This document shows positions 1 through 64,000 of a stretch of 64,000 bases of DNA, in pieces; positions within the stretch are counted from its first letter, which is position 1; every line of letters begins with the position of its first letter. The translations under genes were made by a program, and so were the position numbers. The stretch comes from Nocardioides sp. YIM 152315 (lineage in GTDB: Bacteria > Actinomycetota > Actinomycetes > Propionibacteriales > Nocardioidaceae): contig NZ_JARGER010000015.1 of NCBI RefSeq assembly GCF_029210375.1, positions 62,001 through 126,000 on the forward strand. Direction: 5' to 3'. The notes beneath the pieces are model-generated. The model was not told where the DNA came from and did no database searches. It saw only the letters and a program-made list of their open reading frames with translations.

Positions 1-174
1 ATGCGGGCTCCTTCCGGCCCTCTCGGGCAGTTCGTTGCGCGGCGCGCCCGGGCCTGTTCACCGGGGCACTCTGGTTCCGCGGCCGTTCTGACGGCGTGTC
101 GCCTCGTGCAGGCAACCTGAGAACTCTAACGCGCAGGGTGACGCGCGGCCGAATCCGCATGTGATGATCGGGCC

Positions 175-900
175 GTGCCACGACCTCTCGGAGCGGTGCT
201 CGTCCTCGCGCTGCTCACCAGCCTGGTGACCGGCCTGGTGACCGGAGCGACGACCGGCCTGCCGATCGGCTCGCCCCCGTCGTACGCCGCGGCCGACGAG
301 CCGGCATGGGCGGCGGACCTCCCGGAGCGGACCACGCAGGTGGTGCGCACGGTGTCGAGCCGGAAGTACTGCCACAAGGTCTGGTGCACGGTCACCCAGG
401 CCTGGGAGCGCACCGGCGACGGCGGCTGGGAGAAGGTCCGCGAGCTCCGGTCCACGATCGGCTCGCGGGGGTGGGGCAAGCAGCGCGAGGGCGACCGCCG
501 GTCACCGCTCGGGGTGTTCGACATCGAGGTGACCTTCACGACCAGCTCGTCCAACCCCGGCCGGATGCCGTGGCGCCAGCGTCGGCCGACCTCGATCGTC
601 TCCTCCGCAGCGGGACCGAACTACAACACGTGGCTCGAGGTCCGCGGCGTCAGGTCGGGCAACCGTCCGTCGATGCGGTCGGGGTGGGTGCTGGACTACA
701 ACTTCGTCCGGCTGCGCCCGGGCGCGGGCACGCGGCCGGTGCCCGGCAGGGGCAGCGGGATCTTCTACCACACGTCGAAGCCCGGGCACCGCTGGGCGCC
801 GACGGCCGGCTGCACCCAGGTGGGGAACCCGCGGCAGATGCGGTGGCTGCTCACCTGGCTGCGCCCGTCGGCGGAGCCGCGGGTCCTGCAGCAGCGCTGA
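175..900 (+). CDS. Secreted L,D-transpeptidase-fold (YkuD-like) protein
   Basis: A 241-residue protein opening with a short basic stretch and a hydrophobic segment (about residues 5-30), which looks like a signal peptide. The C-terminal part resembles an L,D-transpeptidase domain: a YHTSKPGH stretch precedes the AGC core of TAGCTQVGNP, with the candidate nucleophile at Cys213. The usual family motif is S/T-HGC, so the His directly before Gly-Cys is replaced here (TAGC). Such enzymes make 3-3 cross-links in peptidoglycan. Because of the altered motif, activity is not certain. The start is GTG; no better start lies upstream. It faces away from the start of the window and converges on the next gene. 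Confidence 0.65.
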   Translation: MPRPLGAVLVLALLTSLVTGLVTGATTGLPIGSPPSYAAADEPAWAADLPERTTQVVRTVSSRKYCHKVWCTVTQAWERTGDGGWEKVRELRSTIGSRGWGKQREGDRRSPLGVFDIEVTFTTSSSNPGRMPWRQRRPTSIVSSAAGPNYNTWLEVRGVRSGNRPSMRSGWVLDYNFVRLRPGAGTRPVPGRGSGIFYHTSKPGHRWAPTAGCTQVGNPRQMRWLLTWLRPSAEPRVLQQR

Positions 901-920
901 CCGGCCCGGGCCCGGACGAC

Positions 921-1169
921 TCAGACCGCCGGCGGCGGGTCCCTGCGCTCGGTGACCTCGCGGCGGCCGTCGGAGTACTGCGTCACGTGCGTGGAGCGTC
1001 GCCGTGACGAGGTCGTCGCGACAGTCAGGACGATGACGAGCACGCCGGCCGCCGTGAGGATGTATCCCACCATCGTGAGGTCGACGTTCGCGAGGTTGTC
1101 GGTCACGGCGAAGGCGAGAATCAGCCCCACCGCGAGCAGGAAGACGCCAAGTCCGTAGCCCATGTCCAT
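921..1169 (-). CDS. DUF6458-type small membrane protein
   Basis: An 82-residue protein with two hydrophobic helices (about residues 4-24 and 32-52), followed by a basic, hydrophilic tail (SSRRRSTHV...). The segments GLGVFLLAVGLILAF and DLTMVGYILTAAGVL match the pattern I associate with DUF6458, a two-helix actinobacterial membrane family of unknown function. It is separated from the upstream MMPL gene by a strong palindrome and is therefore probably transcribed on its own. Confidence 0.7.
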   Translation of the reverse strand: MDMGYGLGVFLLAVGLILAFAVTDNLANVDLTMVGYILTAAGVLVIVLTVATTSSRRRSTHVTQYSDGRREVTERRDPPPAV

Positions 1170-1338
1170 CCCTCTCTCCGCGCCCTTCTGGGCGCTCAGC
1201 GAAAGGGTGTCCGGCCAGGTTGCGGCGCAAACCCGGTCGCTGCACTGGCTCAGACCAGTGTCACCGACTCCGAGACCACCGCCTCGCAGGTCCAGCCGCC
1301 CTCGCGACTCCTCGGGTGTTGCACATTTCCCTAGAAGT

Positions 1339-1370
1339 GCAGGGATACCCGGTGCACCGGGTATCCCTGC
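1339..1370. terminator. Perfect 32-bp palindrome, probable terminator of the MMPL gene
   Basis: The half-site GCAGGGATACCCGGTG is followed directly by its exact reverse complement, giving a 32-bp perfect palindrome with no spacer. It lies 10 bp beyond the stop codon of the minus-strand MMPL gene. No T-run follows, as is common for actinobacterial hairpin terminators. An operator role is possible but less likely in this position. Confidence 0.6.
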
Positions 1371-1380
1371 GCCATCCCAC

Positions 1381-3567
1381 CTACCCGGCGCTTCCGGCGT
1401 ACGCCGGCTCCCGCTCCACGACCGGCTCGCCGCGCGGCCGGACCGGACGCCACGGCCACCAGACCCGGTCGCCGAGCAGGACCAGCGTGGCGGGGAGGAT
1501 CACCAGCCGGATCAGCGTGGCGTCGAGCAGGATCGCGGCCGACAGGCCGACGCCCATCATCTTCATCTCCAGCATCGACAGCGTCGCGAAGATCGCGAAC
1601 ACCGAGACCATGACCGCGGCCGCGCTGGTGACCACGCCCGCGGTGTCGACGATGCCACGCTGGACGGCGAGCCGCGTGGGCATGCCCAGCTCGACGTGCT
1701 CACGCACCCGGCTGAGGACGAAGACGTGGTAGTCCATCGACAGTCCGACGAGGACCACCAGCACGAAGAGCGGGATCCAGTCGATGACGAAGCCCGGGCT
1801 CGAGAAGTCCAGGGACCCGCTGAACCAGCCGTGCTGGAAGACCAACGTCAGGACGCCGAACGCCGCTCCGACCGAGGCCAGGTTCAGCACCGTCGAGATG
1901 CCGGCGAGCACCACGCTGCGGAACGTCGTGACCATGATCAGCATCGTCAGCAGCAGCACGAACCCGATGACGAGCCCGAGCCGGTTGCCCTGCTTCTCCG
2001 CGAAGTCCAGGCTCTCCGCGGCGCCCCCACCGACGGCGTGCTCGACGTCGTGCCCGGGGCCGAGCTCACCGACGGCGGCCGGCACCAGGTCGTCGCGCAG
2101 CTCGTGCAGCGCGGCGTCGACGCGCTCGTCGGTCTCGTCGTAGGGCATGCCGAGCACGACCATCGACGTCGTACCGTCCTCGGACGTCTGCACGCCGTTG
2201 CTCGAGGCGACGAAGTGACCGGTGTCGACGGCGTCGTCGCTCATCCGCTCGAGCGCCGACCGCACGTCGGCCTGCTCCCGCGCGTCGCCGCGCACGACGA
2301 CCGTCGCGCTGGCGCCCTCGTCGGCCGGGAAGCTCGTGCTGATGTCCTTGACGGTCTGCACCTGCGGGATCGAGCTCGGCAGCGTGTCGAGCGTGCCGGA
2401 ATGGGTCTTCATGCCGAGAGCCGGTACGGCGAGGCCGAGGATCACCGTCGAGGCCAGCACGAGGGCCACGACCGGGTGCCGGACGACCGGGCCGAGCAGC
2501 CGGCGGCTGATCCCGCCGCGACCGATGCGCCGGTTGAGGCGCCACAGCAGCGGCACCCGCGGCCGGTCGGACCAGCGACCGAGCTTGACCAGCAGCGCCG
2601 GCAGCACGGTGATCGAGCCGAGGACCGCCACGGCGACCACCAGGATCGAGCCGACCGCGAGGGAGTTGAACGTGGCGTCGTCGATGACGAACAGCCCCGC
2701 CATCGCGGCGATGACCGCGCCACCCGAGACCAGGATCGAGTGCCCGGAGGTCTGCGCCGCGATCTCGACCGCGTCAAGCGTGCCGCGCCCCTTGGCCCGC
2801 TCCTCGCGCTCGCGCTTGAGGTAGAAGAGCGAGTAGTCGACGCCGACCGCCATGCCGATCAGCACGATCATGCTCGCCACGGTGTCGTCCGACGGGACGA
2901 GATGCGACAGCGGCGCCATCAGGCCGATCGTGGCCGCCACGCTGGAGGCGGCGAGGAGCACCGGGATGCCGGCGGCGATCAGTGCGCCGAACGCGAGCAG
3001 CATCAGGATCAACGTGACCGGGAGGCTGGTGGTCTCGGCCGCGGCCAGGTCGTCGCCGACCCGGTCGTCGATGGCGACGTCCAGGCTCACGTCGCCGGCC
3101 TGGCGGATGTCGACCTCGCCGTGCCGCTCCCCCACCGCCGAGACGGCGTCCTGGAGGTCGGTGACGTCGTCGGTGTCGGGCGTCAGCTCGATCGGGACGA
3201 GCACGGCCGACCGGTCCGCGTTCCACTGCGGCTCGGCGACCTCGGCGACGTGCTCGGCGTCGCGGGCGGCCGCCGCGACGTCGGCGACGGCGCTCTGCGC
3301 GGCCTCCTCGTCGAGGTCGCCGCCGCGGGCGGTGATCAGGACGTTCTCGCTGTCGGGCTGCACCAGCCCGGACTCGGTGATCATCGCGTCGGCCCGGCCG
3401 GACTCGCCGACCCGGAAGTCGGCGTCGGTCGTGGCCTTCGTCGGCATCGCCACGGCGAGCCCGACCGCGAACGCGACGAAGGCGATCCACGCCAGGATCG
3501 CCCGCCAGGGGTGTTCCGCGCTCCATCGCGCGGCTCTCATCGGTACTGCTGTCAACGGGTTGCCCAT
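1381..3567 (-). CDS. MMPL-family RND transporter
   Basis: A 728-residue membrane protein of the MMPL/RND superfamily. Hydrophobic segments occur in two sets: a first helix near residue 30, clusters around residues 185-310 and 360-390, and a second cluster near residues 540-710, each half preceded by an extracytoplasmic loop. Family hallmarks are VDYSLFYLKREREE in the first half and SMDYHVFVLSRVREHVELG in the second, both with the conserved Asp-Tyr in a membrane helix. Such proteins export lipids or hydrophobic compounds with proton motive force. The substrate cannot be read from the sequence. It is divergent from the sensor kinase at 3716, which may control it. Confidence 0.9.
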   Translation of the reverse strand: MGNPLTAVPMRAARWSAEHPWRAILAWIAFVAFAVGLAVAMPTKATTDADFRVGESGRADAMITESGLVQPDSENVLITARGGDLDEEAAQSAVADVAAAARDAEHVAEVAEPQWNADRSAVLVPIELTPDTDDVTDLQDAVSAVGERHGEVDIRQAGDVSLDVAIDDRVGDDLAAAETTSLPVTLILMLLAFGALIAAGIPVLLAASSVAATIGLMAPLSHLVPSDDTVASMIVLIGMAVGVDYSLFYLKREREERAKGRGTLDAVEIAAQTSGHSILVSGGAVIAAMAGLFVIDDATFNSLAVGSILVVAVAVLGSITVLPALLVKLGRWSDRPRVPLLWRLNRRIGRGGISRRLLGPVVRHPVVALVLASTVILGLAVPALGMKTHSGTLDTLPSSIPQVQTVKDISTSFPADEGASATVVVRGDAREQADVRSALERMSDDAVDTGHFVASSNGVQTSEDGTTSMVVLGMPYDETDERVDAALHELRDDLVPAAVGELGPGHDVEHAVGGGAAESLDFAEKQGNRLGLVIGFVLLLTMLIMVTTFRSVVLAGISTVLNLASVGAAFGVLTLVFQHGWFSGSLDFSSPGFVIDWIPLFVLVVLVGLSMDYHVFVLSRVREHVELGMPTRLAVQRGIVDTAGVVTSAAAVMVSVFAIFATLSMLEMKMMGVGLSAAILLDATLIRLVILPATLVLLGDRVWWPWRPVRPRGEPVVEREPAYAGSAG

Positions 3568-3715
3568 GGCCGTCTCTCCTCGGGTCCTCGATGGCTGGTC
3601 TGGTTGGTGCTCCCAGCGTCGAGTCGCGCGCGGAAAAGATCAGGGGCGCCAGGACCCGGACCCGGGTGGTGCCAGCACCACTGTGCGACTCGGGCCGGCC
3701 CGAGAGGATGGGGAC

Positions 3716-4888
3716 GTGGATCGCTTGCGCCTGACCGGGTACGCCGTCGCCCAGTTCTTCCTCGCCATCGTGCTGATCGTGCTCCTGGTGCTCTGGATCG
3801 TCGGCGGCGTGCTCGTCGTGATCTGGGTCGGGCTCGGCATCGTCACCGGATGCCTCTTCGCGACCCGGTGGATCGCGAACCTGCACCGCGTGATGGCCGC
3901 CCGCACGCTCGGTGAGCCGATCCCGGATCCCTACCGGCCACTCCCGCAGGGCGGCTTCTTCGCCAAGGCGCGGGCGGTGCTGGCCGACCCGATGACGTGG
4001 CGCGACCTCGCCTGGGTCTTCGTCGCCCCGGCCGTGGGCATCGTGGTTTCGCTGGTCGTGGTGATCCTGCTGCTCGGGGTGGTCACCGGCTTCATCTGGT
4101 GGTTCGTGACGCCGCCGCTGATGCGGGCCCGGGCGATGTTCGACCGGTTCTTCCTCGCCTACAGCCGCACCGAGAAGCTCGAGCAGCGGGTGCATCACCT
4201 GACCGAGAGCCGGGCCGACCTCGTCGACCACTCCGCCGCCGAGCTGCGCCGGCTCGAGCGTGACCTCCACGACGGCGCCCAGGCGCGGCTCGTGGCGCTG
4301 TCGATGAGCCTCGGCATGGCCGATGCGGCGTTCGAGGCCGACCCGGAGCAGGCCCGCCGGCTCGTGCAGGACGCCCGCGCCACGACCACCGCGGCGATCG
4401 GCGACCTGCGCTCCGTCGTACGCGGCATCCATCCGCCCGTGCTCGCCGACCGCGGCCTCGGCGGGGCCGTCGAGGCGATCGCGCTCGACATGGCGATCCC
4501 GGTGCACGTAGAGGTCCGGCTCTCCGGTCGGCCGCCCGCGCCGGTCGAGTCGGCGGTCTACTTCGGCGTCGCCGAGTGCCTGGCGAACATCGGCAAGCAC
4601 GCCGCCGCACGCCACGCCTGGATCATCCTCACGCACGAGCCGGCCGACAACGGCGGCACGCTGCGCGCGATCGTCGGCGACGACGGGCGCGGCGGCGCGG
4701 ACCCCGGGAGCGGGACCGGCATGCTGGGCGTGATGCGGCGGTTGGCGGCGTTCGACGGCACGATGTCGGTGTCGAGCCCGGCCGGCGGCCCGACCCTGGT
4801 CACCTTGGAGGTTCCGTGCAGCCTGGCTCCGACGCCGGACTCAAGCTCGTCCTCGCCGAGGACCACGCCCTCCTCCGGGCCGGGATGA
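3716..4888 (+). CDS. Sensor histidine kinase (HisKA_3/NarL type)
   Basis: Start chosen at GTG 3716, preceded by a GAGAGG ribosome-binding site; the open frame further upstream is antisense to the MMPL gene. The protein is about 390 residues. Two hydrophobic regions (about residues 8-55 and 95-140) form an N-terminal membrane sensor. Then come a coiled linker, the HisKA_3 box ERDLHDGAQARL with its phospho-acceptor His, and an ATPase domain with N-box-like GVAECLANIGKH and G-box GTGMLGVMRR. No extracytoplasmic sensing domain of any size is visible, so it may sense the membrane itself. The response regulator gene overlaps its 3' end by 73 bp. Confidence 0.88.
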   Translation: MDRLRLTGYAVAQFFLAIVLIVLLVLWIVGGVLVVIWVGLGIVTGCLFATRWIANLHRVMAARTLGEPIPDPYRPLPQGGFFAKARAVLADPMTWRDLAWVFVAPAVGIVVSLVVVILLLGVVTGFIWWFVTPPLMRARAMFDRFFLAYSRTEKLEQRVHHLTESRADLVDHSAAELRRLERDLHDGAQARLVALSMSLGMADAAFEADPEQARRLVQDARATTTAAIGDLRSVVRGIHPPVLADRGLGGAVEAIALDMAIPVHVEVRLSGRPPAPVESAVYFGVAECLANIGKHAAARHAWIILTHEPADNGGTLRAIVGDDGRGGADPGSGTGMLGVMRRLAAFDGTMSVSSPAGGPTLVTLEVPCSLAPTPDSSSSSPRTTPSSGPG

Positions 4889-5481
4889 TCCAGCTGCTCG
4901 AGGGCAACGGCTTCACGATCCTGCACGCGGTCGACAACGCGCCCGCCCTCGCGCAGGCGCTGGGCGACCCCGACGCCGACGCGGCGGTGCTCGACGTACG
5001 CCTGCCGCCGACCCAGACCGACGAGGGCCTGCGCGCCGCGATCACCGTGCGCGAGGCGCGGCCGGGCTTCCCGGTGATGGTCCTGTCGCAGTACGTCGAG
5101 CAGCTCTACGCGCGCGAGCTCCTGGCCAGCGGCACGGGCGCGGTCGGCTACCTGCTCAAGGACCGGGTCTCCGACGTCGCGGAGTTCGTCGACGGCGTCC
5201 GCCGGGTCGCCGGCGGAGGCACCGTGCTCGACCCCGAGGTGGTCGCGACCGTGATGGCCCGCCAGCGCGACGAGCCGCTGGACCGGTTGACCGCACGCGA
5301 GCGGGAAGTGCTCGGGCTGATGGCCGAGGGTCGCTCCAACGGCGCGATCGCGGCCCACCTGCACGTGACCGAGAAGGCCGTGGCGAAGCACATCAACAGC
5401 ATCTTCGCGAAGCTCGACCTGCCGCTCGACGAGGACGACCACCGCCGCGTGCGGGCCGTGCTGGCCTGGCTGCGCGTCTGA
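4816..5481 (+). CDS. LuxR/NarL-type response regulator
   Basis: A 221-residue two-domain regulator. The receiver domain begins LKLVLAEDHALLRAG, with the phospho-acceptor Asp in AAVLDVRLPP and the conserved Lys in GYLLKDRV. The C-terminal LuxR-type helix-turn-helix has LTAREREVLGLMAEGRSN and HVTEKAVAKHI. Start GTG 4816 follows a TTGGAGG ribosome-binding site and overlaps the kinase gene, so translation of the pair is probably coupled. It is the cognate partner of the kinase; the divergent MMPL transporter is the obvious candidate target. Confidence 0.92.
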   Translation: MQPGSDAGLKLVLAEDHALLRAGMIQLLEGNGFTILHAVDNAPALAQALGDPDADAAVLDVRLPPTQTDEGLRAAITVREARPGFPVMVLSQYVEQLYARELLASGTGAVGYLLKDRVSDVAEFVDGVRRVAGGGTVLDPEVVATVMARQRDEPLDRLTAREREVLGLMAEGRSNGAIAAHLHVTEKAVAKHINSIFAKLDLPLDEDDHRRVRAVLAWLRV

Positions 5482-5486
5482 CCGAC

Positions 5487-5580
5487 GTTGAATCGGGACT
5501 TTCGGACAGTTGGGTCGGGAGTTCAGGACATTCTCTTGTCCAGAAGTCCCGATTGATGTGTCTGGAAGTCCCGACTCAAC
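5487..5580. repeat. Four-arm repeat forming a nested hairpin between convergent genes
   Basis: Four imperfect copies of a unit close to TCGGGACTTCNGGACA: two direct (5487-5508, 5514-5530) and two inverted (5537-5554, 5559-5580). The outer pair matches at 19 of 22 positions and the inner pair at 14 of 17, so the whole region can fold as one long nested hairpin with loop 5531-5536. It fills the gap between the response regulator stop and the ptsI stop, so a bidirectional terminator is the simplest role. Confidence 0.65.
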
Positions 5581-5582
5581 CT

Positions 5583-7262
5583 TCAGCCCAGCAGTGCGCG
5601 CACGGCGTCGCGGGCGGCCTGCGGGTCGGCCGCGGCGAGGGCGGCCTCCGCGGCGTCCTCGCACTGCTCCGAGGTGACGGAGGCCAGCCGAGCGCCGACC
5701 GGGCGCACGGCCGCGGCGGCCATCGACAGCGAGCTGACGCCCATGCCGACCAGCACGCACGCGAGCAGCGGGTCGGCCGCGGCCTCGCCGCAGACGCCGA
5801 CGGGCTTGCGGGCCTGACGACCGGCCTCGGCGGTGATCGCGATGAGCTGCAGCACAGCCGGCTGCCAGGGGTCGGTGAGGTGCGCGAGGTCGGTGGCCAT
5901 CCGGTCGGCGGCCATCGTGTACTGCGTGAGGTCGTTGGTGCCGATCGAGAGGAAGTCGACGACCTGGAGCATCCGGTGCGCGAGCAGGGCGGCGCTCGGC
6001 ACCTCGACCATCACGCCGGCGCGCAGTCCGCGGCGGTGGACCTTCGCGGCGAACGTCTCGGCCTCCGCGACGGTCGCGACCATCGGGGCCATCACCCACG
6101 CCTCGGTGCCGGTCTGCTCGGCGGCCCGGGCGATGCCGTCGAGCTGGCGGTCGAGCAGACCGGGGTTGTCGAAGGACAGCCGCAGCCCGCGTACGCCGAG
6201 CGCTGGGTTCTCCTCGCCGTCGAGGGTCGCGAACGCGACCGGCTTGTCCGAGCCGGCATCGAGGGTGCGCACCACGACGTACCTCTCGTCGCCGAAGGCG
6301 TCGAGGACGCGGCCGTAGATCTCGGCCTGCTCCTCGACCGGCGGCTCGTCCTTGCGGTTGAGGAAGCACAGCTCGGTGCGGAACAGTCCCACGCCCTGCA
6401 CCGGTGCGCCGCTGGCCGCACGCGCCGACTCGCCGTCGGCGACGTTGGCGAGGATCTTGACCGGCCGGCCGTCGGCGGTCGCGCCGGGGCCCGACCACGA
6501 GGCGAGCGCCTCGCGCGCTGCCGCGTCGGCGACGACGCGCTCGCGCGCGTCGACCTCGTCGGGCTCGACCTCGAGCAGTCCGGCGGCGCCGTCGACGAGC
6601 ACGAAGGTGCCACCCGGCACGTCGGTCGCGCCGGCGAGCCCGACCACGCACGGGATCGCGAGCTGACGGGCGATGATCGCGGTGTGGCTCGTCGGTCCGC
6701 CGCGCTCGGTGACCAGCGCGAGCACCCGGCTCGGGTCGAGCCCGGCGGTGTCGGAGGGCGCGAGGTCCTCGGCCACCACCAGGCACGGACTGTCGGGCAG
6801 GTCGACCCCCGGCTCGGGCTCGCCGACGAGATGGGCGACGACCCGGCGCTCGATGTCACGCAGGTCGGTGACCCGCTCGGCCATCAGGCCGCCCATGTTG
6901 TCGAAGATGGTCACGAACTCCTCGACCGCGGCGTGCACCGCGTCGAGGAGGCCGGCCCCCGACTGGAGTGCCTTCGCCACCCCGCGGCGCAGGCCCTTGT
7001 CACGGGCGAGTCCGGCGCTCGCGGTGAGCACGGCGGCGGCGGAGCCGGAGGCCGCACCGGCCTTGGCGGCGAACCCGTCGGCGACGGCGCCCACCGCCGC
7101 GTCGTACGCCGTCAGCGCGGCCTGGGCGTCGGCGAAGGCGGCGCCGTCGAAGCGCGCGATCGCCGCCGGGTCGACCTCGGTGCGGACGACGAGGACCGGT
7201 CCGTACGCGACGCCGGCCACCACCGGCGTGCCGCGCAGCTGCGGGGTGGATGCGGTGACCAT
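5583..7262 (-). CDS. ptsI: PTS Enzyme I (phosphoenolpyruvate-protein phosphotransferase)
   Basis: A 559-residue Enzyme I, which takes phosphate from phosphoenolpyruvate and passes it to HPr. The active-site His lies in GGPTSHTAIIAR (about residue 187). The PEP-binding domain shows LFRTELCFL, TLDAGSDKP, EENPALGVRGLRL and EVPSAALLAHR, and the catalytic Cys lies in GVCGEAAAD (about residue 487). Length is near the usual 550-575. Start ATG follows a GAGGAG site a few bases upstream. It is divergent from the deoR-type regulator, with HPr and a fructose kinase downstream of that, so the cluster is a sugar PTS locus. Confidence 0.95.
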   Translation of the reverse strand: MVTASTPQLRGTPVVAGVAYGPVLVVRTEVDPAAIARFDGAAFADAQAALTAYDAAVGAVADGFAAKAGAASGSAAAVLTASAGLARDKGLRRGVAKALQSGAGLLDAVHAAVEEFVTIFDNMGGLMAERVTDLRDIERRVVAHLVGEPEPGVDLPDSPCLVVAEDLAPSDTAGLDPSRVLALVTERGGPTSHTAIIARQLAIPCVVGLAGATDVPGGTFVLVDGAAGLLEVEPDEVDARERVVADAAAREALASWSGPGATADGRPVKILANVADGESARAASGAPVQGVGLFRTELCFLNRKDEPPVEEQAEIYGRVLDAFGDERYVVVRTLDAGSDKPVAFATLDGEENPALGVRGLRLSFDNPGLLDRQLDGIARAAEQTGTEAWVMAPMVATVAEAETFAAKVHRRGLRAGVMVEVPSAALLAHRMLQVVDFLSIGTNDLTQYTMAADRMATDLAHLTDPWQPAVLQLIAITAEAGRQARKPVGVCGEAAADPLLACVLVGMGVSSLSMAAAAVRPVGARLASVTSEQCEDAAEAALAAADPQAARDAVRALLG

Positions 7263-7287
7263 GCTCCTCAGTAAACGCCCGTCGGTC

Positions 7288-7324
7288 TTGACACGTCAAC
7301 ACATTCGGGCATAAAACAACACAT
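7288..7324 (+). promoter_or_regulatory. Promoter of the regulator-fruK-ptsH operon with direct-repeat operator
   Basis: TTGACA at 7288-7293 and ATAAAA at 7311-7316 are separated by exactly 17 bp, a near-consensus housekeeping promoter pointing at the gene at 7352. Two direct copies of CAACACAT (7297-7304 and 7317-7324) lie 20 bp apart on the same helix face, one in the spacer and one just downstream of the -10 box. They are a plausible binding site for the adjacent DeoR-type repressor. Confidence 0.65.
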
Positions 7325-7351
7325 ACGCAGATCCCCGAAGGAGTGCGATCA

Positions 7352-8119
7352 ATGTACGCCGAAGAGCGCCAGCAGGCGATCGCCCAGCTCGTGGGCGAGC
7401 GCGGCCGGTTGTCGGTCGCGGCGATCGCCGAGCAGTTCGGCGTCACGACCGAGACCGTGCGGCGCGACCTCTCCGCGCTCGAGCGGATGGGGCTGGTCCG
7501 GCGCGTCCACGGCGGCGCCGTGCCCGCCAGCTCCCTCGCCGTGATCGAGTCCGGGCTCGGCGAGCGCGACCAGGCCAACACCGCGGAGAAGGAGCTGATC
7601 GCCAAGGCGGCGATCGACGAGCTGCCCCCGGTCGGCGGCACCGTCCTCATCGACGCGGGCTCGACGACCATCCGGTTCGCCAGCCTGCTCCCGCGCGACC
7701 ACAGGCTCACGGTCGTGACCCATGCCGTGCCGATCGCCGCGCGCCTCGCCGGGCTCCCCCACCTCGACCTGCACCTGCTCCCCGGGCGGGTCCGCACCAC
7801 GACCCAGGCGGCCGTCGGCGCCGACACCGTCGAGGCGCTCGAGCGGCTGCGCGTCGACGTCGCCTTCCTCGGCACGAACGGGATCACCGTCGATCACGGG
7901 CTCTCCACCCCCGACCACGACGAGGCGGCGGCCAAGCGCGCCATGGTCGGCGCGGCGCGCCGCGTGGTCTGCCTGTCGGACTCCAGCAAGGTCGGCACCG
8001 AGACGGCCATCCGGTTCGCGCGGCTCGTCGAGATCGATGCGCTGGTGACCGACGCCGGCATCACCGCCGCGGACCGGGCGGGTCTCGAGGACGCCGGTCT
8101 CGAGGTCGTCATCGCATGA
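7352..8119 (+). CDS. DeoR/GlpR-family sugar regulator
   Basis: A 255-residue DeoR-family regulator. The N-terminal winged helix shows ERQQAIAQLVGERGRLSV and the family signature TTETVRRDLSALE; the C-terminal part is the DeoR sensor domain (GSTTIRFASLL, VAFLGTNGI). Start ATG 7352 sits eight bases after GAAGGAG; an in-frame GTG at 7343 overlaps that site and is rejected. The gene overlaps fruK by ATGA. By position it should repress the fructose operon and respond to a phosphosugar, as FruR-type members do. The direct CAACACAT repeats upstream may be its operator. Confidence 0.9.
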   Translation: MYAEERQQAIAQLVGERGRLSVAAIAEQFGVTTETVRRDLSALERMGLVRRVHGGAVPASSLAVIESGLGERDQANTAEKELIAKAAIDELPPVGGTVLIDAGSTTIRFASLLPRDHRLTVVTHAVPIAARLAGLPHLDLHLLPGRVRTTTQAAVGADTVEALERLRVDVAFLGTNGITVDHGLSTPDHDEAAAKRAMVGAARRVVCLSDSSKVGTETAIRFARLVEIDALVTDAGITAADRAGLEDAGLEVVIA

Positions 8120-9075
8120 TCGTCACGCTCACGGCCAACCCGAGCCACGACCGCACGGTGTCGCTGGCGGGTCGGCTCGAGCGCGGCGCGGTGATCCGCG
8201 CCGAGTCGGTGCTCTCCCAGGCAGGCGGCAAGGGCGTCAACATCTCCCGCGCCTCGGTCGCGGCGGGAGTCCCCTCCATCGCGGTGCTGCCGGCCCCCCA
8301 CGACGATCCGTTCGTCCACGAGCTGCTCGCCTCCGGCATCGACTGCCGGCCGGTCACCATCGACGGCACCCTGCGGGTCAACATCACCGTCTCCGAGCCC
8401 GACGGCACCACGACCAAGCTGAACAGCCCGGGCCCGACGCTCGCCCCCGACGTGCTGCACGAGCTCACCGCGTCGCTCCAGCACCGCGCCGACAGCGCCG
8501 ACTGGGTCGTGCTCGCCGGCTCGCTGCCGCCCGGCACGCCGGTGGGGTGGTACGCCGAGCTCGTCGCCGCCCTGCGCGGCCACGGCGCCCGGGTCGCGGT
8601 CGACACCTCGGACGCGCCCCTGCGGGCCCTCGTCGACGGCCTCGGCACCGCGGCGCCGCACCTGATGAAGCCGAACGGCGAGGAGCTCGCGTCGTTCACG
8701 GGCCTGGACCCCGACGTGCTCGAGTCCGACCCCGGCGCGGCCGCGGAGGCCGCGACCGGCCTGGTGGAGCGCGGAGTCGAGGCCGTGCTGGCGACGCTCG
8801 GCCCGCACGGCGCGGTGCTGGTCACCGGTGACGGCGCGTGGCACGCCGCTCCTCCGCCGACGACCGTGGTGAGCACGGTCGGAGCCGGCGACTCCAGCCT
8901 GTTCGGCTACCTCCTCGGCGACCTCCAGGGCCTCGACCCCGGCCGGCGGCTCGCGCTCGCCGTCGCCTACGGCAGCGCCGCCGCCGGCCTGCCGGGCACG
9001 ACCATCCCGCAGCCTCACCAGGTGCAGCCCGAGCTCGTCTCGGTCCGACAGCTGCAGCTCGCCCCGGGAGGGTGA
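8116..9075 (+). CDS. fruK: 1-phosphofructokinase (PfkB family)
   Basis: A 319-residue PfkB-family kinase. It opens MIVTLTANPSHDRTV, and has the sugar-binding Gly pair in QAGGKGVNIS and the PfkB C-terminal signature STVGAGDSSLFGYL with the catalytic Asp. This form is typical of 1-phosphofructokinase, which makes fructose 1,6-bisphosphate from PTS-delivered fructose 1-phosphate. It overlaps the upstream regulator by four bases (ATGA), and HPr follows 37 bp downstream. Usually a fructose Enzyme II gene (fruA) sits here; it is absent. A tagatose-6-phosphate kinase role is the main alternative. Confidence 0.88.
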   Translation: MIVTLTANPSHDRTVSLAGRLERGAVIRAESVLSQAGGKGVNISRASVAAGVPSIAVLPAPHDDPFVHELLASGIDCRPVTIDGTLRVNITVSEPDGTTTKLNSPGPTLAPDVLHELTASLQHRADSADWVVLAGSLPPGTPVGWYAELVAALRGHGARVAVDTSDAPLRALVDGLGTAAPHLMKPNGEELASFTGLDPDVLESDPGAAAEAATGLVERGVEAVLATLGPHGAVLVTGDGAWHAAPPPTTVVSTVGAGDSSLFGYLLGDLQGLDPGRRLALAVAYGSAAAGLPGTTIPQPHQVQPELVSVRQLQLAPGG

Positions 9076-9112
9076 GCTCGCCGGCAACCTCACACAACAG
9101 GGAGAGAACAGC

Positions 9113-9370
9113 ATGCCCAGCAAGACCGTCGCCGTCGGCTCCTCCGTCGGCCTGCACGCCCGTCCCGCCCAGCTCATCGCCGAGGCGGCCGAGGAGCTCG
9201 ACGCCGAGGTGCTCATCGGCATCTCCGGCCAGGAGCCGGTCGACGCGAGCTCGTCGCTGATGATCATGACCCTCGGGGCCGCCTGCGGCGACCGGGTCGA
9301 GGTCAGCAGCGACGACCAGGTCGCCCTCGACACCATCGTGGCGCTGGTCGAGAAGGATCTCGACGCATGA
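9113..9370 (+). CDS. ptsH: PTS phosphocarrier protein HPr
   Basis: An 85-residue HPr. The phospho-acceptor His15 lies in GLHARPA. A serine at position 46 (in DASSSLMIM) matches the regulatory Ser46 of Gram-positive HPr, although whether it is phosphorylated here is unknown. It accepts phosphate from Enzyme I (encoded divergently) and hands it to an Enzyme II not encoded in this window. A GGGAGA ribosome-binding site precedes ATG 9113. It is the last gene of the operon. Confidence 0.95.
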   Translation: MPSKTVAVGSSVGLHARPAQLIAEAAEELDAEVLIGISGQEPVDASSSLMIMTLGAACGDRVEVSSDDQVALDTIVALVEKDLDA

Positions 9371-9397
9371 GGATCGGGTCGTGAGGCCGGGCGAGCG

Positions 9398-10408
9398 CTA
9401 CGGCGTCCGCCGGGGCTCACCATCCTCGGCGGCGCGCAACGCGAGGTAGACCGCGCGCATCCCGACGGCCCGCTCCAGCTCGCGCGTCACGGTCGAGAAG
9501 AACTGTGCGCGATAGGTCTCGTCGGTCAGCGTGGACACCGTGAGGTAGAGGCCGGAGAAGTCGGCCAGGAAGACCGAGACCTTCAGCAGCTGCACCGACA
9601 CGCTCGGGAGGCCCGGCACGTTCTGCACGGCGTCCAGCCCGGTCCAGGCGACCTGGACGTCCTCGTCCATCACCAGGGCGCCGAAGACCAGGAAGAAGAC
9701 GAAGACGCTCGCCGCGAGGAGCAGCACCTGGACGGCCTGGACGATCACCAGGGCGAGGATCAGGTTCCAGCGCTCGAAGCCCGTGACCTGGGCGTACGCC
9801 GCCGGATCGGCCTCCGGGTCGTCGACCAGCTCGGCGCAGGGTTGCTCGAGCGGGGTCCGGGCGCAGGCCCGCACGAGGAACGCGTCGTCCACCTCGTCAT
9901 CGGCCCGGTCCACCTCCTCCGGCAGTCGCACCAGCAGGAACACGACGCCGATCGCCGTGAACAGCAGCACGGTCAGCCAGAGCAGGCCGGGGGTGAGGCT
10001 GGCGGTCATCTGCCAGGCCTCGGCGTTGATGAAGAGGAACGTCACGAAGACCAGCAGCAGCGGCAGCGCCCGCGACATGTTCGGCAGCAGCCGGACCAGG
10101 GTGCCGGTCGTGCGGCTGAGGCTCCACCCGAGGATCGGGCGGAAGCGGAGCGCGGTCAGCGCGTACCAGACCGCCGCCACCAGCACGACCGCGAGCAGGA
10201 CGGCCGGACCGGCCGTGATCTCGTCCGCGAACCAGGCGAGCCCGACCCCGGCCGCGACGGCGACAAGCACGACCGCGACCAGGAGAGGCAGCGTCCGCCC
10301 GGGCCGCAGCGCGGCGCGGACGGCGGCCCGGTCCGCGGGCACGAAGTACGGGAGGCCGTGCCGCTGGAACCAGACCTCCGCCGAGCGCAGCGCCTCCTCG
10401 CGGGTCAC
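9398..10408 (-). CDS. Multi-pass membrane protein of unknown function
   Basis: A 336-residue protein that I do not recognise. A hydrophilic N-terminus of about 35 residues is followed by hydrophobic helices near residues 38-58, 65-85, 113-130, 140-158 and 215-245, with an acidic cytoplasmic stretch (residues about 165-205, rich in Asp/Glu). The C-terminus is hydrophilic. Its start overlaps the stop of ribF by ATGA, so it is coupled to the truB-ribF operon on the minus strand, but nothing links it functionally to flavin synthesis. Confidence 0.6.
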   Translation of the reverse strand: MTREEALRSAEVWFQRHGLPYFVPADRAAVRAALRPGRTLPLLVAVVLVAVAAGVGLAWFADEITAGPAVLLAVVLVAAVWYALTALRFRPILGWSLSRTTGTLVRLLPNMSRALPLLLVFVTFLFINAEAWQMTASLTPGLLWLTVLLFTAIGVVFLLVRLPEEVDRADDEVDDAFLVRACARTPLEQPCAELVDDPEADPAAYAQVTGFERWNLILALVIVQAVQVLLLAASVFVFFLVFGALVMDEDVQVAWTGLDAVQNVPGLPSVSVQLLKVSVFLADFSGLYLTVSTLTDETYRAQFFSTVTRELERAVGMRAVYLALRAAEDGEPRRTP

Positions 10409-11337
10409 GTCAGCAGCTCACGGGCCCGATCGACGTCGGCCTTCATCTGCGCGACCAGCGCCTCCACGGAGTCGAACGCGACCATCCCGCGCAGCCGCTC
10501 GACGAAGCTGACCTCGACCTCGACGCCGTACAGCTCGAGGTCGGTGCGGTCCAGCACGTAGCTCTCGACACGGCGGTCACGCACCCCGTCGAAGGTGGGG
10601 TTGGTGCCGACGCTGATCGCCGCCGGGAAGACCTCGCCGGTGTCGAGGCGGCGCAGCCAGCCGGCGTAGACGCCGTCGGGCGGCGCGGCGGTCATCGCGT
10701 CGGTGGGCACGTTGGCCGTCGGGAAGCCGAGCTCGCGGCCGCGCTGGTCGCCGCGGACGACCACCCCCCGCACGGCGTACGGCCGCCCGAGCGCCTCGGC
10801 GGCGCCGGCGACGTCGCCGGCGGCCAGGCTCATCCGGACGTACGTCGAGGACCACACCTGCGGGCCGCCGTCGAGCGGGATGCCCTCGGCGCCGAAGCCG
10901 AGCCGCGCCCCGGCCTCCCGCAGGGTCGCGACGTCGCCGGAGGCGCGGTTGCCGAACCGGAAGTTCGCGCCGACCACGACGGCGGCCGCGTGGAGGCTGT
11001 CGACGAGCACGCGCTCGACGAACTCCTCCGGCGTCCATCCGGCGACGCCCCGGTCGAACGGCACGGCCAGCACGTGGTCGGCGCCGGCCGCGTTGAGCAG
11101 CTCGGCGCGGATCTCGAGCGTGGTCAGCGTGGTCGGGGCGTGCTCGGGACGCAGCACCGCCATCGGGTGCGGGTCGAAGGTGACCGCGACGACGGGCAGC
11201 GAGCGCTCGTCGGCGATCTCCCGGGCCCGCGACACCACGTGCCGGTGGCCGAGGTGCACCCCGTCGAAGTTGCCGATGACGACGACCGTCGGCCCCAGGT
11301 CGGCCGGAACCTCGTCGAGGGATCGCCAGATCTGCAC
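10405..11337 (-). CDS. ribF: Bifunctional riboflavin kinase/FAD synthetase
   Basis: A 310-residue RibF. The N-terminal FMN adenylyltransferase domain has GNFDGVHLGHRHV (the nucleotidyltransferase HxGH-type motif) and WSSTYVR. The C-terminal riboflavin kinase domain has RGRELGFPTANV, DGVYAGW and SVGTNPTFDG, ending with the ESYVLD segment. It makes FMN and FAD in the cytoplasm. It follows truB on the same strand with a 22-bp gap, the standard order in this operon. Confidence 0.95.
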   Translation of the reverse strand: MQIWRSLDEVPADLGPTVVVIGNFDGVHLGHRHVVSRAREIADERSLPVVAVTFDPHPMAVLRPEHAPTTLTTLEIRAELLNAAGADHVLAVPFDRGVAGWTPEEFVERVLVDSLHAAAVVVGANFRFGNRASGDVATLREAGARLGFGAEGIPLDGGPQVWSSTYVRMSLAAGDVAGAAEALGRPYAVRGVVVRGDQRGRELGFPTANVPTDAMTAAPPDGVYAGWLRRLDTGEVFPAAISVGTNPTFDGVRDRRVESYVLDRTDLELYGVEVEVSFVERLRGMVAFDSVEALVAQMKADVDRARELLT

Positions 11338-11359
11338 GCGCGAAGACTACCGATCCGGG

Positions 11360-12214
11360 TCAGCCGGCGAAGACGGCGACCGCCCGCGCAACACCGTCGC
11401 GGGGCTCGTAGAGGGCCAGGAACTCGCCGTCGGGCGCGAAGACGGCGGTCAGTCCGGGCAGGTCGAGGTCCAGCGCGCGGCCGTACCGGACGTCGGTCGC
11501 GCCCGCCTCGTCGAGGTCGTACGACGCGAACGCGGCGCGCGCGGCGGCCGCGATCGGCAGCACCGCGAACTGCTCGCCGAGCGCGTCCAGCGTGCGCGCG
11601 TCCGCGAGGGCGTAGGGCCCCACGGCGGTCCGCCGCAGCGCGGTCAGGTGTCCTCCGACGCCGAGTCGGGCGCCCAGGTCGCGCGCGATCGCGCGGATGT
11701 AGGTGCCGCTGGAGCACCGCACCGACACGTCCAGCTCGTCGCCGCGGACCTCGGTCACCACCAGCTCGTGGACGGTGACCGGCCGGGCCGCGAGCTCGAC
11801 CTCCTCGCCCTCGCGCACCCGCTGGTAGGCGCGCTTGCCGGCGACCTTGATCGCCGAGACCGCCGTCGGCACCTGCAGCAGGTCGCCGACGAACTCCGCC
11901 GCGGCCGACCGCACCTCGGCCTCGTCGAGGTCACCGGTCGCGACGGTCGCGGTGACCTCGCCCTCGGCGTCGTCGGTGGTCGTGGCGACACCCAACCGGA
12001 TCGTCGCGTCGTACGCCTTGTCGGTGAGCATCAGGTGGCCGAGCAGCCGGGTCGCGCGGTTGACGCCGAGCACCAGCACGCCGGTGGCCATCGGGTCCAG
12101 GGTGCCAGCGTGGCCGACCTTGCGGGTGCCGGCCAGCCGGCGCACCCGGGACACGACGTCGTGCGAGGTCATGGCGCCGGGCTTGTCGACGACGACCAAC
12201 CCGGACTCAGTCAT
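11360..12214 (-). CDS. truB: tRNA pseudouridine(55) synthase
   Basis: A 284-residue TruB, which makes pseudouridine 55 in the T-loop of tRNA. Visible motifs are [33 protein letters not shown] with the catalytic Asp, AYDATIRLG, and [16 protein letters not shown]-terminal PUA-like region follows. Its start overlaps the end of rbfA by eight bases, so the two are probably translationally coupled. Confidence 0.96.
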
Positions 12215-12659
12215 CCAGGTCGTCGTCCTCGTCGACCTCGCGCGGCTTCTTGTACGGGTCGGACTCGCCGGCGTACGTCGCTCCGCGCTGCGCCGCGACC
12301 TGCTCGTCCTGCTGCCGGGCGCGCTCGAGCACCTCGTCGAGGTGGCGGGCGTTCTCGGGAAGCGCGTCGTGGATGAAGCTCAGCGTCGGGGCGTGCCGCA
12401 TGCCGAGCTGCTTGGCGACCTCGGAGCGGATCAGGCCCTTGGCGGACTCCAGCGCCGCCGCCGTGCTCTCGAGGCCCTTGCCGTCGCGGGAGTCGTCGAG
12501 CACGGTGTAGAAGACCGTGGCCTGCTGGCTGTCCCCCGAGACCCGGACGTCGGTCACGGTGACGAAGCCCAGCCGCGGATCCTTGATCCGGCGCTCCAGC
12601 ATCTCCGCGACGATCACCTGGATCCGGTCGGCGATCTTGCGGACCCGTGGGTTGCTCAT
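12207..12659 (-). CDS. rbfA: 30S ribosome-binding factor A
   Basis: A 150-residue RbfA with a single KH-like fold: [32 protein letters not shown], and LRHAPTL-like [13 protein letters not shown]. It helps late maturation of the 30S subunit. The C-terminal 30 residues form a charged, Asp-rich tail ([10 protein letters not shown]). It is preceded by a long hairpin after infB, so it may have its own promoter or be reached by read-through. Confidence 0.95.
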
Positions 12660-12679
12660 GTTCCTACTCTCTCAAACGG

Positions 12680-12719
12680 CGAGTCGGCGCCAGTTTGCAC
12701 GCAAACTGGCGCCGACTCG
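12680..12719. terminator. 40-nt near-perfect hairpin between infB and rbfA
   Basis: A 19-bp stem (CGAGTCGGCGCCAGTTTGC and its exact complement) encloses only two bases. It lies 14 bp beyond the infB stop and 20 bp before the rbfA start. There is no T-run. It is either an intrinsic-type terminator or an mRNA processing/stability element that separates infB from the downstream genes. Confidence 0.65.
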
Positions 12720-12733
12720 GCACTGTCGCAGCA

Positions 12734-15505
12734 TCAGCTGCGGGGGATCTCCCGCATCTCGAAGGCCTCGACGACGTCGCCTTCCTTGATGTCCTGGAAG
12801 TTGCGCAGCACCAGACCACACTCGAAGCCCTCGCGGACCTCGGACGCGTCGTCCTTCTCACGCCGCAGCGACGCGAGGTCGAGGTGGTCGGCGACGACGG
12901 CGCCGTCGCGGATGACCCGGACCTTGGCGTTGCGGCGGATGACGCCGCTGGTGACCATGCAGCCGGCGATGTTGCCGATCTTCGACGAGCGGAAGATCGC
13001 GCGGATCTCCGCCTGGCCGAGGGTCGACTCCTCGAACTCCGGCTTGAGCATGCCCTTGAGCGCGGCCTCGATCTCCTCGATGGCCTGGTAGATGACGGTG
13101 TAGTACCGGATCTCCACGCCCTCGCGGTCGGCCAGCTCCGTCGCCTTGCCCTGCGGGCGGACGTTGAAGCCGATGATGATCGCGTCGGACGCGGCCGCCA
13201 GGTCGACGTTGGTCTCGGTGATCGCACCGACGCCGCGGTCGATGACCCGGATGCCGACCTCGTCGCCGACGTCGATCTTCGCCAGTGCGTCCTCGAGCGC
13301 CTCGACCGAGCCGGACACGTCGCCCTTGAGGATGAGGTTGAGCTCCTGGCTCTCGCCCTTCTCCATGGACGCCATGAAGTCCTCGAGGGTACGACGCACG
13401 CGGCGCTTCGCCTGCATGGCCGCCCGCTCGCGGGCCTCCCGCTTCTCGGCGATCTGGCGCGCCATCCGGTCGTCGTCGACCACGATGAAGTTCTGGCCGG
13501 CGCCCGGGACAGCGGACAGGCCGAGCACCATCGCCGGACGCGACGGCCCGGCCTCCTCGAGCTCGTTGCCGAACTCGTCGAGCATCGCCCGCACGCGGCC
13601 GTGGGCCGGGCCGGCGACGATCGAGTCGCCGACATGGAGCGTGCCGCGCTGGACGAGGACGGTGGCGACCGGGCCGCGACCGCGGTCCAGGTGTGCCTCG
13701 ATGACCAGACCCTGCGCCTCGCGGTCGGCGTTCGCCCGGAGGTCGAGCGACGCGTCGGCGGTGAGCACGATCGCCTCGAGCAGCCTGTCGAGGTTGAGCT
13801 CGGACTTGGCCGAGACGTCGACGAACATCGTGTCGCCGCCGTACTCCTCGGGCACCAGGCCGTACTCGGTCAGCTGGCCGCGGACCTTGGTGGGGTCCGC
13901 CTCCGGCTTGTCGATCTTGTTGACCGCGACCACGATCGGGACACCGGCCGCCTTGGCGTGGTTGAGCGCCTCGACGGTCTGCGGCATCACGCCGTCGTCG
14001 GCCGCCACCACGAGGACCGCGATGTCCGACGACTGCGAACCACGGGCACGCATGGCGGTGAACGCCTCGTGACCCGGGGTGTCGATGAAGGTGATGCGGC
14101 GGTCGTCGCCGTCGACCTCGGTGTGCACCTGGTAGGCACCGATGTGCTGGGTGATGCCACCGGCCTCGCCGGCCACGACATTCGCACTGCGGAGCGCGTC
14201 GAGCAGCTTGGTCTTTCCGTGGTCGACGTGACCCATGACGGTGACGACCGGCGGACGTCCCTCAAGGTCGTCGTCGTCGACGTCCTCGTCGTCGCCGAAC
14301 TCGATGTCGAACGACTCGAGCAGCTCGCGGTCCTCGTCCTCCGGGGACACGACCTGCACGACGTAGTTGAGCTCCTCACCGAGCAGCTCGAGCGTCTCGT
14401 CGTTGACCGACTCGGTCGCCGTCACCATCTCACCGAGGCTGAAGAGCATCTGCACCAGCGACGCGGCGTCGACGTTGATCTTCTCGGCGAAGTCGGTGAG
14501 CGAGGCGCCACGCGGCAGGCGAACGGTCTCGCCGTTGCCCTTGCGGACGCGCACGCCGCCGATCGTCGGGGCCTCCATGGCCTCGAACTCCTGGCGACGC
14601 GCCCGCTTCGACTTGCGACCGCGGCGCGAGGGCCCACCCGGACGACCGAAGGCGCCCTGGGTCTGGCCACGCTGGCCGGGACGACCGCCACCGGGACGGC
14701 CGCCGCCGGGGCCGAAGCCGCCGGGACGGCCCGGAGCACCGGCACCGGCGCCCGCGCCACCGCGACCCGGCGCGCCACCGCGACCGGGGGCACCGCCGCG
14801 GCCCGGAGCACCGGGACGGGCAGGACGACCACCGGGGCCCTGGCCGAACGCGGCCGGGGACTTCGGCATCATCGCCGGGTTGGGGCGCGGCATGCCCGGA
14901 CGACCGCCGGAGGCCGGCGGACGCGGCGGACGGTTGTCGCCGCCACCGGTCGACGGGCCCGGACGCTCGCCGGGGGCGGGGCGACGGCCCATGCCCTGGC
15001 TGGACGCGAACGGGTTGTTGCCCGGTCGGGGCGTACCGCTGGGCTTGCCCACCGGACGGGGAGCAGGCGCCTTCGGGGTCGCCGAGGCCGCGGGCGCGGT
15101 CGGCTCGGCGGGAGGCTCGGGAGCCGGGGCGGCCTTCTTCGGGCCGGGCTTGGGGGCAGCGGGAGCAACCGGAGCCTCGGCGGCAGCCGGCGTCTCGGCC
15201 GGCGCGGCGGGGGCCTCGGCGGCGGGCGCCTCGGCCGGCGGCTCGGGCTCCGCGGGCGCTGCGGACTTCTTGGCCGGCGCCTTCTTGGCCGGGGCAGGCT
15301 TGGCGGCCGGCGCCTCGGCAGGAGCAGAGGGGGCATCCGCCTTCAGCTTCTCGCCGTACTCCTTGCGGAAGCGCATCTCCGCAGGGAGCTCGACGGTCGA
15401 GCTCGCCGACTTGACGAACTCCCCCATCTCCTTGAACTTCTCGAGAACGAACTTGCTCTCGACTCCGAACTCCTTGGCGAGTTCGTGAACTCGGGTCTTA
15501 GCCAC
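12734..15505 (-). CDS. infB: Translation initiation factor IF-2
   Basis: A 923-residue IF-2, the GTPase that places initiator tRNA on the ribosome. The N-terminal IF2_N helix ([16 protein letters not shown]) is followed by a Pro/Ala/Glu- and then Gly/Arg-rich linker (about residues 55-300) with tandem APGRGG units, typical of actinobacterial IF-2. G-domain motifs: GHVDHGKT (about residue 420), DTPGHEAF and NKIDK. The beta-barrel and C-terminal domains follow to the end. A hairpin separates it from rbfA. Confidence 0.97.
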
Positions 15506-15628
15506 GCTTCTCCTTCTGGCCTCGAACCCGAATCCGGGGGTAGATCGAGACCGTTAGTGGGTGTGCACGCTCATCGCGAAGAACTCATCGAGTGCTCATG
15601 AGCGGATGCTCCAGTTTCTGTCGGACGG

Positions 15629-15982
15629 TCAGGTTGGTTCGGCACGCGAGTCGAGGTACTCACCGAGCGGTGCGCTGGCCAGCCCCGCCCCGCCTCCCGT
15701 GTGTCGGAGGGCCCGGGCGAACGCTCGCCGGCGCATCGCGAGCTCGTAGCACTCGGACGTGGGGTGCAGGTGCGCTCCCCGCCCGGGTGCGGTGCCCAGC
15801 GGATCGGGCACGACGGCCGGGTGGCCGTGCGCATCCGAGCCGACGGTCACCCGCAACAACTCAGCTCTAGCGGCTCGCTCCCGGCACCCCACGCATGTCC
15901 GCACCGGGCCCCCGGGTCGAGCAGGGGGGGCCGAAGGTTCCGGGCATGCTGCAGAGAAGTGTTCACGCGCCACTGCTGACAA
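15629..15982 (-). CDS. ylxR: YlxR-family RNA-binding protein (DUF448)
   Basis: A small protein of up to 117 residues with the YlxR signature RTCVGCRERA, the LLRV strand, and a C-terminal helix with AMRRRAFARALRH. It lies between nusA and infB, its normal place. The exact function is not settled; the family binds RNA or RNase P in some species. The reading frame opens at TTG 15982, and an in-frame GTG at 15973 is equally possible. Residues before about 25 are low in conservation. Confidence 0.88.
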   Translation of the reverse strand: MSAVAREHFSAACPEPSAPPARPGGPVRTCVGCRERAARAELLRVTVGSDAHGHPAVVPDPLGTAPGRGAHLHPTSECYELAMRRRAFARALRHTGGGAGLASAPLGEYLDSRAEPT

Positions 15983-16039
15983 CCCTACCGCGACCCCGCC
16001 AATGATTTCGAACCGCCCCTCGCGCAGCGTCGTCGCGCG

Positions 16040-17011
16040 TCAGTCACCGGGTTCGTCACTCCTGATGTCGATGCGCCAGCCCGTGAGACGGGCGGCGAGG
16101 CGGGCATTCTGGCCCTCCTTGCCGATCGCCAGCGACAGCTGGAAGTCGGGCACGACCACGCGGGCGGAGCGGGCTTCGGCGTCGAGGACCTCCACGGAGC
16201 TCACCCGGGCCGGCGAGAGTGCGTGGGCGACCAGCTCGGCGGGGTCCTCGGACCAGTCGACGATGTCGATCTTCTCGCCGTGGAGCTCCGACATCACGTT
16301 GCGCACCCGAGAGCCCATCGGGCCGATGCAGGCGCCCTTGGCGTTGACACCGGACGCCGCCGACCGCACCGCGATCTTCGTGCGGTGTCCGGCCTCACGC
16401 GCGATCGCGGCGATCTCGACCGTGCCGTCGGCGATCTCGGGCACCTCGAGCGCGAACAGCTTCTTGACCAGGTTGGGGTGTGACCGCGACAGCGTGACCT
16501 GCGGGCCGCGCATGCCCTTGCGCACGGACACGACCAGGCACTTGATGCGGGTGCCGTGGTCGTAGCGCTCGCCCGGCACGCGCTCGCCCACCGGCAGCAG
16601 CGCCTCGAGCTTGCCGAGGTCGACCATCACGTCGTCGGGGTTGCGTCCCTGCTGGATGATCCCCGAGATGATGTCGCCCTCCTTGCCGGAGAACTCACCG
16701 AAGCGGATGTCGTCCTCGGCGTCACGCAGGCGCTGGAGCATGATCTGCTTCGCGGTCGTCGCGGCGATCCGGCCGAAGCCCGCCGGGGTGTCGTCGTACT
16801 CCCCCACCTGGTTGCCGTCGTCGTCGAGCTCGGCGGCGAGGACCGTGACGTGCCCGGTCTTGCGGTCGAGGGCGACGCGCGCCTGCTCCTGGGCGCCTGC
16901 CGTCTTGTGGTACGCCGTGAGGAGCGACTGCTCGATGGCCTCCACCAGCACGTCGAAGGAGATCTCCTTCTCCCTCTCCAGCATGCGCAGGATGCTCATG
17001 TCGATGTCCAT
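16040..17011 (-). CDS. nusA: Transcription termination/antitermination factor NusA
   Basis: A 323-residue NusA of the short actinobacterial form without C-terminal acidic repeats. The N-terminal polymerase-binding domain ([17 protein letters not shown]) is followed by an S1 domain ([13 protein letters not shown]) and two KH domains ([15 protein letters not shown] and [22 protein letters not shown]). It modulates pausing, termination and antitermination. Its ATG overlaps the rimP TGA by one base, a coupled arrangement. Confidence 0.96.
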
Positions 17012-17508
17012 CAGGCCTCCTCGCCACCGTCACCGTCGTCGCGACGGTTGAACTCCACCTGCACCAGCGCCTTCTTGACGTCGTCGTACGCGACCTGCTG
17101 CTTCGTGCCGCTGACCTCCAGCGTCACGGCGTCGTCGCTCGAGTCGACGATCCGTCCGGTGGCGGACCGACCGTCGCTGAACGTCACCTTCACCAGCCGG
17201 CCGGCGTTGCGTCGCCAGTGGCGCGGCCGCGTGAGCGGACGATCGACCCCACGTGAGGTGACCTCGAGCGTGTAGGGCTGCTCGCCCATCACGTCGGACT
17301 CGTCGAGCGTCCGGTTGACCTCGCGGGTCGCCTCGGCGACCTCGTCGAGGGTCACGCCTCCGTCCTTGTCGACGGCGACCCGGAGGATCCGGCGCTTGCC
17401 CGCCGGGGTGATCTCGACGGCCTCGATGTCGAGGCCCAGGGCACGCAGGGGGTCGTCGAGCTCAGCCTCGATCCGCTCCCTGATGGCGTCCTGGTTGGCA
17501 CTGCTCAC
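17011..17508 (-). CDS. rimP: Ribosome maturation factor RimP
   Basis: A 165-residue RimP, needed for 30S subunit assembly. The N-terminal domain shows [20 protein letters not shown] and [19 protein letters not shown], the middle shows [12 protein letters not shown], and the C-terminal part is an SH3-like barrel ([11 protein letters not shown]). It is the first gene of the rimP-nusA-ylxR-infB block and is divergent from the lipoprotein at 17604. Confidence 0.95.
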
Positions 17509-17603
17509 GGGTGGGCGACCTCCTTGTGCTGTTGTTGATCGTCCACCATAGCGGCTTCGGGGGGCGCCGACGCCACGGTGGCCGGTCGTCTAGGGTCGGC
17601 GCC

Positions 17604-18023
17604 GTGCCCGACACCTCGCGCCTCTCCCGACGCGCCGCGTTGGCGGTCGCCACGGGCGGCCTGCTCGCGGCGTCCGCGTGCGCCGACGACGGCGCGCCGC
17701 GCCCCCGGCCGGCGTCCGACGGCGACCCCGACGAGGCGGTCGTCGACGACGCGGTCGCGCGGATCACGGCGGTCGCCGCCCTCACCGGGCGCGTCCCGGC
17801 ACTGACCCGGATGCACGCCGCCCACCTGGCGGCATTGGAGGCCGAGGCGCCAGCGGTCACGTCGGCGTCGCGCAAGCGCGTGCGCCGCGCGGAGCGGGAC
17901 CTGCAGGACTTCCTCGTCGAGGCCGCGATGCGCGCCGAGAGCGGGCCACTCGCGCGGTTGCTCGCGGCGATGTCGGCCTCCGTCCGCCAGCACCTCACCA
18001 CACTTCCCGGGGAGACCGCGTGA
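17604..18023 (+). CDS. Small lipoprotein, first gene of a ferritin-like pair
   Basis: A 139-residue protein starting at GTG 17604 (VPDTSRLSRRAALAV). A twin-Arg signal leads to a lipobox LAASAC, so it is probably a membrane-anchored lipoprotein; the mature part is a helical bundle of about 110 residues with no motif I can name. An ORF reading further upstream (17511) overlaps the rimP promoter region and is not used. Its TGA stop overlaps the GTG of the repeat mini-ORF that follows, and the DUF4439 gene comes after that, so the pair likely acts together. Confidence 0.7.
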   Translation: MPDTSRLSRRAALAVATGGLLAASACADDGAPRPRPASDGDPDEAVVDDAVARITAVAALTGRVPALTRMHAAHLAALEAEAPAVTSASRKRVRRAERDLQDFLVEAAMRAESGPLARLLAAMSASVRQHLTTLPGETA

Positions 18024-18165
18024 ACACCCCACGAAATCGCGGGCTTCCCCCGCTGCGCTCCTCCAGCCCACGATTCCCCGGGGACCCCGCGTGAGCACCC
18101 CACGAAGTCGCGGGCTTCCCCCGCTGCGCTCCTCCAGCCCACGATTCCGCGGGGACCCCGCGTGA
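18020..18165 (+). repeat. Tandem pair of 71-bp elements, each a 24-codon mini-ORF
   Basis: Two tandem copies of a 71-bp unit. Each holds a 24-codon ORF (18020-18094 and 18091-18165) reading M(N/S)TPR(N/S)RGLPPLR ... DPA. The first GTG overlaps the lipoprotein TGA, the TGA of copy 1 overlaps the GTG of copy 2, and the TGA of copy 2 overlaps the GTG of the next gene, always as GTGA. The copies differ at only a few bases. Related copies are at 27148-27222 and 45300-45371. Whether the peptide is made is unknown. An internal stem (AATCGCGGGCT with AGCCCACGATT) is possible. Confidence 0.8.
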
Positions 18166-18596
18166 GCGAGATCGACGCCCTCCAGACCACCCTGGCGGCC
18201 GAGCACGCCGCGGTCTTCGTCCTCGGCACCCTCGGCGGCCGCACGTCCCGGAGCGCGATGCCGGAGCTGTACGCCGCGATCTCGGGTGCCTACTCCGCGC
18301 ACCGGTCCCGCCGAGACCAACTGACCGGGCAGCTCGCCGCCGCGGGCGTCGACCCGGCCGCGGCCGAGGCGGCCTACGACGTGCCGTCGGGCCTCGAGCG
18401 CGCCGACCGCATCGCGCGGGTGGCCCTGGAGACCGAGCGAGCCTGCGCCGCGACGTACGCCTGGCTCGTCGCGAACAGCGTCGACGAGACGCGCCGGTGG
18501 GCGATCGGGGCGCTGAACGAAACAGCGGTCCGCGAACTCGCCTTCCGGGGAACTCCCGAGATGTTCCCCGGAGCCGGCGAGCACGCGGACCGCTGA
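18162..18596 (+). CDS. DUF4439 ferritin-like protein
   Basis: A 144-residue all-helical protein matching the DUF4439 ferritin-like family: LQTTLAAEHAAVFVLGTLGG, YSAHRSRRDQL and TERACAATYAWLVANS. Family members sit beside rimP in many actinobacteria; the function is unknown and a metal site is not obvious. Its start codon and first codons (MSEI) come directly out of the repeat element, and ispG at 27151 also begins MSEI behind the same element. Confidence 0.8.
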   Translation: MSEIDALQTTLAAEHAAVFVLGTLGGRTSRSAMPELYAAISGAYSAHRSRRDQLTGQLAAAGVDPAAAEAAYDVPSGLERADRIARVALETERACAATYAWLVANSVDETRRWAIGALNETAVRELAFRGTPEMFPGAGEHADR

Positions 18597-18680
18597 GGCC
18601 TGGACTGGCCCGGGAGCGAGATCCCGCCGGGATGTGGGGGGACTGGCGGTCTCTCGCTCTTGCAAAAGCATGCAACAGGG

Positions 18681-18746
18681 CGCCGGAACAGCGCGATAGA
18701 ACGCCAACCTCACGTTTGTGCATTGCACAAACGTGCAGTTCCGGCG
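18681..18746. terminator. Nested hairpin between convergent genes
   Basis: The inner hairpin 18711-18735 has a 12-bp stem (CACGTTTGTGCA and its complement) around a single T. It is flanked by outer arms CGCCGGAAC (18681-18689) and GTTCCGGCG (18738-18746). It lies between the stops of the DUF4439 gene and the minus-strand HAD gene, as expected for a bidirectional terminator. Confidence 0.65.
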
Positions 18747-18762
18747 TCGGATCCGGGGGCGC

Positions 18763-19464
18763 TCAGCGCCAGCCCGCGAGCACGTCGGGGATCTCCGACA
18801 GGCGGTGCACGACCGCGTCGGGAGTGCCCTCGGTGTGGCCGATCTGGTTGGCCGGGATCGCGCTCAGCGGGATGTGGATGGCGCGCATGCCGGCGTTGCG
18901 GGCGCCCCAGACGTCGTCGAAGAGCCGGTCGCCGACGTAGACGCAGCGCGCCGGGTCACCGACGCCCACGGCGTCCATCGCCGCGCGGAACGCATGGGGA
19001 GAGGGCTTCGTCCACGGGATCTCGCTGGTGTAGACGTCGGCGTCGATGAGGTGGTGGACGCCGTCGCGGCGGAAGAAGTCCTCGTGCCACGCGCGCGGCC
19101 AGATCGTGTTGGACAGCACGCCGACCTTCACCCCGGACTCGCGGAGCCGCTGCCACAGCGGAGCGACCTCGGGGTCCGTGGCGGTGTGGGGCTCCCAGAA
19201 CTCGCGGTAGGCCATGAGCAGGTCGGGATCGTGGTCGAGGCCGGCCTCGGTGAACAGGTCCGCGACCGTGGCGCTCTGCTGGTGGTCGCGGGACCGGCCC
19301 CAGACCGTGTCGCCGGCCGCACGCAGCCGCTCGAGCGAGACGTCGACGTCGTGGTCGGCGTTTACGACGGCACTGGCGAGCGAGCGCGCCTCCGCCTCGA
19401 AGTCGATGTCGTGCCACGGGGTGAGCGTGCCGCCCCAGTCGAAGATGACGGCGTCGACGGTCAT
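18763..19464 (-). CDS. HAD-superfamily hydrolase
   Basis: A 233-residue HAD phosphatase. Motif I is [11 protein letters not shown] (nucleophile Asp; the usual second Asp, two residues later, is Gly here, which argues against ordinary phosphatase chemistry). Motif II is GVLSNT, motif III the Lys in WTKPSPHAF, and motif [15 protein letters not shown]. Start ATG 19464 overlaps the proS stop by ATGA, so the two are coupled. The substrate is unknown. Confidence 0.8.
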
Positions 19465-21245
19465 GCCTTGACGAGGCGTACGACGTGGTCGACGAGGTGG
19501 TCGGCTGCGACGTCCTCGCGGGCGCCGCTGGCACGGTCCTTGACCTCGATCGTGCCGTCGGCGAGGCCCTTGCCGACCACGACGATCGTCGGGACGCCGA
19601 GCAGCTCCGCGTCCTTGAACTTCACCCCGGGGCTGACCTTGGGCCGGTCGTCGTACAGGACCTCGACGCCGCGGGCGTCGAGCTCGTGGGCGATCCGCTC
19701 GGCGGCCGCGAAGACCTGCTCGTCCTTGCCGGTGGCGACCAGGTGCACGTCGGCCGGCGCGACCGCGCGCGGCCACGCGAGGCCGAGCTCGTCGAGGGTG
19801 CCCTCGGCGATCGCGGCGACCGCGCGCGACGGGCCGATGCCGTAGGAGCCCATGGTGACGGTGACGAGCTTGCCGTGCTCGTCGAGCACCTTGAGGTCGA
19901 GCGCGTCGGCGTACTTGCGCCCGAGCTGGAAGATGTGGCCCATCTCGATGCCGCGGGCGGTCTCGAGCACGCCTCCGTCGCGCCCCGCTGCCTGGCACTG
20001 GGGGCAGGGGTCGCCGTCGCGGACGTCGGCCACCTCGATGGCGCCGTCACCGGAGAAGTCCCGGCCGGCGACGAGGTCGATGACGTGGCTGCCCGGCGTG
20101 TCGGCCCCGGTCACCCAGCGGGTGCCGTCGACGACCCGGGGGTCGAGGAGGTAGCGGATCGCGGCGGGCAGCTTCTCGCCGAGGACGCCGGGGCCGATGT
20201 AGCCCTTCGCGAGCTCGGGCCGGGCCCGGAAGTCCTCGTCGCCGAACGGCGCGAACTCCACGCCCTCGCCCAGCGCCGCCTCGAGCCGCTTGGCGTCGAC
20301 CTCGCGGTCGCCGGGCAGGCCGACGGCCAGCGCCTCGGTCGCGCCGTCGGGGTAGCGCACCGAGAACAGCACGTTCTTGAGGGTGTCGGCGGCGGTCCAG
20401 GGCCGGTCGTCGCGGGGGAACCGCTCGTTGAGGTGGTCGACCAGCGTGTCGATCGTGGGCGTGTCGGGCGTGTCCTCCGCGTGGGCGGCGGGCGCGTCGT
20501 CGTACGAGATCGGCGCCGGCGGCGGGATGCGGACGGCCTCGACGTTCGCGGCGTAGTCGCAGCGCGTGCAGCGGACGTAGGTGTCCTCGCCGACCTCGGC
20601 CTTCGCGAGGAACTCCTCGGACCTCGAGCCACCCATCGCGCCCGACATCGCCTCGACGATGACGTACTCGAACCCGAGCCGGTCGAAGATCCGGATGTAG
20701 GCGTCGCGGTGCTTCTGGTAGCTGGTGTCCAGGCCGGCGTCGTCGACGTCGAAGGAGTAGGAGTCCTTCATCACGAACTCGCGGCCGCGCAGCAGTCCGG
20801 CGCGGGGGCGCGCCTCGTCGCGGTACTTGGTCTGGATCTGGTAGATCGCGAGCGGCAGGTCCTTGTAGGAGCTGTAGAGGTCCTTGACCAGGAGCGTGAA
20901 CATCTCCTCGTGGGTGGGGCCGAGCAGGTAGTCGGCGCCCTTGCGGTCCTGCAGGCGGAAGATGCCGTCGCCGTACTCCGTCCAGCGGTTGCTCGCGTCG
21001 TAGGGCTCGCGGGGCAGCAGCGCGGGGAAGCTGAGCTCCTGCGCGCCGATCGCGTCCATCTCGTCGCGGATGATGTTCTCGATCTTCCGCAGCACCTTCA
21101 GGCCGAGCGGCAACCAGGTGTAGATGCCGGGCGCCGCACGGCGGATGTAGCCGGCGCGGACGAGGAGCTTGTGCGACGGCACCTCGGCGTCCGCCGGGTC
21201 CTCCCGCAGGGTCCGCACGAACAGGCTCGACATCCGCATGATCAT
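19461..21245 (-). CDS. proS: Prolyl-tRNA synthetase
   Basis: A 594-residue class II synthetase of the bacterial type with the editing (YbaK-like) insertion. Motifs: [16 protein letters not shown] near the start, motif 2 [19 protein letters not shown], the insertion domain around residues 225-390, and motif 3 [15 protein letters not shown]-terminal anticodon-binding domain follows. It charges tRNA(Pro). An ATG two codons further in is possible. The gene is coupled to the HAD gene downstream. Confidence 0.96.
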
Positions 21246-21396
21246 GGCGAGAAGGCTACTTGCGGGGTCTGGCCTGCTGCGAACCAGTAAGCCGCAGGTG
21301 GCCCGTCATGGATCCGGGGGCCATTCTGAGGTGCGCCAGCAACCGGCCCGCGCTGGCACTTAGTTGCCCACTCACCGCGACACGGCGTCGCGCCCC

Positions 21397-22128
21397 TCAA
21401 CCGCCGACCAGCACCGGACGCGCGGTCACCACACGCAACGCCTGCGGGGTGCCGGGGATCGTGACCGCCCCCGGCACCTCCTGCCACGGGCCGCCATCGA
21501 CCCGGAACTGCGCCGCGTAGGTGACATCGACGCTCGGCGACACCCTGCCCTTCTTCCGGTAGGAGTGCGTGATGTCCAGGTCCGGGTACGCCGCTCCCGG
21601 AGACGACGACTCCCGCACCTCGCCGTCCCCGAACCGCCACACGAAGCCCGCCGGCCAGATCCGCAGCTCCACCTGGCGCCCCAACAACCCCACGCTCCGC
21701 GTCAACTCACCCTGCTCGGTGTAGAAGTTCGTCTCGAAGTTCACCAACGTCCGACCGTTCGGCGGCTGGATCACCAAGTCCACCGGAGGCAGGGGGATGC
21801 GCCTAAGTGCGGCAGCGACTATGCCCGGCGTCACGGCGGGTAGGCCGGGATCGCCATCCGCCACGGGCTCGCAGTACAAGAACGGGTCAACTCCGTGGGT
21901 CAGCGACTCCTGCACGCAGAGGGGGTCCAGGCCGGACTGACGTGGCGGCAGATCAGCGACTGGAGTTTCTCCGGTGGGTGACGTCGTGCCTTCGCAGACG
22001 TATGTCGCATTGACCTGGGCTACGCCCTGCACCATCTCGACCGTCTCTTCGCGGTGGCACCCGCCCGGAGCCTGCGTGACCACCGCCGTCGAAGACAGCA
22101 ACGCTGACGCGATCAGCGCCGTAATCAC
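21397..22128 (-). CDS. Secreted protein with a PKD-like domain
   Basis: A 243-residue protein with a signal peptide (about residues 1-20, ITALIASALLSSTAVV). A Cys-containing N-terminal part is followed by a PKD-like beta-sandwich, seen in PAGFVWRFGDGEV, ITHSYRKKGRVSPSVDVTY and AQFRVDGGPW. It looks like a surface or secreted binding protein; no catalytic motif is visible. Its start overlaps the stop of the lipoprotein gene by ATGA, so the two are co-expressed. Confidence 0.65.
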   Translation of the reverse strand: MITALIASALLSSTAVVTQAPGGCHREETVEMVQGVAQVNATYVCEGTTSPTGETPVADLPPRQSGLDPLCVQESLTHGVDPFLYCEPVADGDPGLPAVTPGIVAAALRRIPLPPVDLVIQPPNGRTLVNFETNFYTEQGELTRSVGLLGRQVELRIWPAGFVWRFGDGEVRESSSPGAAYPDLDITHSYRKKGRVSPSVDVTYAAQFRVDGGPWQEVPGAVTIPGTPQALRVVTARPVLVGG

Positions 22129-22661
22129 GACACGTACCCGATGTCGGACACTAGCCAGGTTCGATCGACCATTGACATGTCGATGAGCATGATGTGCCGC
22201 TCGACGTCATAGCGCACCGGATCAGCCCCCGCGGACGGCACTGTCTCACCCGCCGCATAGGTCACGGCCGCGCTCACCTTGGCTCGCGTTTCGGACCGCT
22301 CCTTAACGATCGACGAGTCGACGATCCAGCCCTCAGTGTCGTACTCGCCACCGTCCTCATAGACCTTTTCAATCGGACTGATGGAGTTTTCACATGTCCG
22401 GCAACCATCAGCGCTCAACGAGCGCACATCCGTCGTGTCCCCCGTACGGACCGCGGTGTTCCGCGCGTCCACCCAGGCTCGAAACGCTTCAGACGGGTCG
22501 TCCAACACAGGCGCGGCTGACGTGCTCGACGACGTAGGTGCCTCGGAGGACGGCGGGGAGAACTTGGGTTCGGGGTCGTCGTCGGAGCACCCGGCCAGGC
22601 CGAGCGCCGACAGGACGATCACGGCGACGACGGCCCGAGTGCGGCTCACGCGGCCGATCAT
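22125..22661 (-). CDS. DUF6318-type lipoprotein
   Basis: A 178-residue lipoprotein with signal peptide and lipobox LGLAGC, then a Ser/Thr/Pro-rich linker and a compact domain with the Cys pair CRTCENSISPIEKVY, as in DUF6318. The fold resembles small NTF2-like or lipid-facing domains, but this is inference. Start ATG 22661 is chosen; GTG 22649 is possible. It is coupled to the PKD-like gene and divergent from the putative toxin gene at 22775. Confidence 0.75.
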   Translation of the reverse strand: MIGRVSRTRAVVAVIVLSALGLAGCSDDDPEPKFSPPSSEAPTSSSTSAAPVLDDPSEAFRAWVDARNTAVRTGDTTDVRSLSADGCRTCENSISPIEKVYEDGGEYDTEGWIVDSSIVKERSETRAKVSAAVTYAAGETVPSAGADPVRYDVERHIMLIDMSMVDRTWLVSDIGYVS

Positions 22662-22774
22662 TCCCCGAGCGCGGAAGATGCGAAACGGTGTCGGCGGCGC
22701 CTGTGGACAACCGCTTGTCCACAGACGTCTCGCGGGCACTGTCGACGAGGCCGTCCGCAAGCGACGATGGACGG

Positions 22775-24109
22775 GTGAGACTCGTCGTCGACGGCACTGG
22801 CTACGCCACGGCCGAGCAGGCGTGCGTGGAGGCCAACCACGCCGTCGCGCTTCGTCATCAGGTGCTGGTGGACGAGCTCGCGGCGTACGCCGCAATGGCC
22901 GGCGACGCGGCGACGTCCGCCGACTTCGCGGCTGAGTACGACGAGGCCGCGTGCGCCGCGGTCTCGGCCCTGACCGACGTCGCCGAGGCACTGACGACGG
23001 TGGGCCGGCTCACCCACGCGTCCTTGGCCAACCACCACCGCGCGGAGCAGCGATCGGTGCTCCCGGGCGCGATCGTCTACGAGGGCGGTGATCTCCCCGA
23101 CCACGCCACCTACGCGGCCGTGCTCCCGGCGACGCCGCCGTCCTGCCTGGGTGGCGATCCGTCCGCGCTCCCCGGCGAGCTGGCGTGGATCCTCGACCAG
23201 GTCGAGTCCTTCGTGTGGCCCGATGCCGACGTCGACAAGCTCCGCGCCGCCGCCGACACGTGGCGCACGGCCGCGACCGGCCTCGAGCCGGTCGTCGACC
23301 ACTGCGATGCCGTCATCGCGGCACTCCACGAGGAGCGGTCGCCCGAGATCCCGGTCGCGATCGACGTGGTGCGCGACCTCAAGGGCCTCGTCTGCGACGC
23401 CGCCGAGCAGTACGCCACCATCGGTGCCGCCTGCGAGGACTACGCCGACCAGGTCGAGGAGCAGCACGCCGCCATCCTCGAGCTGCTCCACGACCTCGTC
23501 CGCGACACCGTCATCATCGCCGGCGTAGGCGCCGCCCTCAGCGTCCTCACGGCCGGTGGTTCCGTCGCCGCCGCCACCGCCGCCACCGCCGCCCGGATCG
23601 GCGAGGCCGCCCCGAAGCTGAAGGTCCTCGTCGACCTCGTCCGCGCGGCCGCCGCCGTCTCCGCCGCCGCCATCCGCACCGTCGGCGCCACCCTCGCCCA
23701 CGTCCGAGACGGCCTCGCACGCTTCAAGGACGTCGTCATCGCGTCCGACGCGCGAGCGCTGACGATGGCGGCACGCCGACTCGAGGGCACGAAGGACCTC
23801 TCGTACGCCGTGAGCGTGCAACGGCAGGCACGCCACGTTCGCGGGACGTCGGAGTGGTCGACGGGCCGAGGCGGCTACTTCTCCTCCGAGCTTGAGGCGC
23901 AGCAAGTGCTCGACGCTGTGCACGACGGTTTGGCGACGATCCTCGGACGCAACGCCCAGGGGCATCTGGTCGTGCGGTACGACGGAGTGACAGGCTTCAA
24001 CAACAACGTCGGGGCCGGCTTCATCGATCAGCCCTCGCATGTCTTCCTCATCAAGGGATCCGCGCACCCGAGTGTCGTGCCGACCAGTCCCCTATTCCGA
24101 CTCAGGTGA
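22775..24109 (+). CDS. Putative secreted polymorphic toxin with WXG100-like N-terminus
   Basis: A 444-residue protein from GTG 22775. The first 240 residues or so are helical and Ala-rich, with features of ESX/LXG-type export domains (long paired helices, AYAAMAGDAAT, EQYATIGAACEDYADQ). A hydrophobic stretch follows at about 245-300. The last 105 residues or so are a distinct domain starting RQARHVRGTSEW and including FSSELEAQQVLDAVHDG, TGFNNNVGAGF and VFLIKGSAHPSVVPTSP. Long carrier plus small C-terminal domain plus a tiny downstream gene is the polymorphic toxin layout. I recall similar tails in polymorphic toxin families but cannot assign one firmly. Activity is unknown. Confidence 0.55.
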   Translation: MRLVVDGTGYATAEQACVEANHAVALRHQVLVDELAAYAAMAGDAATSADFAAEYDEAACAAVSALTDVAEALTTVGRLTHASLANHHRAEQRSVLPGAIVYEGGDLPDHATYAAVLPATPPSCLGGDPSALPGELAWILDQVESFVWPDADVDKLRAAADTWRTAATGLEPVVDHCDAVIAALHEERSPEIPVAIDVVRDLKGLVCDAAEQYATIGAACEDYADQVEEQHAAILELLHDLVRDTVIIAGVGAALSVLTAGGSVAAATAATAARIGEAAPKLKVLVDLVRAAAAVSAAAIRTVGATLAHVRDGLARFKDVVIASDARALTMAARRLEGTKDLSYAVSVQRQARHVRGTSEWSTGRGGYFSSELEAQQVLDAVHDGLATILGRNAQGHLVVRYDGVTGFNNNVGAGFIDQPSHVFLIKGSAHPSVVPTSPLFRLR

Positions 24110-24112
24110 GAC

Positions 24113-24418
24113 ATGAACGACGACTTGACCTTCCAGAACGACGTGGTGCTCGCCCTTGTGCAAGCGCTACTTGGCTCCATCCCCGCGTCGGTCGAGGCAA
24201 TCGCAGTCGAGACCAGCCGCGCCGAGCGTCGGGTGGACATCCACGTCGCGTTAGACCCGGGCCGGCCCGCTGGGGATTTCATGGAGGAGGTCATCTTCGA
24301 CCTCGACGCCCTCACCGGAGGCGACCTGATCATTCGGTCATCGGTCTGGTCTGGCCCGGACTGGCGCCAGGGGTGGCCCGGAGTCGACAAGCGCATGGTG
24401 TACGCCGCTGCGCGCTGA
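24113..24418 (+). CDS. Putative immunity protein
   Basis: A 101-residue acidic protein (MNDDLTFQNDVV...) three bases after the putative toxin stop, so translation is likely coupled. It has no signal peptide and would stay in the cytoplasm, as an immunity protein should. Visible strands: VEAIAVETSRAERRVDIHVAL, and a C-terminal WSGPDWRQGWPG stretch rich in Trp. The family is unrecognised; the role is inferred from size and position only. Confidence 0.5.
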   Translation: MNDDLTFQNDVVLALVQALLGSIPASVEAIAVETSRAERRVDIHVALDPGRPAGDFMEEVIFDLDALTGGDLIIRSSVWSGPDWRQGWPGVDKRMVYAAAR

Positions 24419-24441
24419 TCCAGGTGCGGGGCCCGACGACC

Positions 24442-25290
24442 TCAGAACATGATCGTGGCGAACCGCGCGGTCTCGCGGAAGCCGACCTTCTCGTAGACGG
24501 CGCGGGCGGAGGTGTTCCACTCGTTGACGTAGAGCGACACGACGGGCGCGATCTCGCGCCGCACCAGCTGCACCACCGAGGCCATGCCGGCCGTCGCGAC
24601 ACCCCGTCCGCGGAACTCGGGCGGCACGAAGACACCCTGGACCTGGGCGGCGTACGGCGTCGCGCACGCCACCTCGGCCTTGAACACGAGCCGCCCGGAG
24701 TCGTCGAAGCGGGCGTACGACCAGCCCCGGCTGACCAGCTGGGCCACCCGCGCCCGGTAGAGCTCGGCGCCGCCGCCCCACTCCGGCGAGACGCCGACCT
24801 CCTCGGTGTACATCGCCACGCACGCGGGATAGAGCTCGTCCATGTCCGACTTCGTCGTCCGCCGCACGTACGGGTCGATCGGGACGACCGGAGCGGTGGA
24901 GATCTCGAGGTGCGGCTGCTCCCAGCGAGCCTCCCGCGGCGGGCCCCAGGTGCTGGCGACCCCGTTCCAGAACGCTTGGACGGGCTCCTGCGGCCCCACG
25001 ATCGTGGAGACCGTGCGGCCGCGGGCGAGGGCGCGCTCGGCGAACGCCGCGGCGTCGTCGAGGGTGGCGCAGATCGGCACCAGGTTGGCGCCGACATGGC
25101 AGGCCGCAGCGAGCTCACCCCCGACGAAGCGCCCCCACATCTCACCGCCGAGCCAGCGCGGCTCGAGGTTGGTGGTCGTCGCGCGGTAGTCCGCGAAGAC
25201 GTTCACGACCGGCTCGCGGCGCGCCAGGGCGAGGAACGCGTCGAGGTCCGCGGCCCCGAGCGGGCGGACACCGTGGCGGGTCGTGAGCAC
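24442..25290 (-). CDS. GNAT acetyltransferase with DUF4081 domain
   Basis: A 282-residue protein. The N-terminal DUF4081 domain (about residues 1-125) precedes a GNAT domain with the acetyl-CoA loop VPPEFRGRGVATAGM and the closing LYVNEWNTSARAVYEKVGFRE. DUF4081-GNAT genes commonly sit between proS and ispG in actinobacteria, as here. The acceptor substrate is unknown. Start is at GTG/ATG near 25290, in front of which the strand diverges from the secreted protein gene. Confidence 0.88.
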   Translation of the reverse strand: MLTTRHGVRPLGAADLDAFLALARREPVVNVFADYRATTTNLEPRWLGGEMWGRFVGGELAAACHVGANLVPICATLDDAAAFAERALARGRTVSTIVGPQEPVQAFWNGVASTWGPPREARWEQPHLEISTAPVVPIDPYVRRTTKSDMDELYPACVAMYTEEVGVSPEWGGGAELYRARVAQLVSRGWSYARFDDSGRLVFKAEVACATPYAAQVQGVFVPPEFRGRGVATAGMASVVQLVRREIAPVVSLYVNEWNTSARAVYEKVGFRETARFATIMF

Positions 25291-25327
25291 GGCGGCAGCC
25301 TAGATCACAACCTCGTATCGTGACGGG

Positions 25328-25933
25328 ATGCGTTTCCTCGGGACCATCGCCGCGGCCGCGGCGGCCATCGCCCTGCTCGCCCCCGGGGTGTACGCCGACG
25401 ACCCCGCCACCGACCGCAGCTGTCGGCAGCAGTGGGTCGACCTGGTCCAGCTCCACGGCGAGAACGGCAACCCCGGGGGCCCCGTGCGAGCGCTCAACCG
25501 GCGCTGGGAGCAGACCGACGCGCAGGCCTCGGCGTACGCCGAGGACAAGGAGCCGGCGACCTGCGGCGCCGTGCTCGACGAGTTCGCCGACGCGTGGGGC
25601 GACCTGGAGAGCTTCCAGTACGAGCTGTACGCCTTCGACCCCGCCGGCGACCGCCGGACGGCCGAGCGGGACCGTCGGCACTACCTCGGTCTCGGCAACG
25701 AGCTGAGCCCGGAGCTGCGGGCGGCCTTCCGCACGATCCGGAAGCACACGCCGGGAGCGGTGCGCGACCTGCGGCCGGCGCTGCGAAACGCGCCGGCGGT
25801 GGAGCCGGGCGACCCGGTCGCCGTGCGGGCCTTCGTCCGGCACGCGCGCAGCGTCAAGGTCGACAGCCGCCACGTCCAGCGGATGCGGCACGCCTACCGC
25901 GTCATCGGGAACGCCGAGCTCGACGAGGAATGA
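25328..25933 (+). CDS. Secreted protein of unknown function
   Basis: A 201-residue protein with a clean signal peptide (MRFLGTIAAAAAAIALLAPG). The mature part is helical, with two Cys residues (at SCRQQW and TCGAVL) that could form a disulfide, and ends in a charged tail. I do not recognise the family. It is convergent with the small membrane ORF behind ispG and overlaps its 3' end by 32 bp. Confidence 0.55.
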   Translation: MRFLGTIAAAAAAIALLAPGVYADDPATDRSCRQQWVDLVQLHGENGNPGGPVRALNRRWEQTDAQASAYAEDKEPATCGAVLDEFADAWGDLESFQYELYAFDPAGDRRTAERDRRHYLGLGNELSPELRAAFRTIRKHTPGAVRDLRPALRNAPAVEPGDPVAVRAFVRHARSVKVDSRHVQRMRHAYRVIGNAELDEE

Positions 25934-26000
25934 CCAGCGCCACCACGCCCGCGACCACGAACAGGGCGGCTAGGGCGAGGAGGAGCAGCGGCAGCGTCAT
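25902..26000 (-). CDS. Small single-helix membrane protein coupled to ispG
   Basis: A 32-codon ORF. Its ATG (26000-25998) overlaps the ispG TGA by one base. It reads [18 protein letters not shown] and continues as one hydrophobic helix of about 25 residues, ending in a basic tail PRRARRSR, so it would sit in the membrane with the C-terminus inside. It overlaps the end of the convergent gene. The composition and the coupling argue that it is real, but the small size leaves doubt. Confidence 0.45.
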   Translation of the reverse strand: MTLPLLLLALAALFVVAGVVALVIPRRARRSR

Positions 26001-27151
26001 CACGAGACGGTGACGGTCGCCTCCGCGCCATCGACGGACTCCATGCCCTCGGCGATCCGCATGGCCTCCTCGATCAGCGTCTCCACGATCAGGGACTCCG
26101 GCACGGTCTTGATGACCTCGCCCTTGACGAAGATCTGGCCCTTGCCGTTGCCGGACGCGACGCCGAGGTCGGCCTCGCGGGCCTCCCCGGGGCCGTTGAC
26201 GACGCAGCCCATGACCGCGACGCGCAGCGGGACCTCCATGCCCTCGAGCCCGGCGGTGACCTCGTCGGCGAGCTTGTAGACGTCGACCTGGGCGCGCCCG
26301 CAGGAGGGGCAGGAGACGATCTCGAGCCGGCGGGGGCGCAGGTTCAGCGACTCGAGGATCTGGAGCCCGACCTTGACCTCCTCGACCGGCGGCGCCGACA
26401 GCGAGACCCGGATGGTGTCGCCGATGCCCTGCGACAGGAGGGCGCCGAACGCCGTCGCCGACTTGATCGTGCCCTGGAACGCCGGACCGGCCTCGGTCAC
26501 GCCGAGGTGCAGCGGCCAGTCGCCCCGCTCGGCGAGCAGCTCGTAGGCACGCACCATGACAACCGGGTCGTTGTGCTTGACCGAGATCTTGAAGTCATGG
26601 AAGTCGTGCTCCTCGAAGAGGCTCGCCTCCCACACCGCGGACTCGACCAGCGCCTCGGGGGTCGCCTTGCCGTACTTCTCCATCAGGCGCTTGTCGAGCG
26701 AGCCTGCGTTGACGCCGATGCGGATCGACGTGCCACGGTCCTTCGCCGCGCGGGCGATCTCCTTGACCTGGTCGTCGAACTTCTTGATGTTGCCGGGGTT
26801 GACCCGGACGGCCGCGCAGCCCGCGTCGATCGCGGCGAAGACGTACTTCGGCTGGAAGTGGATGTCGGCGATGACCGGGATCTGCGAGTGCTGGGCGATC
26901 TCGGGGAGGGCCTCCGCGTCGTCCTGGCTGGGGCAGGCCACCCGGACGATGTCGCAGCCCGACGCCGTCAGCTCGGCGATCTGCTGGAGGGTGCGGTTGA
27001 CGTCGGCGGTGACCGTCGTGGTCATCGACTGCACCGAGATCGGGTGGTCGCTGCCGACGCCGACCTTGCCCACCTGGATCTGGCGGGTCTTGCGGCGCGG
27101 TGCGAGCACCGGCGGCGGCGCCGCGGGCATGCCCAGGCTGATCTCGCTCAT
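26000..27151 (-). CDS. ispG: 4-hydroxy-3-methylbut-2-enyl diphosphate synthase
   Basis: A 383-residue IspG of the MEP isoprenoid pathway, an iron-sulfur enzyme. Substrate domain motifs are [15 protein letters not shown] and [11 protein letters not shown], and the [4Fe-4S] ligands appear as [11 protein letters not shown] and [10 protein letters not shown]. Its first codons (MSEI) arise directly from the preceding repeat element, whose mini-ORF stop overlaps this start by ATGA. It follows rseP and dxr in the standard order. Confidence 0.96.
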
Positions 27152-27222
27152 GCGGGGTCCCGGCGGAATCGTGAGCTGGAGGAGCGCAGCGGGGGAAGCA
27201 CGCGATTTCGTGGGGTGCTCAT
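27148..27222 (-). repeat. MSTPR mini-ORF element between rseP and ispG
   Basis: A single copy of the element also found at 18020-18165. On the minus strand it is a 24-codon ORF from ATG 27222 reading [13 protein letters not shown] ... RRDPA. Its TGA overlaps the ispG ATG (ATGA). The rseP stop is 22 bp before the mini-ORF start, so coupling is only on the downstream side here. Confidence 0.8.
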
Positions 27223-27244
27223 GATCTGATCCTAGGTGTCGCGG

Positions 27245-28597
27245 CTACGTCAGCCGAACGGGGACGACCAGGTCCCCGACGATCAGCACGACGCCCATGA
27301 CGAGCAACACACTGGCCACGCCGTACGCGATCGGCAGCAGCCGGGCGACGTCGACGTACCCGGGGTCGGGTCGGCCGCGCAGCCGCGCGAACCCACGCCG
27401 GATCGCCTCCCACAGCGCGCCGGCGATGTGGCCACCGTCGAGGGGCAGCAGCGGGATGAAGTTGAACAGGCCGATGAAGAGGTTGAAGCCCGCGACCAGC
27501 ATCAGTAGGAAGACGGTCTTCTCCTTGACGGGGAACGCCTCGTGGGAGACCGTCTCGCCGGCGATCCGGCCGCCGCCGACGATGCTGACGGGCCCGTTGG
27601 GGTCGCGCTCCTCGAGGCCGACGATCGCCTCGCCCACGTCCCACACCTTCATCGGCAGTGTGCCCAGGGCGGCCACGGTGTCCTTGGTCATCCGCCCCAT
27701 CTGCTCGACCGTGTAGATCGGCCCGCCGGTGTTGAGGCCGTCGGGTGTCGGGCTCACGCCGAGGAACCCGACCTGCGTGAGGTCGGCGTCGGTCTCGGAG
27801 GTCGGCCGGGCCGTGACGGTCGTGTTGGTGCTGAGCGTCAGCTCCTCGCCGTCGCGCTCGACCACGATCGTGGCGGCACCGTCGTCGTTGGCACGGATCT
27901 CCCGCTGGAGCGCCTCCCAGGTGGTGAACGGCGACCCGTTGAAGGAGACGATCCGATCCCCCACCTCGATGCCCGCGGCCTTGGCCGGGGCGACCGGGTC
28001 GCTCGACTCGCACGGCCGGTCGGCCTCCGTGGCCGGCAGCACGCAGTCGACGACCGTGCTGACGACGGGGGTGTACGGCTTCGGGTCGCTGAGGTTGCCG
28101 TAGGTCGCGAAGACCCCGCCGAAGATCAGGAACGCGATGGCGATGTTCACCGTGGGCCCGCCGGCCATCACGATGACCTTCTTCCACCACGCCATCTTGT
28201 AGAAGAGCCGGTCGGTGTCCGCGGGCGTGATCGTCTCCCACTCCGCCGCACGGGCGTCGGAGATCAGCTGGGTGAACATGCCGGTGTTGGACTTGCGGAC
28301 CCGGACGACCTGGTTGCCGGCCGTGTCGGTCGTCACCTCGTCGGCGAGCTCGGCCGCACCCGGTGGCAGCATCCCGACGATCTTCACGTAGCCGCCGAGC
28401 GGGATCGCCTTCAGGCCGTACTCGGTCTCGCCGATCCGCTTGCTCCACACGGTGGGCCCGAAGCCGATGAAGTACTGGGTGACCTTCCCACCGAACCTCT
28501 TCGCCGGGATCATGTGCCCCAGCTCGTGCAGGCCGATCGAGACCAGGATGGCGAGGGCGAAGATCACCACCCCGAGCAGGTAGAACAGCGCGTCCAC
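27245..28597 (-). CDS. rseP: Site-2 protease RseP (M50 family)
   Basis: A 450-residue membrane zinc protease. The active-site HELGH lies in the first helix region (LVSIGLHELGHMIPAKRFG), and the second metal ligand in NFIPLLPLDGGHI near the C-terminus. A PDZ domain lies between, at about residues 170-260 (AAGIEVGDRIVSFNG). It cleaves membrane-bound anti-sigma factors or other regulators. Start GTG 28597 overlaps the dxr TAG by one base; the longer reading frame runs into dxr and is rejected. Confidence 0.93.
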   Translation of the reverse strand: MDALFYLLGVVIFALAILVSIGLHELGHMIPAKRFGGKVTQYFIGFGPTVWSKRIGETEYGLKAIPLGGYVKIVGMLPPGAAELADEVTTDTAGNQVVRVRKSNTGMFTQLISDARAAEWETITPADTDRLFYKMAWWKKVIVMAGGPTVNIAIAFLIFGGVFATYGNLSDPKPYTPVVSTVVDCVLPATEADRPCESSDPVAPAKAAGIEVGDRIVSFNGSPFTTWEALQREIRANDDGAATIVVERDGEELTLSTNTTVTARPTSETDADLTQVGFLGVSPTPDGLNTGGPIYTVEQMGRMTKDTVAALGTLPMKVWDVGEAIVGLEERDPNGPVSIVGGGRIAGETVSHEAFPVKEKTVFLLMLVAGFNLFIGLFNFIPLLPLDGGHIAGALWEAIRRGFARLRGRPDPGYVDVARLLPIAYGVASVLLVMGVVLIVGDLVVPVRLT

Positions 28598-29679
28598 TAG
28601 CGTCCTTCGATCAGCTGACGGGCCTCGTCGCGGGCCCACGCGTCGGCGGCGAGGATCTCCTCGATGCCCACCTCAGAGGGTACGTCGTGCCGGCTGAGAA
28701 CCGCCTGAACCGTGGGGACGATCCCGATGAAGTCGAGCCCGCCGGTCCGGAAGGCGTCGACACAGACCTCGTTGGCCGCGTTGTAGACGGCCGGCGCCGT
28801 GCCGCCGCGCTCCCCCGCAGCCCGCGCGAGCGCGACCGCCGGGAAGGCCTCGTCGTCGAGCGGCAGGAACTCCCACGTCTCCGGCCGGGTCCAGTCCACG
28901 GCCGGTGCCGTGTCGGGCACGCGGTCGGGCCAGGCCAGCCCGAGCGCGATCGGGATCAGCATCGTCGGCGGGCTCGCCTGCACCAGCGTCGAGCCGTCGA
29001 CGAACTCCACCATCGAGTGCACGACGCTGGTCGGGTGCACGACGACCTCGATGCGGTCGAACGGGATGCCGAAGAGCAGGTGCGCCTCGATCACCTCGAG
29101 TCCCTTGTTGACCAGGGTGGCGGAGTTGATGGTGACGACCGGCCCCATGTCCCAGGTCGGGTGCGCGAGCGCCTCCGCGACCGTCACGTGCGCCAGCTCG
29201 TCGCGGGTGCGGCCGCGGAACGGGCCGCCGCTCGCGGTCAGCACCAGCCGGCGTACCTCCTCGGCCGTCCCGCCGCGCAGGCACTGCGCGAGCGCGCTGT
29301 GCTCGGAGTCGACGGGCACGATCTGGCCAGGCTTGGCGCGGTCGAGCACCAGCGAGCCACCCATGATCAGCGACTCCTTGTTGGCCAGCGCGAGCGTGTT
29401 GCCCGCCTCGAGCGCCGCCAGCGTCGGGCGCAGTCCGACGGCGCCGGTGATGCCGTTGAGCACGACGTCGCAGGCCATCGACGCGGCCTCGACGGAGGCG
29501 TCCTCGCCGAGACCCGAGTACGACGGCCGGAGCTCGGCCACCTGCTGCTCGAAGAGCTCGGGGTGCGAGCCCCCGGCGGTCAGCGCCACCACCCGGAACC
29601 GGTCCGGGTTGGCGCGCACGATCTCCAGGGCCTGGGTGCCGATGGAGCCGGTGCTGCCGAGGATCGCGACGTCTCTCAC
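28597..29679 (-). CDS. dxr: 1-deoxy-D-xylulose 5-phosphate reductoisomerase
   Basis: A 360-residue Dxr, the second enzyme of the MEP pathway. The NADPH-binding motif [14 protein letters not shown] is at the N-terminus; substrate motifs are [31 protein letters not shown] and [12 protein letters not shown]. Start GTG 29679. It is some 30 residues shorter than the E. coli enzyme, through a short linker around residue 65. It is coupled to rseP. Upstream lies gabT instead of the expected rlmN-like neighbour. Confidence 0.95.
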
Positions 29680-29709
29680 GGACCCAGTGTCGCGCACTAC
29701 CCTCCTGAC

Positions 29710-31029
29710 ATGAGCATCGCGCAGGAACGCCGCCTCGTCACCGCGATCCCGGGGCCCCGCTCGCTCGAGCGACTCGAACACAAGTTGGCGTACGTCGCCG
29801 ACGGGGTCGGCACGACGCTGCCGGTCTTCGTCGCCGAGGCGGGCGGCGGCGTGCTCGTCGACGTCGACGGCAACCACCTGATCGACCTCGGCTCGGGCAT
29901 CGCCGTCACCACCGTCGGCAACGCGGCGCCGTCCGTCGTGCGCCACGTGCAGGAGCAGGTCGCGGCGTTCACGCACACCTGCTTCATGGTCACGCCGTAC
30001 GACGGCTACGTCGACGTCTGCGCGGCGCTGGCCGAGCTCACGCCCGGGGAGCACGCCAAGAAGAGCGCCCTCTTCAACTCCGGCGCCGAGGCGGTCGAGA
30101 ACGCCGTGAAGATCGCCCGGGTGGCGACCGGCCGCGACGCGGTCGCCGTCTTCGACCACGCCTACCACGGCCGCACCAACCTCACGATGGCGATGACGGC
30201 GAAGAACATGCCGTACAAGAACGGCTTCGGGCCGTTCGCCGGCGAGGTCTACCGCGCGCCGATGTCGTACCCGCTCCGCGACGGGCTCTCCGGGGCCGAG
30301 GCTGCCGCCCGCGCGATCGACGTGCTCGACAAGCAGGTCGGCGCCGCCAACCTCGCCTGCCTCGTCATCGAGCCGATCCAGGGCGAGGGCGGGTTCGTCG
30401 TCCCCGCGCCGGGCTTCCTCCCCGCGCTGGCGGCCTGGTCGCGGGAGAACGGCATCGTCTTCATCGCCGACGAGATCCAGTCCGGCTTCTGCCGGACCGG
30501 CGACTGGTTCGCCTCGGACCACGAGGGCGTCGTGCCCGACCTCGTGACCACGGCGAAGGGCATCGCCGGCGGGCTGCCGCTCGCCGGGGTCACCGGCCGC
30601 ACCGAGCTGATGGACGCGGTCCACGTCGGCGGCCTGGGCGGCACGTACGGCGGCAACCCGGTCGCCTGCGCCGCGGCGCTCGGTGCGATCGACGAGATGC
30701 GCACCCAGGACCTCGCCTCCCGCGCGCGCCAGATCGGGTCCTTCGTGCAGGGCCGGCTCGAGGCGCTGGCGGGCGAGCACGACGTGATCGCGGACGTCCG
30801 CGGTCGCGGCGCGATGATGGCGATCGAGCTCTGCAGGCCCGGCACCGTCGAGCCGGACCCGGTGCGGACCGCCGCGGTCTCGGCGTACTGCCACCAACAG
30901 GGCGTCGTCACCCTGACCTGCGGCACCTGGGGCAACGTCTTCCGCTTCCTGCCGCCGCTCTCGATCGGCGACGGGCTCCTCGCCGAGGCCTTCGACGTCG
31001 TGGCCGAGGCGTTCACGGCGACCGCCTGA
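29710..31029 (+). CDS. gabT: 4-aminobutyrate aminotransferase
   Basis: A 439-residue class III aminotransferase from ATG 29710. The PLP lysine is Lys283 in [11 protein letters not shown]; other motifs are [23 protein letters not shown] and [15 protein letters not shown]. The pattern matches bacterial GABA transaminases, which turn GABA plus 2-oxoglutarate into succinic semialdehyde plus glutamate. It could finish the polyamine route encoded at 37-50 kb, although no succinic semialdehyde dehydrogenase is visible nearby. It is divergent from dxr with a 30-bp gap. Confidence 0.9.
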
Positions 31030-31041
31030 GACGACGCTGCC

Positions 31042-31392
31042 TCAGTGTCCGATCGCCAGCGCCCACGAGGCGGTGGACAGTCCCAGGTAGAGGGCCGGGA
31101 AGGCCACGTTGTGGAGCACGCGTGCGCGCACGTGCGCAACCACGGCACCGACGAAGAACAGCACCAGCCCGGACGCCGCGGCCGTCCCCAGGACGCCGGC
31201 GCCGGCGAGCCCGAGCCCCAGGCCGACGGCCCCCGCCAGTTTCACCGTCGACAGCCATCCGACCCAGGCGGTCGGTACGCCGACCTCTTCCATGTTCGCG
31301 GTGACGAAGCGCGCGCCGGCGAGGCCCGCAAGGGCGATGGCTGCGGTCAAGGCGGCGGTCACGGCGGTGACCGTCACGTAGGCGATGTCCAT
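31042..31392 (-). CDS. DoxX-like small membrane protein
   Basis: A 116-residue protein from ATG 31392 with four hydrophobic helices, matching the DoxX-like family (MEEVGVPTAWVGWLSTVKLAGAVGLG, VGAVVAHVRARVLHN). The gene is divergent from the ECF sigma factor at 31460 and has a candidate ECF-type promoter (31431-31457). DoxX genes are common partners of ECF sigma factors, which suggests it is a direct target; the biochemical role is unclear. Confidence 0.8.
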   Translation of the reverse strand: MDIAYVTVTAVTAALTAAIALAGLAGARFVTANMEEVGVPTAWVGWLSTVKLAGAVGLGLGLAGAGVLGTAAASGLVLFFVGAVVAHVRARVLHNVAFPALYLGLSTASWALAIGH

Positions 31393-31430
31393 GTGAGACC
31401 GACCCCTTCCACGACTGGTCCTGTCTCGCT

Positions 31431-31457
31431 GACGCCCGGCGCTCGCGAAAGGTGACC
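31431..31457 (-). promoter_or_regulatory. Candidate ECF41-type promoter for the DoxX gene
   Basis: On the minus strand GGTCACC (31457-31451) and CGTC (31434-31431) are separated by 16 bases. This resembles the ECF41 promoter pattern as I remember it (TGTCACA, 16 bases, CGTC), with two mismatches in the -35 element. It would start transcription about 35 bp before the DoxX ATG, and the neighbouring sigma factor would be the activator. Confidence 0.4.
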
Positions 31458-31459
31458 CG

Positions 31460-32350
31460 GTGGACCCCGACGACCTCACCGAGGAGTTCGAGGCGGCCCG
31501 GTCTCACCTGCGCTCGGTCGCGTTCCACCTGCTCGGGTCGGTCGAGGACGCCGACGACGCCGTCCAGGCCGCCTGGTTGAAGGCCGACCGGGCCGACCGG
31601 CGCGCGATCGACAACCCGACGGGCTGGCTCACCACGATCACGGTCCACGAGTCCCTCGACCAGCTGCGTGCGCGGCGGCGCGCCGGGAGCCTGGTCGGCG
31701 CACTGGCGCGCGCCGACCTGCAGCACGGCTCCTGGGCGCCCGCCGCGGACGAGGACGTGTTGCGGGCGGACGCGGTCGACCGCGCGCTGCTGGTCGTCCT
31801 CGACCGGCTCTCGCCCGCCCAGCGCGTCGCCTTCGTGCTGCACGACGTCTTCGCGATGCCCTTCGACGAGATCGCCGCCGTCCTCGACAGGTCGCCGGAC
31901 GCCGCGAAGAAGCTCGCGAGCAGGGCGCGTCGGCGCCTCCACGACGGTCCGTCCGCCGCGGAGTCCCCCGACCGGGAGCGCACCGAGCGCCACGTCCGCA
32001 TCGTCGAGGCGTTCCTGGTCGCCTCTCGCGACGGCGACCTCCGCACCCTGATGCACCTGCTCGCCCCGGACGTCGTGCGGCGGGTCGACCGCAACCTCGT
32101 CCCGGACGCGATCGCCACCGAGGTCCGAGGCGATCGCGACGTCGCCGAGGAGACACGGCTCTTCGCGGTCCGGGCCCGCTCGGCTGCGGTCGTCCTGCTC
32201 GACGGCGAGCCGGCGATCGCCATCGCGCCGCGCGGGCGGTTGCGCGCGCTGATGCTCCTCGCCATCGGGGCCGACGGCCGGATCCACGAGATCGAGATCA
32301 TCGGCGACCCGGCCCGGCTCCGTGCGGGTGCGCTCGCGGTCCCGCGCTGA
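31460..32350 (+). CDS. ECF sigma factor with SnoaL-like C-terminal domain (ECF41-like)
   Basis: A 296-residue sigma factor. Region 2 shows LLGSVEDADDAVQAAWLKA; region 4 shows LSPAQRVAFVLHDVFAMPFDEIAAVLDRSPDAAKKLASRARRRL. The remaining 130 residues or so form a SnoaL-like domain (IVEAFLVASRDGDLRTLMHLL), the layout of ECF41/SigJ-type factors, where the extension tunes activity without a separate anti-sigma factor. Start GTG 31460. Its neighbours are a DoxX gene (divergent) and a DGPF protein downstream. Confidence 0.88.
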   Translation: MDPDDLTEEFEAARSHLRSVAFHLLGSVEDADDAVQAAWLKADRADRRAIDNPTGWLTTITVHESLDQLRARRRAGSLVGALARADLQHGSWAPAADEDVLRADAVDRALLVVLDRLSPAQRVAFVLHDVFAMPFDEIAAVLDRSPDAAKKLASRARRRLHDGPSAAESPDRERTERHVRIVEAFLVASRDGDLRTLMHLLAPDVVRRVDRNLVPDAIATEVRGDRDVAEETRLFAVRARSAAVVLLDGEPAIAIAPRGRLRALMLLAIGADGRIHEIEIIGDPARLRAGALAVPR

Positions 32351-32601
32351 GCCCGTGGCCCTGGCGACGTCCGGGTTGCGGGGGCGGAAAGGGGAAGTCA
32401 CCCGGTACGCGGTCGGTGCTCCGCGCTGCGGCTCAGCCGGGCGTCCGCCCCCGCACCCTCCAGAGCGTCCGGGCGCGTCGCGGCGTTACAGTCCCGTGCG
32501 GCCGCGTCCGGATCGCCTGTCGGACGTCGTCTCGCGATGCCTGTCGATCTCGTGGCATCTCGTCCGTCATCACGACGACCCATCACACCGAGGAGGAACC
32601 C

Positions 32602-32967
32602 GTGTCCGCAGATCGTCGTCGCTACCTGCTGCTCCTCCCCGCTCCGGAGGAGGAGTGGGCGCAGCTGCCCGAGTCGGAGCACGAGCACGGCATGGAGAAC
32701 CACCGGCGCTTCCACGAGGCGCTGGCCGCGCGCGGCCACGCGCTGGTGCTCGCGAGCCCCCTCGAGCCGTCGAGCGAGGCGATCTCGCTGCGCAACACGG
32801 GTCGCGGGTCGGCCGTCGTGACCGACGGACCGTTCACCGAGACCGCGGAGCAGATCGTCGGCTTCTACCTCGTGGAGTCCGACGACGAGCCGGACCTGTT
32901 CGAGCTGGTCCGCGCGTTCGCAGAGGGCGGTGACCACGTCGAGCTCAGGCGGCTGGCGGCGGGCTAG
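32602..32967 (+). CDS. YCII/DGPF-domain protein
   Basis: A 121-residue protein of the YCII-related family with the DGPF motif (VVTDGPFTETAEQIVGFYLVE). Such proteins often sit beside ECF sigma factors. Start GTG 32602 follows an AGGAGGA site; longer upstream frames lack support. About 250 bp separate it from the sigma factor gene, and I see no clear promoter in that gap. The molecular role of DGPF proteins is unknown. Confidence 0.8.
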   Translation: MSADRRRYLLLLPAPEEEWAQLPESEHEHGMENHRRFHEALAARGHALVLASPLEPSSEAISLRNTGRGSAVVTDGPFTETAEQIVGFYLVESDDEPDLFELVRAFAEGGDHVELRRLAAG

Positions 32968-33127
32968 TGGTCATCGACGGAAGTTCGTCGGGGGTAGCCG
33001 TCGTTCAGGTGTGTGCAGCGCAAGGCGGCGGCGCGAAGGCAGACTGGAGTCTTCCGAGCGCGGCCAACGCAGCGATGTGCGTGCCTGGGCGGCGGCGACC
33101 CCGACGAACTGACGGAGATGGCCACTA
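32965..33127. repeat. Long imperfect inverted repeat spanning both stop codons
   Basis: The arm starting TAGTGGTCATC at 32965 pairs with one ending GATGGCCACTA at 33127; both contain GTTCGTCGGGG or its complement. Similarity runs on for about 55 bases per arm. The TAG stops of the convergent DGPF and ABC transporter genes lie inside the two arms. The region also contains a 20-mer CAAGGCGGCGGCGCGAAGGC (33021-33040) found again with one change at 38553-38572. A bidirectional terminator is likely. Confidence 0.6.
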
Positions 33128-36100
33128 GCCGGCCAGGTGCCCCCACGTCGGCGCCAGCTCGGTCCACGGTCCGACCGCCGCCACGCGGCCCTCGACCAGC
33201 ACCACCACCCGATCGGCCTGGGCCAGCGCCGCCCGCTTCGAGGTCGCGCCGACGACGGTGGCGCCGGCCTGGCGCAGGGCGGTCCAGAGCTCGATCTCGG
33301 TGGCGGCGTCGAGCGCCGAGGACACGTCGTCGGCGAGCAGCAGCTCGGCCTCGCAGGCGACGCCACGCGCGAGCGCGAGCCGCTGGACCTGTCCGCCCGA
33401 GAGCCGGACGCCACGGTGTCCGACGAGCGATTCGGGACCACCGGCGGCGGCGACGTCCTGCGTGAGCCGGGCCGTCTCCAGGGAGGGGACGACCGGGCGC
33501 TCGGCGTGATCGAGGTGGACGTTGTCGGCGAAGGTGCCCGACAGCACCCGCGGCACCTGCGCCACGTGGGCGACCCGTCCCGGACGCATGAAGGGCTGCG
33601 CGTCGGCGACCGGCGCGCCGTTCCAGCGGATCTCGCCCGTGCTCGACACCAGCCCGGCGAGTGTCGAGAGCAGGCTCGACTTGCCGGAGCCGACCTGGCC
33701 CAGCAGCAGCACCAGCTCCCGCGCGGACACCGTGAGGTCGACGTCGCTGACACCGATCGTGCCGTCGTCGTGGACGGCCGAGACGCCGCGCAGCTCGAGG
33801 GTGCGCAACGGGTCGCGCACGCCCGCCACCGGGGCGGGCGCGGTGCCGTGCACCAGGTCGACGCCCTCGGGGAGGTCCATGAGGTCGCCGCCGCCCGCGA
33901 GTCGGCTCGTGGTCTGCATCCAGGCGCGGGTGCCGGGCGCCTCGGTGATGACGGCGCCCGCTACCCGGCCGAACCAGTCGAAGCCGTTGACCGCCCCGGC
34001 CACGAGCAGCGCCGTGGCCAGACCCCAGCCGCCGGCGACCAGCACCGCCCAGGCGGCGACCACGCCGCACTGGACCATGACGACCGGGACGCCGTCGAGC
34101 AACGCCTGCACGCGGTGCTCACGCACCGCGGCCTGGACCCGCCCGCCGTCGACGTCGCGCAGGTGGGCGTGGACGCTCGGCGTGGAGGCGGCGAGCTTGA
34201 CCGTGCGCACGGAGTCGAGCGCCGAGACGAGTGAGCGGCCGAAGCGCGCCCGCGCGGCCGCGGACGCGGCGGCGGAGCGGCCGGCGACCCGGCGGCCGAA
34301 CGACGACGCCAGCGACGACATCAGCATCACCGCGAGCAGCACGCCGCCGGCGAGCAGGCTCCGGGCGAGCGCCGCGGTGATCACGGCGATCGCGAGGCCG
34401 TTGACGAAGTCGACCCAGCGGTCGGCGTAGCGGGCCAGGCGGTCGGCGTCCATGGTGCGGGCGACGACCTCGCCGGGCGGGGTACGCCGCAGCCGGTGCT
34501 GCTCGGTCTGGCCGGCCAGCACGGCCGTGCGCACCCGCAGCATCACGGCGATCCACCAGCGCGGATAGCGCCGGATCGCCTCGGCCAGCAGCAGCGGCGA
34601 CACGATCAGCGACACGACGAGGACGACGGTCAGCCGGGTCGGATCGCCGTCCTCCTGGAGCGTCTCCACCAGATGTCCCCACGCCCAGCCGGTGAAGACG
34701 CCGAACGCGCCGGTGAGCGCGGAGACGAGGAACAGCACGATCGCTACAGCGCCCCACCGTGGCTCGACGAGCATCGTCCGCAGCGTCGCGCGGGCCAGGC
34801 CCGGCACGGGCGCGAGCTCGGGCGGCGCCGGGGGCTCGCCCGTGCGGCGAGCGGTGCCGACCTGCCGGGTGTCGACCGCCGGGTCCTCGACCTCGCGGGC
34901 TGCGTCGACCCGTTCGTCCTCGGCCGACGCCTCCAGCAGCGTCCGGAACGGGCCCGGCTCCGCGGCGAGCCGGGCGCGCGGACCGCGCTGCGCGACACGA
35001 CCGTCCTCGAGCACCGCGACCTGCTCGGCGCGTTCGGTGGTCGAGAGGCGGTGGGCGACCAGCAGGCCGGTGCGCCCGGAGAGCAGCCGCTCGGAGGCAC
35101 GGACGACGTGGGCCTCGGTGACCGGATCCATGCGCGCGGTCGCCTCGTCGAGGACGACGACGCGGACGTCGCGGACCAGCAGTCGGGCGAAGGCGACCAG
35201 CTGCTCCTCCCCCGCGGACAGCGTGGTGCCACCCGGTCCGAGCAGGGTGTCGAGGCCGTCGGACAGACCTGCGACCCAGTCGTCGAGGCCGAGCTCGGCG
35301 ACGGCGGCCGCCACGTCGGCGCGGGGGACGTCGGAGAAGAGCGCGATGTTCTCGGCGAGCGTGCCGGCCAGGATCTCGGTGCGCTGGGTGACGACGCCGA
35401 CCGCGGCGCGCAGGCGCTGCAGCTCGAGATCACGGACGTCGACGCCGCCGAGGAGCACCGAGCCTGGCTCGGGCTCGACCGCGCGGGACAGCAGCGACGC
35501 GAGCGTGGACTTGCCGGAGCCGGTGCGGCCGACCAGCGCGCACGTGGTGCCGGCCGGCACGTGCAGGTCGACGTGGCGCAGGGCGAACCGCCCCTCGGCG
35601 TACGCGAAGTGCAGGTCGCGGAAGGAGACGTCGAGTCGGCCGGCGGGGAGCTCGGCGCCCTCGGTGGGCTCGCGCTCGGCGCCGATCAGGCCGCGGAGTC
35701 GGAGCACGGCGCCGAAGCCCGCCTGGAGGTCGGGGAGGTGGCGCGCCAGCTGGTCGACCTGGCCGACGAACATCGTCGTGACCAGGAACAGCGTGACCAG
35801 CGAGGCCGTGTCGAGGCGGTCGCTGGCCACCAGCGCGACGCCGACCACGGCGGTGCCCGCGAGGACGGCGTGCAGGAGCGTGCCGGTGCGGCGGCTGACC
35901 CGGGCCTCGAGCTCGAGCACGACCGCGAACAGCCGGTGCACCCGCGCAGCGAGCTCGGTCGTACGCCGCAGCACGTGGGCCTGCCCGAGGCTGGCGCGCA
36001 GGTCGTCGCGCCCGGCGACACCCTCCTCGAGGGCGGCCGCGTGGTCGGTCCACGCTGCTTCCTCCTCGACCTTGCGCGCCGAGATCTCCGGAAGCATCGG

Positions 36101-36652
36101 GCGGACGACGCCGAACGCGGCGACGCCGGCGAGCGGGAAGAGCAGGAACGCCGGCCACCAGGTGAACCCGGCCACCAGCCACAGGGGCCCGGAGGCCAGG
36201 ACCGTGCGCAGCGCCATCCAGACGCTCTGCCGGAGCAGGGTGCCGACCTCGTGGGTGTCGTCGTCGACCCGGTCGAGGACCTCGCCGACGGCCTGCTCGG
36301 TGAGCGCGTCGAGCGGCTGGTGGAGCGCGGCGTCGAGCAGGTCGGCCCGCAGCTGGCCCTCGGCCCGGTCGACGACGCCCGCCCACAGCGTGCGCCCCAC
36401 GGTGTCGAGCACGGCGGCGCCCACGACGCACAGCGCGAGCAGCGCCACCAGCCCGTCGGAGGCGTCCTCGGCCAGCCAGCCGCTGACCAGCGAACCGAGC
36501 GACGTGCCGATCGCCGCGACGGCGCAGGCGACGATCGCCACGATCGCCACGGGCGTGCGGAGTCGACGCCAGTCGACGGTCCGGGCGGGCGCGGGAGGAC
36601 CGGGAGGGGCGGGCCGGAGCGAGTGGCCGGCGTCGAGCTGGGTGGCAGTCAT
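33125..36652 (-). CDS. Fused two-half ABC exporter
   Basis: A 1175-residue protein with two full ABC exporter halves in one chain. Half 1: membrane domain about 30-300, Walker A GRTGSGKST (about 372), signature LSAGEEQ, Walker B VVVLDEAT, H-loop VAHRLST. Half 2: membrane domain about 640-910, Walker A GQVGSGKSS (about 984), signature LSGGQVQ, then LLLADDVSSALD, where the catalytic Glu is Asp, and GATSKRA, where the H-loop His is missing. The second site therefore looks catalytically weak, as in asymmetric heterodimeric exporters. The substrate is unknown. The next gene upstream on this strand is 55 bp away. Confidence 0.9.
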   Translation of the reverse strand: MTATQLDAGHSLRPAPPGPPAPARTVDWRRLRTPVAIVAIVACAVAAIGTSLGSLVSGWLAEDASDGLVALLALCVVGAAVLDTVGRTLWAGVVDRAEGQLRADLLDAALHQPLDALTEQAVGEVLDRVDDDTHEVGTLLRQSVWMALRTVLASGPLWLVAGFTWWPAFLLFPLAGVAAFGVVRPMLPEISARKVEEEAAWTDHAAALEEGVAGRDDLRASLGQAHVLRRTTELAARVHRLFAVVLELEARVSRRTGTLLHAVLAGTAVVGVALVASDRLDTASLVTLFLVTTMFVGQVDQLARHLPDLQAGFGAVLRLRGLIGAEREPTEGAELPAGRLDVSFRDLHFAYAEGRFALRHVDLHVPAGTTCALVGRTGSGKSTLASLLSRAVEPEPGSVLLGGVDVRDLELQRLRAAVGVVTQRTEILAGTLAENIALFSDVPRADVAAAVAELGLDDWVAGLSDGLDTLLGPGGTTLSAGEEQLVAFARLLVRDVRVVVLDEATARMDPVTEAHVVRASERLLSGRTGLLVAHRLSTTERAEQVAVLEDGRVAQRGPRARLAAEPGPFRTLLEASAEDERVDAAREVEDPAVDTRQVGTARRTGEPPAPPELAPVPGLARATLRTMLVEPRWGAVAIVLFLVSALTGAFGVFTGWAWGHLVETLQEDGDPTRLTVVLVVSLIVSPLLLAEAIRRYPRWWIAVMLRVRTAVLAGQTEQHRLRRTPPGEVVARTMDADRLARYADRWVDFVNGLAIAVITAALARSLLAGGVLLAVMLMSSLASSFGRRVAGRSAAASAAARARFGRSLVSALDSVRTVKLAASTPSVHAHLRDVDGGRVQAAVREHRVQALLDGVPVVMVQCGVVAAWAVLVAGGWGLATALLVAGAVNGFDWFGRVAGAVITEAPGTRAWMQTTSRLAGGGDLMDLPEGVDLVHGTAPAPVAGVRDPLRTLELRGVSAVHDDGTIGVSDVDLTVSARELVLLLGQVGSGKSSLLSTLAGLVSSTGEIRWNGAPVADAQPFMRPGRVAHVAQVPRVLSGTFADNVHLDHAERPVVPSLETARLTQDVAAAGGPESLVGHRGVRLSGGQVQRLALARGVACEAELLLADDVSSALDAATEIELWTALRQAGATVVGATSKRAALAQADRVVVLVEGRVAAVGPWTELAPTWGHLAG

Positions 36653-36706
36653 GTCGAGGTACGACGCTATGCCGCGGCACCGACAGCCGTCGCGCGAATT
36701 TCGGCG

Positions 36707-37237
36707 TCAGAACCGCCAGCGCGTGGCGCCGCCGGGCTCGACCGTGAGGAGGGCCACCATCGAGGTCGCCTCGACCCGGAAGACCCACCACGGCGGCGGC
36801 CCACCCGAGGGCGCGGTGAAGGGCGCGGTGAGGGCGGTCCCCGACGCGTCGACCTCGCACGGCCACCCGCCCGCGGCCCACTCGGCGCATCGGGCCGCCA
36901 CCACGTCCGGGTCCGTCACCCGACTCGCCGTGCCCTCGACCACGAGGTCGAACTCGTGCACCGCGAGGGCGAGCGAGCACCGGGGATCGCGAGCGAGGTT
37001 GCGCGCCTTGCGGGTGCCCGGGCCGGTCTCGAACCAGAACGCGCCGTCGGCCCACAACGACCCGATCCCGGTCGTGTGCGGCCCGCCGTCGACGTTCAGC
37101 GTCGTGATCCACGTGCTGTGCCGGTCGGGCCCGCCGCCGTCGGGTGCCTGGTCGTAGCCACGATCCAGGCGGTCGGTGATCGTCGCGAGGTCGAGGGTCG
37201 GCTGGCCGTCCTGGGTGTCGAGGTTGATTGCGGTCAT
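36707..37237 (-). CDS. Pyridoxamine 5'-phosphate oxidase-family protein
   Basis: A 176-residue split-barrel protein of the FMN/F420-binding PNPOx-like family: STWITTLNVDGGPHTTGIG, GAFWFETGPGTRKARNLARDPRCSLAL, and a C-terminal FRVEATSMVAL. These often act as F420- or FMN-dependent reductases or as binding proteins. The substrate cannot be inferred. It is 59 bp beyond the saccharopine-dehydrogenase-like stop, on the same strand. Confidence 0.82.
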   Translation of the reverse strand: MTAINLDTQDGQPTLDLATITDRLDRGYDQAPDGGGPDRHSTWITTLNVDGGPHTTGIGSLWADGAFWFETGPGTRKARNLARDPRCSLALAVHEFDLVVEGTASRVTDPDVVAARCAEWAAGGWPCEVDASGTALTAPFTAPSGGPPPWWVFRVEATSMVALLTVEPGGATRWRF

Positions 37238-37295
37238 CCAGGTGCTGACCCGGCCGTCGGCCCCGACTCATCGCACGCGGGGGCCGCGACCGGCA

Positions 37296-38504
37296 TCAGA
37301 GCTCCTTGATCCCCCAGGGACTGCCGTAGTCGGTGAGCAGGTCGAGGAACGGCACGGCGTCGAAGGCCTCCGGGCCGAGCACGCCGGCGCCCTTCCAGGT
37401 GCCGCGCGCGAGCAGCTCCAGCGCGACCACGGGGTTGATCGCGGTCTGCCACACCACGCACTGCTGGCCGTACTCCCGCATCGTCCACTCGTTGTCGACC
37501 ACGTGGTAGAGGTACGTCGACCGCGGCTCGCCGTCCTTGCCCGTGCCGGTGACCCACAGGCCCGCGCAGGTCTTGCCCGTCATCCGCGGCCCGACCGTCG
37601 CCGGGTCGGGCAGCACCGCCGCGACCACGTCGCGCGGCGACACCTCGACGCCCTTCACCCGCACCTTCTCGGTGCTGTCGAGACCGAGGGTGTGCAGCAC
37701 CTTCAGGATGTTGATGAACTCGTCGCCGAGGCCGTACTTGAAGGTCGCGCGCCTGCAGTCGATCCAGCGCGGCATGAGGAGGACCTCCTCGTGCTCCACG
37801 TTGACGCACTCGACCGGGCCGATGCCCTCGGGGAAGTCGAAGACCTCCGGCTCGCTGAACGGCGGCGTGGTGTGCCAGTCGCCGTCCTGCCAGACGACGG
37901 GCGGGTTGAGGCACTCCTCGATCGTGGTCCACATCGAGAACGACGGCGCGAAGATCTCGAGGCCGTCGTCGTCTGTGACGACGAGGTTGGCGCCGTCGCG
38001 GGTGCCGAGCTCGTCGATCTCGCTGAAGAGGTGGTCGGCGGCGTACCGCGCGAACACGTCGGAGAGCCCCGGCTCGACGCCGATGCCGACCAGCGCCAGC
38101 CGCCCGGCCGACTCCCACCGGTCCGCCTCCGCGAACTGCTCGTCGCCCAGCTTCACGCCGGTCTGCTCGTACGGCGCGGTCGGGTGCGGCCTCGACAGCG
38201 ACATCGCCATGTCGAGGTAGTCGGCGCCCGCGGCGTACGCGCCGTCGAAGACGGACATGTCGAACACCGGGTCGACGGCGTTCATCACGTGGGTGATGCC
38301 GTGCTCACGGCACAGCGCCTCGACGTCCTGCGCCGACGAGGCGTCGATCCGTGCGGCGGCGTACCGACTGTCGGTGGCGGCCGCCTTCTCCGCCCTGGCG
38401 AGGTCATAGTCGGCGACCACGACCGTCTCGAAGAAGTCGCGCCGCGCGGCGATCGCGGCGAACGCGGCGCCGACACCGCCGGCGCCGACCAGCAGGATCC
38501 TCAT
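37296..38504 (-). CDS. Saccharopine dehydrogenase-family protein
   Basis: A 402-residue protein with an N-terminal NAD(P) Rossmann motif MRILLVGAGGVGAAFAAIAAR and the family pattern ALVGIGVEPGLSDVFARYAAD. Start ATG 38504 follows a GAGGAG site. True lysine saccharopine metabolism has no other sign here. The setting next to an aldehyde dehydrogenase and polyamine genes suggests a polyamine or amino-acid Schiff-base reductase, like carboxynorspermidine dehydrogenase. This is inference. Confidence 0.8.
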   Translation of the reverse strand: MRILLVGAGGVGAAFAAIAARRDFFETVVVADYDLARAEKAAATDSRYAAARIDASSAQDVEALCREHGITHVMNAVDPVFDMSVFDGAYAAGADYLDMAMSLSRPHPTAPYEQTGVKLGDEQFAEADRWESAGRLALVGIGVEPGLSDVFARYAADHLFSEIDELGTRDGANLVVTDDDGLEIFAPSFSMWTTIEECLNPPVVWQDGDWHTTPPFSEPEVFDFPEGIGPVECVNVEHEEVLLMPRWIDCRRATFKYGLGDEFINILKVLHTLGLDSTEKVRVKGVEVSPRDVVAAVLPDPATVGPRMTGKTCAGLWVTGTGKDGEPRSTYLYHVVDNEWTMREYGQQCVVWQTAINPVVALELLARGTWKGAGVLGPEAFDAVPFLDLLTDYGSPWGIKEL

Positions 38505-38552
38505 GTCTTGTTTCTCCTCATCGAGTTGAGCGTCGCGAGAGCGGTGTGATGC

Positions 38553-38657
38553 CAAGGCGGAGGCGCGAAGGCGGCCTTTGAGCGGAGCGGGCCGTCGAGC
38601 GCCGCTTGGCCGGGGTCCCGCGGAAACGCGAGCGCAGCGAGCGCTTTTCGTGGGGTG
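38553..38657 (-). repeat. Degenerate repeat region between the aldehyde dehydrogenase and SDH-like genes
   Basis: The 188-bp gap contains two pieces seen elsewhere. One is CAAGGCGGAGGCGCGAAGGC (38553-38572), which differs by one base from 33021-33040. The other, at 38620-38657, has the ends of the MSTPR element on the minus strand (ACCCCACGAAA and CGCGGGACCCCGG) with a different middle. The minus-strand frame still reads TPRK...PRDP and stays open to a TGA that overlaps the SDH-like ATG, but the GTG/ATG start is lost. Confidence 0.55.
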
Positions 38658-38692
38658 GCGACTTCGCAGGCAGCGCGCCGCTATCGCGGCGC

Positions 38693-40123
38693 TCAGCCGA
38701 TGTAGGACATGACGTGCTTGATGCGTGTGTAGTCCTCGAAGCCGTAGCCGGAGAGGTCCTTGCCGTAGCCGGAGTGCTTGAAGCCGCCGTGCGGCATCTC
38801 GGAGACGAACGGGATGTGGGTGTTGATCCAGACCGCGCCGAAGTCGAGCCTGCGCGACATCCGCATCGCCCGACCGTGGTCCCTGGTCCAGACACTGGAG
38901 GAGAGGCCGTACTGCACGTCGTTGGCCCACGTGAGCGCCTGCGCCTCGTCGGTGAACCTCTGCACGGTCATGACCGGGCCGAAGATCTCGGTCTGGATCT
39001 GCTCGTCGGTCTGCTGGAGGCCGGAGAGCACGGTGGGCTCGTAGAAGTAGCCACGGTCCCCCTTGCGGCTGCCGCCCGTCGAGACGGTCGCGTGGTCGGG
39101 GAGCCGGTCGACCATGCCGGTGACGTGGGCGAGCTGGTTCTCGTTGTTGAGGGGACCGTAGTAGGTGTTCTCGTCGTCGGGCATGCCGGTGGGCATGCCC
39201 TTCGCGGCCTCGGCCAGCGCGGCGACGAACTCGTCGTGGATGCCCGCCTGCACGAGCACCCGGGTGGCAGCGGTGCAGTCCTGGCCGGCGTTGAAGAGGC
39301 CGGCGCCGGCGATGCCCTCGGCAGCGCTCGCGATGTCGGCGTCGTCGAAGACCACGACCGGTGCCTTGCCCCCGAGCTCGAGGTGGACTCGCTTGACGTC
39401 GTGGGAGGCCGCCTCGGCGACCTGCATGCCCGCGCGGACGGAGCCGGTGATCGCGACCATCTGCGGCGTCTTGTGCGAGACCAGCGCGCGGCCGGTCTCA
39501 CGGTCGCCGCACACCACGTTGAGCACGCCCGGCGGCAGGAACTCCTGCGCGATCTCGGCGAGGAGCGTGGAGCTCGCCGGGGTGGTGTCGCTCGGCTTGA
39601 GGACCACGGTGTTGCCGGCCGCGAGCGCCGGGGCGATCTTCCAGATCATCATCAGCAGCGGGTAGTTCCACGGCGTCACCTGGCCGACCACGCCGATCGG
39701 CTCGCGGCGCACGAACGACGTGTGGTCGGCCATGTACTCGCCCGCCGCCTTGCCCTCGAGCAGCCGTGCGGCACCCGCGAAGAACTTGAAGTGGTCCGAG
39801 GCGTAGGGCATCTCCTCCGCCATCGTGAGCTGCACCGGCTTGCCGGTGTCCTTGCACTCGACGGCGTTGATCTCGTCGACGCGGTCCTCGATCGCCTGGG
39901 CGATCTTGAGCAGCGCGTTCGAGCGGTCCTGGGGGGTCGCATACCCCCACCCGTCGAACGCCGCGTCCGCCGCGCCGTACGCCCGGTCGATGTCCGCGTC
40001 GCCGGACCGCGGCGCCTGGGCGTACACCTCGCCGGTGGTCGGGTCGATGACGTCGTAGGTCTCCCCCGACGCGCTGTCGACGAGCTCTCCGTTGACGACG
40101 TTCTTGAAGGTCTGGTCGGCCAT
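38693..40123 (-). CDS. Aldehyde dehydrogenase, probably gamma-aminobutyraldehyde dehydrogenase
   Basis: A 476-residue NAD-dependent aldehyde dehydrogenase. The catalytic Cys283 lies in FNAGQDCTAATR, the general-base Glu in LELGGKAPVVV, and the cofactor motif is GSVRAGMQVA (ITGSVRAG). The closing motif is FGPVMTVQRF. The closest pattern I know is bacterial gamma-aminobutyraldehyde dehydrogenase (PatD-like), which turns 4-aminobutanal into GABA. The context with aminotransferase, ureohydrolase and polyamine transporter supports this. A candidate operator lies just upstream. Confidence 0.85.
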   Translation of the reverse strand: MADQTFKNVVNGELVDSASGETYDVIDPTTGEVYAQAPRSGDADIDRAYGAADAAFDGWGYATPQDRSNALLKIAQAIEDRVDEINAVECKDTGKPVQLTMAEEMPYASDHFKFFAGAARLLEGKAAGEYMADHTSFVRREPIGVVGQVTPWNYPLLMMIWKIAPALAAGNTVVLKPSDTTPASSTLLAEIAQEFLPPGVLNVVCGDRETGRALVSHKTPQMVAITGSVRAGMQVAEAASHDVKRVHLELGGKAPVVVFDDADIASAAEGIAGAGLFNAGQDCTAATRVLVQAGIHDEFVAALAEAAKGMPTGMPDDENTYYGPLNNENQLAHVTGMVDRLPDHATVSTGGSRKGDRGYFYEPTVLSGLQQTDEQIQTEIFGPVMTVQRFTDEAQALTWANDVQYGLSSSVWTRDHGRAMRMSRRLDFGAVWINTHIPFVSEMPHGGFKHSGYGKDLSGYGFEDYTRIKHVMSYIG

Positions 40124-40144
40124 GTGGGGAGCCTAGTGAGGTCT

Positions 40145-40191
40145 CAACGGAATCTGTAGGGGTCAGCCGACTTTGAAGACGGATTTCGTTG
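40145..40191. promoter_or_regulatory. Candidate operator upstream of the aldehyde dehydrogenase
   Basis: CAACGGAATC (40145-40154) and GATTTCGTTG (40182-40191) are inverted repeats (9 of 10) around 27 bases; on the minus strand the second arm reads CAACGAAATCC. The same 11-mer is in two other promoter regions of the cluster. The gap also follows the amidohydrolase stop of the other cluster half only at a distance, so a promoter role for the aldehyde dehydrogenase gene is likeliest. Confidence 0.5.
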
Positions 40192-40193
40192 AA

Positions 40194-41822
40194 TCAGGCC
40201 GTGTAGACGGACGTTCCGTCGATCCAGGTCGAGACCACTCGAGCGCCGCCGATGTCGTCGGCCGAGCCCGCGAACGGGTCGCGGTCGAGGACCACCAGGT
40301 CCGCGACCGCGCCCGCGCGGAGGACGCCCGCGCTCTGCTCGTCCCCGGGGCCACGACGGTTGATCCACGCGCTCCCCGAGGTGTACGCCGCGAACGCCGA
40401 CTCGAGCGCGATCGCCTGCTCGGGCAGGAAGCGGTCCCGGCCGGCCCGGCCGCCCTCGCCGTACGCCGTGCGGTTGACCGCGACGTGGATCGCCTCGAGC
40501 GGGTGGGGCGTGCTGACCGGCCAGTCACTGCCGGCGACCAGCCGCGCGCCGTGCCGCTCGAGGTCGCCGAAGGGGTACTGCCACCGGGCGCGCTCCTCCC
40601 CCAGGAACGGCAGCGTGAGGTCGATCATCTGCTCGTCGTAGCACGCCCACAGCATCTGCAGGTTGGCCGCGACGCCGAGCGCGCCGAAGCGCGGCAGGTC
40701 GTCGGGGTGCACGACCTGGAGGTGCGCGATGTGATGACGGCGGTCCCGGTCGGTGCCCTCGAACGCGTCGAGCGCCTCCCGCGCGCCGCGGTCGCCGATC
40801 GCGTGCACGTGCACCTGGAAGCCCTCGGCGTCGAGGCGCGCGACGTAGCGTCGCAGCGCGTCGGGGTCGACGAACGAGTGGCCGGCGTTCTCGGTCGTGT
40901 GGCCGCAGCGGTCGAGGTAGGGCGCGGTCAGCGCCGCGGTGAAGTTCTCGGCGACGCCGTCCTGCATGATCTTCACGCTCGTCGCGCGGAACTGGCCGTG
41001 GGTGTACCGCTCGCGCCGCTCGACCAGGTCGCCGACCTGCTCCTCGCCGCGGGTGCGGTCCCACCACAGGGCGCCGACGACGTGGGCGGAGAGGTCCCCC
41101 TCGCGCGCCGCGCGGAGGTACGTCGGGCCGGGGTCGTCCATGCCGGCGTAGGCGCCGACGATCGCGTCCTGCCATCCGGTCACGCCGACGGAGTGGAGGT
41201 GGCGCTGCCCCTCGAGGAGCGCGGCGTAGTACTCGTCGTCGGTGGTCTGCGGGGTCAGCCGGGCGACGGCGTGCATCGCGCCCTCGTGGAGCGTGCCGGT
41301 CAGGCGGCCCTCGCCGTCGCGCTCGAAGCGGCCGTCCGCGGGGTCGGGCGTGTGCCGGTCGACGCCGGCGAGCTCGAGCGCGCGGCTGTTGACCCACGCG
41401 CCGTGGTGGTCGCGGTTGGGCAGGAACACCGGTCGGTCGGGCACGACCCGGTCGAGGTCCGCAGCGGTCGGTGTGCCGCCCGGGAACGCCGCCATCGCCC
41501 AGCCCCCGCCGAGGATCCACTCGCGGTCGGGGTGCGCGTCGGCGTACTCCGCGACGATCCGCAGGTAGTCGTCGCGGCTCTCGCCCTCGGTGAGGTCGCA
41601 GCGGATGCGCTCGAGCCCGCCCTGCACCGCGTGCACGTGCGCGTCGACGAACCCGGGGCCGAGGAACGGCACGTCGACCACGGTGGTTGAGGAAGGGCGA
41701 AGTCCTGTCTCGAAACCACCGGGCTGGACCGCGGCGATCCGCCCGTCCTCCACGAGCACGTCGGCGCGCCCGACGTACCGGTGCCCGTCGAAGACCGTGC
41801 CACCACGGAACAGCGTGGTCAT
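40194..41822 (-). CDS. YtcJ-like metal-dependent amidohydrolase
   Basis: A 542-residue amidohydrolase. Metal motifs: GFVDAHVHAVQGG (HxH), VHVHAIGDRG, IAHLQVVHPDD, and the Asp in VAGSDWPVS. The family acts on N-acyl or amide bonds; the true substrate is unknown, but a guanidino or acyl-polyamine is plausible here. Start ATG 41822 overlaps the ureohydrolase TGA by one base. Residues about 36-48 (FETGLRPSSTTV) are encoded by a 39-bp inverted-repeat element that keeps the frame. Confidence 0.85.
   Translation of the reverse strand: MTTLFRGGTVFDGHRYVGRADVLVEDGRIAAVQPGGFETGLRPSSTTVVDVPFLGPGFVDAHVHAVQGGLERIRCDLTEGESRDDYLRIVAEYADAHPDREWILGGGWAMAAFPGGTPTAADLDRVVPDRPVFLPNRDHHGAWVNSRALELAGVDRHTPDPADGRFERDGEGRLTGTLHEGAMHAVARLTPQTTDDEYYAALLEGQRHLHSVGVTGWQDAIVGAYAGMDDPGPTYLRAAREGDLSAHVVGALWWDRTRGEEQVGDLVERRERYTHGQFRATSVKIMQDGVAENFTAALTAPYLDRCGHTTENAGHSFVDPDALRRYVARLDAEGFQVHVHAIGDRGAREALDAFEGTDRDRRHHIAHLQVVHPDDLPRFGALGVAANLQMLWACYDEQMIDLTLPFLGEERARWQYPFGDLERHGARLVAGSDWPVSTPHPLEAIHVAVNRTAYGEGGRAGRDRFLPEQAIALESAFAAYTSGSAWINRRGPGDEQSAGVLRAGAVADLVVLDRDPFAGSADDIGGARVVSTWIDGTSVYTA
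41682..41720. repeat. 39-bp REP-like element inside a coding region
   Basis: GGTGGTTGAGGAAGGGCGAA and the rest of this 39-base stretch have inverted ends GGTGGTT and AACCACC. The length is exactly 13 codons, and it lies in frame in the amidohydrolase gene, between the beta-strand of the N-terminal composite domain and the VVDV strand. I recall this sequence type as a common dispersed repeat in Nocardioides-like genomes. Confidence 0.6.
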
Positions 41823-42823
41823 CAGCGTCCTTCCAGCAGCGGGCCCGCGGGGTCGTGGGAGATCCCGTGCTTGCGGGCGGCCAGGCCGGAGAGCGCCTCG
41901 AGGCAGACCCGGTTGGCGAGGAAGGCGGTGATCTCGGCGTGGTCGTACGGCGGGGAGACCTCGACGACGTCGATGCCGGCGACGGGCAGCTCGCGGCAGA
42001 TGCGGCGTACGGCGTCGAGGAGCTGCCGGCTCGACAGGCCGCCCGGCTCCGGCGTGCCCGTGCCCGGCGCGTGGCCGGGGTCGCACACGTCGATGTCGAC
42101 CGAGAGGAAGACGGCGTCGCAGTCGTCGAGCGCGATCTCGAACGCCTCGTCGAGGCATGCCTCCAGGCCGCGCTTGCCGATCTCGGTCATCTCGTAGGAG
42201 CGCATGCCCTGCTCGGCCATCCACCCCAGCGTCTCGGGACCGGGCCAGTAGCCGCGCAGGCCCATCTGGAGGAAGCGGTCGCCGCGCAGCGCGCCCGACT
42301 CGATCAGCCGGCGCATCGGCTGGCCGTGACCGTAGAGCGAGCCGAACTCGATGTCGCCGGTGTCGGCATGCGCGTCGAAGTGGATCATCGAGACTCGGCC
42401 GAAGCCGTGGTGGCGGGCGACGCCCGTGGCGTCGGGCAGCGCGATGGAGTGGTCGCCACCGAGCACCAGCGGGATCGCGCCGGCGCGGGCCACGGCGTGG
42501 ACCGCCTCCTCGAGAGCGCCCAGCGAACGCTCGATCTCTCCGGGCGGCATCTCCACGTCGCCGGCGTCGACCACGACCACGTCCCGCAGCGCGTCGACCC
42601 GGAGCGCGAGGTGCGGACGCGAGCCGTCGTGCGGCAGGTAGTCGGTCTGCCGGATCGCCATCGGGCCGAAGCGGGTCCCGGGGCGGTGCGACGTGCCGCC
42701 GTCGAAGGGAGCGCCGACCACGACGACGTCCGCCGCGGCGAGGGCCTCGTCATCGTCGAGGTCGACGCGCTCGACGCCGAGGAAGGTGACGTCGGGTCCG
42801 AACTGCGGTCCATACCGGGTCAT
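41822..42823 (-). CDS. Agmatinase/guanidino-acid ureohydrolase
   Basis: A 333-residue ureohydrolase of the agmatinase family. Manganese ligands are present: GGDHSIALPD, HFDAHADTG and SVDIDVCDPGHAPGTGTPEPGG. It cleaves a guanidino group to release urea and an amine: agmatine to putrescine, or guanidinobutyrate to GABA. The family alone does not tell which. It is upstream of and coupled to the amidohydrolase gene, and divergent from the aminotransferase gene. Confidence 0.9.
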   Translation of the reverse strand: MTRYGPQFGPDVTFLGVERVDLDDDEALAAADVVVVGAPFDGGTSHRPGTRFGPMAIRQTDYLPHDGSRPHLALRVDALRDVVVVDAGDVEMPPGEIERSLGALEEAVHAVARAGAIPLVLGGDHSIALPDATGVARHHGFGRVSMIHFDAHADTGDIEFGSLYGHGQPMRRLIESGALRGDRFLQMGLRGYWPGPETLGWMAEQGMRSYEMTEIGKRGLEACLDEAFEIALDDCDAVFLSVDIDVCDPGHAPGTGTPEPGGLSSRQLLDAVRRICRELPVAGIDVVEVSPPYDHAEITAFLANRVCLEALSGLAARKHGISHDPAGPLLEGR

Positions 42824-42865
42824 GGCGCATTCCTACCAGCCATCGGGCGCGCGACCGAGTCAAGA

Positions 42866-42911
42866 CAACGAAATCCGCGCAAATCACATGCGTGAGCCAC
42901 GGATTCGCTTG
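42866..42911. promoter_or_regulatory. Candidate operator between ureohydrolase and aminotransferase genes
   Basis: CAACGAAATCC at 42866-42876 has a weaker inverted partner GGATTCGCTTG at 42901-42911 (8 of 11). It sits in the divergent gap 42824-42944. The 11-mer is identical to that at 48699-48709 and, on the other strand, to that at 40181-40191. Confidence 0.5.
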
Positions 42912-42944
42912 CCTTCCTCCGGCTCGACCGCGCACCATGGACGC

Positions 42945-44315
42945 ATGACCTCGGACTTCGACCACCTGCAGCGGGCCGCCAAGGACCACCTGTGGATGCA
43001 CTTCACCCGGCACTCGTCGTACGACGAGGCGGATGTGCCGATCATCGTGCGCGGTGAGGGTGCCTACATCTACGACGCGCAGGGCAAGCGCTACCTCGAC
43101 GGGCTGGGCGGGCTCTTCGTCTCCCAGCTCGGCCACGGGCGCGCCGACCTCGCCGAGGCGGCGGCCGCGCAGGCCAGGGAGCTGGCCTTCCATCCGCTGT
43201 GGTCCTACGCGCACCCGAACGCGATCCTGCTCGCCGAGAAGATCGCGGGCTACGCGCCGGGGAGCCTCAACCGGGTCTTCTTCACCTCCGGCGGCGGCGA
43301 GGCCGTCGAGACCGCGTGGAAGCTGGCCAAGAACTACTTCAAGCTCGTCGGCAAGCCGATGAAGCACAAGGTCATCTCCCGCGCGATCGCCTACCACGGC
43401 ACCACCCAGGGCGCGCTGTCGATCACCGGCCTGCCTCCGCTGAAGCAGCAGTTCGAGCCGCTGGTGCCCTCGACGTTCCGGGTCCCGAACACCAACATCT
43501 ACCGGGCTCCCGTCCATGGCGACGACCCCGAGGCCTTCGGGCGCTGGGCCGCCGACCAGATCGCCGTGGCGATCGAGAACGAGGGCCCCGACACCGTCGC
43601 CGCCGTCTTCGTCGAGCCGGTGCAGAACTCCGGCGGCTGCTTCCCGCCGCCGCCCGGCTACTTCCAGCGCGTGCGCGAGATCTGCGACGAGTACGACGTG
43701 CTCATGGTCTCCGACGAGGTCATCTGCGCCTTCGGCCGGCTGGGGCACATGTTCGGCGCCGAGCGCTACGGCTACGAGCCCGACATGATCACCTGCGCCA
43801 AGGGCATCACCTCCGGCTACGCGCCGCTCGGCGCGATGATCGCGAGCGACAGGCTGATGGAGCCGTTCCTGGCCGACGGGCAGATGTTCGCCCACGGCTA
43901 CACCTTCGGCGGCCACCCGGTCTCGACCGCGGTCGCGCTGAAGAACCTCGAGATCTTCGAGTCCGAGCAGGTCCTCGAGCACGTCCGCGCCACCGAGGGC
44001 GCCTTCCGCTCCACCCTGGAGCGGCTGCTCGACCTGCCGATCGTCGGCGACGTCCGCGGCGACGGGTACTTCTACGGCATCGAGCTGGTCAAGGACAAGG
44101 CGACCCGGGAGTCGTTCACCGACGACGAGTGCGAGCGCCTGCTCTACGGCTTCGTCTCCAAGCAGCTCTTCGCCGAGGGCCTCTACTGTCGCGCCGACGA
44201 CCGCGGCGACCCGGTCATCCAGCTCTCCCCCCCGCTGATCTGCGACCAGCAGCACTTCGACGAGATGGAGCAGATCCTGCGCACCGTCCTCGACAAGGCC
44301 GGCACGCTCCTCTGA
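42945..44315 (+). CDS. Class III aminotransferase, probably putrescine-type
   Basis: A 456-residue PLP enzyme from ATG 42945. The PLP lysine is Lys286 in CAKGITSGYAPLGA; other motifs are FFTSGGGEAVETAWKLA, SRAIAYHGTT and VMVSDEVICAFGRLG-like. The pattern resembles SpuC-type putrescine (or spermidine)-pyruvate aminotransferases. It would make 4-aminobutanal for the aldehyde dehydrogenase. It is divergent from the ureohydrolase and convergent with the transporter operon. Confidence 0.85.
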   Translation: MTSDFDHLQRAAKDHLWMHFTRHSSYDEADVPIIVRGEGAYIYDAQGKRYLDGLGGLFVSQLGHGRADLAEAAAAQARELAFHPLWSYAHPNAILLAEKIAGYAPGSLNRVFFTSGGGEAVETAWKLAKNYFKLVGKPMKHKVISRAIAYHGTTQGALSITGLPPLKQQFEPLVPSTFRVPNTNIYRAPVHGDDPEAFGRWAADQIAVAIENEGPDTVAAVFVEPVQNSGGCFPPPPGYFQRVREICDEYDVLMVSDEVICAFGRLGHMFGAERYGYEPDMITCAKGITSGYAPLGAMIASDRLMEPFLADGQMFAHGYTFGGHPVSTAVALKNLEIFESEQVLEHVRATEGAFRSTLERLLDLPIVGDVRGDGYFYGIELVKDKATRESFTDDECERLLYGFVSKQLFAEGLYCRADDRGDPVIQLSPPLICDQQHFDEMEQILRTVLDKAGTLL

Positions 44316-44349
44316 GGCTGCGGGGGCTGCCTCGCCGCGCCTCGCAGTC

Positions 44350-44467
44350 GCTTCATCAAGGGATGAAGGTCGAGCCGCGGTTCCCTCGACGAGCTCGTCG
44401 AGGGAGGCGGGGTTTCGCCTGCATCCCTTGATGAAGCACCGGGCGCGTGATGAAGCACCGGGCGCGT
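44350..44467. terminator. Composite palindrome and tandem repeat between convergent genes
   Basis: Outer arms GCTTCATCAAGGGATG (44350-44365) and the exact complement (44422-44437) enclose a 24-bp perfect palindrome, TCCCTCGACGAG plus its complement (44382-44405). The right arm then leads into two 19-bp tandem copies of GATGAAGCACCGGGCGCGT (44430-44448, 44449-44467). It fills the gap between the aminotransferase stop and the potC stop, so a bidirectional terminator is likely. Confidence 0.65.
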
Positions 44468-44505
44468 CGCGTGCTCGTCCGACCCGGCGGCCAGGGAGCC
44501 AGACC

Positions 44506-45303
44506 CTAGGCCAGGGCGCGGACCCGGCGCCGGTGGTTGAGCTCCGCGCCGACCACGATCAGCACCGAGACGGCGAACATCAGGGTGCCGACGACGTTCA
44601 CCTGCATCGGGACGCCGCGCTGGGCGGCGCCCCACACGTACATGGGGAAGGTCGTCGTGGTGCCGGCGTTGAGGTTGGTGATGATGAAGTCGTCGAAGGA
44701 GAGCGAGAAGCTCAGCAGGGCGGCGCCGAGGATGCCCGGGAAGACCAGCGGGAAGGTCACCCGCCAGAAGGTCTGCCGCGGATTGGCGTAGAGGTCGGCC
44801 GCCGCCTGTTCGAGGGTGTCGCTCATGCCCGCCAGGCGCGAGCGCACGGTGACGACCACGAACGACAGGCAGAACATGATGTGCGCGATCAGGATCGTCC
44901 AGAAGCCGAGCTGGCCGGCGAAGCCGGCAGACACGAAGAGCGCGAGCAGCGAGGAGCCGAGCACGATCTCGGGCGCGGCCATCGGCAGGAAGATCAGCAG
45001 GTTGGTCGTCGACCGGAACGTGAACTCCCAGCGCACCAGCGCGAACGCCGCCAACGTGCCGAGGATCGTGGACGCCAGCGTCGCCAGGATGCCGATCTGG
45101 ATGCTCTTCCAGAGCGCGTCGCACATGCCCTCGGCACCGCAGAAGTTCGTCCAGTTGTCGAGCGTGAACCCGTCGAAGCGGTAGACGTTGCGGCTCGCGG
45201 GGTCGTTGAAGCTCATCAGCACGACCACGAAGATCGGGATGAACGTGTAGATCAGCACCAGGATCCCGAGGATCAGCACCAGGTGCTCGCGCACCCACCT
45301 CAT
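44506..45303 (-). CDS. potC: Polyamine-type ABC transporter permease
   Basis: A 265-residue permease with six hydrophobic helices and the EAA loop DTLEQAAADLYANPRQTFWRVTFPLVFPGILG. The closest type is PotC/YdcV of the spermidine/putrescine family. Start ATG 45303 overlaps the stop of the repeat mini-ORF (ATGA); reading further upstream goes into that element, which is rejected as part of the protein. The last gene of the four-gene transporter operon. Confidence 0.88.
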   Translation of the reverse strand: MRWVREHLVLILGILVLIYTFIPIFVVVLMSFNDPASRNVYRFDGFTLDNWTNFCGAEGMCDALWKSIQIGILATLASTILGTLAAFALVRWEFTFRSTTNLLIFLPMAAPEIVLGSSLLALFVSAGFAGQLGFWTILIAHIMFCLSFVVVTVRSRLAGMSDTLEQAAADLYANPRQTFWRVTFPLVFPGILGAALLSFSLSFDDFIITNLNAGTTTTFPMYVWGAAQRGVPMQVNVVGTLMFAVSVLIVVGAELNHRRRVRALA

Positions 45304-45371
45304 GCCGGGGTCCGAGCGGTTGCGTGCCTCCGCGCGCAGCGCTCCCACGCGCGCTTTCGTGGGGTGCTCAC
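45300..45371 (-). repeat. MSTPR mini-ORF element bridging potB and potC
   Basis: A 23-codon ORF from GTG 45371, MSTPRKRAWERCARR ... ARTPA. Its GTG overlaps the potB TGA (GTGA), and its TGA overlaps the potC ATG (ATGA). The ends match the copies at 18020 and 27148, but the middle has diverged and is one codon shorter. The reading frame and both junctions are kept. Confidence 0.75.
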
Positions 45372-46270
45372 AGCAGCTCCTCCGTCCCCGCCCTGCGGAC
45401 ATAGACCAGGACCATCACCAGGATCAGCACCATCAGGATCATCGAGAGGGCCGCGGCGATCGGGTAGTTGTTGGCATCGGTGAACTGGCTCTGGATGACC
45501 GAGCCGATCATCCGCTGGTTGGGGCTGCCGAGCAGCTGGGCGTTGATGTAGTCGCCCACGGCGGGGATGAACGTCAGCAGCGTCCCGGAGACCACGCCCG
45601 GCAGCGACAGCGGCCAGGTGACCTTCCAGAACCCGACGAACGAGCTCGCGTAGAGATCGTGGGACGCCTCGATCAGGCGCGGGTCGATCTTGTCGACGCT
45701 GGCGAAGAGCGGCAGCACCATGAACGGCAGGAAGTTGTAGGTCAGGCCGGCGACCACGGCCACCGGCGTCGCCAGCAGGCGCCCGTCCTCGCCCAGCAGG
45801 TGGACGGTCTGGAGGAGGTCCACGACGAATCCGTCGTCGGCCAGGATCAGCTTCCACGAGAGCGTGCGGACCAGGAAGCTGGTGAAGAACGGCGCGATGA
45901 CAAGCACCAGCATGAGGTTCTTCCACCGGCCGGCCTTGAAGGCGATCGCGTAGGCCAGCACGTAGCCGAGCACGAGGCACAGCAGCGTCGCGATCGCGCC
46001 GTACGCCAGGGACCGCAGCAGCGGGGACCAGTACTCCTGGATCGCCGTCCAGTAGTTCTGGATGTGGTAGGTCATGTCGTAGCCGCGGAAGTCCGACCCG
46101 TTCGGGTCGTAGAGGCTCGTCGCGATCAGCGAGTAGAACGGGATGACGAAGAACAGCACCAGCCAGGCGAGGCCGGGCAGGATCAGGAGGTAGCCGGTCC
46201 GCCCGCGGCGGCGGCCGGTGTCGGGCTTGGCGTCGACCGCGACGGGCGCCGTCCCGGCGGTGCTCGCCAT
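45368..46270 (-). CDS. potB: Polyamine-type ABC transporter permease
   Basis: A 300-residue permease with six helices (LLILPGLAWLVLFFVIPFYS first) and the EAA loop IEASHDLYASSFVGFWKVTWPLSLPGVVSG. PotB-type. Start ATG 46270 overlaps the potA TGA by one base. An N-terminal extension of about 20 residues before the first helix is hydrophilic. It pairs with potC to form the channel. Confidence 0.88.
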   Translation of the reverse strand: MASTAGTAPVAVDAKPDTGRRRGRTGYLLILPGLAWLVLFFVIPFYSLIATSLYDPNGSDFRGYDMTYHIQNYWTAIQEYWSPLLRSLAYGAIATLLCLVLGYVLAYAIAFKAGRWKNLMLVLVIAPFFTSFLVRTLSWKLILADDGFVVDLLQTVHLLGEDGRLLATPVAVVAGLTYNFLPFMVLPLFASVDKIDPRLIEASHDLYASSFVGFWKVTWPLSLPGVVSGTLLTFIPAVGDYINAQLLGSPNQRMIGSVIQSQFTDANNYPIAAALSMILMVLILVMVLVYVRRAGTEELL

Positions 46271-47430
46271 CAGTCCTCCTGCTCGGCGCCGGCCGATGCG
46301 TCCTGGCTGATGTCGAGCAGGAAGGCGTACTCCGGGCGCCACGACAGCTCGACCGCCTCACCGGTGCGGTAGAGCCGTCGATGGCCGGTGTTCTGCTGGA
46401 AGACCTGGAGCTCCTGGCCCCACGGCATCCGCACGAGGTACTGGGTGCTCACCCCGACGAAGCTGACGTCGGTGACGACCCCGCCGGGGATCGAGTTGCC
46501 GGGGGCGTCGAGGTCCTCCCCCGGGTCGCCGATCAGCACCTTCTCGGGCCGGATGCCGATCCACCCGCGGTCACCCGCGGCGTGCGACCGGGCGGCCGGG
46601 ATCGACACGTCGATGCCGTGCATGTCGACGGTGACCACGTCGCCGCCCCGGCCCTTGATCGCGCCCTCGACGAGGTTGGACTGGCCGAGGAAGTTGGCGA
46701 CGAACGTCGTGTGCGGGTTCTCGTACAGCTCCTCGGGGGCGCCCATCTGCTCGATGACGCCGCGGTTCATCACCGCGACGGTGTCGGCCATCGTCATGGC
46801 CTCCTCCTGGTCGTGCGTGACGTGCACGAAGGTGAGGCCGACCTCGGTCTGGATCCGCTTGAGCTCGATCTGCATCGCCCGGCGCAGCTTGAGGTCGAGG
46901 GCGCCGAGGGGCTCGTCGAGCAGCAGCACCTCGGGCTCGTTGATCAGCGCGCGCGCCAGCGCGACCCGCTGCTGCTGACCGCCGGAGAGCTGCGCCGGCC
47001 GCTTGCGGGCCTGGGTCTCGAGCTCGACGAGGTCGAGCATCTCGCGCACCCGGGTGTCGACGTCGGCGACCTTGCGGCGCTTGAGGCCGAAGGCGATGTT
47101 CTCGTGGATGTCGAGGTGCGGGAAGAGGGCGTAGTTCTGGAAGACGGTGTTGACCGGGCGCCGGTAGGGCTTGGCGTAGGTGATGTCGTCACCCGCCAGC
47201 GTGATCGACCCCGAGGTCGGCGTCTCGAGGCCGGCCACCATCCGCAGCGTGGTGGTCTTTCCGCAACCCGACGGTCCGAGGAGCGCGAAGAACGAGCCAC
47301 GGGGTACGTCGAGGTCGAGGTCGCGCACCGCCGTGAAGGCACCGAAGGACTTGGTGACCCCGCGCAGCCGGAGGCCGTCGTACGTCGTGTCGCCGGCGGG
47401 GGGTGATGCCGTCTCAGCCACCTGTGACAT
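46270..47430 (-). CDS. potA: Polyamine-type ABC transporter ATPase
   Basis: A 386-residue ATPase. Walker A GPSGCGKTT, Q-loop NTVFQNYALFPHLDIHENIAF, signature LSGGQQQR, Walker B VLLLDEPLGALD, and H-loop THDQEEAMTMAD are all intact. A C-terminal TOBE domain follows (about residues 285-380), as in PotA. It overlaps the binding-protein gene by 17 bp. Energises uptake by PotBC. Confidence 0.92.
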   Translation of the reverse strand: MSQVAETASPPAGDTTYDGLRLRGVTKSFGAFTAVRDLDLDVPRGSFFALLGPSGCGKTTTLRMVAGLETPTSGSITLAGDDITYAKPYRRPVNTVFQNYALFPHLDIHENIAFGLKRRKVADVDTRVREMLDLVELETQARKRPAQLSGGQQQRVALARALINEPEVLLLDEPLGALDLKLRRAMQIELKRIQTEVGLTFVHVTHDQEEAMTMADTVAVMNRGVIEQMGAPEELYENPHTTFVANFLGQSNLVEGAIKGRGGDVVTVDMHGIDVSIPAARSHAAGDRGWIGIRPEKVLIGDPGEDLDAPGNSIPGGVVTDVSFVGVSTQYLVRMPWGQELQVFQQNTGHRRLYRTGEAVELSWRPEYAFLLDISQDASAGAEQED

Positions 47431-48607
47431 TGGCCCAGTCTCCTTCGTACTCAGTCGTCTGCCGGTCGTCGAGCGGCATGAAGTCGAACGTCGTCTTGAG
47501 CAGGTCGTCGTCGGGGAAGATCAGCTGGTTGTCGACGAGGGAGGGGTCGATCTTCTCCATCTCCTCGCGGGCTCCCTCGACCGGACAGATGTAGTTGACC
47601 CACGCGGCGAGCTTCGCGGCGACCTCGGGCTCGTAGTAGTAGTTGATCCACTCCTCGGCGTTCGCCTGGTGCTGCGCGAGGTTCGGGACGATCATGTTGT
47701 CGCTCCACAGCGACAGGCCCTCCTCGGGCGCCACGAACTTGATGTCCGGGTTGTCGAACTGGAGCTGGATCACGTCACCCGACCACGCCTCGCAGGCGAG
47801 GATGTTGCCGGCCGCGAGGTCCTGGGTGTAGTCGTTGCCGGTGAAGGCGCGGATCTGACCGCTGTCGACGACCTCCTGGAGTCGGTCGATCGCCTTGCCC
47901 CACTCGGCCTCGCTGAACTCGTCGGGGTCGGCCCCGACGACCCGGAGCATGAACGCCATCGTGTCGCGCATCTCCGAGAGCAGCGTGACGCGGCCCTTGA
48001 GGTCGGGGCGGGTCAGCAGCTCCTCGAAGCTCCGGATCTCCGAGGTCTTCGCGGCGTTGTAGGCAATGCCGGTCAGCCCGCTCTGCCACGGGGCGTGGTA
48101 GGTCAGGTCGGTGTCCCACTGCCGGTTGCGCAGCGGCTCGATCAGGTTGTCGTGGACGTTGGAGATCTTCTTCGGGTCCAGCGGCTGGATCCAGCCCAGC
48201 CCGATCATCCGCGCCGCCATCCAGTCGGTCAGCATCATCAGGTCGCGGTCGATCGGCTCGCAGCTCGCGAGCTGGTTGCGCACCTTGGCGTAGAACTCCG
48301 CGTTGTCGTTGACGTCGTCGTGGTAGTCGACGCTGATGCCGGTCCGGTCCTGGAAGACCGACAGCGTCGAGGTCGCCTTCTTGCGCGGGTCGATGTACTG
48401 CGGCCAGTTGGAGACGATCAGCTCGCGCTGCTCGGCCGAGAGGTCGGCCGTCCGGCACTCGAGCGGGTCCTGCTGGGCACCGTCGGTGGAGAAGAACGGC
48501 AGCTTGAGTGCGGCGATGCTGACCCCGGCGAAGGCGACCCCGCCGCCGGCCTTGAGCAGTCCGCGGCGGGACAGTCCGCCCCGTCCTCCTGGTTGCCCCT
48601 GCACCAT
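47414..48607 (-). CDS. potD: Polyamine-type ABC transporter substrate-binding protein
   Basis: A 397-residue binding protein. The N-terminus has a twin-arginine signal (LSRRGLLKAGGGVAFAG) with no lipobox, so it is probably Tat-exported. The mature part is PotD-like: IVSNWPQYIDP, TGISVDYHDD and YHAPWQSGLTGIAYNA. Start ATG 48607 follows a GGGAG site; longer frames are rejected. The first gene of the transporter operon; divergent from the Lrp-type regulator. Confidence 0.88.
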   Translation of the reverse strand: MVQGQPGGRGGLSRRGLLKAGGGVAFAGVSIAALKLPFFSTDGAQQDPLECRTADLSAEQRELIVSNWPQYIDPRKKATSTLSVFQDRTGISVDYHDDVNDNAEFYAKVRNQLASCEPIDRDLMMLTDWMAARMIGLGWIQPLDPKKISNVHDNLIEPLRNRQWDTDLTYHAPWQSGLTGIAYNAAKTSEIRSFEELLTRPDLKGRVTLLSEMRDTMAFMLRVVGADPDEFSEAEWGKAIDRLQEVVDSGQIRAFTGNDYTQDLAAGNILACEAWSGDVIQLQFDNPDIKFVAPEEGLSLWSDNMIVPNLAQHQANAEEWINYYYEPEVAAKLAAWVNYICPVEGAREEMEKIDPSLVDNQLIFPDDDLLKTTFDFMPLDDRQTTEYEGDWANVTGG

Positions 48608-48667
48608 CCGGACTCCCTTCGCGCCCCACCTCGACGGGTGGATCGTGCCACGCATGGCGGCCATCGA

Positions 48668-48715
48668 CAAGCGATCCAGTCGAGCAGAAACATGATTGCA
48701 ACGAAATCCTTCGTT
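48668..48715. promoter_or_regulatory. Candidate operator between potD and the Lrp-type regulator
   Basis: CAACGAAATCC at 48699-48709 is followed by TTCGTT, which makes AACGAA-atcc-TTCGTT, a perfect 6-bp inverted repeat. A weaker version, CAAGCGATCC, is at 48668-48677. The gap of 276 bp (48608-48883) between the divergent genes holds no other obvious signal. Confidence 0.5.
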
Positions 48716-48883
48716 CCGTCGGGCTTTTCAGACCCTTCCGGCACCCCGGACCACGCAGACCGGCCGCGCACGCCGTTCCCGGCGAGCGATCCCGCAGGAC
48801 GGCGGACCCACGACGACGGATTCCACGGCGCCACGCGCCGACGGCCTTTGACCCCGGCGGTGGACTGCGCAACCATCCCTGCC

Positions 48884-49357
48884 ATGAGCAGGAGGACCGG
48901 CCGGACGGCACAACCGCTCGACGACGTGTCGAAGGCGATCATCGAGCAGCTGCAGCAGGACGGCCGCCGGTCGTACGCCGCGATCGGCAAGGTCGTCGGG
49001 CTGTCGGAGGCGGCGGTGCGTCAGCGCGTCCAGCGACTCATCGAGTCCGGCGTCATGCAGGTCGTCGCCGTGACCGACCCGCTCGAGCTCGGCTTCGCCC
49101 GCCAGGCGATGGTCGGCATCCGGGTCACCGGTCCGCTCGAGCCGGTCGCCGACCGGCTCGCCGAGCTCGACGAGGTCGACTACGTCGTGGTCACGGCCGG
49201 CAGCTACGACCTGCTCGTGGAGGTGGTCTGCGAGAGCGACGAGCACCTGCTCGAGCTGATCTCCGGCCGGATCCGCGCGATCGAGGGCGTCCAGGCCACC
49301 GAGACGTTCATGTACCTGAGCCTGCGCAAGCAGACCTACTCCTGGGGGGTGCGCTGA
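48884..49357 (+). CDS. Lrp/AsnC-family regulator
   Basis: A 157-residue regulator. The N-terminal winged helix is IIEQLQQDGRRSYAAIGKVVG with recognition helix SEAAVRQRVQRLIESG; the C-terminal RAM domain (VGIRVTGPLEPVADRLAEL, YDLLVEVV) binds small effectors such as amino acids. Being divergent from potD and next to an FAD amine oxidase, it probably controls the polyamine cluster. Start ATG 48884; longer frames cross the potD gene. Confidence 0.9.
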   Translation: MSRRTGRTAQPLDDVSKAIIEQLQQDGRRSYAAIGKVVGLSEAAVRQRVQRLIESGVMQVVAVTDPLELGFARQAMVGIRVTGPLEPVADRLAELDEVDYVVVTAGSYDLLVEVVCESDEHLLELISGRIRAIEGVQATETFMYLSLRKQTYSWGVR

Positions 49358-50751
49358 ACGGCGACATCGTCGGCGTCGACCCCCACTACGAGCGCCTCTC
49401 GCTCTGGCACGACACGGTCGAGACCGACTGGACCCCGCGCGCGCCGCTCGACGGCGACGCCGAGGCCGACGTCGCGATCGTCGGCGCCGGCCTCACCGGG
49501 CTCTGGGCCGCCCACTACCTGGCGGCGGCGGACCCGGAGCTCCGCATCGTCGTGCTCGAGGCCGAGACCGCCGGCTTCGGCGCGTCCGGACGCAACGGCG
49601 GCTGGTGCTCGGCGCTCTTCCCGGCGTCGCTCGACACGCTCGCCGGGTACGCCGACCGCGCGGCCGCCCTCGCCCAGCACCGGGCCATGCGCGAGACCGT
49701 CGACGAGGTCGCCCGGGTCGCCGCCGCCGAGGGCATCGACGCCCAGGTCGCCAAGGGCGGCACGATCACCCTGGCCCGCAGCCGTGCGCAGTGGGCGCGC
49801 GCGAGGGCCGAGGTCGCCGAGGCGCGGACCTGGGACCGCGGCGACGACGACCTGCGCCTCCTCGATCAGGAGGAGGCGCAGGAGATCCTGCGCGGCAGCC
49901 GCACCCGCGGCGCGACGTACACCCCGGACTGCGCCGCGCTCCACCCCGCACGGCTCGTGCGCGGACTGGCGGACGCGGTCGAGCGTCGGGGCGTGACGAT
50001 CCACGAGCGGACGCGGGTGAGCTCGATCGAGCCACGCCGGGTGCGCACCGACCAAGGCGTCGTGGCCGCCCGCACGATCCTGCGGGCCACCGAGGGCTAC
50101 ACGTCCTCCTTGCGCGGCGAGCGACGCACGATGGTGCCGGTCTACTCGCTGATCATCGCCACCCAGCCGCTCGCACCCGAGGTCTGGGACGAGATCGGCC
50201 TCGCCCGGCGCGAGACTTTCACCGACCACCGCCACCTGATCGTCTACGGACAGCGCACCGCCGACGACCGGCTGGTGTTCGGCGGCCGCGGCGCGCCGTA
50301 CCACCTCGGCTCCCGGATCCGCCCGGAGCACGACCGCGACGAGAAGGTCTTCGCGAGCCTCTACTCCACGCTCGTCGACCTCTTCCCCGTGCTCGCGGGC
50401 GCCCGCGTCTCGCACGCCTGGGGCGGTGCGCTCGGCATCCCGCGCGACTGGTGCGCGTCGGTAGGGCTGAACCGCTCGACCGGGATCGGCTGGGCGGGCG
50501 GGTACGTCGGCGACGGGGTCAGCACGACCAACCTCGCGGGCCGGACGCTGCGTGACCTGGTGCTCGGCCGCGACACCGAGCTGACCCGACTGCCCTGGGT
50601 CGGCCACCTCTCCCCGCTATGGGAGCCCGAGCCGCTGCGGTGGCTCGGCATCAACGCCGGCCTGCGCGCCATGACACTCGCCGACGCGGAGGAGCGAGTC
50701 ACGCGACTGCCGAGCCTCGTGGCGAGGGCGGTCAGCCCGCTGCTGGGATGA
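49354..50751 (+). CDS. FAD-dependent amine oxidase, PuuB/DAO-like, with probable CTG start
   Basis: A protein of about 465 residues. The FAD-binding Rossmann motif VAIVGAGLTGLWAAHYL is near residue 40, then ASGRNGGWCSA, and C-terminal GYVGDGVSTTNLAGRTL. This is the pattern of gamma-glutamylputrescine oxidase-like DAO-family enzymes. No ATG, GTG or TTG lies in frame before the Rossmann motif for more than 300 bp; a CTG at 49354 overlaps the Lrp stop as CTGA, after a GGGGGG stretch. The in-frame GTG at 49552 would delete the FAD site. Confidence 0.85.
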   Translation: MNGDIVGVDPHYERLSLWHDTVETDWTPRAPLDGDAEADVAIVGAGLTGLWAAHYLAAADPELRIVVLEAETAGFGASGRNGGWCSALFPASLDTLAGYADRAAALAQHRAMRETVDEVARVAAAEGIDAQVAKGGTITLARSRAQWARARAEVAEARTWDRGDDDLRLLDQEEAQEILRGSRTRGATYTPDCAALHPARLVRGLADAVERRGVTIHERTRVSSIEPRRVRTDQGVVAARTILRATEGYTSSLRGERRTMVPVYSLIIATQPLAPEVWDEIGLARRETFTDHRHLIVYGQRTADDRLVFGGRGAPYHLGSRIRPEHDRDEKVFASLYSTLVDLFPVLAGARVSHAWGGALGIPRDWCASVGLNRSTGIGWAGGYVGDGVSTTNLAGRTLRDLVLGRDTELTRLPWVGHLSPLWEPEPLRWLGINAGLRAMTLADAEERVTRLPSLVARAVSPLLG

Positions 50752-50752
50752 A

Positions 50753-52204
50753 TCACCCCGCGAGGCCGTTCGCGGCCGTGTCCGCCGGCTTGCTCCCGGT
50801 GTGCACCCAGGCGTCGAAGAAGGCGCCGAGGTCGGCCCCGCTGACCTCGGCGGCGAGCGCCTCGAACTCGGCCGTCGTGCCGTGCCCACCCGCGCGCTCG
50901 GCGACCCAGCGCCGCAGGACCGTGGAGAACGCGGCCTCGCCGATCCGGTTGCGCAGCGCCTGGAACGTCATGGCACCCCGCTCGTAGACGAAGGACGCGA
51001 AGATCTGGTTGACGCAGCCGACGCCGCGCGGGCACGGGTCGGCGACCCGACCCGTCCAGAACGGGTCGTCGGCCGCGATCGCGTCGTACGACGCGCGCAG
51101 CCGGTCGGCGCCCGAGGCGCCCGTCGTCGCCTCCGCCCAGCGCCACTCGAAGAACGTCGCGGCCCCTTCGTTGAGCCAGATGTCGCTCCACCTGCGCAGC
51201 GCGACGGAGTCACCGAACCACTGGTGAGCGAGCTCGTGCACGACGGTCGGGACGGCCCCGGGCCCGTCTCCTAGGTAGGGATAGGTCGGCCGCGTCTGGT
51301 TCTCGAGCGCGAACCCGACGGGCAGGCTCGTGGTCACCCCGCCGACCGTCGAGAAGGGGTAGTCGCCGAGCTCGCCCTCCAGCCACGACACGATCGCGGG
51401 CGTCCGGCGCAACAGCGCCATCGAACGCTGCTGCTGGGCCGGGCTCAGCCCGCGCGAGACGGCGATCAGCCAGGGGGTGTCGGCGTGGCCGCCCCGGGCG
51501 ACCCGGAAGCGTCCGGCGGCGAAGAACGCGAGGTAGGGCGCCATCGGCTCGTCCGCGCGCCAGGTCGTCGTCGCCCAGCCCCTGCCGTCGCCCGCGCGCT
51601 CGGTGCGGCGCACCTGGCGGCCGTTGGCCACCACGGCGTACCGAGTCGGCACGGTGATGCTGATCCGCACGGTCGCCTTGTCGGCCGGGTGGTCGTTGGC
51701 CGGGAACCACCAGGGCGCCATGTGCGGCTGGTTCATCGCCACGACCTCCGTCGGGCCGGCCAGCCAGTTGCGCTCGCCGGCGTAGGCCCGGCCACCCGGG
51801 CGTCCGGCGTACCGCACCCGGACGTCGACCGTCTCCCCCTCCGTCAGCGCGCGCCCGACGACGAGCTCGTGGGGGCGCTGGCGGAACCCGACCCGGTGAC
51901 CGTCGACGAGCACCCGTCGGACCGGCAGCAGGAAGTCGAGCGAGAAGCTCGACACCGTCGCGGTGGCCCGCAGCCGCAGCCGGGTCCAGCCGCTCAGCCG
52001 ACCCTGGCCGAAGCCGTAGCGGTCGTGGATGTCGTAGGAGAGGACGTCGATGCCGCCGTTGCCGTCCAGCGGGAAGTAGGCGTCGCCGATGCCGCGGGCG
52101 CCGGGCGGCCCGGGGGCCGGCGCCGAGGCCGAGGCCACGCCCAGGCCACCGAAGCCCAGGACGAGGGCCAGCAGGGCGGCGACGGAGCGGCGGCGGGCGG
52201 ACAC
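50753..52204 (-). CDS. M1-family metallopeptidase, secreted
   Basis: A 483-residue aminopeptidase-like protein from GTG 52204 (an earlier start at 52237 adds 11 residues). Signal peptide at the N-terminus (RRRSVAALLALVLGFGGLG). The zinc motif HELAHQWFGDS at about residues 323-333 and the third ligand in WLNEGAATFFEW are complete; the substrate-binding motif appears as FALENQTRPTY rather than the usual GAMEN. Length is short for M1, with the C-terminal domain missing. It ends one base from the FAD gene stop. Confidence 0.88.
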   Translation of the reverse strand: MSARRRSVAALLALVLGFGGLGVASASAPAPGPPGARGIGDAYFPLDGNGGIDVLSYDIHDRYGFGQGRLSGWTRLRLRATATVSSFSLDFLLPVRRVLVDGHRVGFRQRPHELVVGRALTEGETVDVRVRYAGRPGGRAYAGERNWLAGPTEVVAMNQPHMAPWWFPANDHPADKATVRISITVPTRYAVVANGRQVRRTERAGDGRGWATTTWRADEPMAPYLAFFAAGRFRVARGGHADTPWLIAVSRGLSPAQQQRSMALLRRTPAIVSWLEGELGDYPFSTVGGVTTSLPVGFALENQTRPTYPYLGDGPGAVPTVVHELAHQWFGDSVALRRWSDIWLNEGAATFFEWRWAEATTGASGADRLRASYDAIAADDPFWTGRVADPCPRGVGCVNQIFASFVYERGAMTFQALRNRIGEAAFSTVLRRWVAERAGGHGTTAEFEALAAEVSGADLGAFFDAWVHTGSKPADTAANGLAG

Positions 52205-52405
52205 GACCGCAACGTACCTTCCCGCACCCCGGACCACCGGCGATCCTCGGCAATTCGGTTGCGCCCCCGCGCCGACGTGCCCGAGAGTATGCGGCGAAGC
52301 CCCGGACCTCCCGGGTGCCCGAGCGAGAGGAGCGTGACATGTCCACGACTGTCCTTGGCCTGTCCGCAGACCGCCTCCTCTCTCACCTCCGGAGCACCCA
52401 CAGCG

Positions 52406-53284
52406 ATGTCCTTCGACTTCACGTACTACCCGTCTGACACCTCAGACCTCTCCGACGTCGACCCGACGTTCGTCTTCGACTTCCAGACCTACGACGAGCT
52501 CGACGACGGCCAGCGCTGGTCGACCTGGCTCGCCGTCGAGCCACTGAGCCGCGGCCCCGAGCCCCGCCCCGACTGGGTGGTGACCTCGCAGGCCGCGGTC
52601 GACACCGACCTCGGCATCCTCAAGACCGGCAAGGAGGCCGACGCGTTCCTCCTCGAGCGCGCCGTCCCCGGCAGCGACGCTCTCGGCGAGTCCGTCGTGA
52701 TGGTGGCCAAGCGCTACCGCAGCACCGACCACCGCAACTTCCACCGGGCCGCGGCGTACACCGAGGGACGCAGCATGAAGCGCTCGCGCGACGAGCGGGC
52801 CCTCAAGCGCAAGAGCACGTTCGGCAAGCTGGTCGCCAGCGGCGAGTGGGCCGTCTCGGAGTGGGACGCCCTCAAGCGCTGCTGGGAGCTCGGCCTGCCG
52901 GTCCCCTACCCCGTCCAGATCGACGGGACCGAGATCCTCATGGAGTGGATCACCGACGACGAGGGAGAGAGCGCGCCCCGCCTCGCCCAGGCCCGTCCGG
53001 AGCCGGCGCTGCTCGCGTCGTACTTCGACCAGCTCCGCGAGGCGCTCGGCACCATGGTGGCGAGCGGGATCGTGCACGGTGACCTGTCGGCGTACAACCT
53101 CCTCGCCGCCGGCGAGCGACTCGTCATCATCGACCTCCCCCAGATCGTCGACCTCGCCGGCAACGCCGCCGGCATGGACTTCCTGCTGCGTGACTGCACC
53201 AACGTCTGCACGTGGTTCCGGTCGCGGGGGCTCGAGGTCGACGAGCACGACCTGTTCGGGGAGCTGATGGCCCAGGCGTTCTAG
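52406..53284 (+). CDS. RIO-type serine kinase
   Basis: A 292-residue RIO1-like kinase from ATG 52406. Motifs: GKEADAFLLE, the ATP-contacting Lys in VAKRYR, IVHGDLSAYNLL (catalytic loop, about residue 224) and IIDLPQIVD (metal-binding loop). The N-terminal 40 residues are acidic. RIO kinases are best known from archaea and eukaryotes in small-subunit maturation; a bacterial role is not established. Confidence 0.88.
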   Translation: MSFDFTYYPSDTSDLSDVDPTFVFDFQTYDELDDGQRWSTWLAVEPLSRGPEPRPDWVVTSQAAVDTDLGILKTGKEADAFLLERAVPGSDALGESVVMVAKRYRSTDHRNFHRAAAYTEGRSMKRSRDERALKRKSTFGKLVASGEWAVSEWDALKRCWELGLPVPYPVQIDGTEILMEWITDDEGESAPRLAQARPEPALLASYFDQLREALGTMVASGIVHGDLSAYNLLAAGERLVIIDLPQIVDLAGNAAGMDFLLRDCTNVCTWFRSRGLEVDEHDLFGELMAQAF

Positions 53285-53302
53285 CTGGCTCTAGGGTGTG
53301 GC

Positions 53303-54223
53303 GTGCGCTCGCGTCGTGTCGTCCGTGGTGAGCCCGGCGAGCTCGTCGTCGGGCTCGAGCGCCGGATGGCGCAGCGAAGGGACGTCCCGGTCGACCCGAC
53401 GCGGCGGACGCTCTACACCCCGGGCGAGCTCTACGACGCCGCGGCGTACGACGACACGCTGGACGCCCGGGCCTACCGCTGGGCCGCGGCGCCGCGCACC
53501 CCCGAGGCCGCGCTGTGCCGCGCCCTGCACGACCACGCGATCGACGTCGCGCTCGAGCGCTGGATCGGCCACCGGCGCCTCGTCGGCGTGATGGGCGGGC
53601 ACGGCATCGAGCGCGACGAGCCGGCGTACGCCGACGCCGCGCGGCTCGGAGCCCTGCTCGGGGCGTCGCACGTCGTGGCCACCGGCGGCGGACCGGGCGC
53701 CATGGAGGCGGCCAACCTCGGCGGATACCTCTCCGGCCGGCCGGACGCACTCGAGGAGGCGCTCGCGCTGCTCGCGACGGTGCCGACCTTCCGGCCGTCC
53801 GTCGACGCGTGGGCGCGGGTGGCCCTCGAGCTGCTCGCGCAGCACCCGGACGGTGCGCCGGGCCTCGGCATCCCCACGTGGCACTACGGGCACGAGCCTC
53901 CCAACGTCTTCGCGACCGCGATCGCGAAGTACTTCCGCAACTCCCAGCGCGAGGCGATCCTGCTCGAGGTCTGCGACGCCGGGATCGTCTTCCTGCCCGG
54001 CCTCGCCGGCACCGTGCAGGAGGTCTTCCAGGACGCCTGCGAGAACTTCTACGCCGCCGAGTCCGCGGTCGCCCCGATGGTGCTCGTGGGCGCGACGTAC
54101 TGGACGCGGACGCTTCCGGCGTGGCCGCTGCTGCAGGCGCTCGCGCGCGGCCGCGCGATGGAGCGGCACGTGCACCTGGTCGAGAGCGTCGACGAGGCGG
54201 CGGAGCTCATTTCGGCGACCTGA
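53303..54223 (+). CDS. LOG-like Rossmann-fold protein
   Basis: A 306-residue protein with a Rossmann nucleotide-binding fold. VGVMGGHGIERDEPAYADA and the phosphate loop VATGGGPGAMEAANLGGY match the LOG (lysine decarboxylase-like, cytokinin riboside phosphohydrolase) family. The usual second motif PGGxGTxxE appears as PGLAGTVQEVFQD, with the third residue changed. Start GTG 53303 is 18 bp after the RIO kinase stop, so the two may form one transcript. The function is not assignable beyond nucleotide binding. Confidence 0.75.
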   Translation: MRSRRVVRGEPGELVVGLERRMAQRRDVPVDPTRRTLYTPGELYDAAAYDDTLDARAYRWAAAPRTPEAALCRALHDHAIDVALERWIGHRRLVGVMGGHGIERDEPAYADAARLGALLGASHVVATGGGPGAMEAANLGGYLSGRPDALEEALALLATVPTFRPSVDAWARVALELLAQHPDGAPGLGIPTWHYGHEPPNVFATAIAKYFRNSQREAILLEVCDAGIVFLPGLAGTVQEVFQDACENFYAAESAVAPMVLVGATYWTRTLPAWPLLQALARGRAMERHVHLVESVDEAAELISAT

Positions 54224-54269
54224 GTGCAATTCGGTGACGCGAGCGCCCGCCGGACCCTAGATTGTCGCG

Positions 54270-55883
54270 GTGCAGATCTCGCGTCGTGACCTCTTCCGTT
54301 CCTCCGCCGCCGTCGGCGGCACCGCAGCACTCGGCAGCGCCGGGCTCGCCGACGCCGCCGTCGCCGGCCCCGCCGTCCGCGGCACCACCACGTCAACCGT
54401 CCTCGGCAAGGGCGACGCCGGCGCGGGCGGATGGCGCCCCGTGGTCAGGCTGGCGGGCGAGAAGCACGTCGTCCGCACCGGCCTCGGTGCGAAGCCGGGC
54501 AAGGGTCGCGTCAGGCGGCGCAAGGCGATGGCGGCCTTCGCCCAGCTCAGCGACGTGCACATCATGGACACGCAGTCACCGGTCCGCGCCGAGCTCGGTG
54601 AGTTCGCCAGCAGCAGCGCCTACCGGCCCCAGGAGATGCTGGGCGCCTTCGTCGCCGACGCGATGGTGCGCGAGATCAACAAGATCAAGCGCGGCCCGGC
54701 GACCGGGCGGAAGCTCGAGTTCACGATCCAGACCGGCGACAACTCCGACACCGCCCAGTACAACGAGGTCCGCTGGAACATCGACCTGCTCGACGGCGGC
54801 CGGAAGATCACGGTCGACTCGGGTGACCCGTCGCGCTATGAGGGCGTCATGGACCAGAGCCTCGACTTCTGGGACGTGAACTTCTGGCACCCCGACGGGA
54901 CGCCGGTCGGCAAGCCTGCCGACCTCGGGACCCAGAGCGGGTTCCCGACGTACCCGGGCCTCCTCGACGCCGCGCGACGGCCGTTCACGCCCGAGGGCCT
55001 GAACATGCCGTGGTACGCCGCGATGGGCAACCACGACGGCCTGGTCCAGGGCAACTTCCCGATCAACGCCTCCCAGAACAGCCGGGCGACCGGCACCGCC
55101 AAGGTGCTGTCGACGGACGGCACGCGCATCCGCCAGGTCACGCCGGACAGGAACCGGCGCCTCCTCGACCGGTCGGAGTGGGTCGACGAGCACTTCGACA
55201 CGACCGGGACGCCGAAGGGCCACGGCTTCACCGCCGAGAACCGCTCGAAGAACACGGCGTACTACTACTTCGACCGCGGCGCCGCCCGGTTCGTCGTGCT
55301 CGACACCGTCGCCGAGGTCGGCGACAACGGCGCGCTCGACAAGCGGCAGCACACGTGGCTCACCCGCCTCCTGGACCGCAGCCGGGACAAGGTCGTCGTG
55401 CTGTTCAGCCACCACCCGCTGTCGTCCTTCGAGGACCAGGGGCTCGCCCGCAAGATCCGGTCCGAGCTCGTCCGGCGGGAGAACGTCGTCGCCTGGGTCA
55501 ACGGGCACACCCACACCAACCACATCTGGGCGCACCCCCGGAGGAAGAAGGGGAAGGTCGTCGGCGGGTTCTGGGAGATCAACACCGCCTCCCACATCGA
55601 CTGGCCCCAGCAGGCGCGGCTGCTGGAGATCGCCGACAACAGGGACGGCTCGTTGTCGATCTTCACGACGATGATCGACCACAGCGGCTCCCTCGCCTTC
55701 AACGGCGACCTCGACGACCCGAAGCAGCTCGCCGGGCTCTCCCGGCTGCTGGCGGCCAACGACTGGCAGGAGCGCGACAACGAGCGGCGCGGCGAGCGCA
55801 CCGCCCGCAACGTCGAGCTGCTGGTGCGCGCGCCGAAGTTCCTCCGCGCCAAGGCGAAGAAGAACAAGAAGAAGAAGGGCTGA
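54270..55883 (+). CDS. Tat-exported metallophosphoesterase
   Basis: A 537-residue protein with a twin-Arg signal (ISRRDLFRSSAAVGG). The calcineurin-like metal motifs appear in order: QLSDVHIMD, QTGDNSD, AMGNHDG, FSHHPL and NGHTHTNHIW. The layout matches the actinobacterial phosphoesterase family TIGR03767 as I remember it. The substrate is unknown. A Lys-rich C-terminal tail (KAKKNKKKKG) could bind the cell wall or a nucleic acid. Start GTG 54270. Confidence 0.88.
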   Translation: MQISRRDLFRSSAAVGGTAALGSAGLADAAVAGPAVRGTTTSTVLGKGDAGAGGWRPVVRLAGEKHVVRTGLGAKPGKGRVRRRKAMAAFAQLSDVHIMDTQSPVRAELGEFASSSAYRPQEMLGAFVADAMVREINKIKRGPATGRKLEFTIQTGDNSDTAQYNEVRWNIDLLDGGRKITVDSGDPSRYEGVMDQSLDFWDVNFWHPDGTPVGKPADLGTQSGFPTYPGLLDAARRPFTPEGLNMPWYAAMGNHDGLVQGNFPINASQNSRATGTAKVLSTDGTRIRQVTPDRNRRLLDRSEWVDEHFDTTGTPKGHGFTAENRSKNTAYYYFDRGAARFVVLDTVAEVGDNGALDKRQHTWLTRLLDRSRDKVVVLFSHHPLSSFEDQGLARKIRSELVRRENVVAWVNGHTHTNHIWAHPRRKKGKVVGGFWEINTASHIDWPQQARLLEIADNRDGSLSIFTTMIDHSGSLAFNGDLDDPKQLAGLSRLLAANDWQERDNERRGERTARNVELLVRAPKFLRAKAKKNKKKKG

Positions 55884-55894
55884 GCCGCGCCGGG

Positions 55895-57019
55895 TCAGGA
55901 CTCGGTGGCGGCCAGCTGGCCGCAGGCACCGTCGATCTCGCGGCCCCGCGTGTCCCGCACCGTCGTGGGGATGCCCTTGGCCTCGAGTCGGCGGACGAAC
56001 TCGCGCTCGTCCGCCGGGTCGGACGCGGTCCACTTCGACCCCGGCGTGGGGTTGAGCGGGATCAGGTTGACGTGCACCCAGCCCCAGTCCCCCCGCGCAC
56101 GCAGCACGTCGGCGAGCAGATCGGCACGCCATGCCTGGTCGTTGATGCCGCGCATCATGGCGTACTCGATCGAGACCCGGCGCCGGGTCACCTGCGCGTA
56201 GTTCCAGGCCGCGTCGACGGTCTCCGCGACTGAGAAGCGGGTGTTGATCGGCACCAGCTCGTTGCGCAGCTCGTCGTCGGGCGCATGCAGGCTCAGCGCC
56301 AGCGTGACCGGGATGCCCTCGTCGGCCAGCTGGAGCATCCGAGGCACCAGGCCGACGGTGGAGACGGTGACGCCCCGGGCACTCATGCCGAGGCCGTCGG
56401 GGCCGGGGTCGGTCAGACGGCGTACGGCGCCGATCACGGCCTTGTAGTTGGCCAGCGGCTCACCCATGCCCATGAACACCACGTTGGAGACCCGGCCCGG
56501 GCCACCCGGGACCTCGCCGCGTGCCAGCGCGCGAGCGCCGGCGACGACCTGCTCGACGACCTCGGCGGTCGACATGTTGCGCTGCAGGCCACCCTGGCCG
56601 GTCGCGCAGAAGGGGCAGGCCATGCCGCAGCCGGCCTGGCTCGAGACGCACACGGTGGCGCGGTCGGGGTAGCGCATGAGCACGGACTCGACCAGCGCCC
56701 CGTCGAAGAGCTTCCACAGCGTCTTGCGGGTGGTGCCGCGGTCGGCCTCCATCACGCGCAGCGGCGTCATCAGCTCGGGCAGCAGCCCCGCGACGAGCTC
56801 GTCGCGCTGCGCCGCGGGCAGGTCCGTCATCTCGGCCGGGTCGTCGACCAGCCGGGAGAAGTAGTGCGTCGACAGCTGCCGGGCCCGGAAGCCGGGGAGG
56901 CCCAGCTCCACGAGCCGGTCCTTGCGCTCCTCGGGGGTGAGGTCGGCGAGGTGCCGCGGCGGCTTCTTGCGGCCGCGCGGCTCGTCGAAGACGAGAGGAA
57001 GGCTGGTGCGCTCGGACAT
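55895..57019 (-). CDS. rlmN: 23S rRNA (adenine-2503) methyltransferase
   Basis: A radical-SAM methyltransferase of about 374 residues. The iron-sulfur motif is [11 protein letters not shown] (about residue 130), the [11 protein letters not shown] loop follows, and the methyl-carrying Cys is in GACGQL near the C-terminus. It methylates A2503 of 23S rRNA and A37 of some tRNAs. Start ATG 57019 is preferred over GTG 57037. It closes the accessory stretch, being the first conserved gene after it. Confidence 0.95.
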
Positions 57020-57077
57020 CGGGGTCGATTCTCCCACTCGTCCGCCCCGCCGGACGATTCGTCGGTCGGGCGGGCAG

Positions 57078-57446
57078 TCAGCCCTCGTAGGTGATCATGT
57101 ACCAGAGCACGAGCGCGGCCACTCCCCCGACGACCAGGGCGGTGGTGACCACCCCGATCAGCATGTAGATCCCGAACCTCCGGGTGCGGGGAGCGACCAC
57201 CAGACCGAGCGGCACGGCCAGGGTGACCAGCACGAACGGGAAGAGGCCCTCGGCGGTCTCGTCGTCGACGAGCAGGTGCAGCAGGCCGATGAAGAGGCCC
57301 GGCACCACGACCACGAAGACCAGGCCGGTGAAGAAGCCGGAGAGCGCCGTGAACGTCGGGTGGTCGCGGTGCCACCAGTCGGGCGGACGCTCCTCCCGCC
57401 GGTCGGCGGAGGCGGGCTCGGGAGCCTGGTCCTGGTCGGTCGACAT
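57078..57446 (-). CDS. Small membrane protein of unknown function
   Basis: A 122-residue protein from ATG 57446. The hydrophilic N-terminus (about 30 residues, acidic and then [14 protein letters not shown]) is followed by three hydrophobic helices. I do not recognise the family by name, although similar proteins lie between cdsA and rlmN in related genomes, as I recall. Its position in the cell envelope and phospholipid gene context is suggestive only. Confidence 0.6.
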
Positions 57447-57544
57447 CGTCACGATGCTACGTCGGCCCCGGCCCCGGCCGTCGCAGCCGTGCCGGTCATG
57501 GACACAGATCTCCCGGGCGGCCCGGCCCGGTGGCGCACGAGCGG

Positions 57545-58423
57545 TCAGGTGTAGACGAGGTAGTGCAGGAGCAGCCAGATCGGGGCGATGGTGGCAAGCA
57601 GCGAGTCGAGCCGGTCCATGAGCCCACCGTGGCCGGGGATCACCTGGCTCATGTCCTTGATGCCGAGATCCCGCTTGATGACCGACTCGCACAGGTCACC
57701 GAGCGTCGCCATCACGACCGCGATGGCGCCGAGCAGCAGCCCGACCCACCAGTCGCCGTCGAGCAGGAAGACGACGAGTGCCCATCCCGCGGCGAGGCAG
57801 AAGACGATCGAGCCCGCGAAGCCCTCCCAGGACTTCTTGGGCGAGATCACCGGCGCCATCGGGTGCTTGCCGAAGAGCACGCCGGCGACGTACCCGCCGA
57901 TGTCGGAGGCGATCGTGACGAGGACGAACGCGATGATCCCCTGGACCCCCGGGTCGTCGAGGCCGCCGCCGTTGCGGTCCGGCCCCTCCGCGAGCAGCAG
58001 CGCCACGAACGAGCCGAGGAACGGCACGTAGACCAGGCTGAACACCGCGGCGGTGGCGTTCTGGACGTAGCCGTCCACCCCGCGTCGCAGCAACCACAGC
58101 ATCGTGACGAGCGCCGTCACCGCGGTCGCCGTCACCAGCGCGGGCGCGCCCCAGGCATAGGCGACGACCACCATGACGACGCCGCCGAGCATGAGCGGCT
58201 GCTCGGGGATGTCGATGTCCTTCGCGAGCAGCCCGCGATGCAGCTCCCAGACCGCGACCACGACGGCGGCCGCGACGATGAACATGAACGCCGGCTTCCA
58301 GAAGACCAGCGACACGGCGATCGCCGCGAGCAGGACGATCGCGGAGGCGAAGGCCGCGCGCAGGTCACGCCCGGCGCGGCCGTGGTCCTTCTTCGGTGGC
58401 GCCGGGGTCGAGGGGTCGCTCAT
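57545..58423 (-). CDS. cdsA: Phosphatidate cytidylyltransferase
   Basis: A 292-residue membrane enzyme making CDP-diacylglycerol. It has about seven to eight helices. The family signature is near the C-terminus: SPKKSWEGFAGSI, then GDLCESVIKRDLGIKDMSQVIPGHGGLMDRLDS split over two loops. An N-terminal basic cytoplasmic stretch of about 25 residues precedes the first helix. It follows frr with a 16-bp gap, the usual order. Confidence 0.95.
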   Translation of the reverse strand: MSDPSTPAPPKKDHGRAGRDLRAAFASAIVLLAAIAVSLVFWKPAFMFIVAAAVVVAVWELHRGLLAKDIDIPEQPLMLGGVVMVVVAYAWGAPALVTATAVTALVTMLWLLRRGVDGYVQNATAAVFSLVYVPFLGSFVALLLAEGPDRNGGGLDDPGVQGIIAFVLVTIASDIGGYVAGVLFGKHPMAPVISPKKSWEGFAGSIVFCLAAGWALVVFLLDGDWWVGLLLGAIAVVMATLGDLCESVIKRDLGIKDMSQVIPGHGGLMDRLDSLLATIAPIWLLLHYLVYT

Positions 58424-58439
58424 GTGAGTCCCGGGCCGC

Positions 58440-58997
58440 TCAGACCTCGAGCAGCTCGGACTCCTTGTTCTTGAGCATCTCGTCGATGGAGTCGGTGTGC
58501 TTCTTGGTCATGCCGTCGAGCCGCTTCTCGGCCCCGGTCACGTCGTCCTTGCCGACCTCGCCGTCCTTCTCGAGCTTCTCGAGGCTCTGCTTGGCCGTGC
58601 GACGCAGGTTGCGGACCGCGACCCGGCCGTCCTCGGCCTTGGCGCGCGCGACCTTGATGAACTCCTTGCGGCGCTCCTCGGTGAGCTCGGGGAACACGCA
58701 GCGGATGACCTTGCCGTCGTCGGCCGGGTTGACGCCGAGGTCGGACTCCCGGATCGCCTTCTCGATGGCCTGCATGGCGCCCTGGTCGTACGGCTGGATC
58801 AGGATGACCCGGGCCTCGGGGGCGGTGAACGACGCGAGCTGCTGCAACGGCGTCGGGGTGCCGTAGTAGTCGGCGACGAGCTTGTTGAACATGCTCGGGT
58901 GGGCGCGGCCGGCCCGGATCGCCGCGAACTCCTCGCGCGTCGCCTCGACCGACTTGTCCATCTTGCCGTCGGCCTCGTTGAGGATGTCGTTGATCAC
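58440..58997 (-). CDS. frr: Ribosome recycling factor
   Basis: A 185-residue RRF. Conserved features: EFAAIRAGRAHPSMFNKL near the start, DYYGTPTPLQQLASF, and the hinge region IRCVFPELTEERRKEFIKVA. The C-terminal helix ends in the acidic NKESELLEV. With EF-G it splits the ribosome after termination. It follows pyrH on this strand with a 60-bp gap. Confidence 0.97.
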   Translation of the reverse strand: MINDILNEADGKMDKSVEATREEFAAIRAGRAHPSMFNKLVADYYGTPTPLQQLASFTAPEARVILIQPYDQGAMQAIEKAIRESDLGVNPADDGKVIRCVFPELTEERRKEFIKVARAKAEDGRVAVRNLRRTAKQSLEKLEKDGEVGKDDVTGAEKRLDGMTKKHTDSIDEMLKNKESELLEV

Positions 58998-59057
58998 GGC
59001 TGCTCCTGATTCGTTGCTGTCCGGTGCTGCACGATGGTGCTGCTCGGGTCGACGCGG

Positions 59058-59897
<840 letters not shown>

Positions 59898-60707
59898 CTA
59901 TGCGCCGACCTCGAAGCGGGCGAAGCGCTTGACCTTCGTGTCGGCGGCGTCGAGGACCTGCTTGACGGACTTCTTGGCCTCGAAGACCGACTCCTGGTCG
60001 AGCAGGACGATCTCCTTGAAGAAGGCGTTGATGCGGCCCTCGACGATCTTGGCGACCGCCGCCTCGGGCTTGCCCTCCTCGAGCGTCTTCTTGGTCAGCA
60101 CGTCCTTCTCGGCCGCCACGATGTCGGCGGGGACCTCGTCGCTGGTGAGGTACTGCGCCTTCAGCGCGGCGGCCTGCTGGGCCGCCTGCTTCGCCGCAGC
60201 CTCGTCGCCCTCGAACTCGACGAGGACGCCGAGCGACGGGGGCAGGTCCGAGGCCTTCTTGTGGAGGTAGACCGTGGTGGTGCCGCCGAAGTAGGCGACC
60301 TCACCGAGCTCGATCTTCTCGCCGATGGTGCGGGCAAGCTCCTCGACGGTCTCGCCGACCGTCTTGTCACCGAGCGAGACGGCCTTGAGTGCCTCGGCGT
60401 CGCCGACCTCGTGGGCGTCGGCCGCGTCCGCGATCTGCTGCGCCGCCGTGATGAAGGCGTCGTTCTTGGCGACGAAGTCGGTCTCGGCCTTGAGACTGAT
60501 CAGCGCGTTGCCGGAGGCCGCGACCAGGCCGGCGGAGGCCTCGCGCTCGGCGGCGCGGGCGGCGGCCTTGGCCGCGCCCTTGACGCGGAGCAGCTCGACC
60601 GCCTTGTCGAAGTCGCCGTCGGTCTCGTCGAGCGCCTTCTTGCAGTCCATCATGCCGGCCTGCGTGAGCTCACGGAGCTTCTTGACATCGGCAGCGGTGT
60701 AAGCCAT
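59898..60707 (-). CDS. tsf: Elongation factor Ts
   Basis: A 269-residue EF-Ts. Start ATG 60707. The N-terminal UBA-like domain is LRELTQAGMMDCKKALDETDGD; the core has TDFVAKNDAF (the EF-Tu-contacting TDFV motif), and the C-terminal module has LLDQESVFEAKKSV. It is the nucleotide exchange factor for EF-Tu. The usual neighbour of rpsB. Confidence 0.97.
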   Translation of the reverse strand: MAYTAADVKKLRELTQAGMMDCKKALDETDGDFDKAVELLRVKGAAKAAARAAEREASAGLVAASGNALISLKAETDFVAKNDAFITAAQQIADAADAHEVGDAEALKAVSLGDKTVGETVEELARTIGEKIELGEVAYFGGTTTVYLHKKASDLPPSLGVLVEFEGDEAAAKQAAQQAAALKAQYLTSDEVPADIVAAEKDVLTKKTLEEGKPEAAVAKIVEGRINAFFKEIVLLDQESVFEAKKSVKQVLDAADTKVKRFARFEVGA

Positions 60708-60745
60708 GTGTCTTCCTCTTCGAGTACGTCGGGTTCGGGCGGTGC

Positions 60746-61690
60746 TCAGGCCTGGGCGTCGGACGCCTCGGCGGGCGCCTCGGCGGGCGCCACGGCGGGC
60801 GCCACGGCCTCGGTCGCCTCGGCGGCCTCGGCGGCCTCGGACGCAGCACCGGTCGCCTCTGCGGCCGGCGTCTCCGCGGTCGCGTCTCCGGTCGCCTCGG
60901 CGGCGGCCTGCTCGGCCTCGCCACCCAGGAGCTCGCGCTCCCACTCCGGCAGCGGCTCCTCGGCGCCGACCGCCTCGGTGCCCTCCGACGGCTTGGCGCC
61001 CGAGCGTGCGATCAGGCCCTCGGCGACGGCGTCCGCGATCACGCGGGTCAGCAGGCCGACCGCGCGGATCGCGTCGTCGTTGCCCGGGATCGGGTAGTCG
61101 ACGAGGTCCGGGTCGCAGTTGGAGTCCAGGATGCCGATGATCGGGATCCGGAGCTTGCGGGCCTCCTCGACGGCGAGGTGCTCCTTGTTGGTGTCGACGA
61201 TCCAGACCGCGGACGGCGTACGACCCATCTCGCGGATACCACCGAGGGACTTGTTCAGCTTGTCCCGCTCGCGGCGCATCTGGAGCAGCTCCTTCTTCGT
61301 GCGGCTGCTGCCGGCCACGTCGTCGAAGTCGATCTCGTCGAGCTCCTTGAGGCGGTTGATCCGCTGGTGCACCGTCTGGAAGTTGGTGAGCATGCCGCCG
61401 AGCCAGCGCTGGTTGACGTAGGGCATGCCCACGCGGGTCGCCTGCTCGGCGATCGCCTCCTGGGCCTGCTTCTTGGTGCCGACGAACATCACGGTGCCGC
61501 CCTTGGCGACGGTCTCCTTGACGAAGGCGTAGGAGCGGTCGATGTAGGACAGCGACTGCTGGAGGTCGATGATGTAGATGCCGTTGCGCTCGGTCATGAT
61601 GAAGCGCTTCATCTTCGGGTTCCAGCGCCGGGTCTGGTGTCCGAAGTGCACGCCGCTCTCGAGAAGCTGGCGCATGGTCACGACTGCCAT
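60746..61690 (-). CDS. rpsB: Ribosomal protein S2
   Basis: A 314-residue S2. The core is conserved: [33 protein letters not shown], and [25 protein letters not shown]. It has an extended C-terminal tail (about the last 60 residues) of Ala, Glu, Pro and Thr, common in actinobacteria. The AGGAG site is directly in front of ATG 61690. First gene of the rpsB-tsf transcript. Confidence 0.97.
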
Positions 61691-62088
61691 GTGAATCTCC
61701 TGGTGTGTGGAGCCCGCGCCTGCTGCGCCCGACCTTGAGGCAGGTGGGCCGGCGCGTGCTCTCGTTGGTTTTCAGTTGCTGCCTCGGGCGGATGCCCTCG
61801 GCCCTGACGCCTGCGCGCGACCCGACCTTCCCCCACTGTGGAGAGTCGGACTGAGGGTCGTCGCCCACGGGTGATCGGATCCTCGGAGTGCCAGGGCCCG
61901 TCGTGGTCTGCGGACGTGCGAAGTCAACCCATGCGGGTTGCGCCCACCAGAGTAGTCGACCGCGGTGGCTCCCGACCAATCGCGACCGTCGGCCCGCCCA
62001 CCGTCCACAGCGACCGTTCCGGCACCTTCCTCCACAGCCTCGGCGGCGGAGCGGACGCATCGTCCCCGGCCCCGGGCAGCCTCGACCC
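61691..62088. other. 398-bp divergent gap between rpsB and the M23 gene
   Basis: It must contain the promoter of rpsB (minus strand) and perhaps one for the M23 gene. On the minus strand, a TTGACT and a TACTCT are present but not in standard spacing to each other. A small stem, CAACCC-atgc-GGGTTG, is near 61927. An inverted pair GAGGCAG/CTGCCTC lies in the probable rpsB leader around 61736-61786. No ORF, tRNA or known RNA motif was seen. Confidence 0.4.
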
Positions 62089-62703
62089 ATGACACCACGC
62101 CGCACGCTCGTCGGCCTGCTCCTCGTCCCGGTCCTCGCCGCGCTCGGCCTCGCGTCGCCGGCGTCCGGCGCGACCGATCCCGTCGGGGTCTGGCCGCTGG
62201 TCCCCGAGCCCACCGTGGAGCGCGGCTTCGATCCGCCGATCGATCCGTGGGGAGCCGGGCACCGTGGCGTCGACCTCCTCGGCCACCAGGGGCAGCGCGT
62301 CCGCTCGGCACTGCCGGGCCGGGTCTCGTGGGCGGGGGTGCTCGCCGGTCGGGGGGTGGTCGTCGTCGACCACGGCGCGACCCGCACGACCTACGAGCCG
62401 GTCGCCGCCACGGTCGAGGTCGGCGACCCCGTGGCCGCGGGCGACCCGATCGCGACGCTCGAGTCCGTCGGCTCGCACTGCGCCCCGCGCGCCTGCCTGC
62501 ACTGGGGTTGGATCCGGGGAGGCGGGATCGAGGGTGAGACCTACCTGGACCCGCTGCGCCTGGTCGGTGCCGGGCCGGTGCGGCTGCTCCCGCTGTGGCG
62601 CGACGAGCCGACCGGGATCGCCCGGGCCTCGCCGCCCGTGGGCCAGATGCTCACGTCGTACGCCGGGTGGCGCTCGCCGATGGAGCTGTTCCTCGCCGGT
62701 TGA
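62089..62703 (+). CDS. Secreted M23-family (LytM-type) protein
   Basis: A 204-residue protein with signal peptide (LVGLLLVPVLAALGLASPASG). The M23 domain shows the first metal motif GHRGVDLLG and the last as CLHWGW. The usual HxH becomes CxH, a form common in short actinobacterial M23 proteins. It may cut peptidoglycan or be a non-catalytic regulator. Start ATG 62089. Divergent from rpsB; convergent with xerC. Confidence 0.85.
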   Translation: MTPRRTLVGLLLVPVLAALGLASPASGATDPVGVWPLVPEPTVERGFDPPIDPWGAGHRGVDLLGHQGQRVRSALPGRVSWAGVLAGRGVVVVDHGATRTTYEPVAATVEVGDPVAAGDPIATLESVGSHCAPRACLHWGWIRGGGIEGETYLDPLRLVGAGPVRLLPLWRDEPTGIARASPPVGQMLTSYAGWRSPMELFLAG

Positions 62704-62722
62704 CAGCGGGCTTGAGGACGGG

Positions 62723-63664
62723 CTATGCCCGCGGGTGCGCCTGCTGGTAGGCCCGCCGCAGTCGGTCGGTCGTGACGTGGGTGTAGAGCTGGGTGGTCGC
62801 GAGCGAGGCGTGACCGAGCAGCTCCTGGACCGAGCGCAGATCGGCGCCGCCTTCGAGCAGATGGGTGGCGGCGGTGTGCCGGAGACCGTGGGGACCGATG
62901 TCCGGGGCGCCGGGCACCGCCGCGATTCGCCGGTGGACCATGGCGCGCACCGCCCGCTGGTCGATCCGGCGACCCCGGGCGCCGAGGAAGAGCGCCGCCC
63001 CGGCCCCCTCGACGGCCAGCCGCGGCCGGCCCTGACGGGCCCAGAAGTCGAGCGCCCGCGCCGCGGGACGCCCGAACGGCACGGTCCGCTCCTTGCGCCC
63101 CTTGCCGAACACCCGGACGACGTTGCGCTCCCGGTCGACGTCGTCGACGTCCAGTCCGACGAGCTCGCCGACGCGGATGCCGGTCGCGTACAGCAGCTCG
63201 AGCATCGCGACGTCGCGCAGCCCCGTAGCGCTGCCGTCGTCGGCGTGCTCCGTCGCCGACCGGATCAGCTCGGCGGCCTCGTCGGCGCGCAGCACGGGCG
63301 GAAGCGTCTTGTGCGCCTTGGGCGACCGGAGGCTGGCGCCGACGTCGTGCGGGATCCGCCCGGTCCGGGCGAGCCAGGCCGTGAAGACCCGGGCCGCCGT
63401 CGCGCGCCGCGCGATCGTGGTGCGCGAGCGGCCCAGCGTCTGCTGCTTGGCCAGCCAGCTGCGCATCGTGCGCAGGTCGATGTCGCCGACCCCGGTGCCG
63501 CCCAGACGGGCGGCGTGCTCCAGCAGCCCGTGCACGTCCTTCACATAGGCCCTGACCGTGTGGGCGGTGAGGTCGCGCTCGACAGCGAGGTGGCGCTCGT
63601 AGTCGCCCAGGACGGCTGCCATCGGCTCCGGCAGCGCGTCGCCGACCGCCTCCTGCTCGCTCAC
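62723..63664 (-). CDS. xerC: Tyrosine recombinase XerC
   Basis: A 313-residue site-specific recombinase. The N-terminal SAM-like domain ([17 protein letters not shown]) is followed by the catalytic domain: Arg in [27 protein letters not shown] (His-x-x-Arg), [15 protein letters not shown] with the nucleophile Tyr. It resolves chromosome dimers with XerD at dif. The position between dprA and rpsB is the usual one for XerC in actinobacteria. Confidence 0.94.
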
Positions 63665-63692
63665 GGCTCCACTCTAGGAACGACCGGTGCTC

Positions 63693-64000
63693 TCAGTCGT
63701 GAGCAAGCGCGGCGAGCCGCCAGCCGCCCTCGTCGCACTGGACCATGCCGCGCACCTCGAGCTCGAGGAGGGCGGCATGAGCGGCGTCCGTGCCCAGGCC
63801 GACGATCCGGGCCACCGAGGCCGAGGTGGCACCGCGGGCGACCGGCACCGCGTCGAGCACCAGCCGCTGGCGGTCGGTGAGAGTGTCCCGGGGCCGCTCA
63901 CGCCCCCGCGGTGGGACCAGGAGGTGCTCCCCTGCGGCGCCGAGGACCTCGAGCACCTCGGCACCCGAGGTAACCAGCGTCGCCGCTCCGGTGCGGACCA
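63693..64000 (-). CDS. dprA: DprA/Smf DNA-processing protein, C-terminal part
   Basis: Only the last 102 residues are in the window; the frame stays open to the right edge. The edge codes VRTGAATLVTSGAEVLEVLG, which matches the end of the DprA Rossmann domain, followed by a linker and the winged-helix domain (LVLDAVPVARGATSASVARIVGLG). DprA loads RecA on incoming single-stranded DNA. An internal GTG at 63956 is not the start. Confidence 0.85.
   Translation of the reverse strand, partial: VRTGAATLVTSGAEVLEVLGAAGEHLLVPPRGRERPRDTLTDRQRLVLDAVPVARGATSASVARIVGLGTDAAHAALLELEVRGMVQCDEGGWRLAALAHD

Follow-up and report, generated by a model that had tools for sequence, protein, structure and literature searches.

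The window analysed here, a 64-kb stretch of Nocardioides DNA, carries on its minus strand an amidohydrolase gene at 40194–41822, encoding 542 amino acids (Amidohydro_3, Pfam PF07969, 293 bits against a cut-off of 29.7), and upstream of it an agmatinase gene at 41822–42823 (minus strand; TIGR01230, 185 bits against a cut-off of 174.3). Inside the amidohydrolase gene, at 41682–41720, lies a REP-like palindrome of 39 bases that reads GGTGGTTGAGGAAGGGCGAAGTCCTGTCTCGAAACCACC on the plus strand, with arms GGTGGTT/AACCACC, a core of the AGGAC/GTCCT type with one change and, at 41681, the conserved outer C of the repeat. On the minus strand this palindrome has a stop-free frame and provides 13 in-frame codons for residues 35–47 (GGFETGLRPSSTT), as an earlier sequence-only reading of this DNA had pointed out; we infer translation of these residues from the open frame. 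The DNA is predicted to fold well on both strands (plus strand, z of -2.9 with 0 of 200 shuffles folding equally well; minus strand, z of -2.6 with 4 of 200), and no second copy of the repeat was found within the 64-kb window. Two Rfam matches, nhaA-II at 41737–41807 (28.9 bits against a threshold of 70.4) and mir-339 (20.3 against 60), were taken as chance.

The agmatinase stop codon and the amidohydrolase ATG overlap by one base at 41822, which supports this ATG as the amidohydrolase start. A full agmatinase gene adjoins the amidohydrolase orthologue in eight of the 12 relatives listed; it is missing from the locus in L043, L047 and L057, where the DNA on both sides is retained, and is shortened in L045. 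An alternative start at the GTG directly after the repeat would leave the repeat untranslated as a 5' regulatory hairpin, and Di Nocera et al. (PMC3733652) caution that REPs near N termini may be such a case. We regard this reading as extremely improbable in view of the overlapping ATG, of residues upstream of the repeat that are alike among the genus orthologues listed, and of upstream strands that are modelled at a pLDDT of 93–95.

These strands belong to an AlphaFold model that was built from the window protein and 22 orthologues (mean pLDDT 93.4). Residues 35–46 are modelled as a loop between a strand of residues 28–34 (41721–41741, minus strand) and a strand of residues 47–50 (41673–41684, minus strand), the first residue of which is also the final residue that the repeat encodes; pLDDT is about 80 in residue blocks 31–40 and 41–50. 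Two uncharacterised hydrolases from Pyrococcus (3igh and 3icj) have the closest solved folds, and the named-genome orthologues matching the window protein best are from Nocardioides. The loop at the repeat site varies in length among orthologues, so that the earlier statement that the family runs straight from the loop into the VVDV strand was only partly right. Residues 1–32 (41727–41822) have a match of only 0.59–0.66 to the closest relatives (L043–L046), but of 0.84 to L057 and 0.78 to L054, unlike the remainder of the protein, which is nearest to L043–L046. Since the N-terminal part has other nearest relatives than the rest, recombination near the loop may have occurred and may have brought the loop along.

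The repeat is dispersed through the genome, as the sequence-only reading had stated for related genomes and had proposed to check by a genome-wide search. At up to three mismatches, the window repeat has 11 copies in the whole genome (4.82 Mb in 50 contigs; reversed control 0), and the wider pattern GGTTGAG-N8-30-TCTCGAAACC has 74 (control 0). Across the genus, a search pattern covering the two core types matched in 123 of 215 genomes; copy numbers ranged from 0 to 414 per genome, and there was no control match in the genomes listed. The 74 copies have common arms and variable cores, the two halves of which vary in concert (AGGAC/GTCCT, GGGAC/GTCCC, GGTTG/CAACC), and this paired change indicates that a hairpin has been kept. 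Immediately outside the left arm all 74 copies have a C, and 44 of the 74 have a G at the other end; the flanks beyond this outer C and G are mixed, and the 74 copies have no GTAG or CGTC end tag. Copies are often close together: as judged by eye, 21 of the 74 have a neighbour no more than 120 bases away and form ten clusters, of which seven show an inverted order. Elements of this genome are 39–42 bases long as a rule; among the 73 measured, length is divisible by three in 60 and five of the six frames are stop-free in 64. REPs are generally defined as short palindromes with a common consensus and many copies, mostly outside genes, and this is what we find in these 74 hairpin-forming copies, nine of which are in frame within coding ORFs; the remaining 65 are not so placed and are presumably mostly intergenic. 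Repeat copies open several of the contigs (C11:34, C25:55, C31:24, C32:66, C38:14, C42:37 and C49:141), and therefore the assembly is probably broken at repeats and the genome count may miss some.

Orthologues of the amidohydrolase were sought in 196 and then in 215 genomes, with the second search reporting only matches better than 1e-225. We read 86 genus orthologues, a set that omits G027, partial matches in G166, G025, G180 and G070, and more distant homologues, and scored the loop DNA of each against five REP consensuses and 100 codon shuffles. Repeat DNA was present in the loop of nine orthologues, in three core types and with one degenerate copy, and was lacking from 77. Eight carriers scored from 25.5 to 37 and the degenerate one (L044, of genome G182) 16, whereas the other 77 loops reached 13 at most; all nine carriers outscored every one of their own 100 shuffles. 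The best-fitting core was of type 1a in the window and G145, of type 1c in G202 and of type 2 in G190, G066, G212, G156, G032 and the degenerate G182. A relaxed pattern applied to the 86 loci detected no further REP apart from five similar matches (L197, L199, L214, L046 and L067), which we read as chance matches to a conserved coding stretch. Among 80 named-genome orthologues from many actinobacterial genera, in at least four of which (L087, L120, L124 and L129) the alignment starts inside or after the loop and leaves it uncovered, the best score was 20.5 (L086, a Nocardioides MAG) and the next 13.5. None of these 80 was seen to have the same residues in a distant genus encoded by other DNA, the finding that the sequence-only reading had named as contrary to its view of a repeat that became protein. 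The dispersal of the repeat and the lack of repeat DNA in 77 of the 86 orthologous loops, the outcomes of the two checks it had suggested, support that view. The loop of L086 contains a diverged REP-like stretch in another frame and three tandem copies of a 10-residue unit, DAPPQGPVGR, which seems to have started from this diverged REP.

Presence of the repeat in the loop was then compared with a gene tree built on the protein sequence C-terminal to the loop. At least six state changes are needed on this tree, while randomly shuffled labels need a mean of 8.7 and reach six or fewer in only 2 of 1000 cases, indicating clustering of presence beyond chance. Thus some of the presence pattern is inherited, which makes it uncertain how many arrivals were separate; besides inheritance, the repeat must have arrived repeatedly, been lost, or both. 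A single ancient insertion into the loop, inherited through the genus with many losses and with cores that diverged by gene conversion via the common arms, would account for this clustering. It would also explain the outer arms common to both core types, and the equal distance between the repeat and its flanking motifs in the window, G156 and G032 despite their different core types. A single gain would, however, require 15 losses in place of six unconstrained changes, and repeat-free loops are similar in distant lineages (GRELGEADD in L046, GRDLGPSDE in L050), as would be the case if the unfilled state were old. We therefore consider a single ancient insertion unlikely.

Carriers of the repeat generally have REP-rich genomes. 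The median genome copy number was 91 for carriers and 1 for the others (one-sided p of 6e-5, for genomes that are related and not independent, and with carrier counts that may include the loop copy itself, i.e. one extra); two carriers, G156 and G032, are copy-poor, with 3 and 5 pattern copies per genome. This enrichment, which is what supply alone predicts, bears on whether the residues improve the enzyme, for instance through subunit contacts, such that selection favours repeats in the loop. Several lineages have kept a repeat there, as such selection would lead one to expect, but 77 of 86 orthologues lack it, the sister pairs L048/L050, L234/L184 and L044/L046 each consist of one sequence with the repeat and one without, and loop sequences have decayed freely, for example in L044 and L056. 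An adaptive insert thus appears very unlikely. The repeat residues are most likely a tolerated filler with no specific catalytic role, which is also the simplest reading of the peptide.

The amidohydrolase is one of nine genes in which a copy of the repeat lies in frame. This count of 9 of the 74 copies comes from a codon-usage test of both flanks using only the nearest 70 codons; a first scoring gave seven, to which the 70-codon scoring adds the window gene (L001) and L170 (left side weak, at 9 bits). L161 and L163 appeared with whole-ORF scoring only, had frames that were weak on one or both sides, and were dropped. By Pfam, the products are the amidohydrolase of the window (PF07969), a radical SAM/CofH_C protein that we take to be FO synthase (CofGH), hydantoinase A, an EcoEI_R_C protein, an SpoU rRNA methylase, a 2-oxoacid dehydrogenase acyltransferase, a glucoamylase-like protein (left side weak), a chelatase-type AAA/VWA protein and CobN. 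Six copies are read in frame r1 (GGFETG..PSSTT) and three enter frame f2 (VVEEG..); the chance of nine out of nine in two given frames is 0.4^9, about 0.0003, if the five open frames are equal, in what is a post hoc calculation. Other frames are used at times in relatives (r2 in CofGH of G212, another in L086). CofGH and hydantoinase A of the window genome each contain two repeats in inverted order that are read through. Two linkers of this genome seem to have been expanded from REP units: that of the E2 protein L155, with three consecutive VVEEGA.. units, and that of the chelatase-type protein L179, with GGFETGASAPSSTT followed by partial copies.

For four of the nine genes (amidohydrolase, CofGH, CobN and hydantoinase A) we compared orthologues, and repeat-free ones exist in every case. 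The last three were sought in 20 relatives picked by their amidohydrolase, and the resulting fractions are not genus-wide. The CofGH linker was filled in 7 of 17 genes read, with six changes on the CofGH tree; the fills are of type 1 in the window genome, G190, G066 and G202, of type 2 in G212 and G009, and of another palindrome in G102. The CobN loop was filled in 2 of 12 (the window genome and G066) and hydantoinase A in 5 of 20 genes (the window genome, G066, G202, G156 and G212), with the G202 repeat identified from the DNA at the corresponding place and the G212 loop reading GGFEARSARTSTT. The hydantoinase A loop of G032 (L274) contains a different palindrome, GAGTCGGGAGTTCTGG..CCCGACTCGACC, which has one to three copies in three of eight genomes, too few for a family.

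Comparison with repeat-free relatives indicates that the repeat mostly replaces loop residues and that clean insertion of 13 residues may be the exception. The sequence-only reading had proposed the addition of 13 residues without breaking the frame; the frame is open, but the net gain is smaller, as the window protein has 65 residues up to the DAHVH motif and L046 has 61, a difference of four. In pairwise alignments, loops with a single repeat exceed their repeat-free counterparts by a net 5 to 12 residues. For the amidohydrolase, these alignments cover three of seven pairs, the window gene not being among them, with loop lengths with and without the repeat of 43 and 35 (L048), 39 and 32 (L054), and 45 and 36 (L234). 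Corresponding lengths are 46 and 41 (G066/G182), 46 and 41 (G202/G099), and 50 and 45 (G009/G177) for CofGH, and 40 and 32 (G066/G182) for CobN. In CofGH of the window genome, the two repeats together account for a gain of 23 residues. CobN of the window genome, at 43 residues against 31 in G038, is near to a clean insertion and counts against replacement as a rule. As divergence is high, insertion followed by trimming and one-step replacement are indistinguishable. The earlier reading had missed this predominance of replacement, the different core types in the loop of several species and the filling of eight other genes.

Our preferred explanation, which we consider highly probable, is that a copy of a dispersed Nocardioides REP-like element landed in an exposed, length-variable loop of the amidohydrolase gene, displaced part of the loop and today encodes 13 loop residues like any others. 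The elements would be moved or copied in trans by some activity, and copies in coding DNA would persist only at sites where they leave the frame open and are tolerated by the protein. This family would be suited to such a fate, with lengths mostly divisible by three and five of six frames open, and the frames used (GGFETG..PSSTT and VVEEG..PVSKP) are hydrophilic and linker-like. The same few tolerant loops would therefore be refilled in different species. As to the mover, a RAYT is not supported: Y1_Tnp (RAYT family, PF01797) was found in none of nine genomes, while the same search matched 5 of 14 control genomes. A Mutator-type transposase (PF00872), tried as a guess, is present in four of eight REP-rich genomes and is missing from G182, G201, G202 and G095, and so does not stand out as the mover. 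More tentatively, and with rather low confidence, some Nocardioides loops (those of the amidohydrolase, CobN and hydantoinase A, and the FO synthase linker) could be standing REP landing sites at which different core types keep arriving and replace or convert one another. If so, a palindromic family without a known transposase would constitute a renewable supply of linker peptides, with sites perhaps guided by a DNA feature beyond protein tolerance.

These loops provide a countable natural experiment in the conversion of non-coding mobile DNA to protein. The genus spans 0 to 414 pattern copies per genome, and these loops occur in unfilled, newly filled and decayed states, such that the rate, frame choice and fate of these insertions could be measured. 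Protein-coding REPs are hereby extended to an actinobacterial genus in which a search of nine genomes turned up no REP transposase, with the added result that the loops of the amidohydrolase and other enzymes hold different kinds of repeat in different species.

Rickettsia palindromic elements (RPE), reportedly described by Ogata in 2002 and by Claverie and Ogata in 2003, are said to be translated in frame inside unrelated proteins, in loops or linkers. The Nocardioides repeats resemble them as a dispersed palindrome that is in frame in nine unrelated proteins, here on sequence evidence, and likewise in loops and linkers. They differ in sequence and organism, and in being 39–42 bases long as a rule, whereas the main RPE are longer. 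In REP/RAYT systems, REPINs consist of short palindromes that are often close together, mostly as inverted pairs; close and mostly inverted pairs also occur here, with whole pairs in frame in CofGH and hydantoinase A, but these systems have a RAYT, for which the Y1_Tnp search of nine genomes was negative. Among open-access papers, judged by titles and the opening of abstracts, we found none on REPs of Nocardioides. RepRanger (2025) catalogues REPs of some Actinomycetota, and the word Nocardioides is absent from the accessible part of that article (PMC12306157). A further close parallel comes from the GTAG- and CGTC-tagged REPs of several species which, according to Di Nocera et al. (2013; PMC3733652), are short palindromes, mostly intergenic with some intra-ORF, occurring singly or as dimers, the CGTC class being said to lack a dedicated transposase; neither Nocardioides nor Actinobacteria appears in the main text of that paper. 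The same source describes different REPs at approximately the same site in recB of X. campestris and X. oryzae. The Nocardioides repeats are similar in being short palindromes, some inside ORFs, and in this occupation of one site by different elements; unlike those REPs they have no GTAG or CGTC end tag, and unlike recB, as far as that account goes, the filling of the same site is seen in four genes of one genus. In-frame REPs are already known from Rickettsia and other bacteria, and the filled loops of Nocardioides are a variant of that kind.
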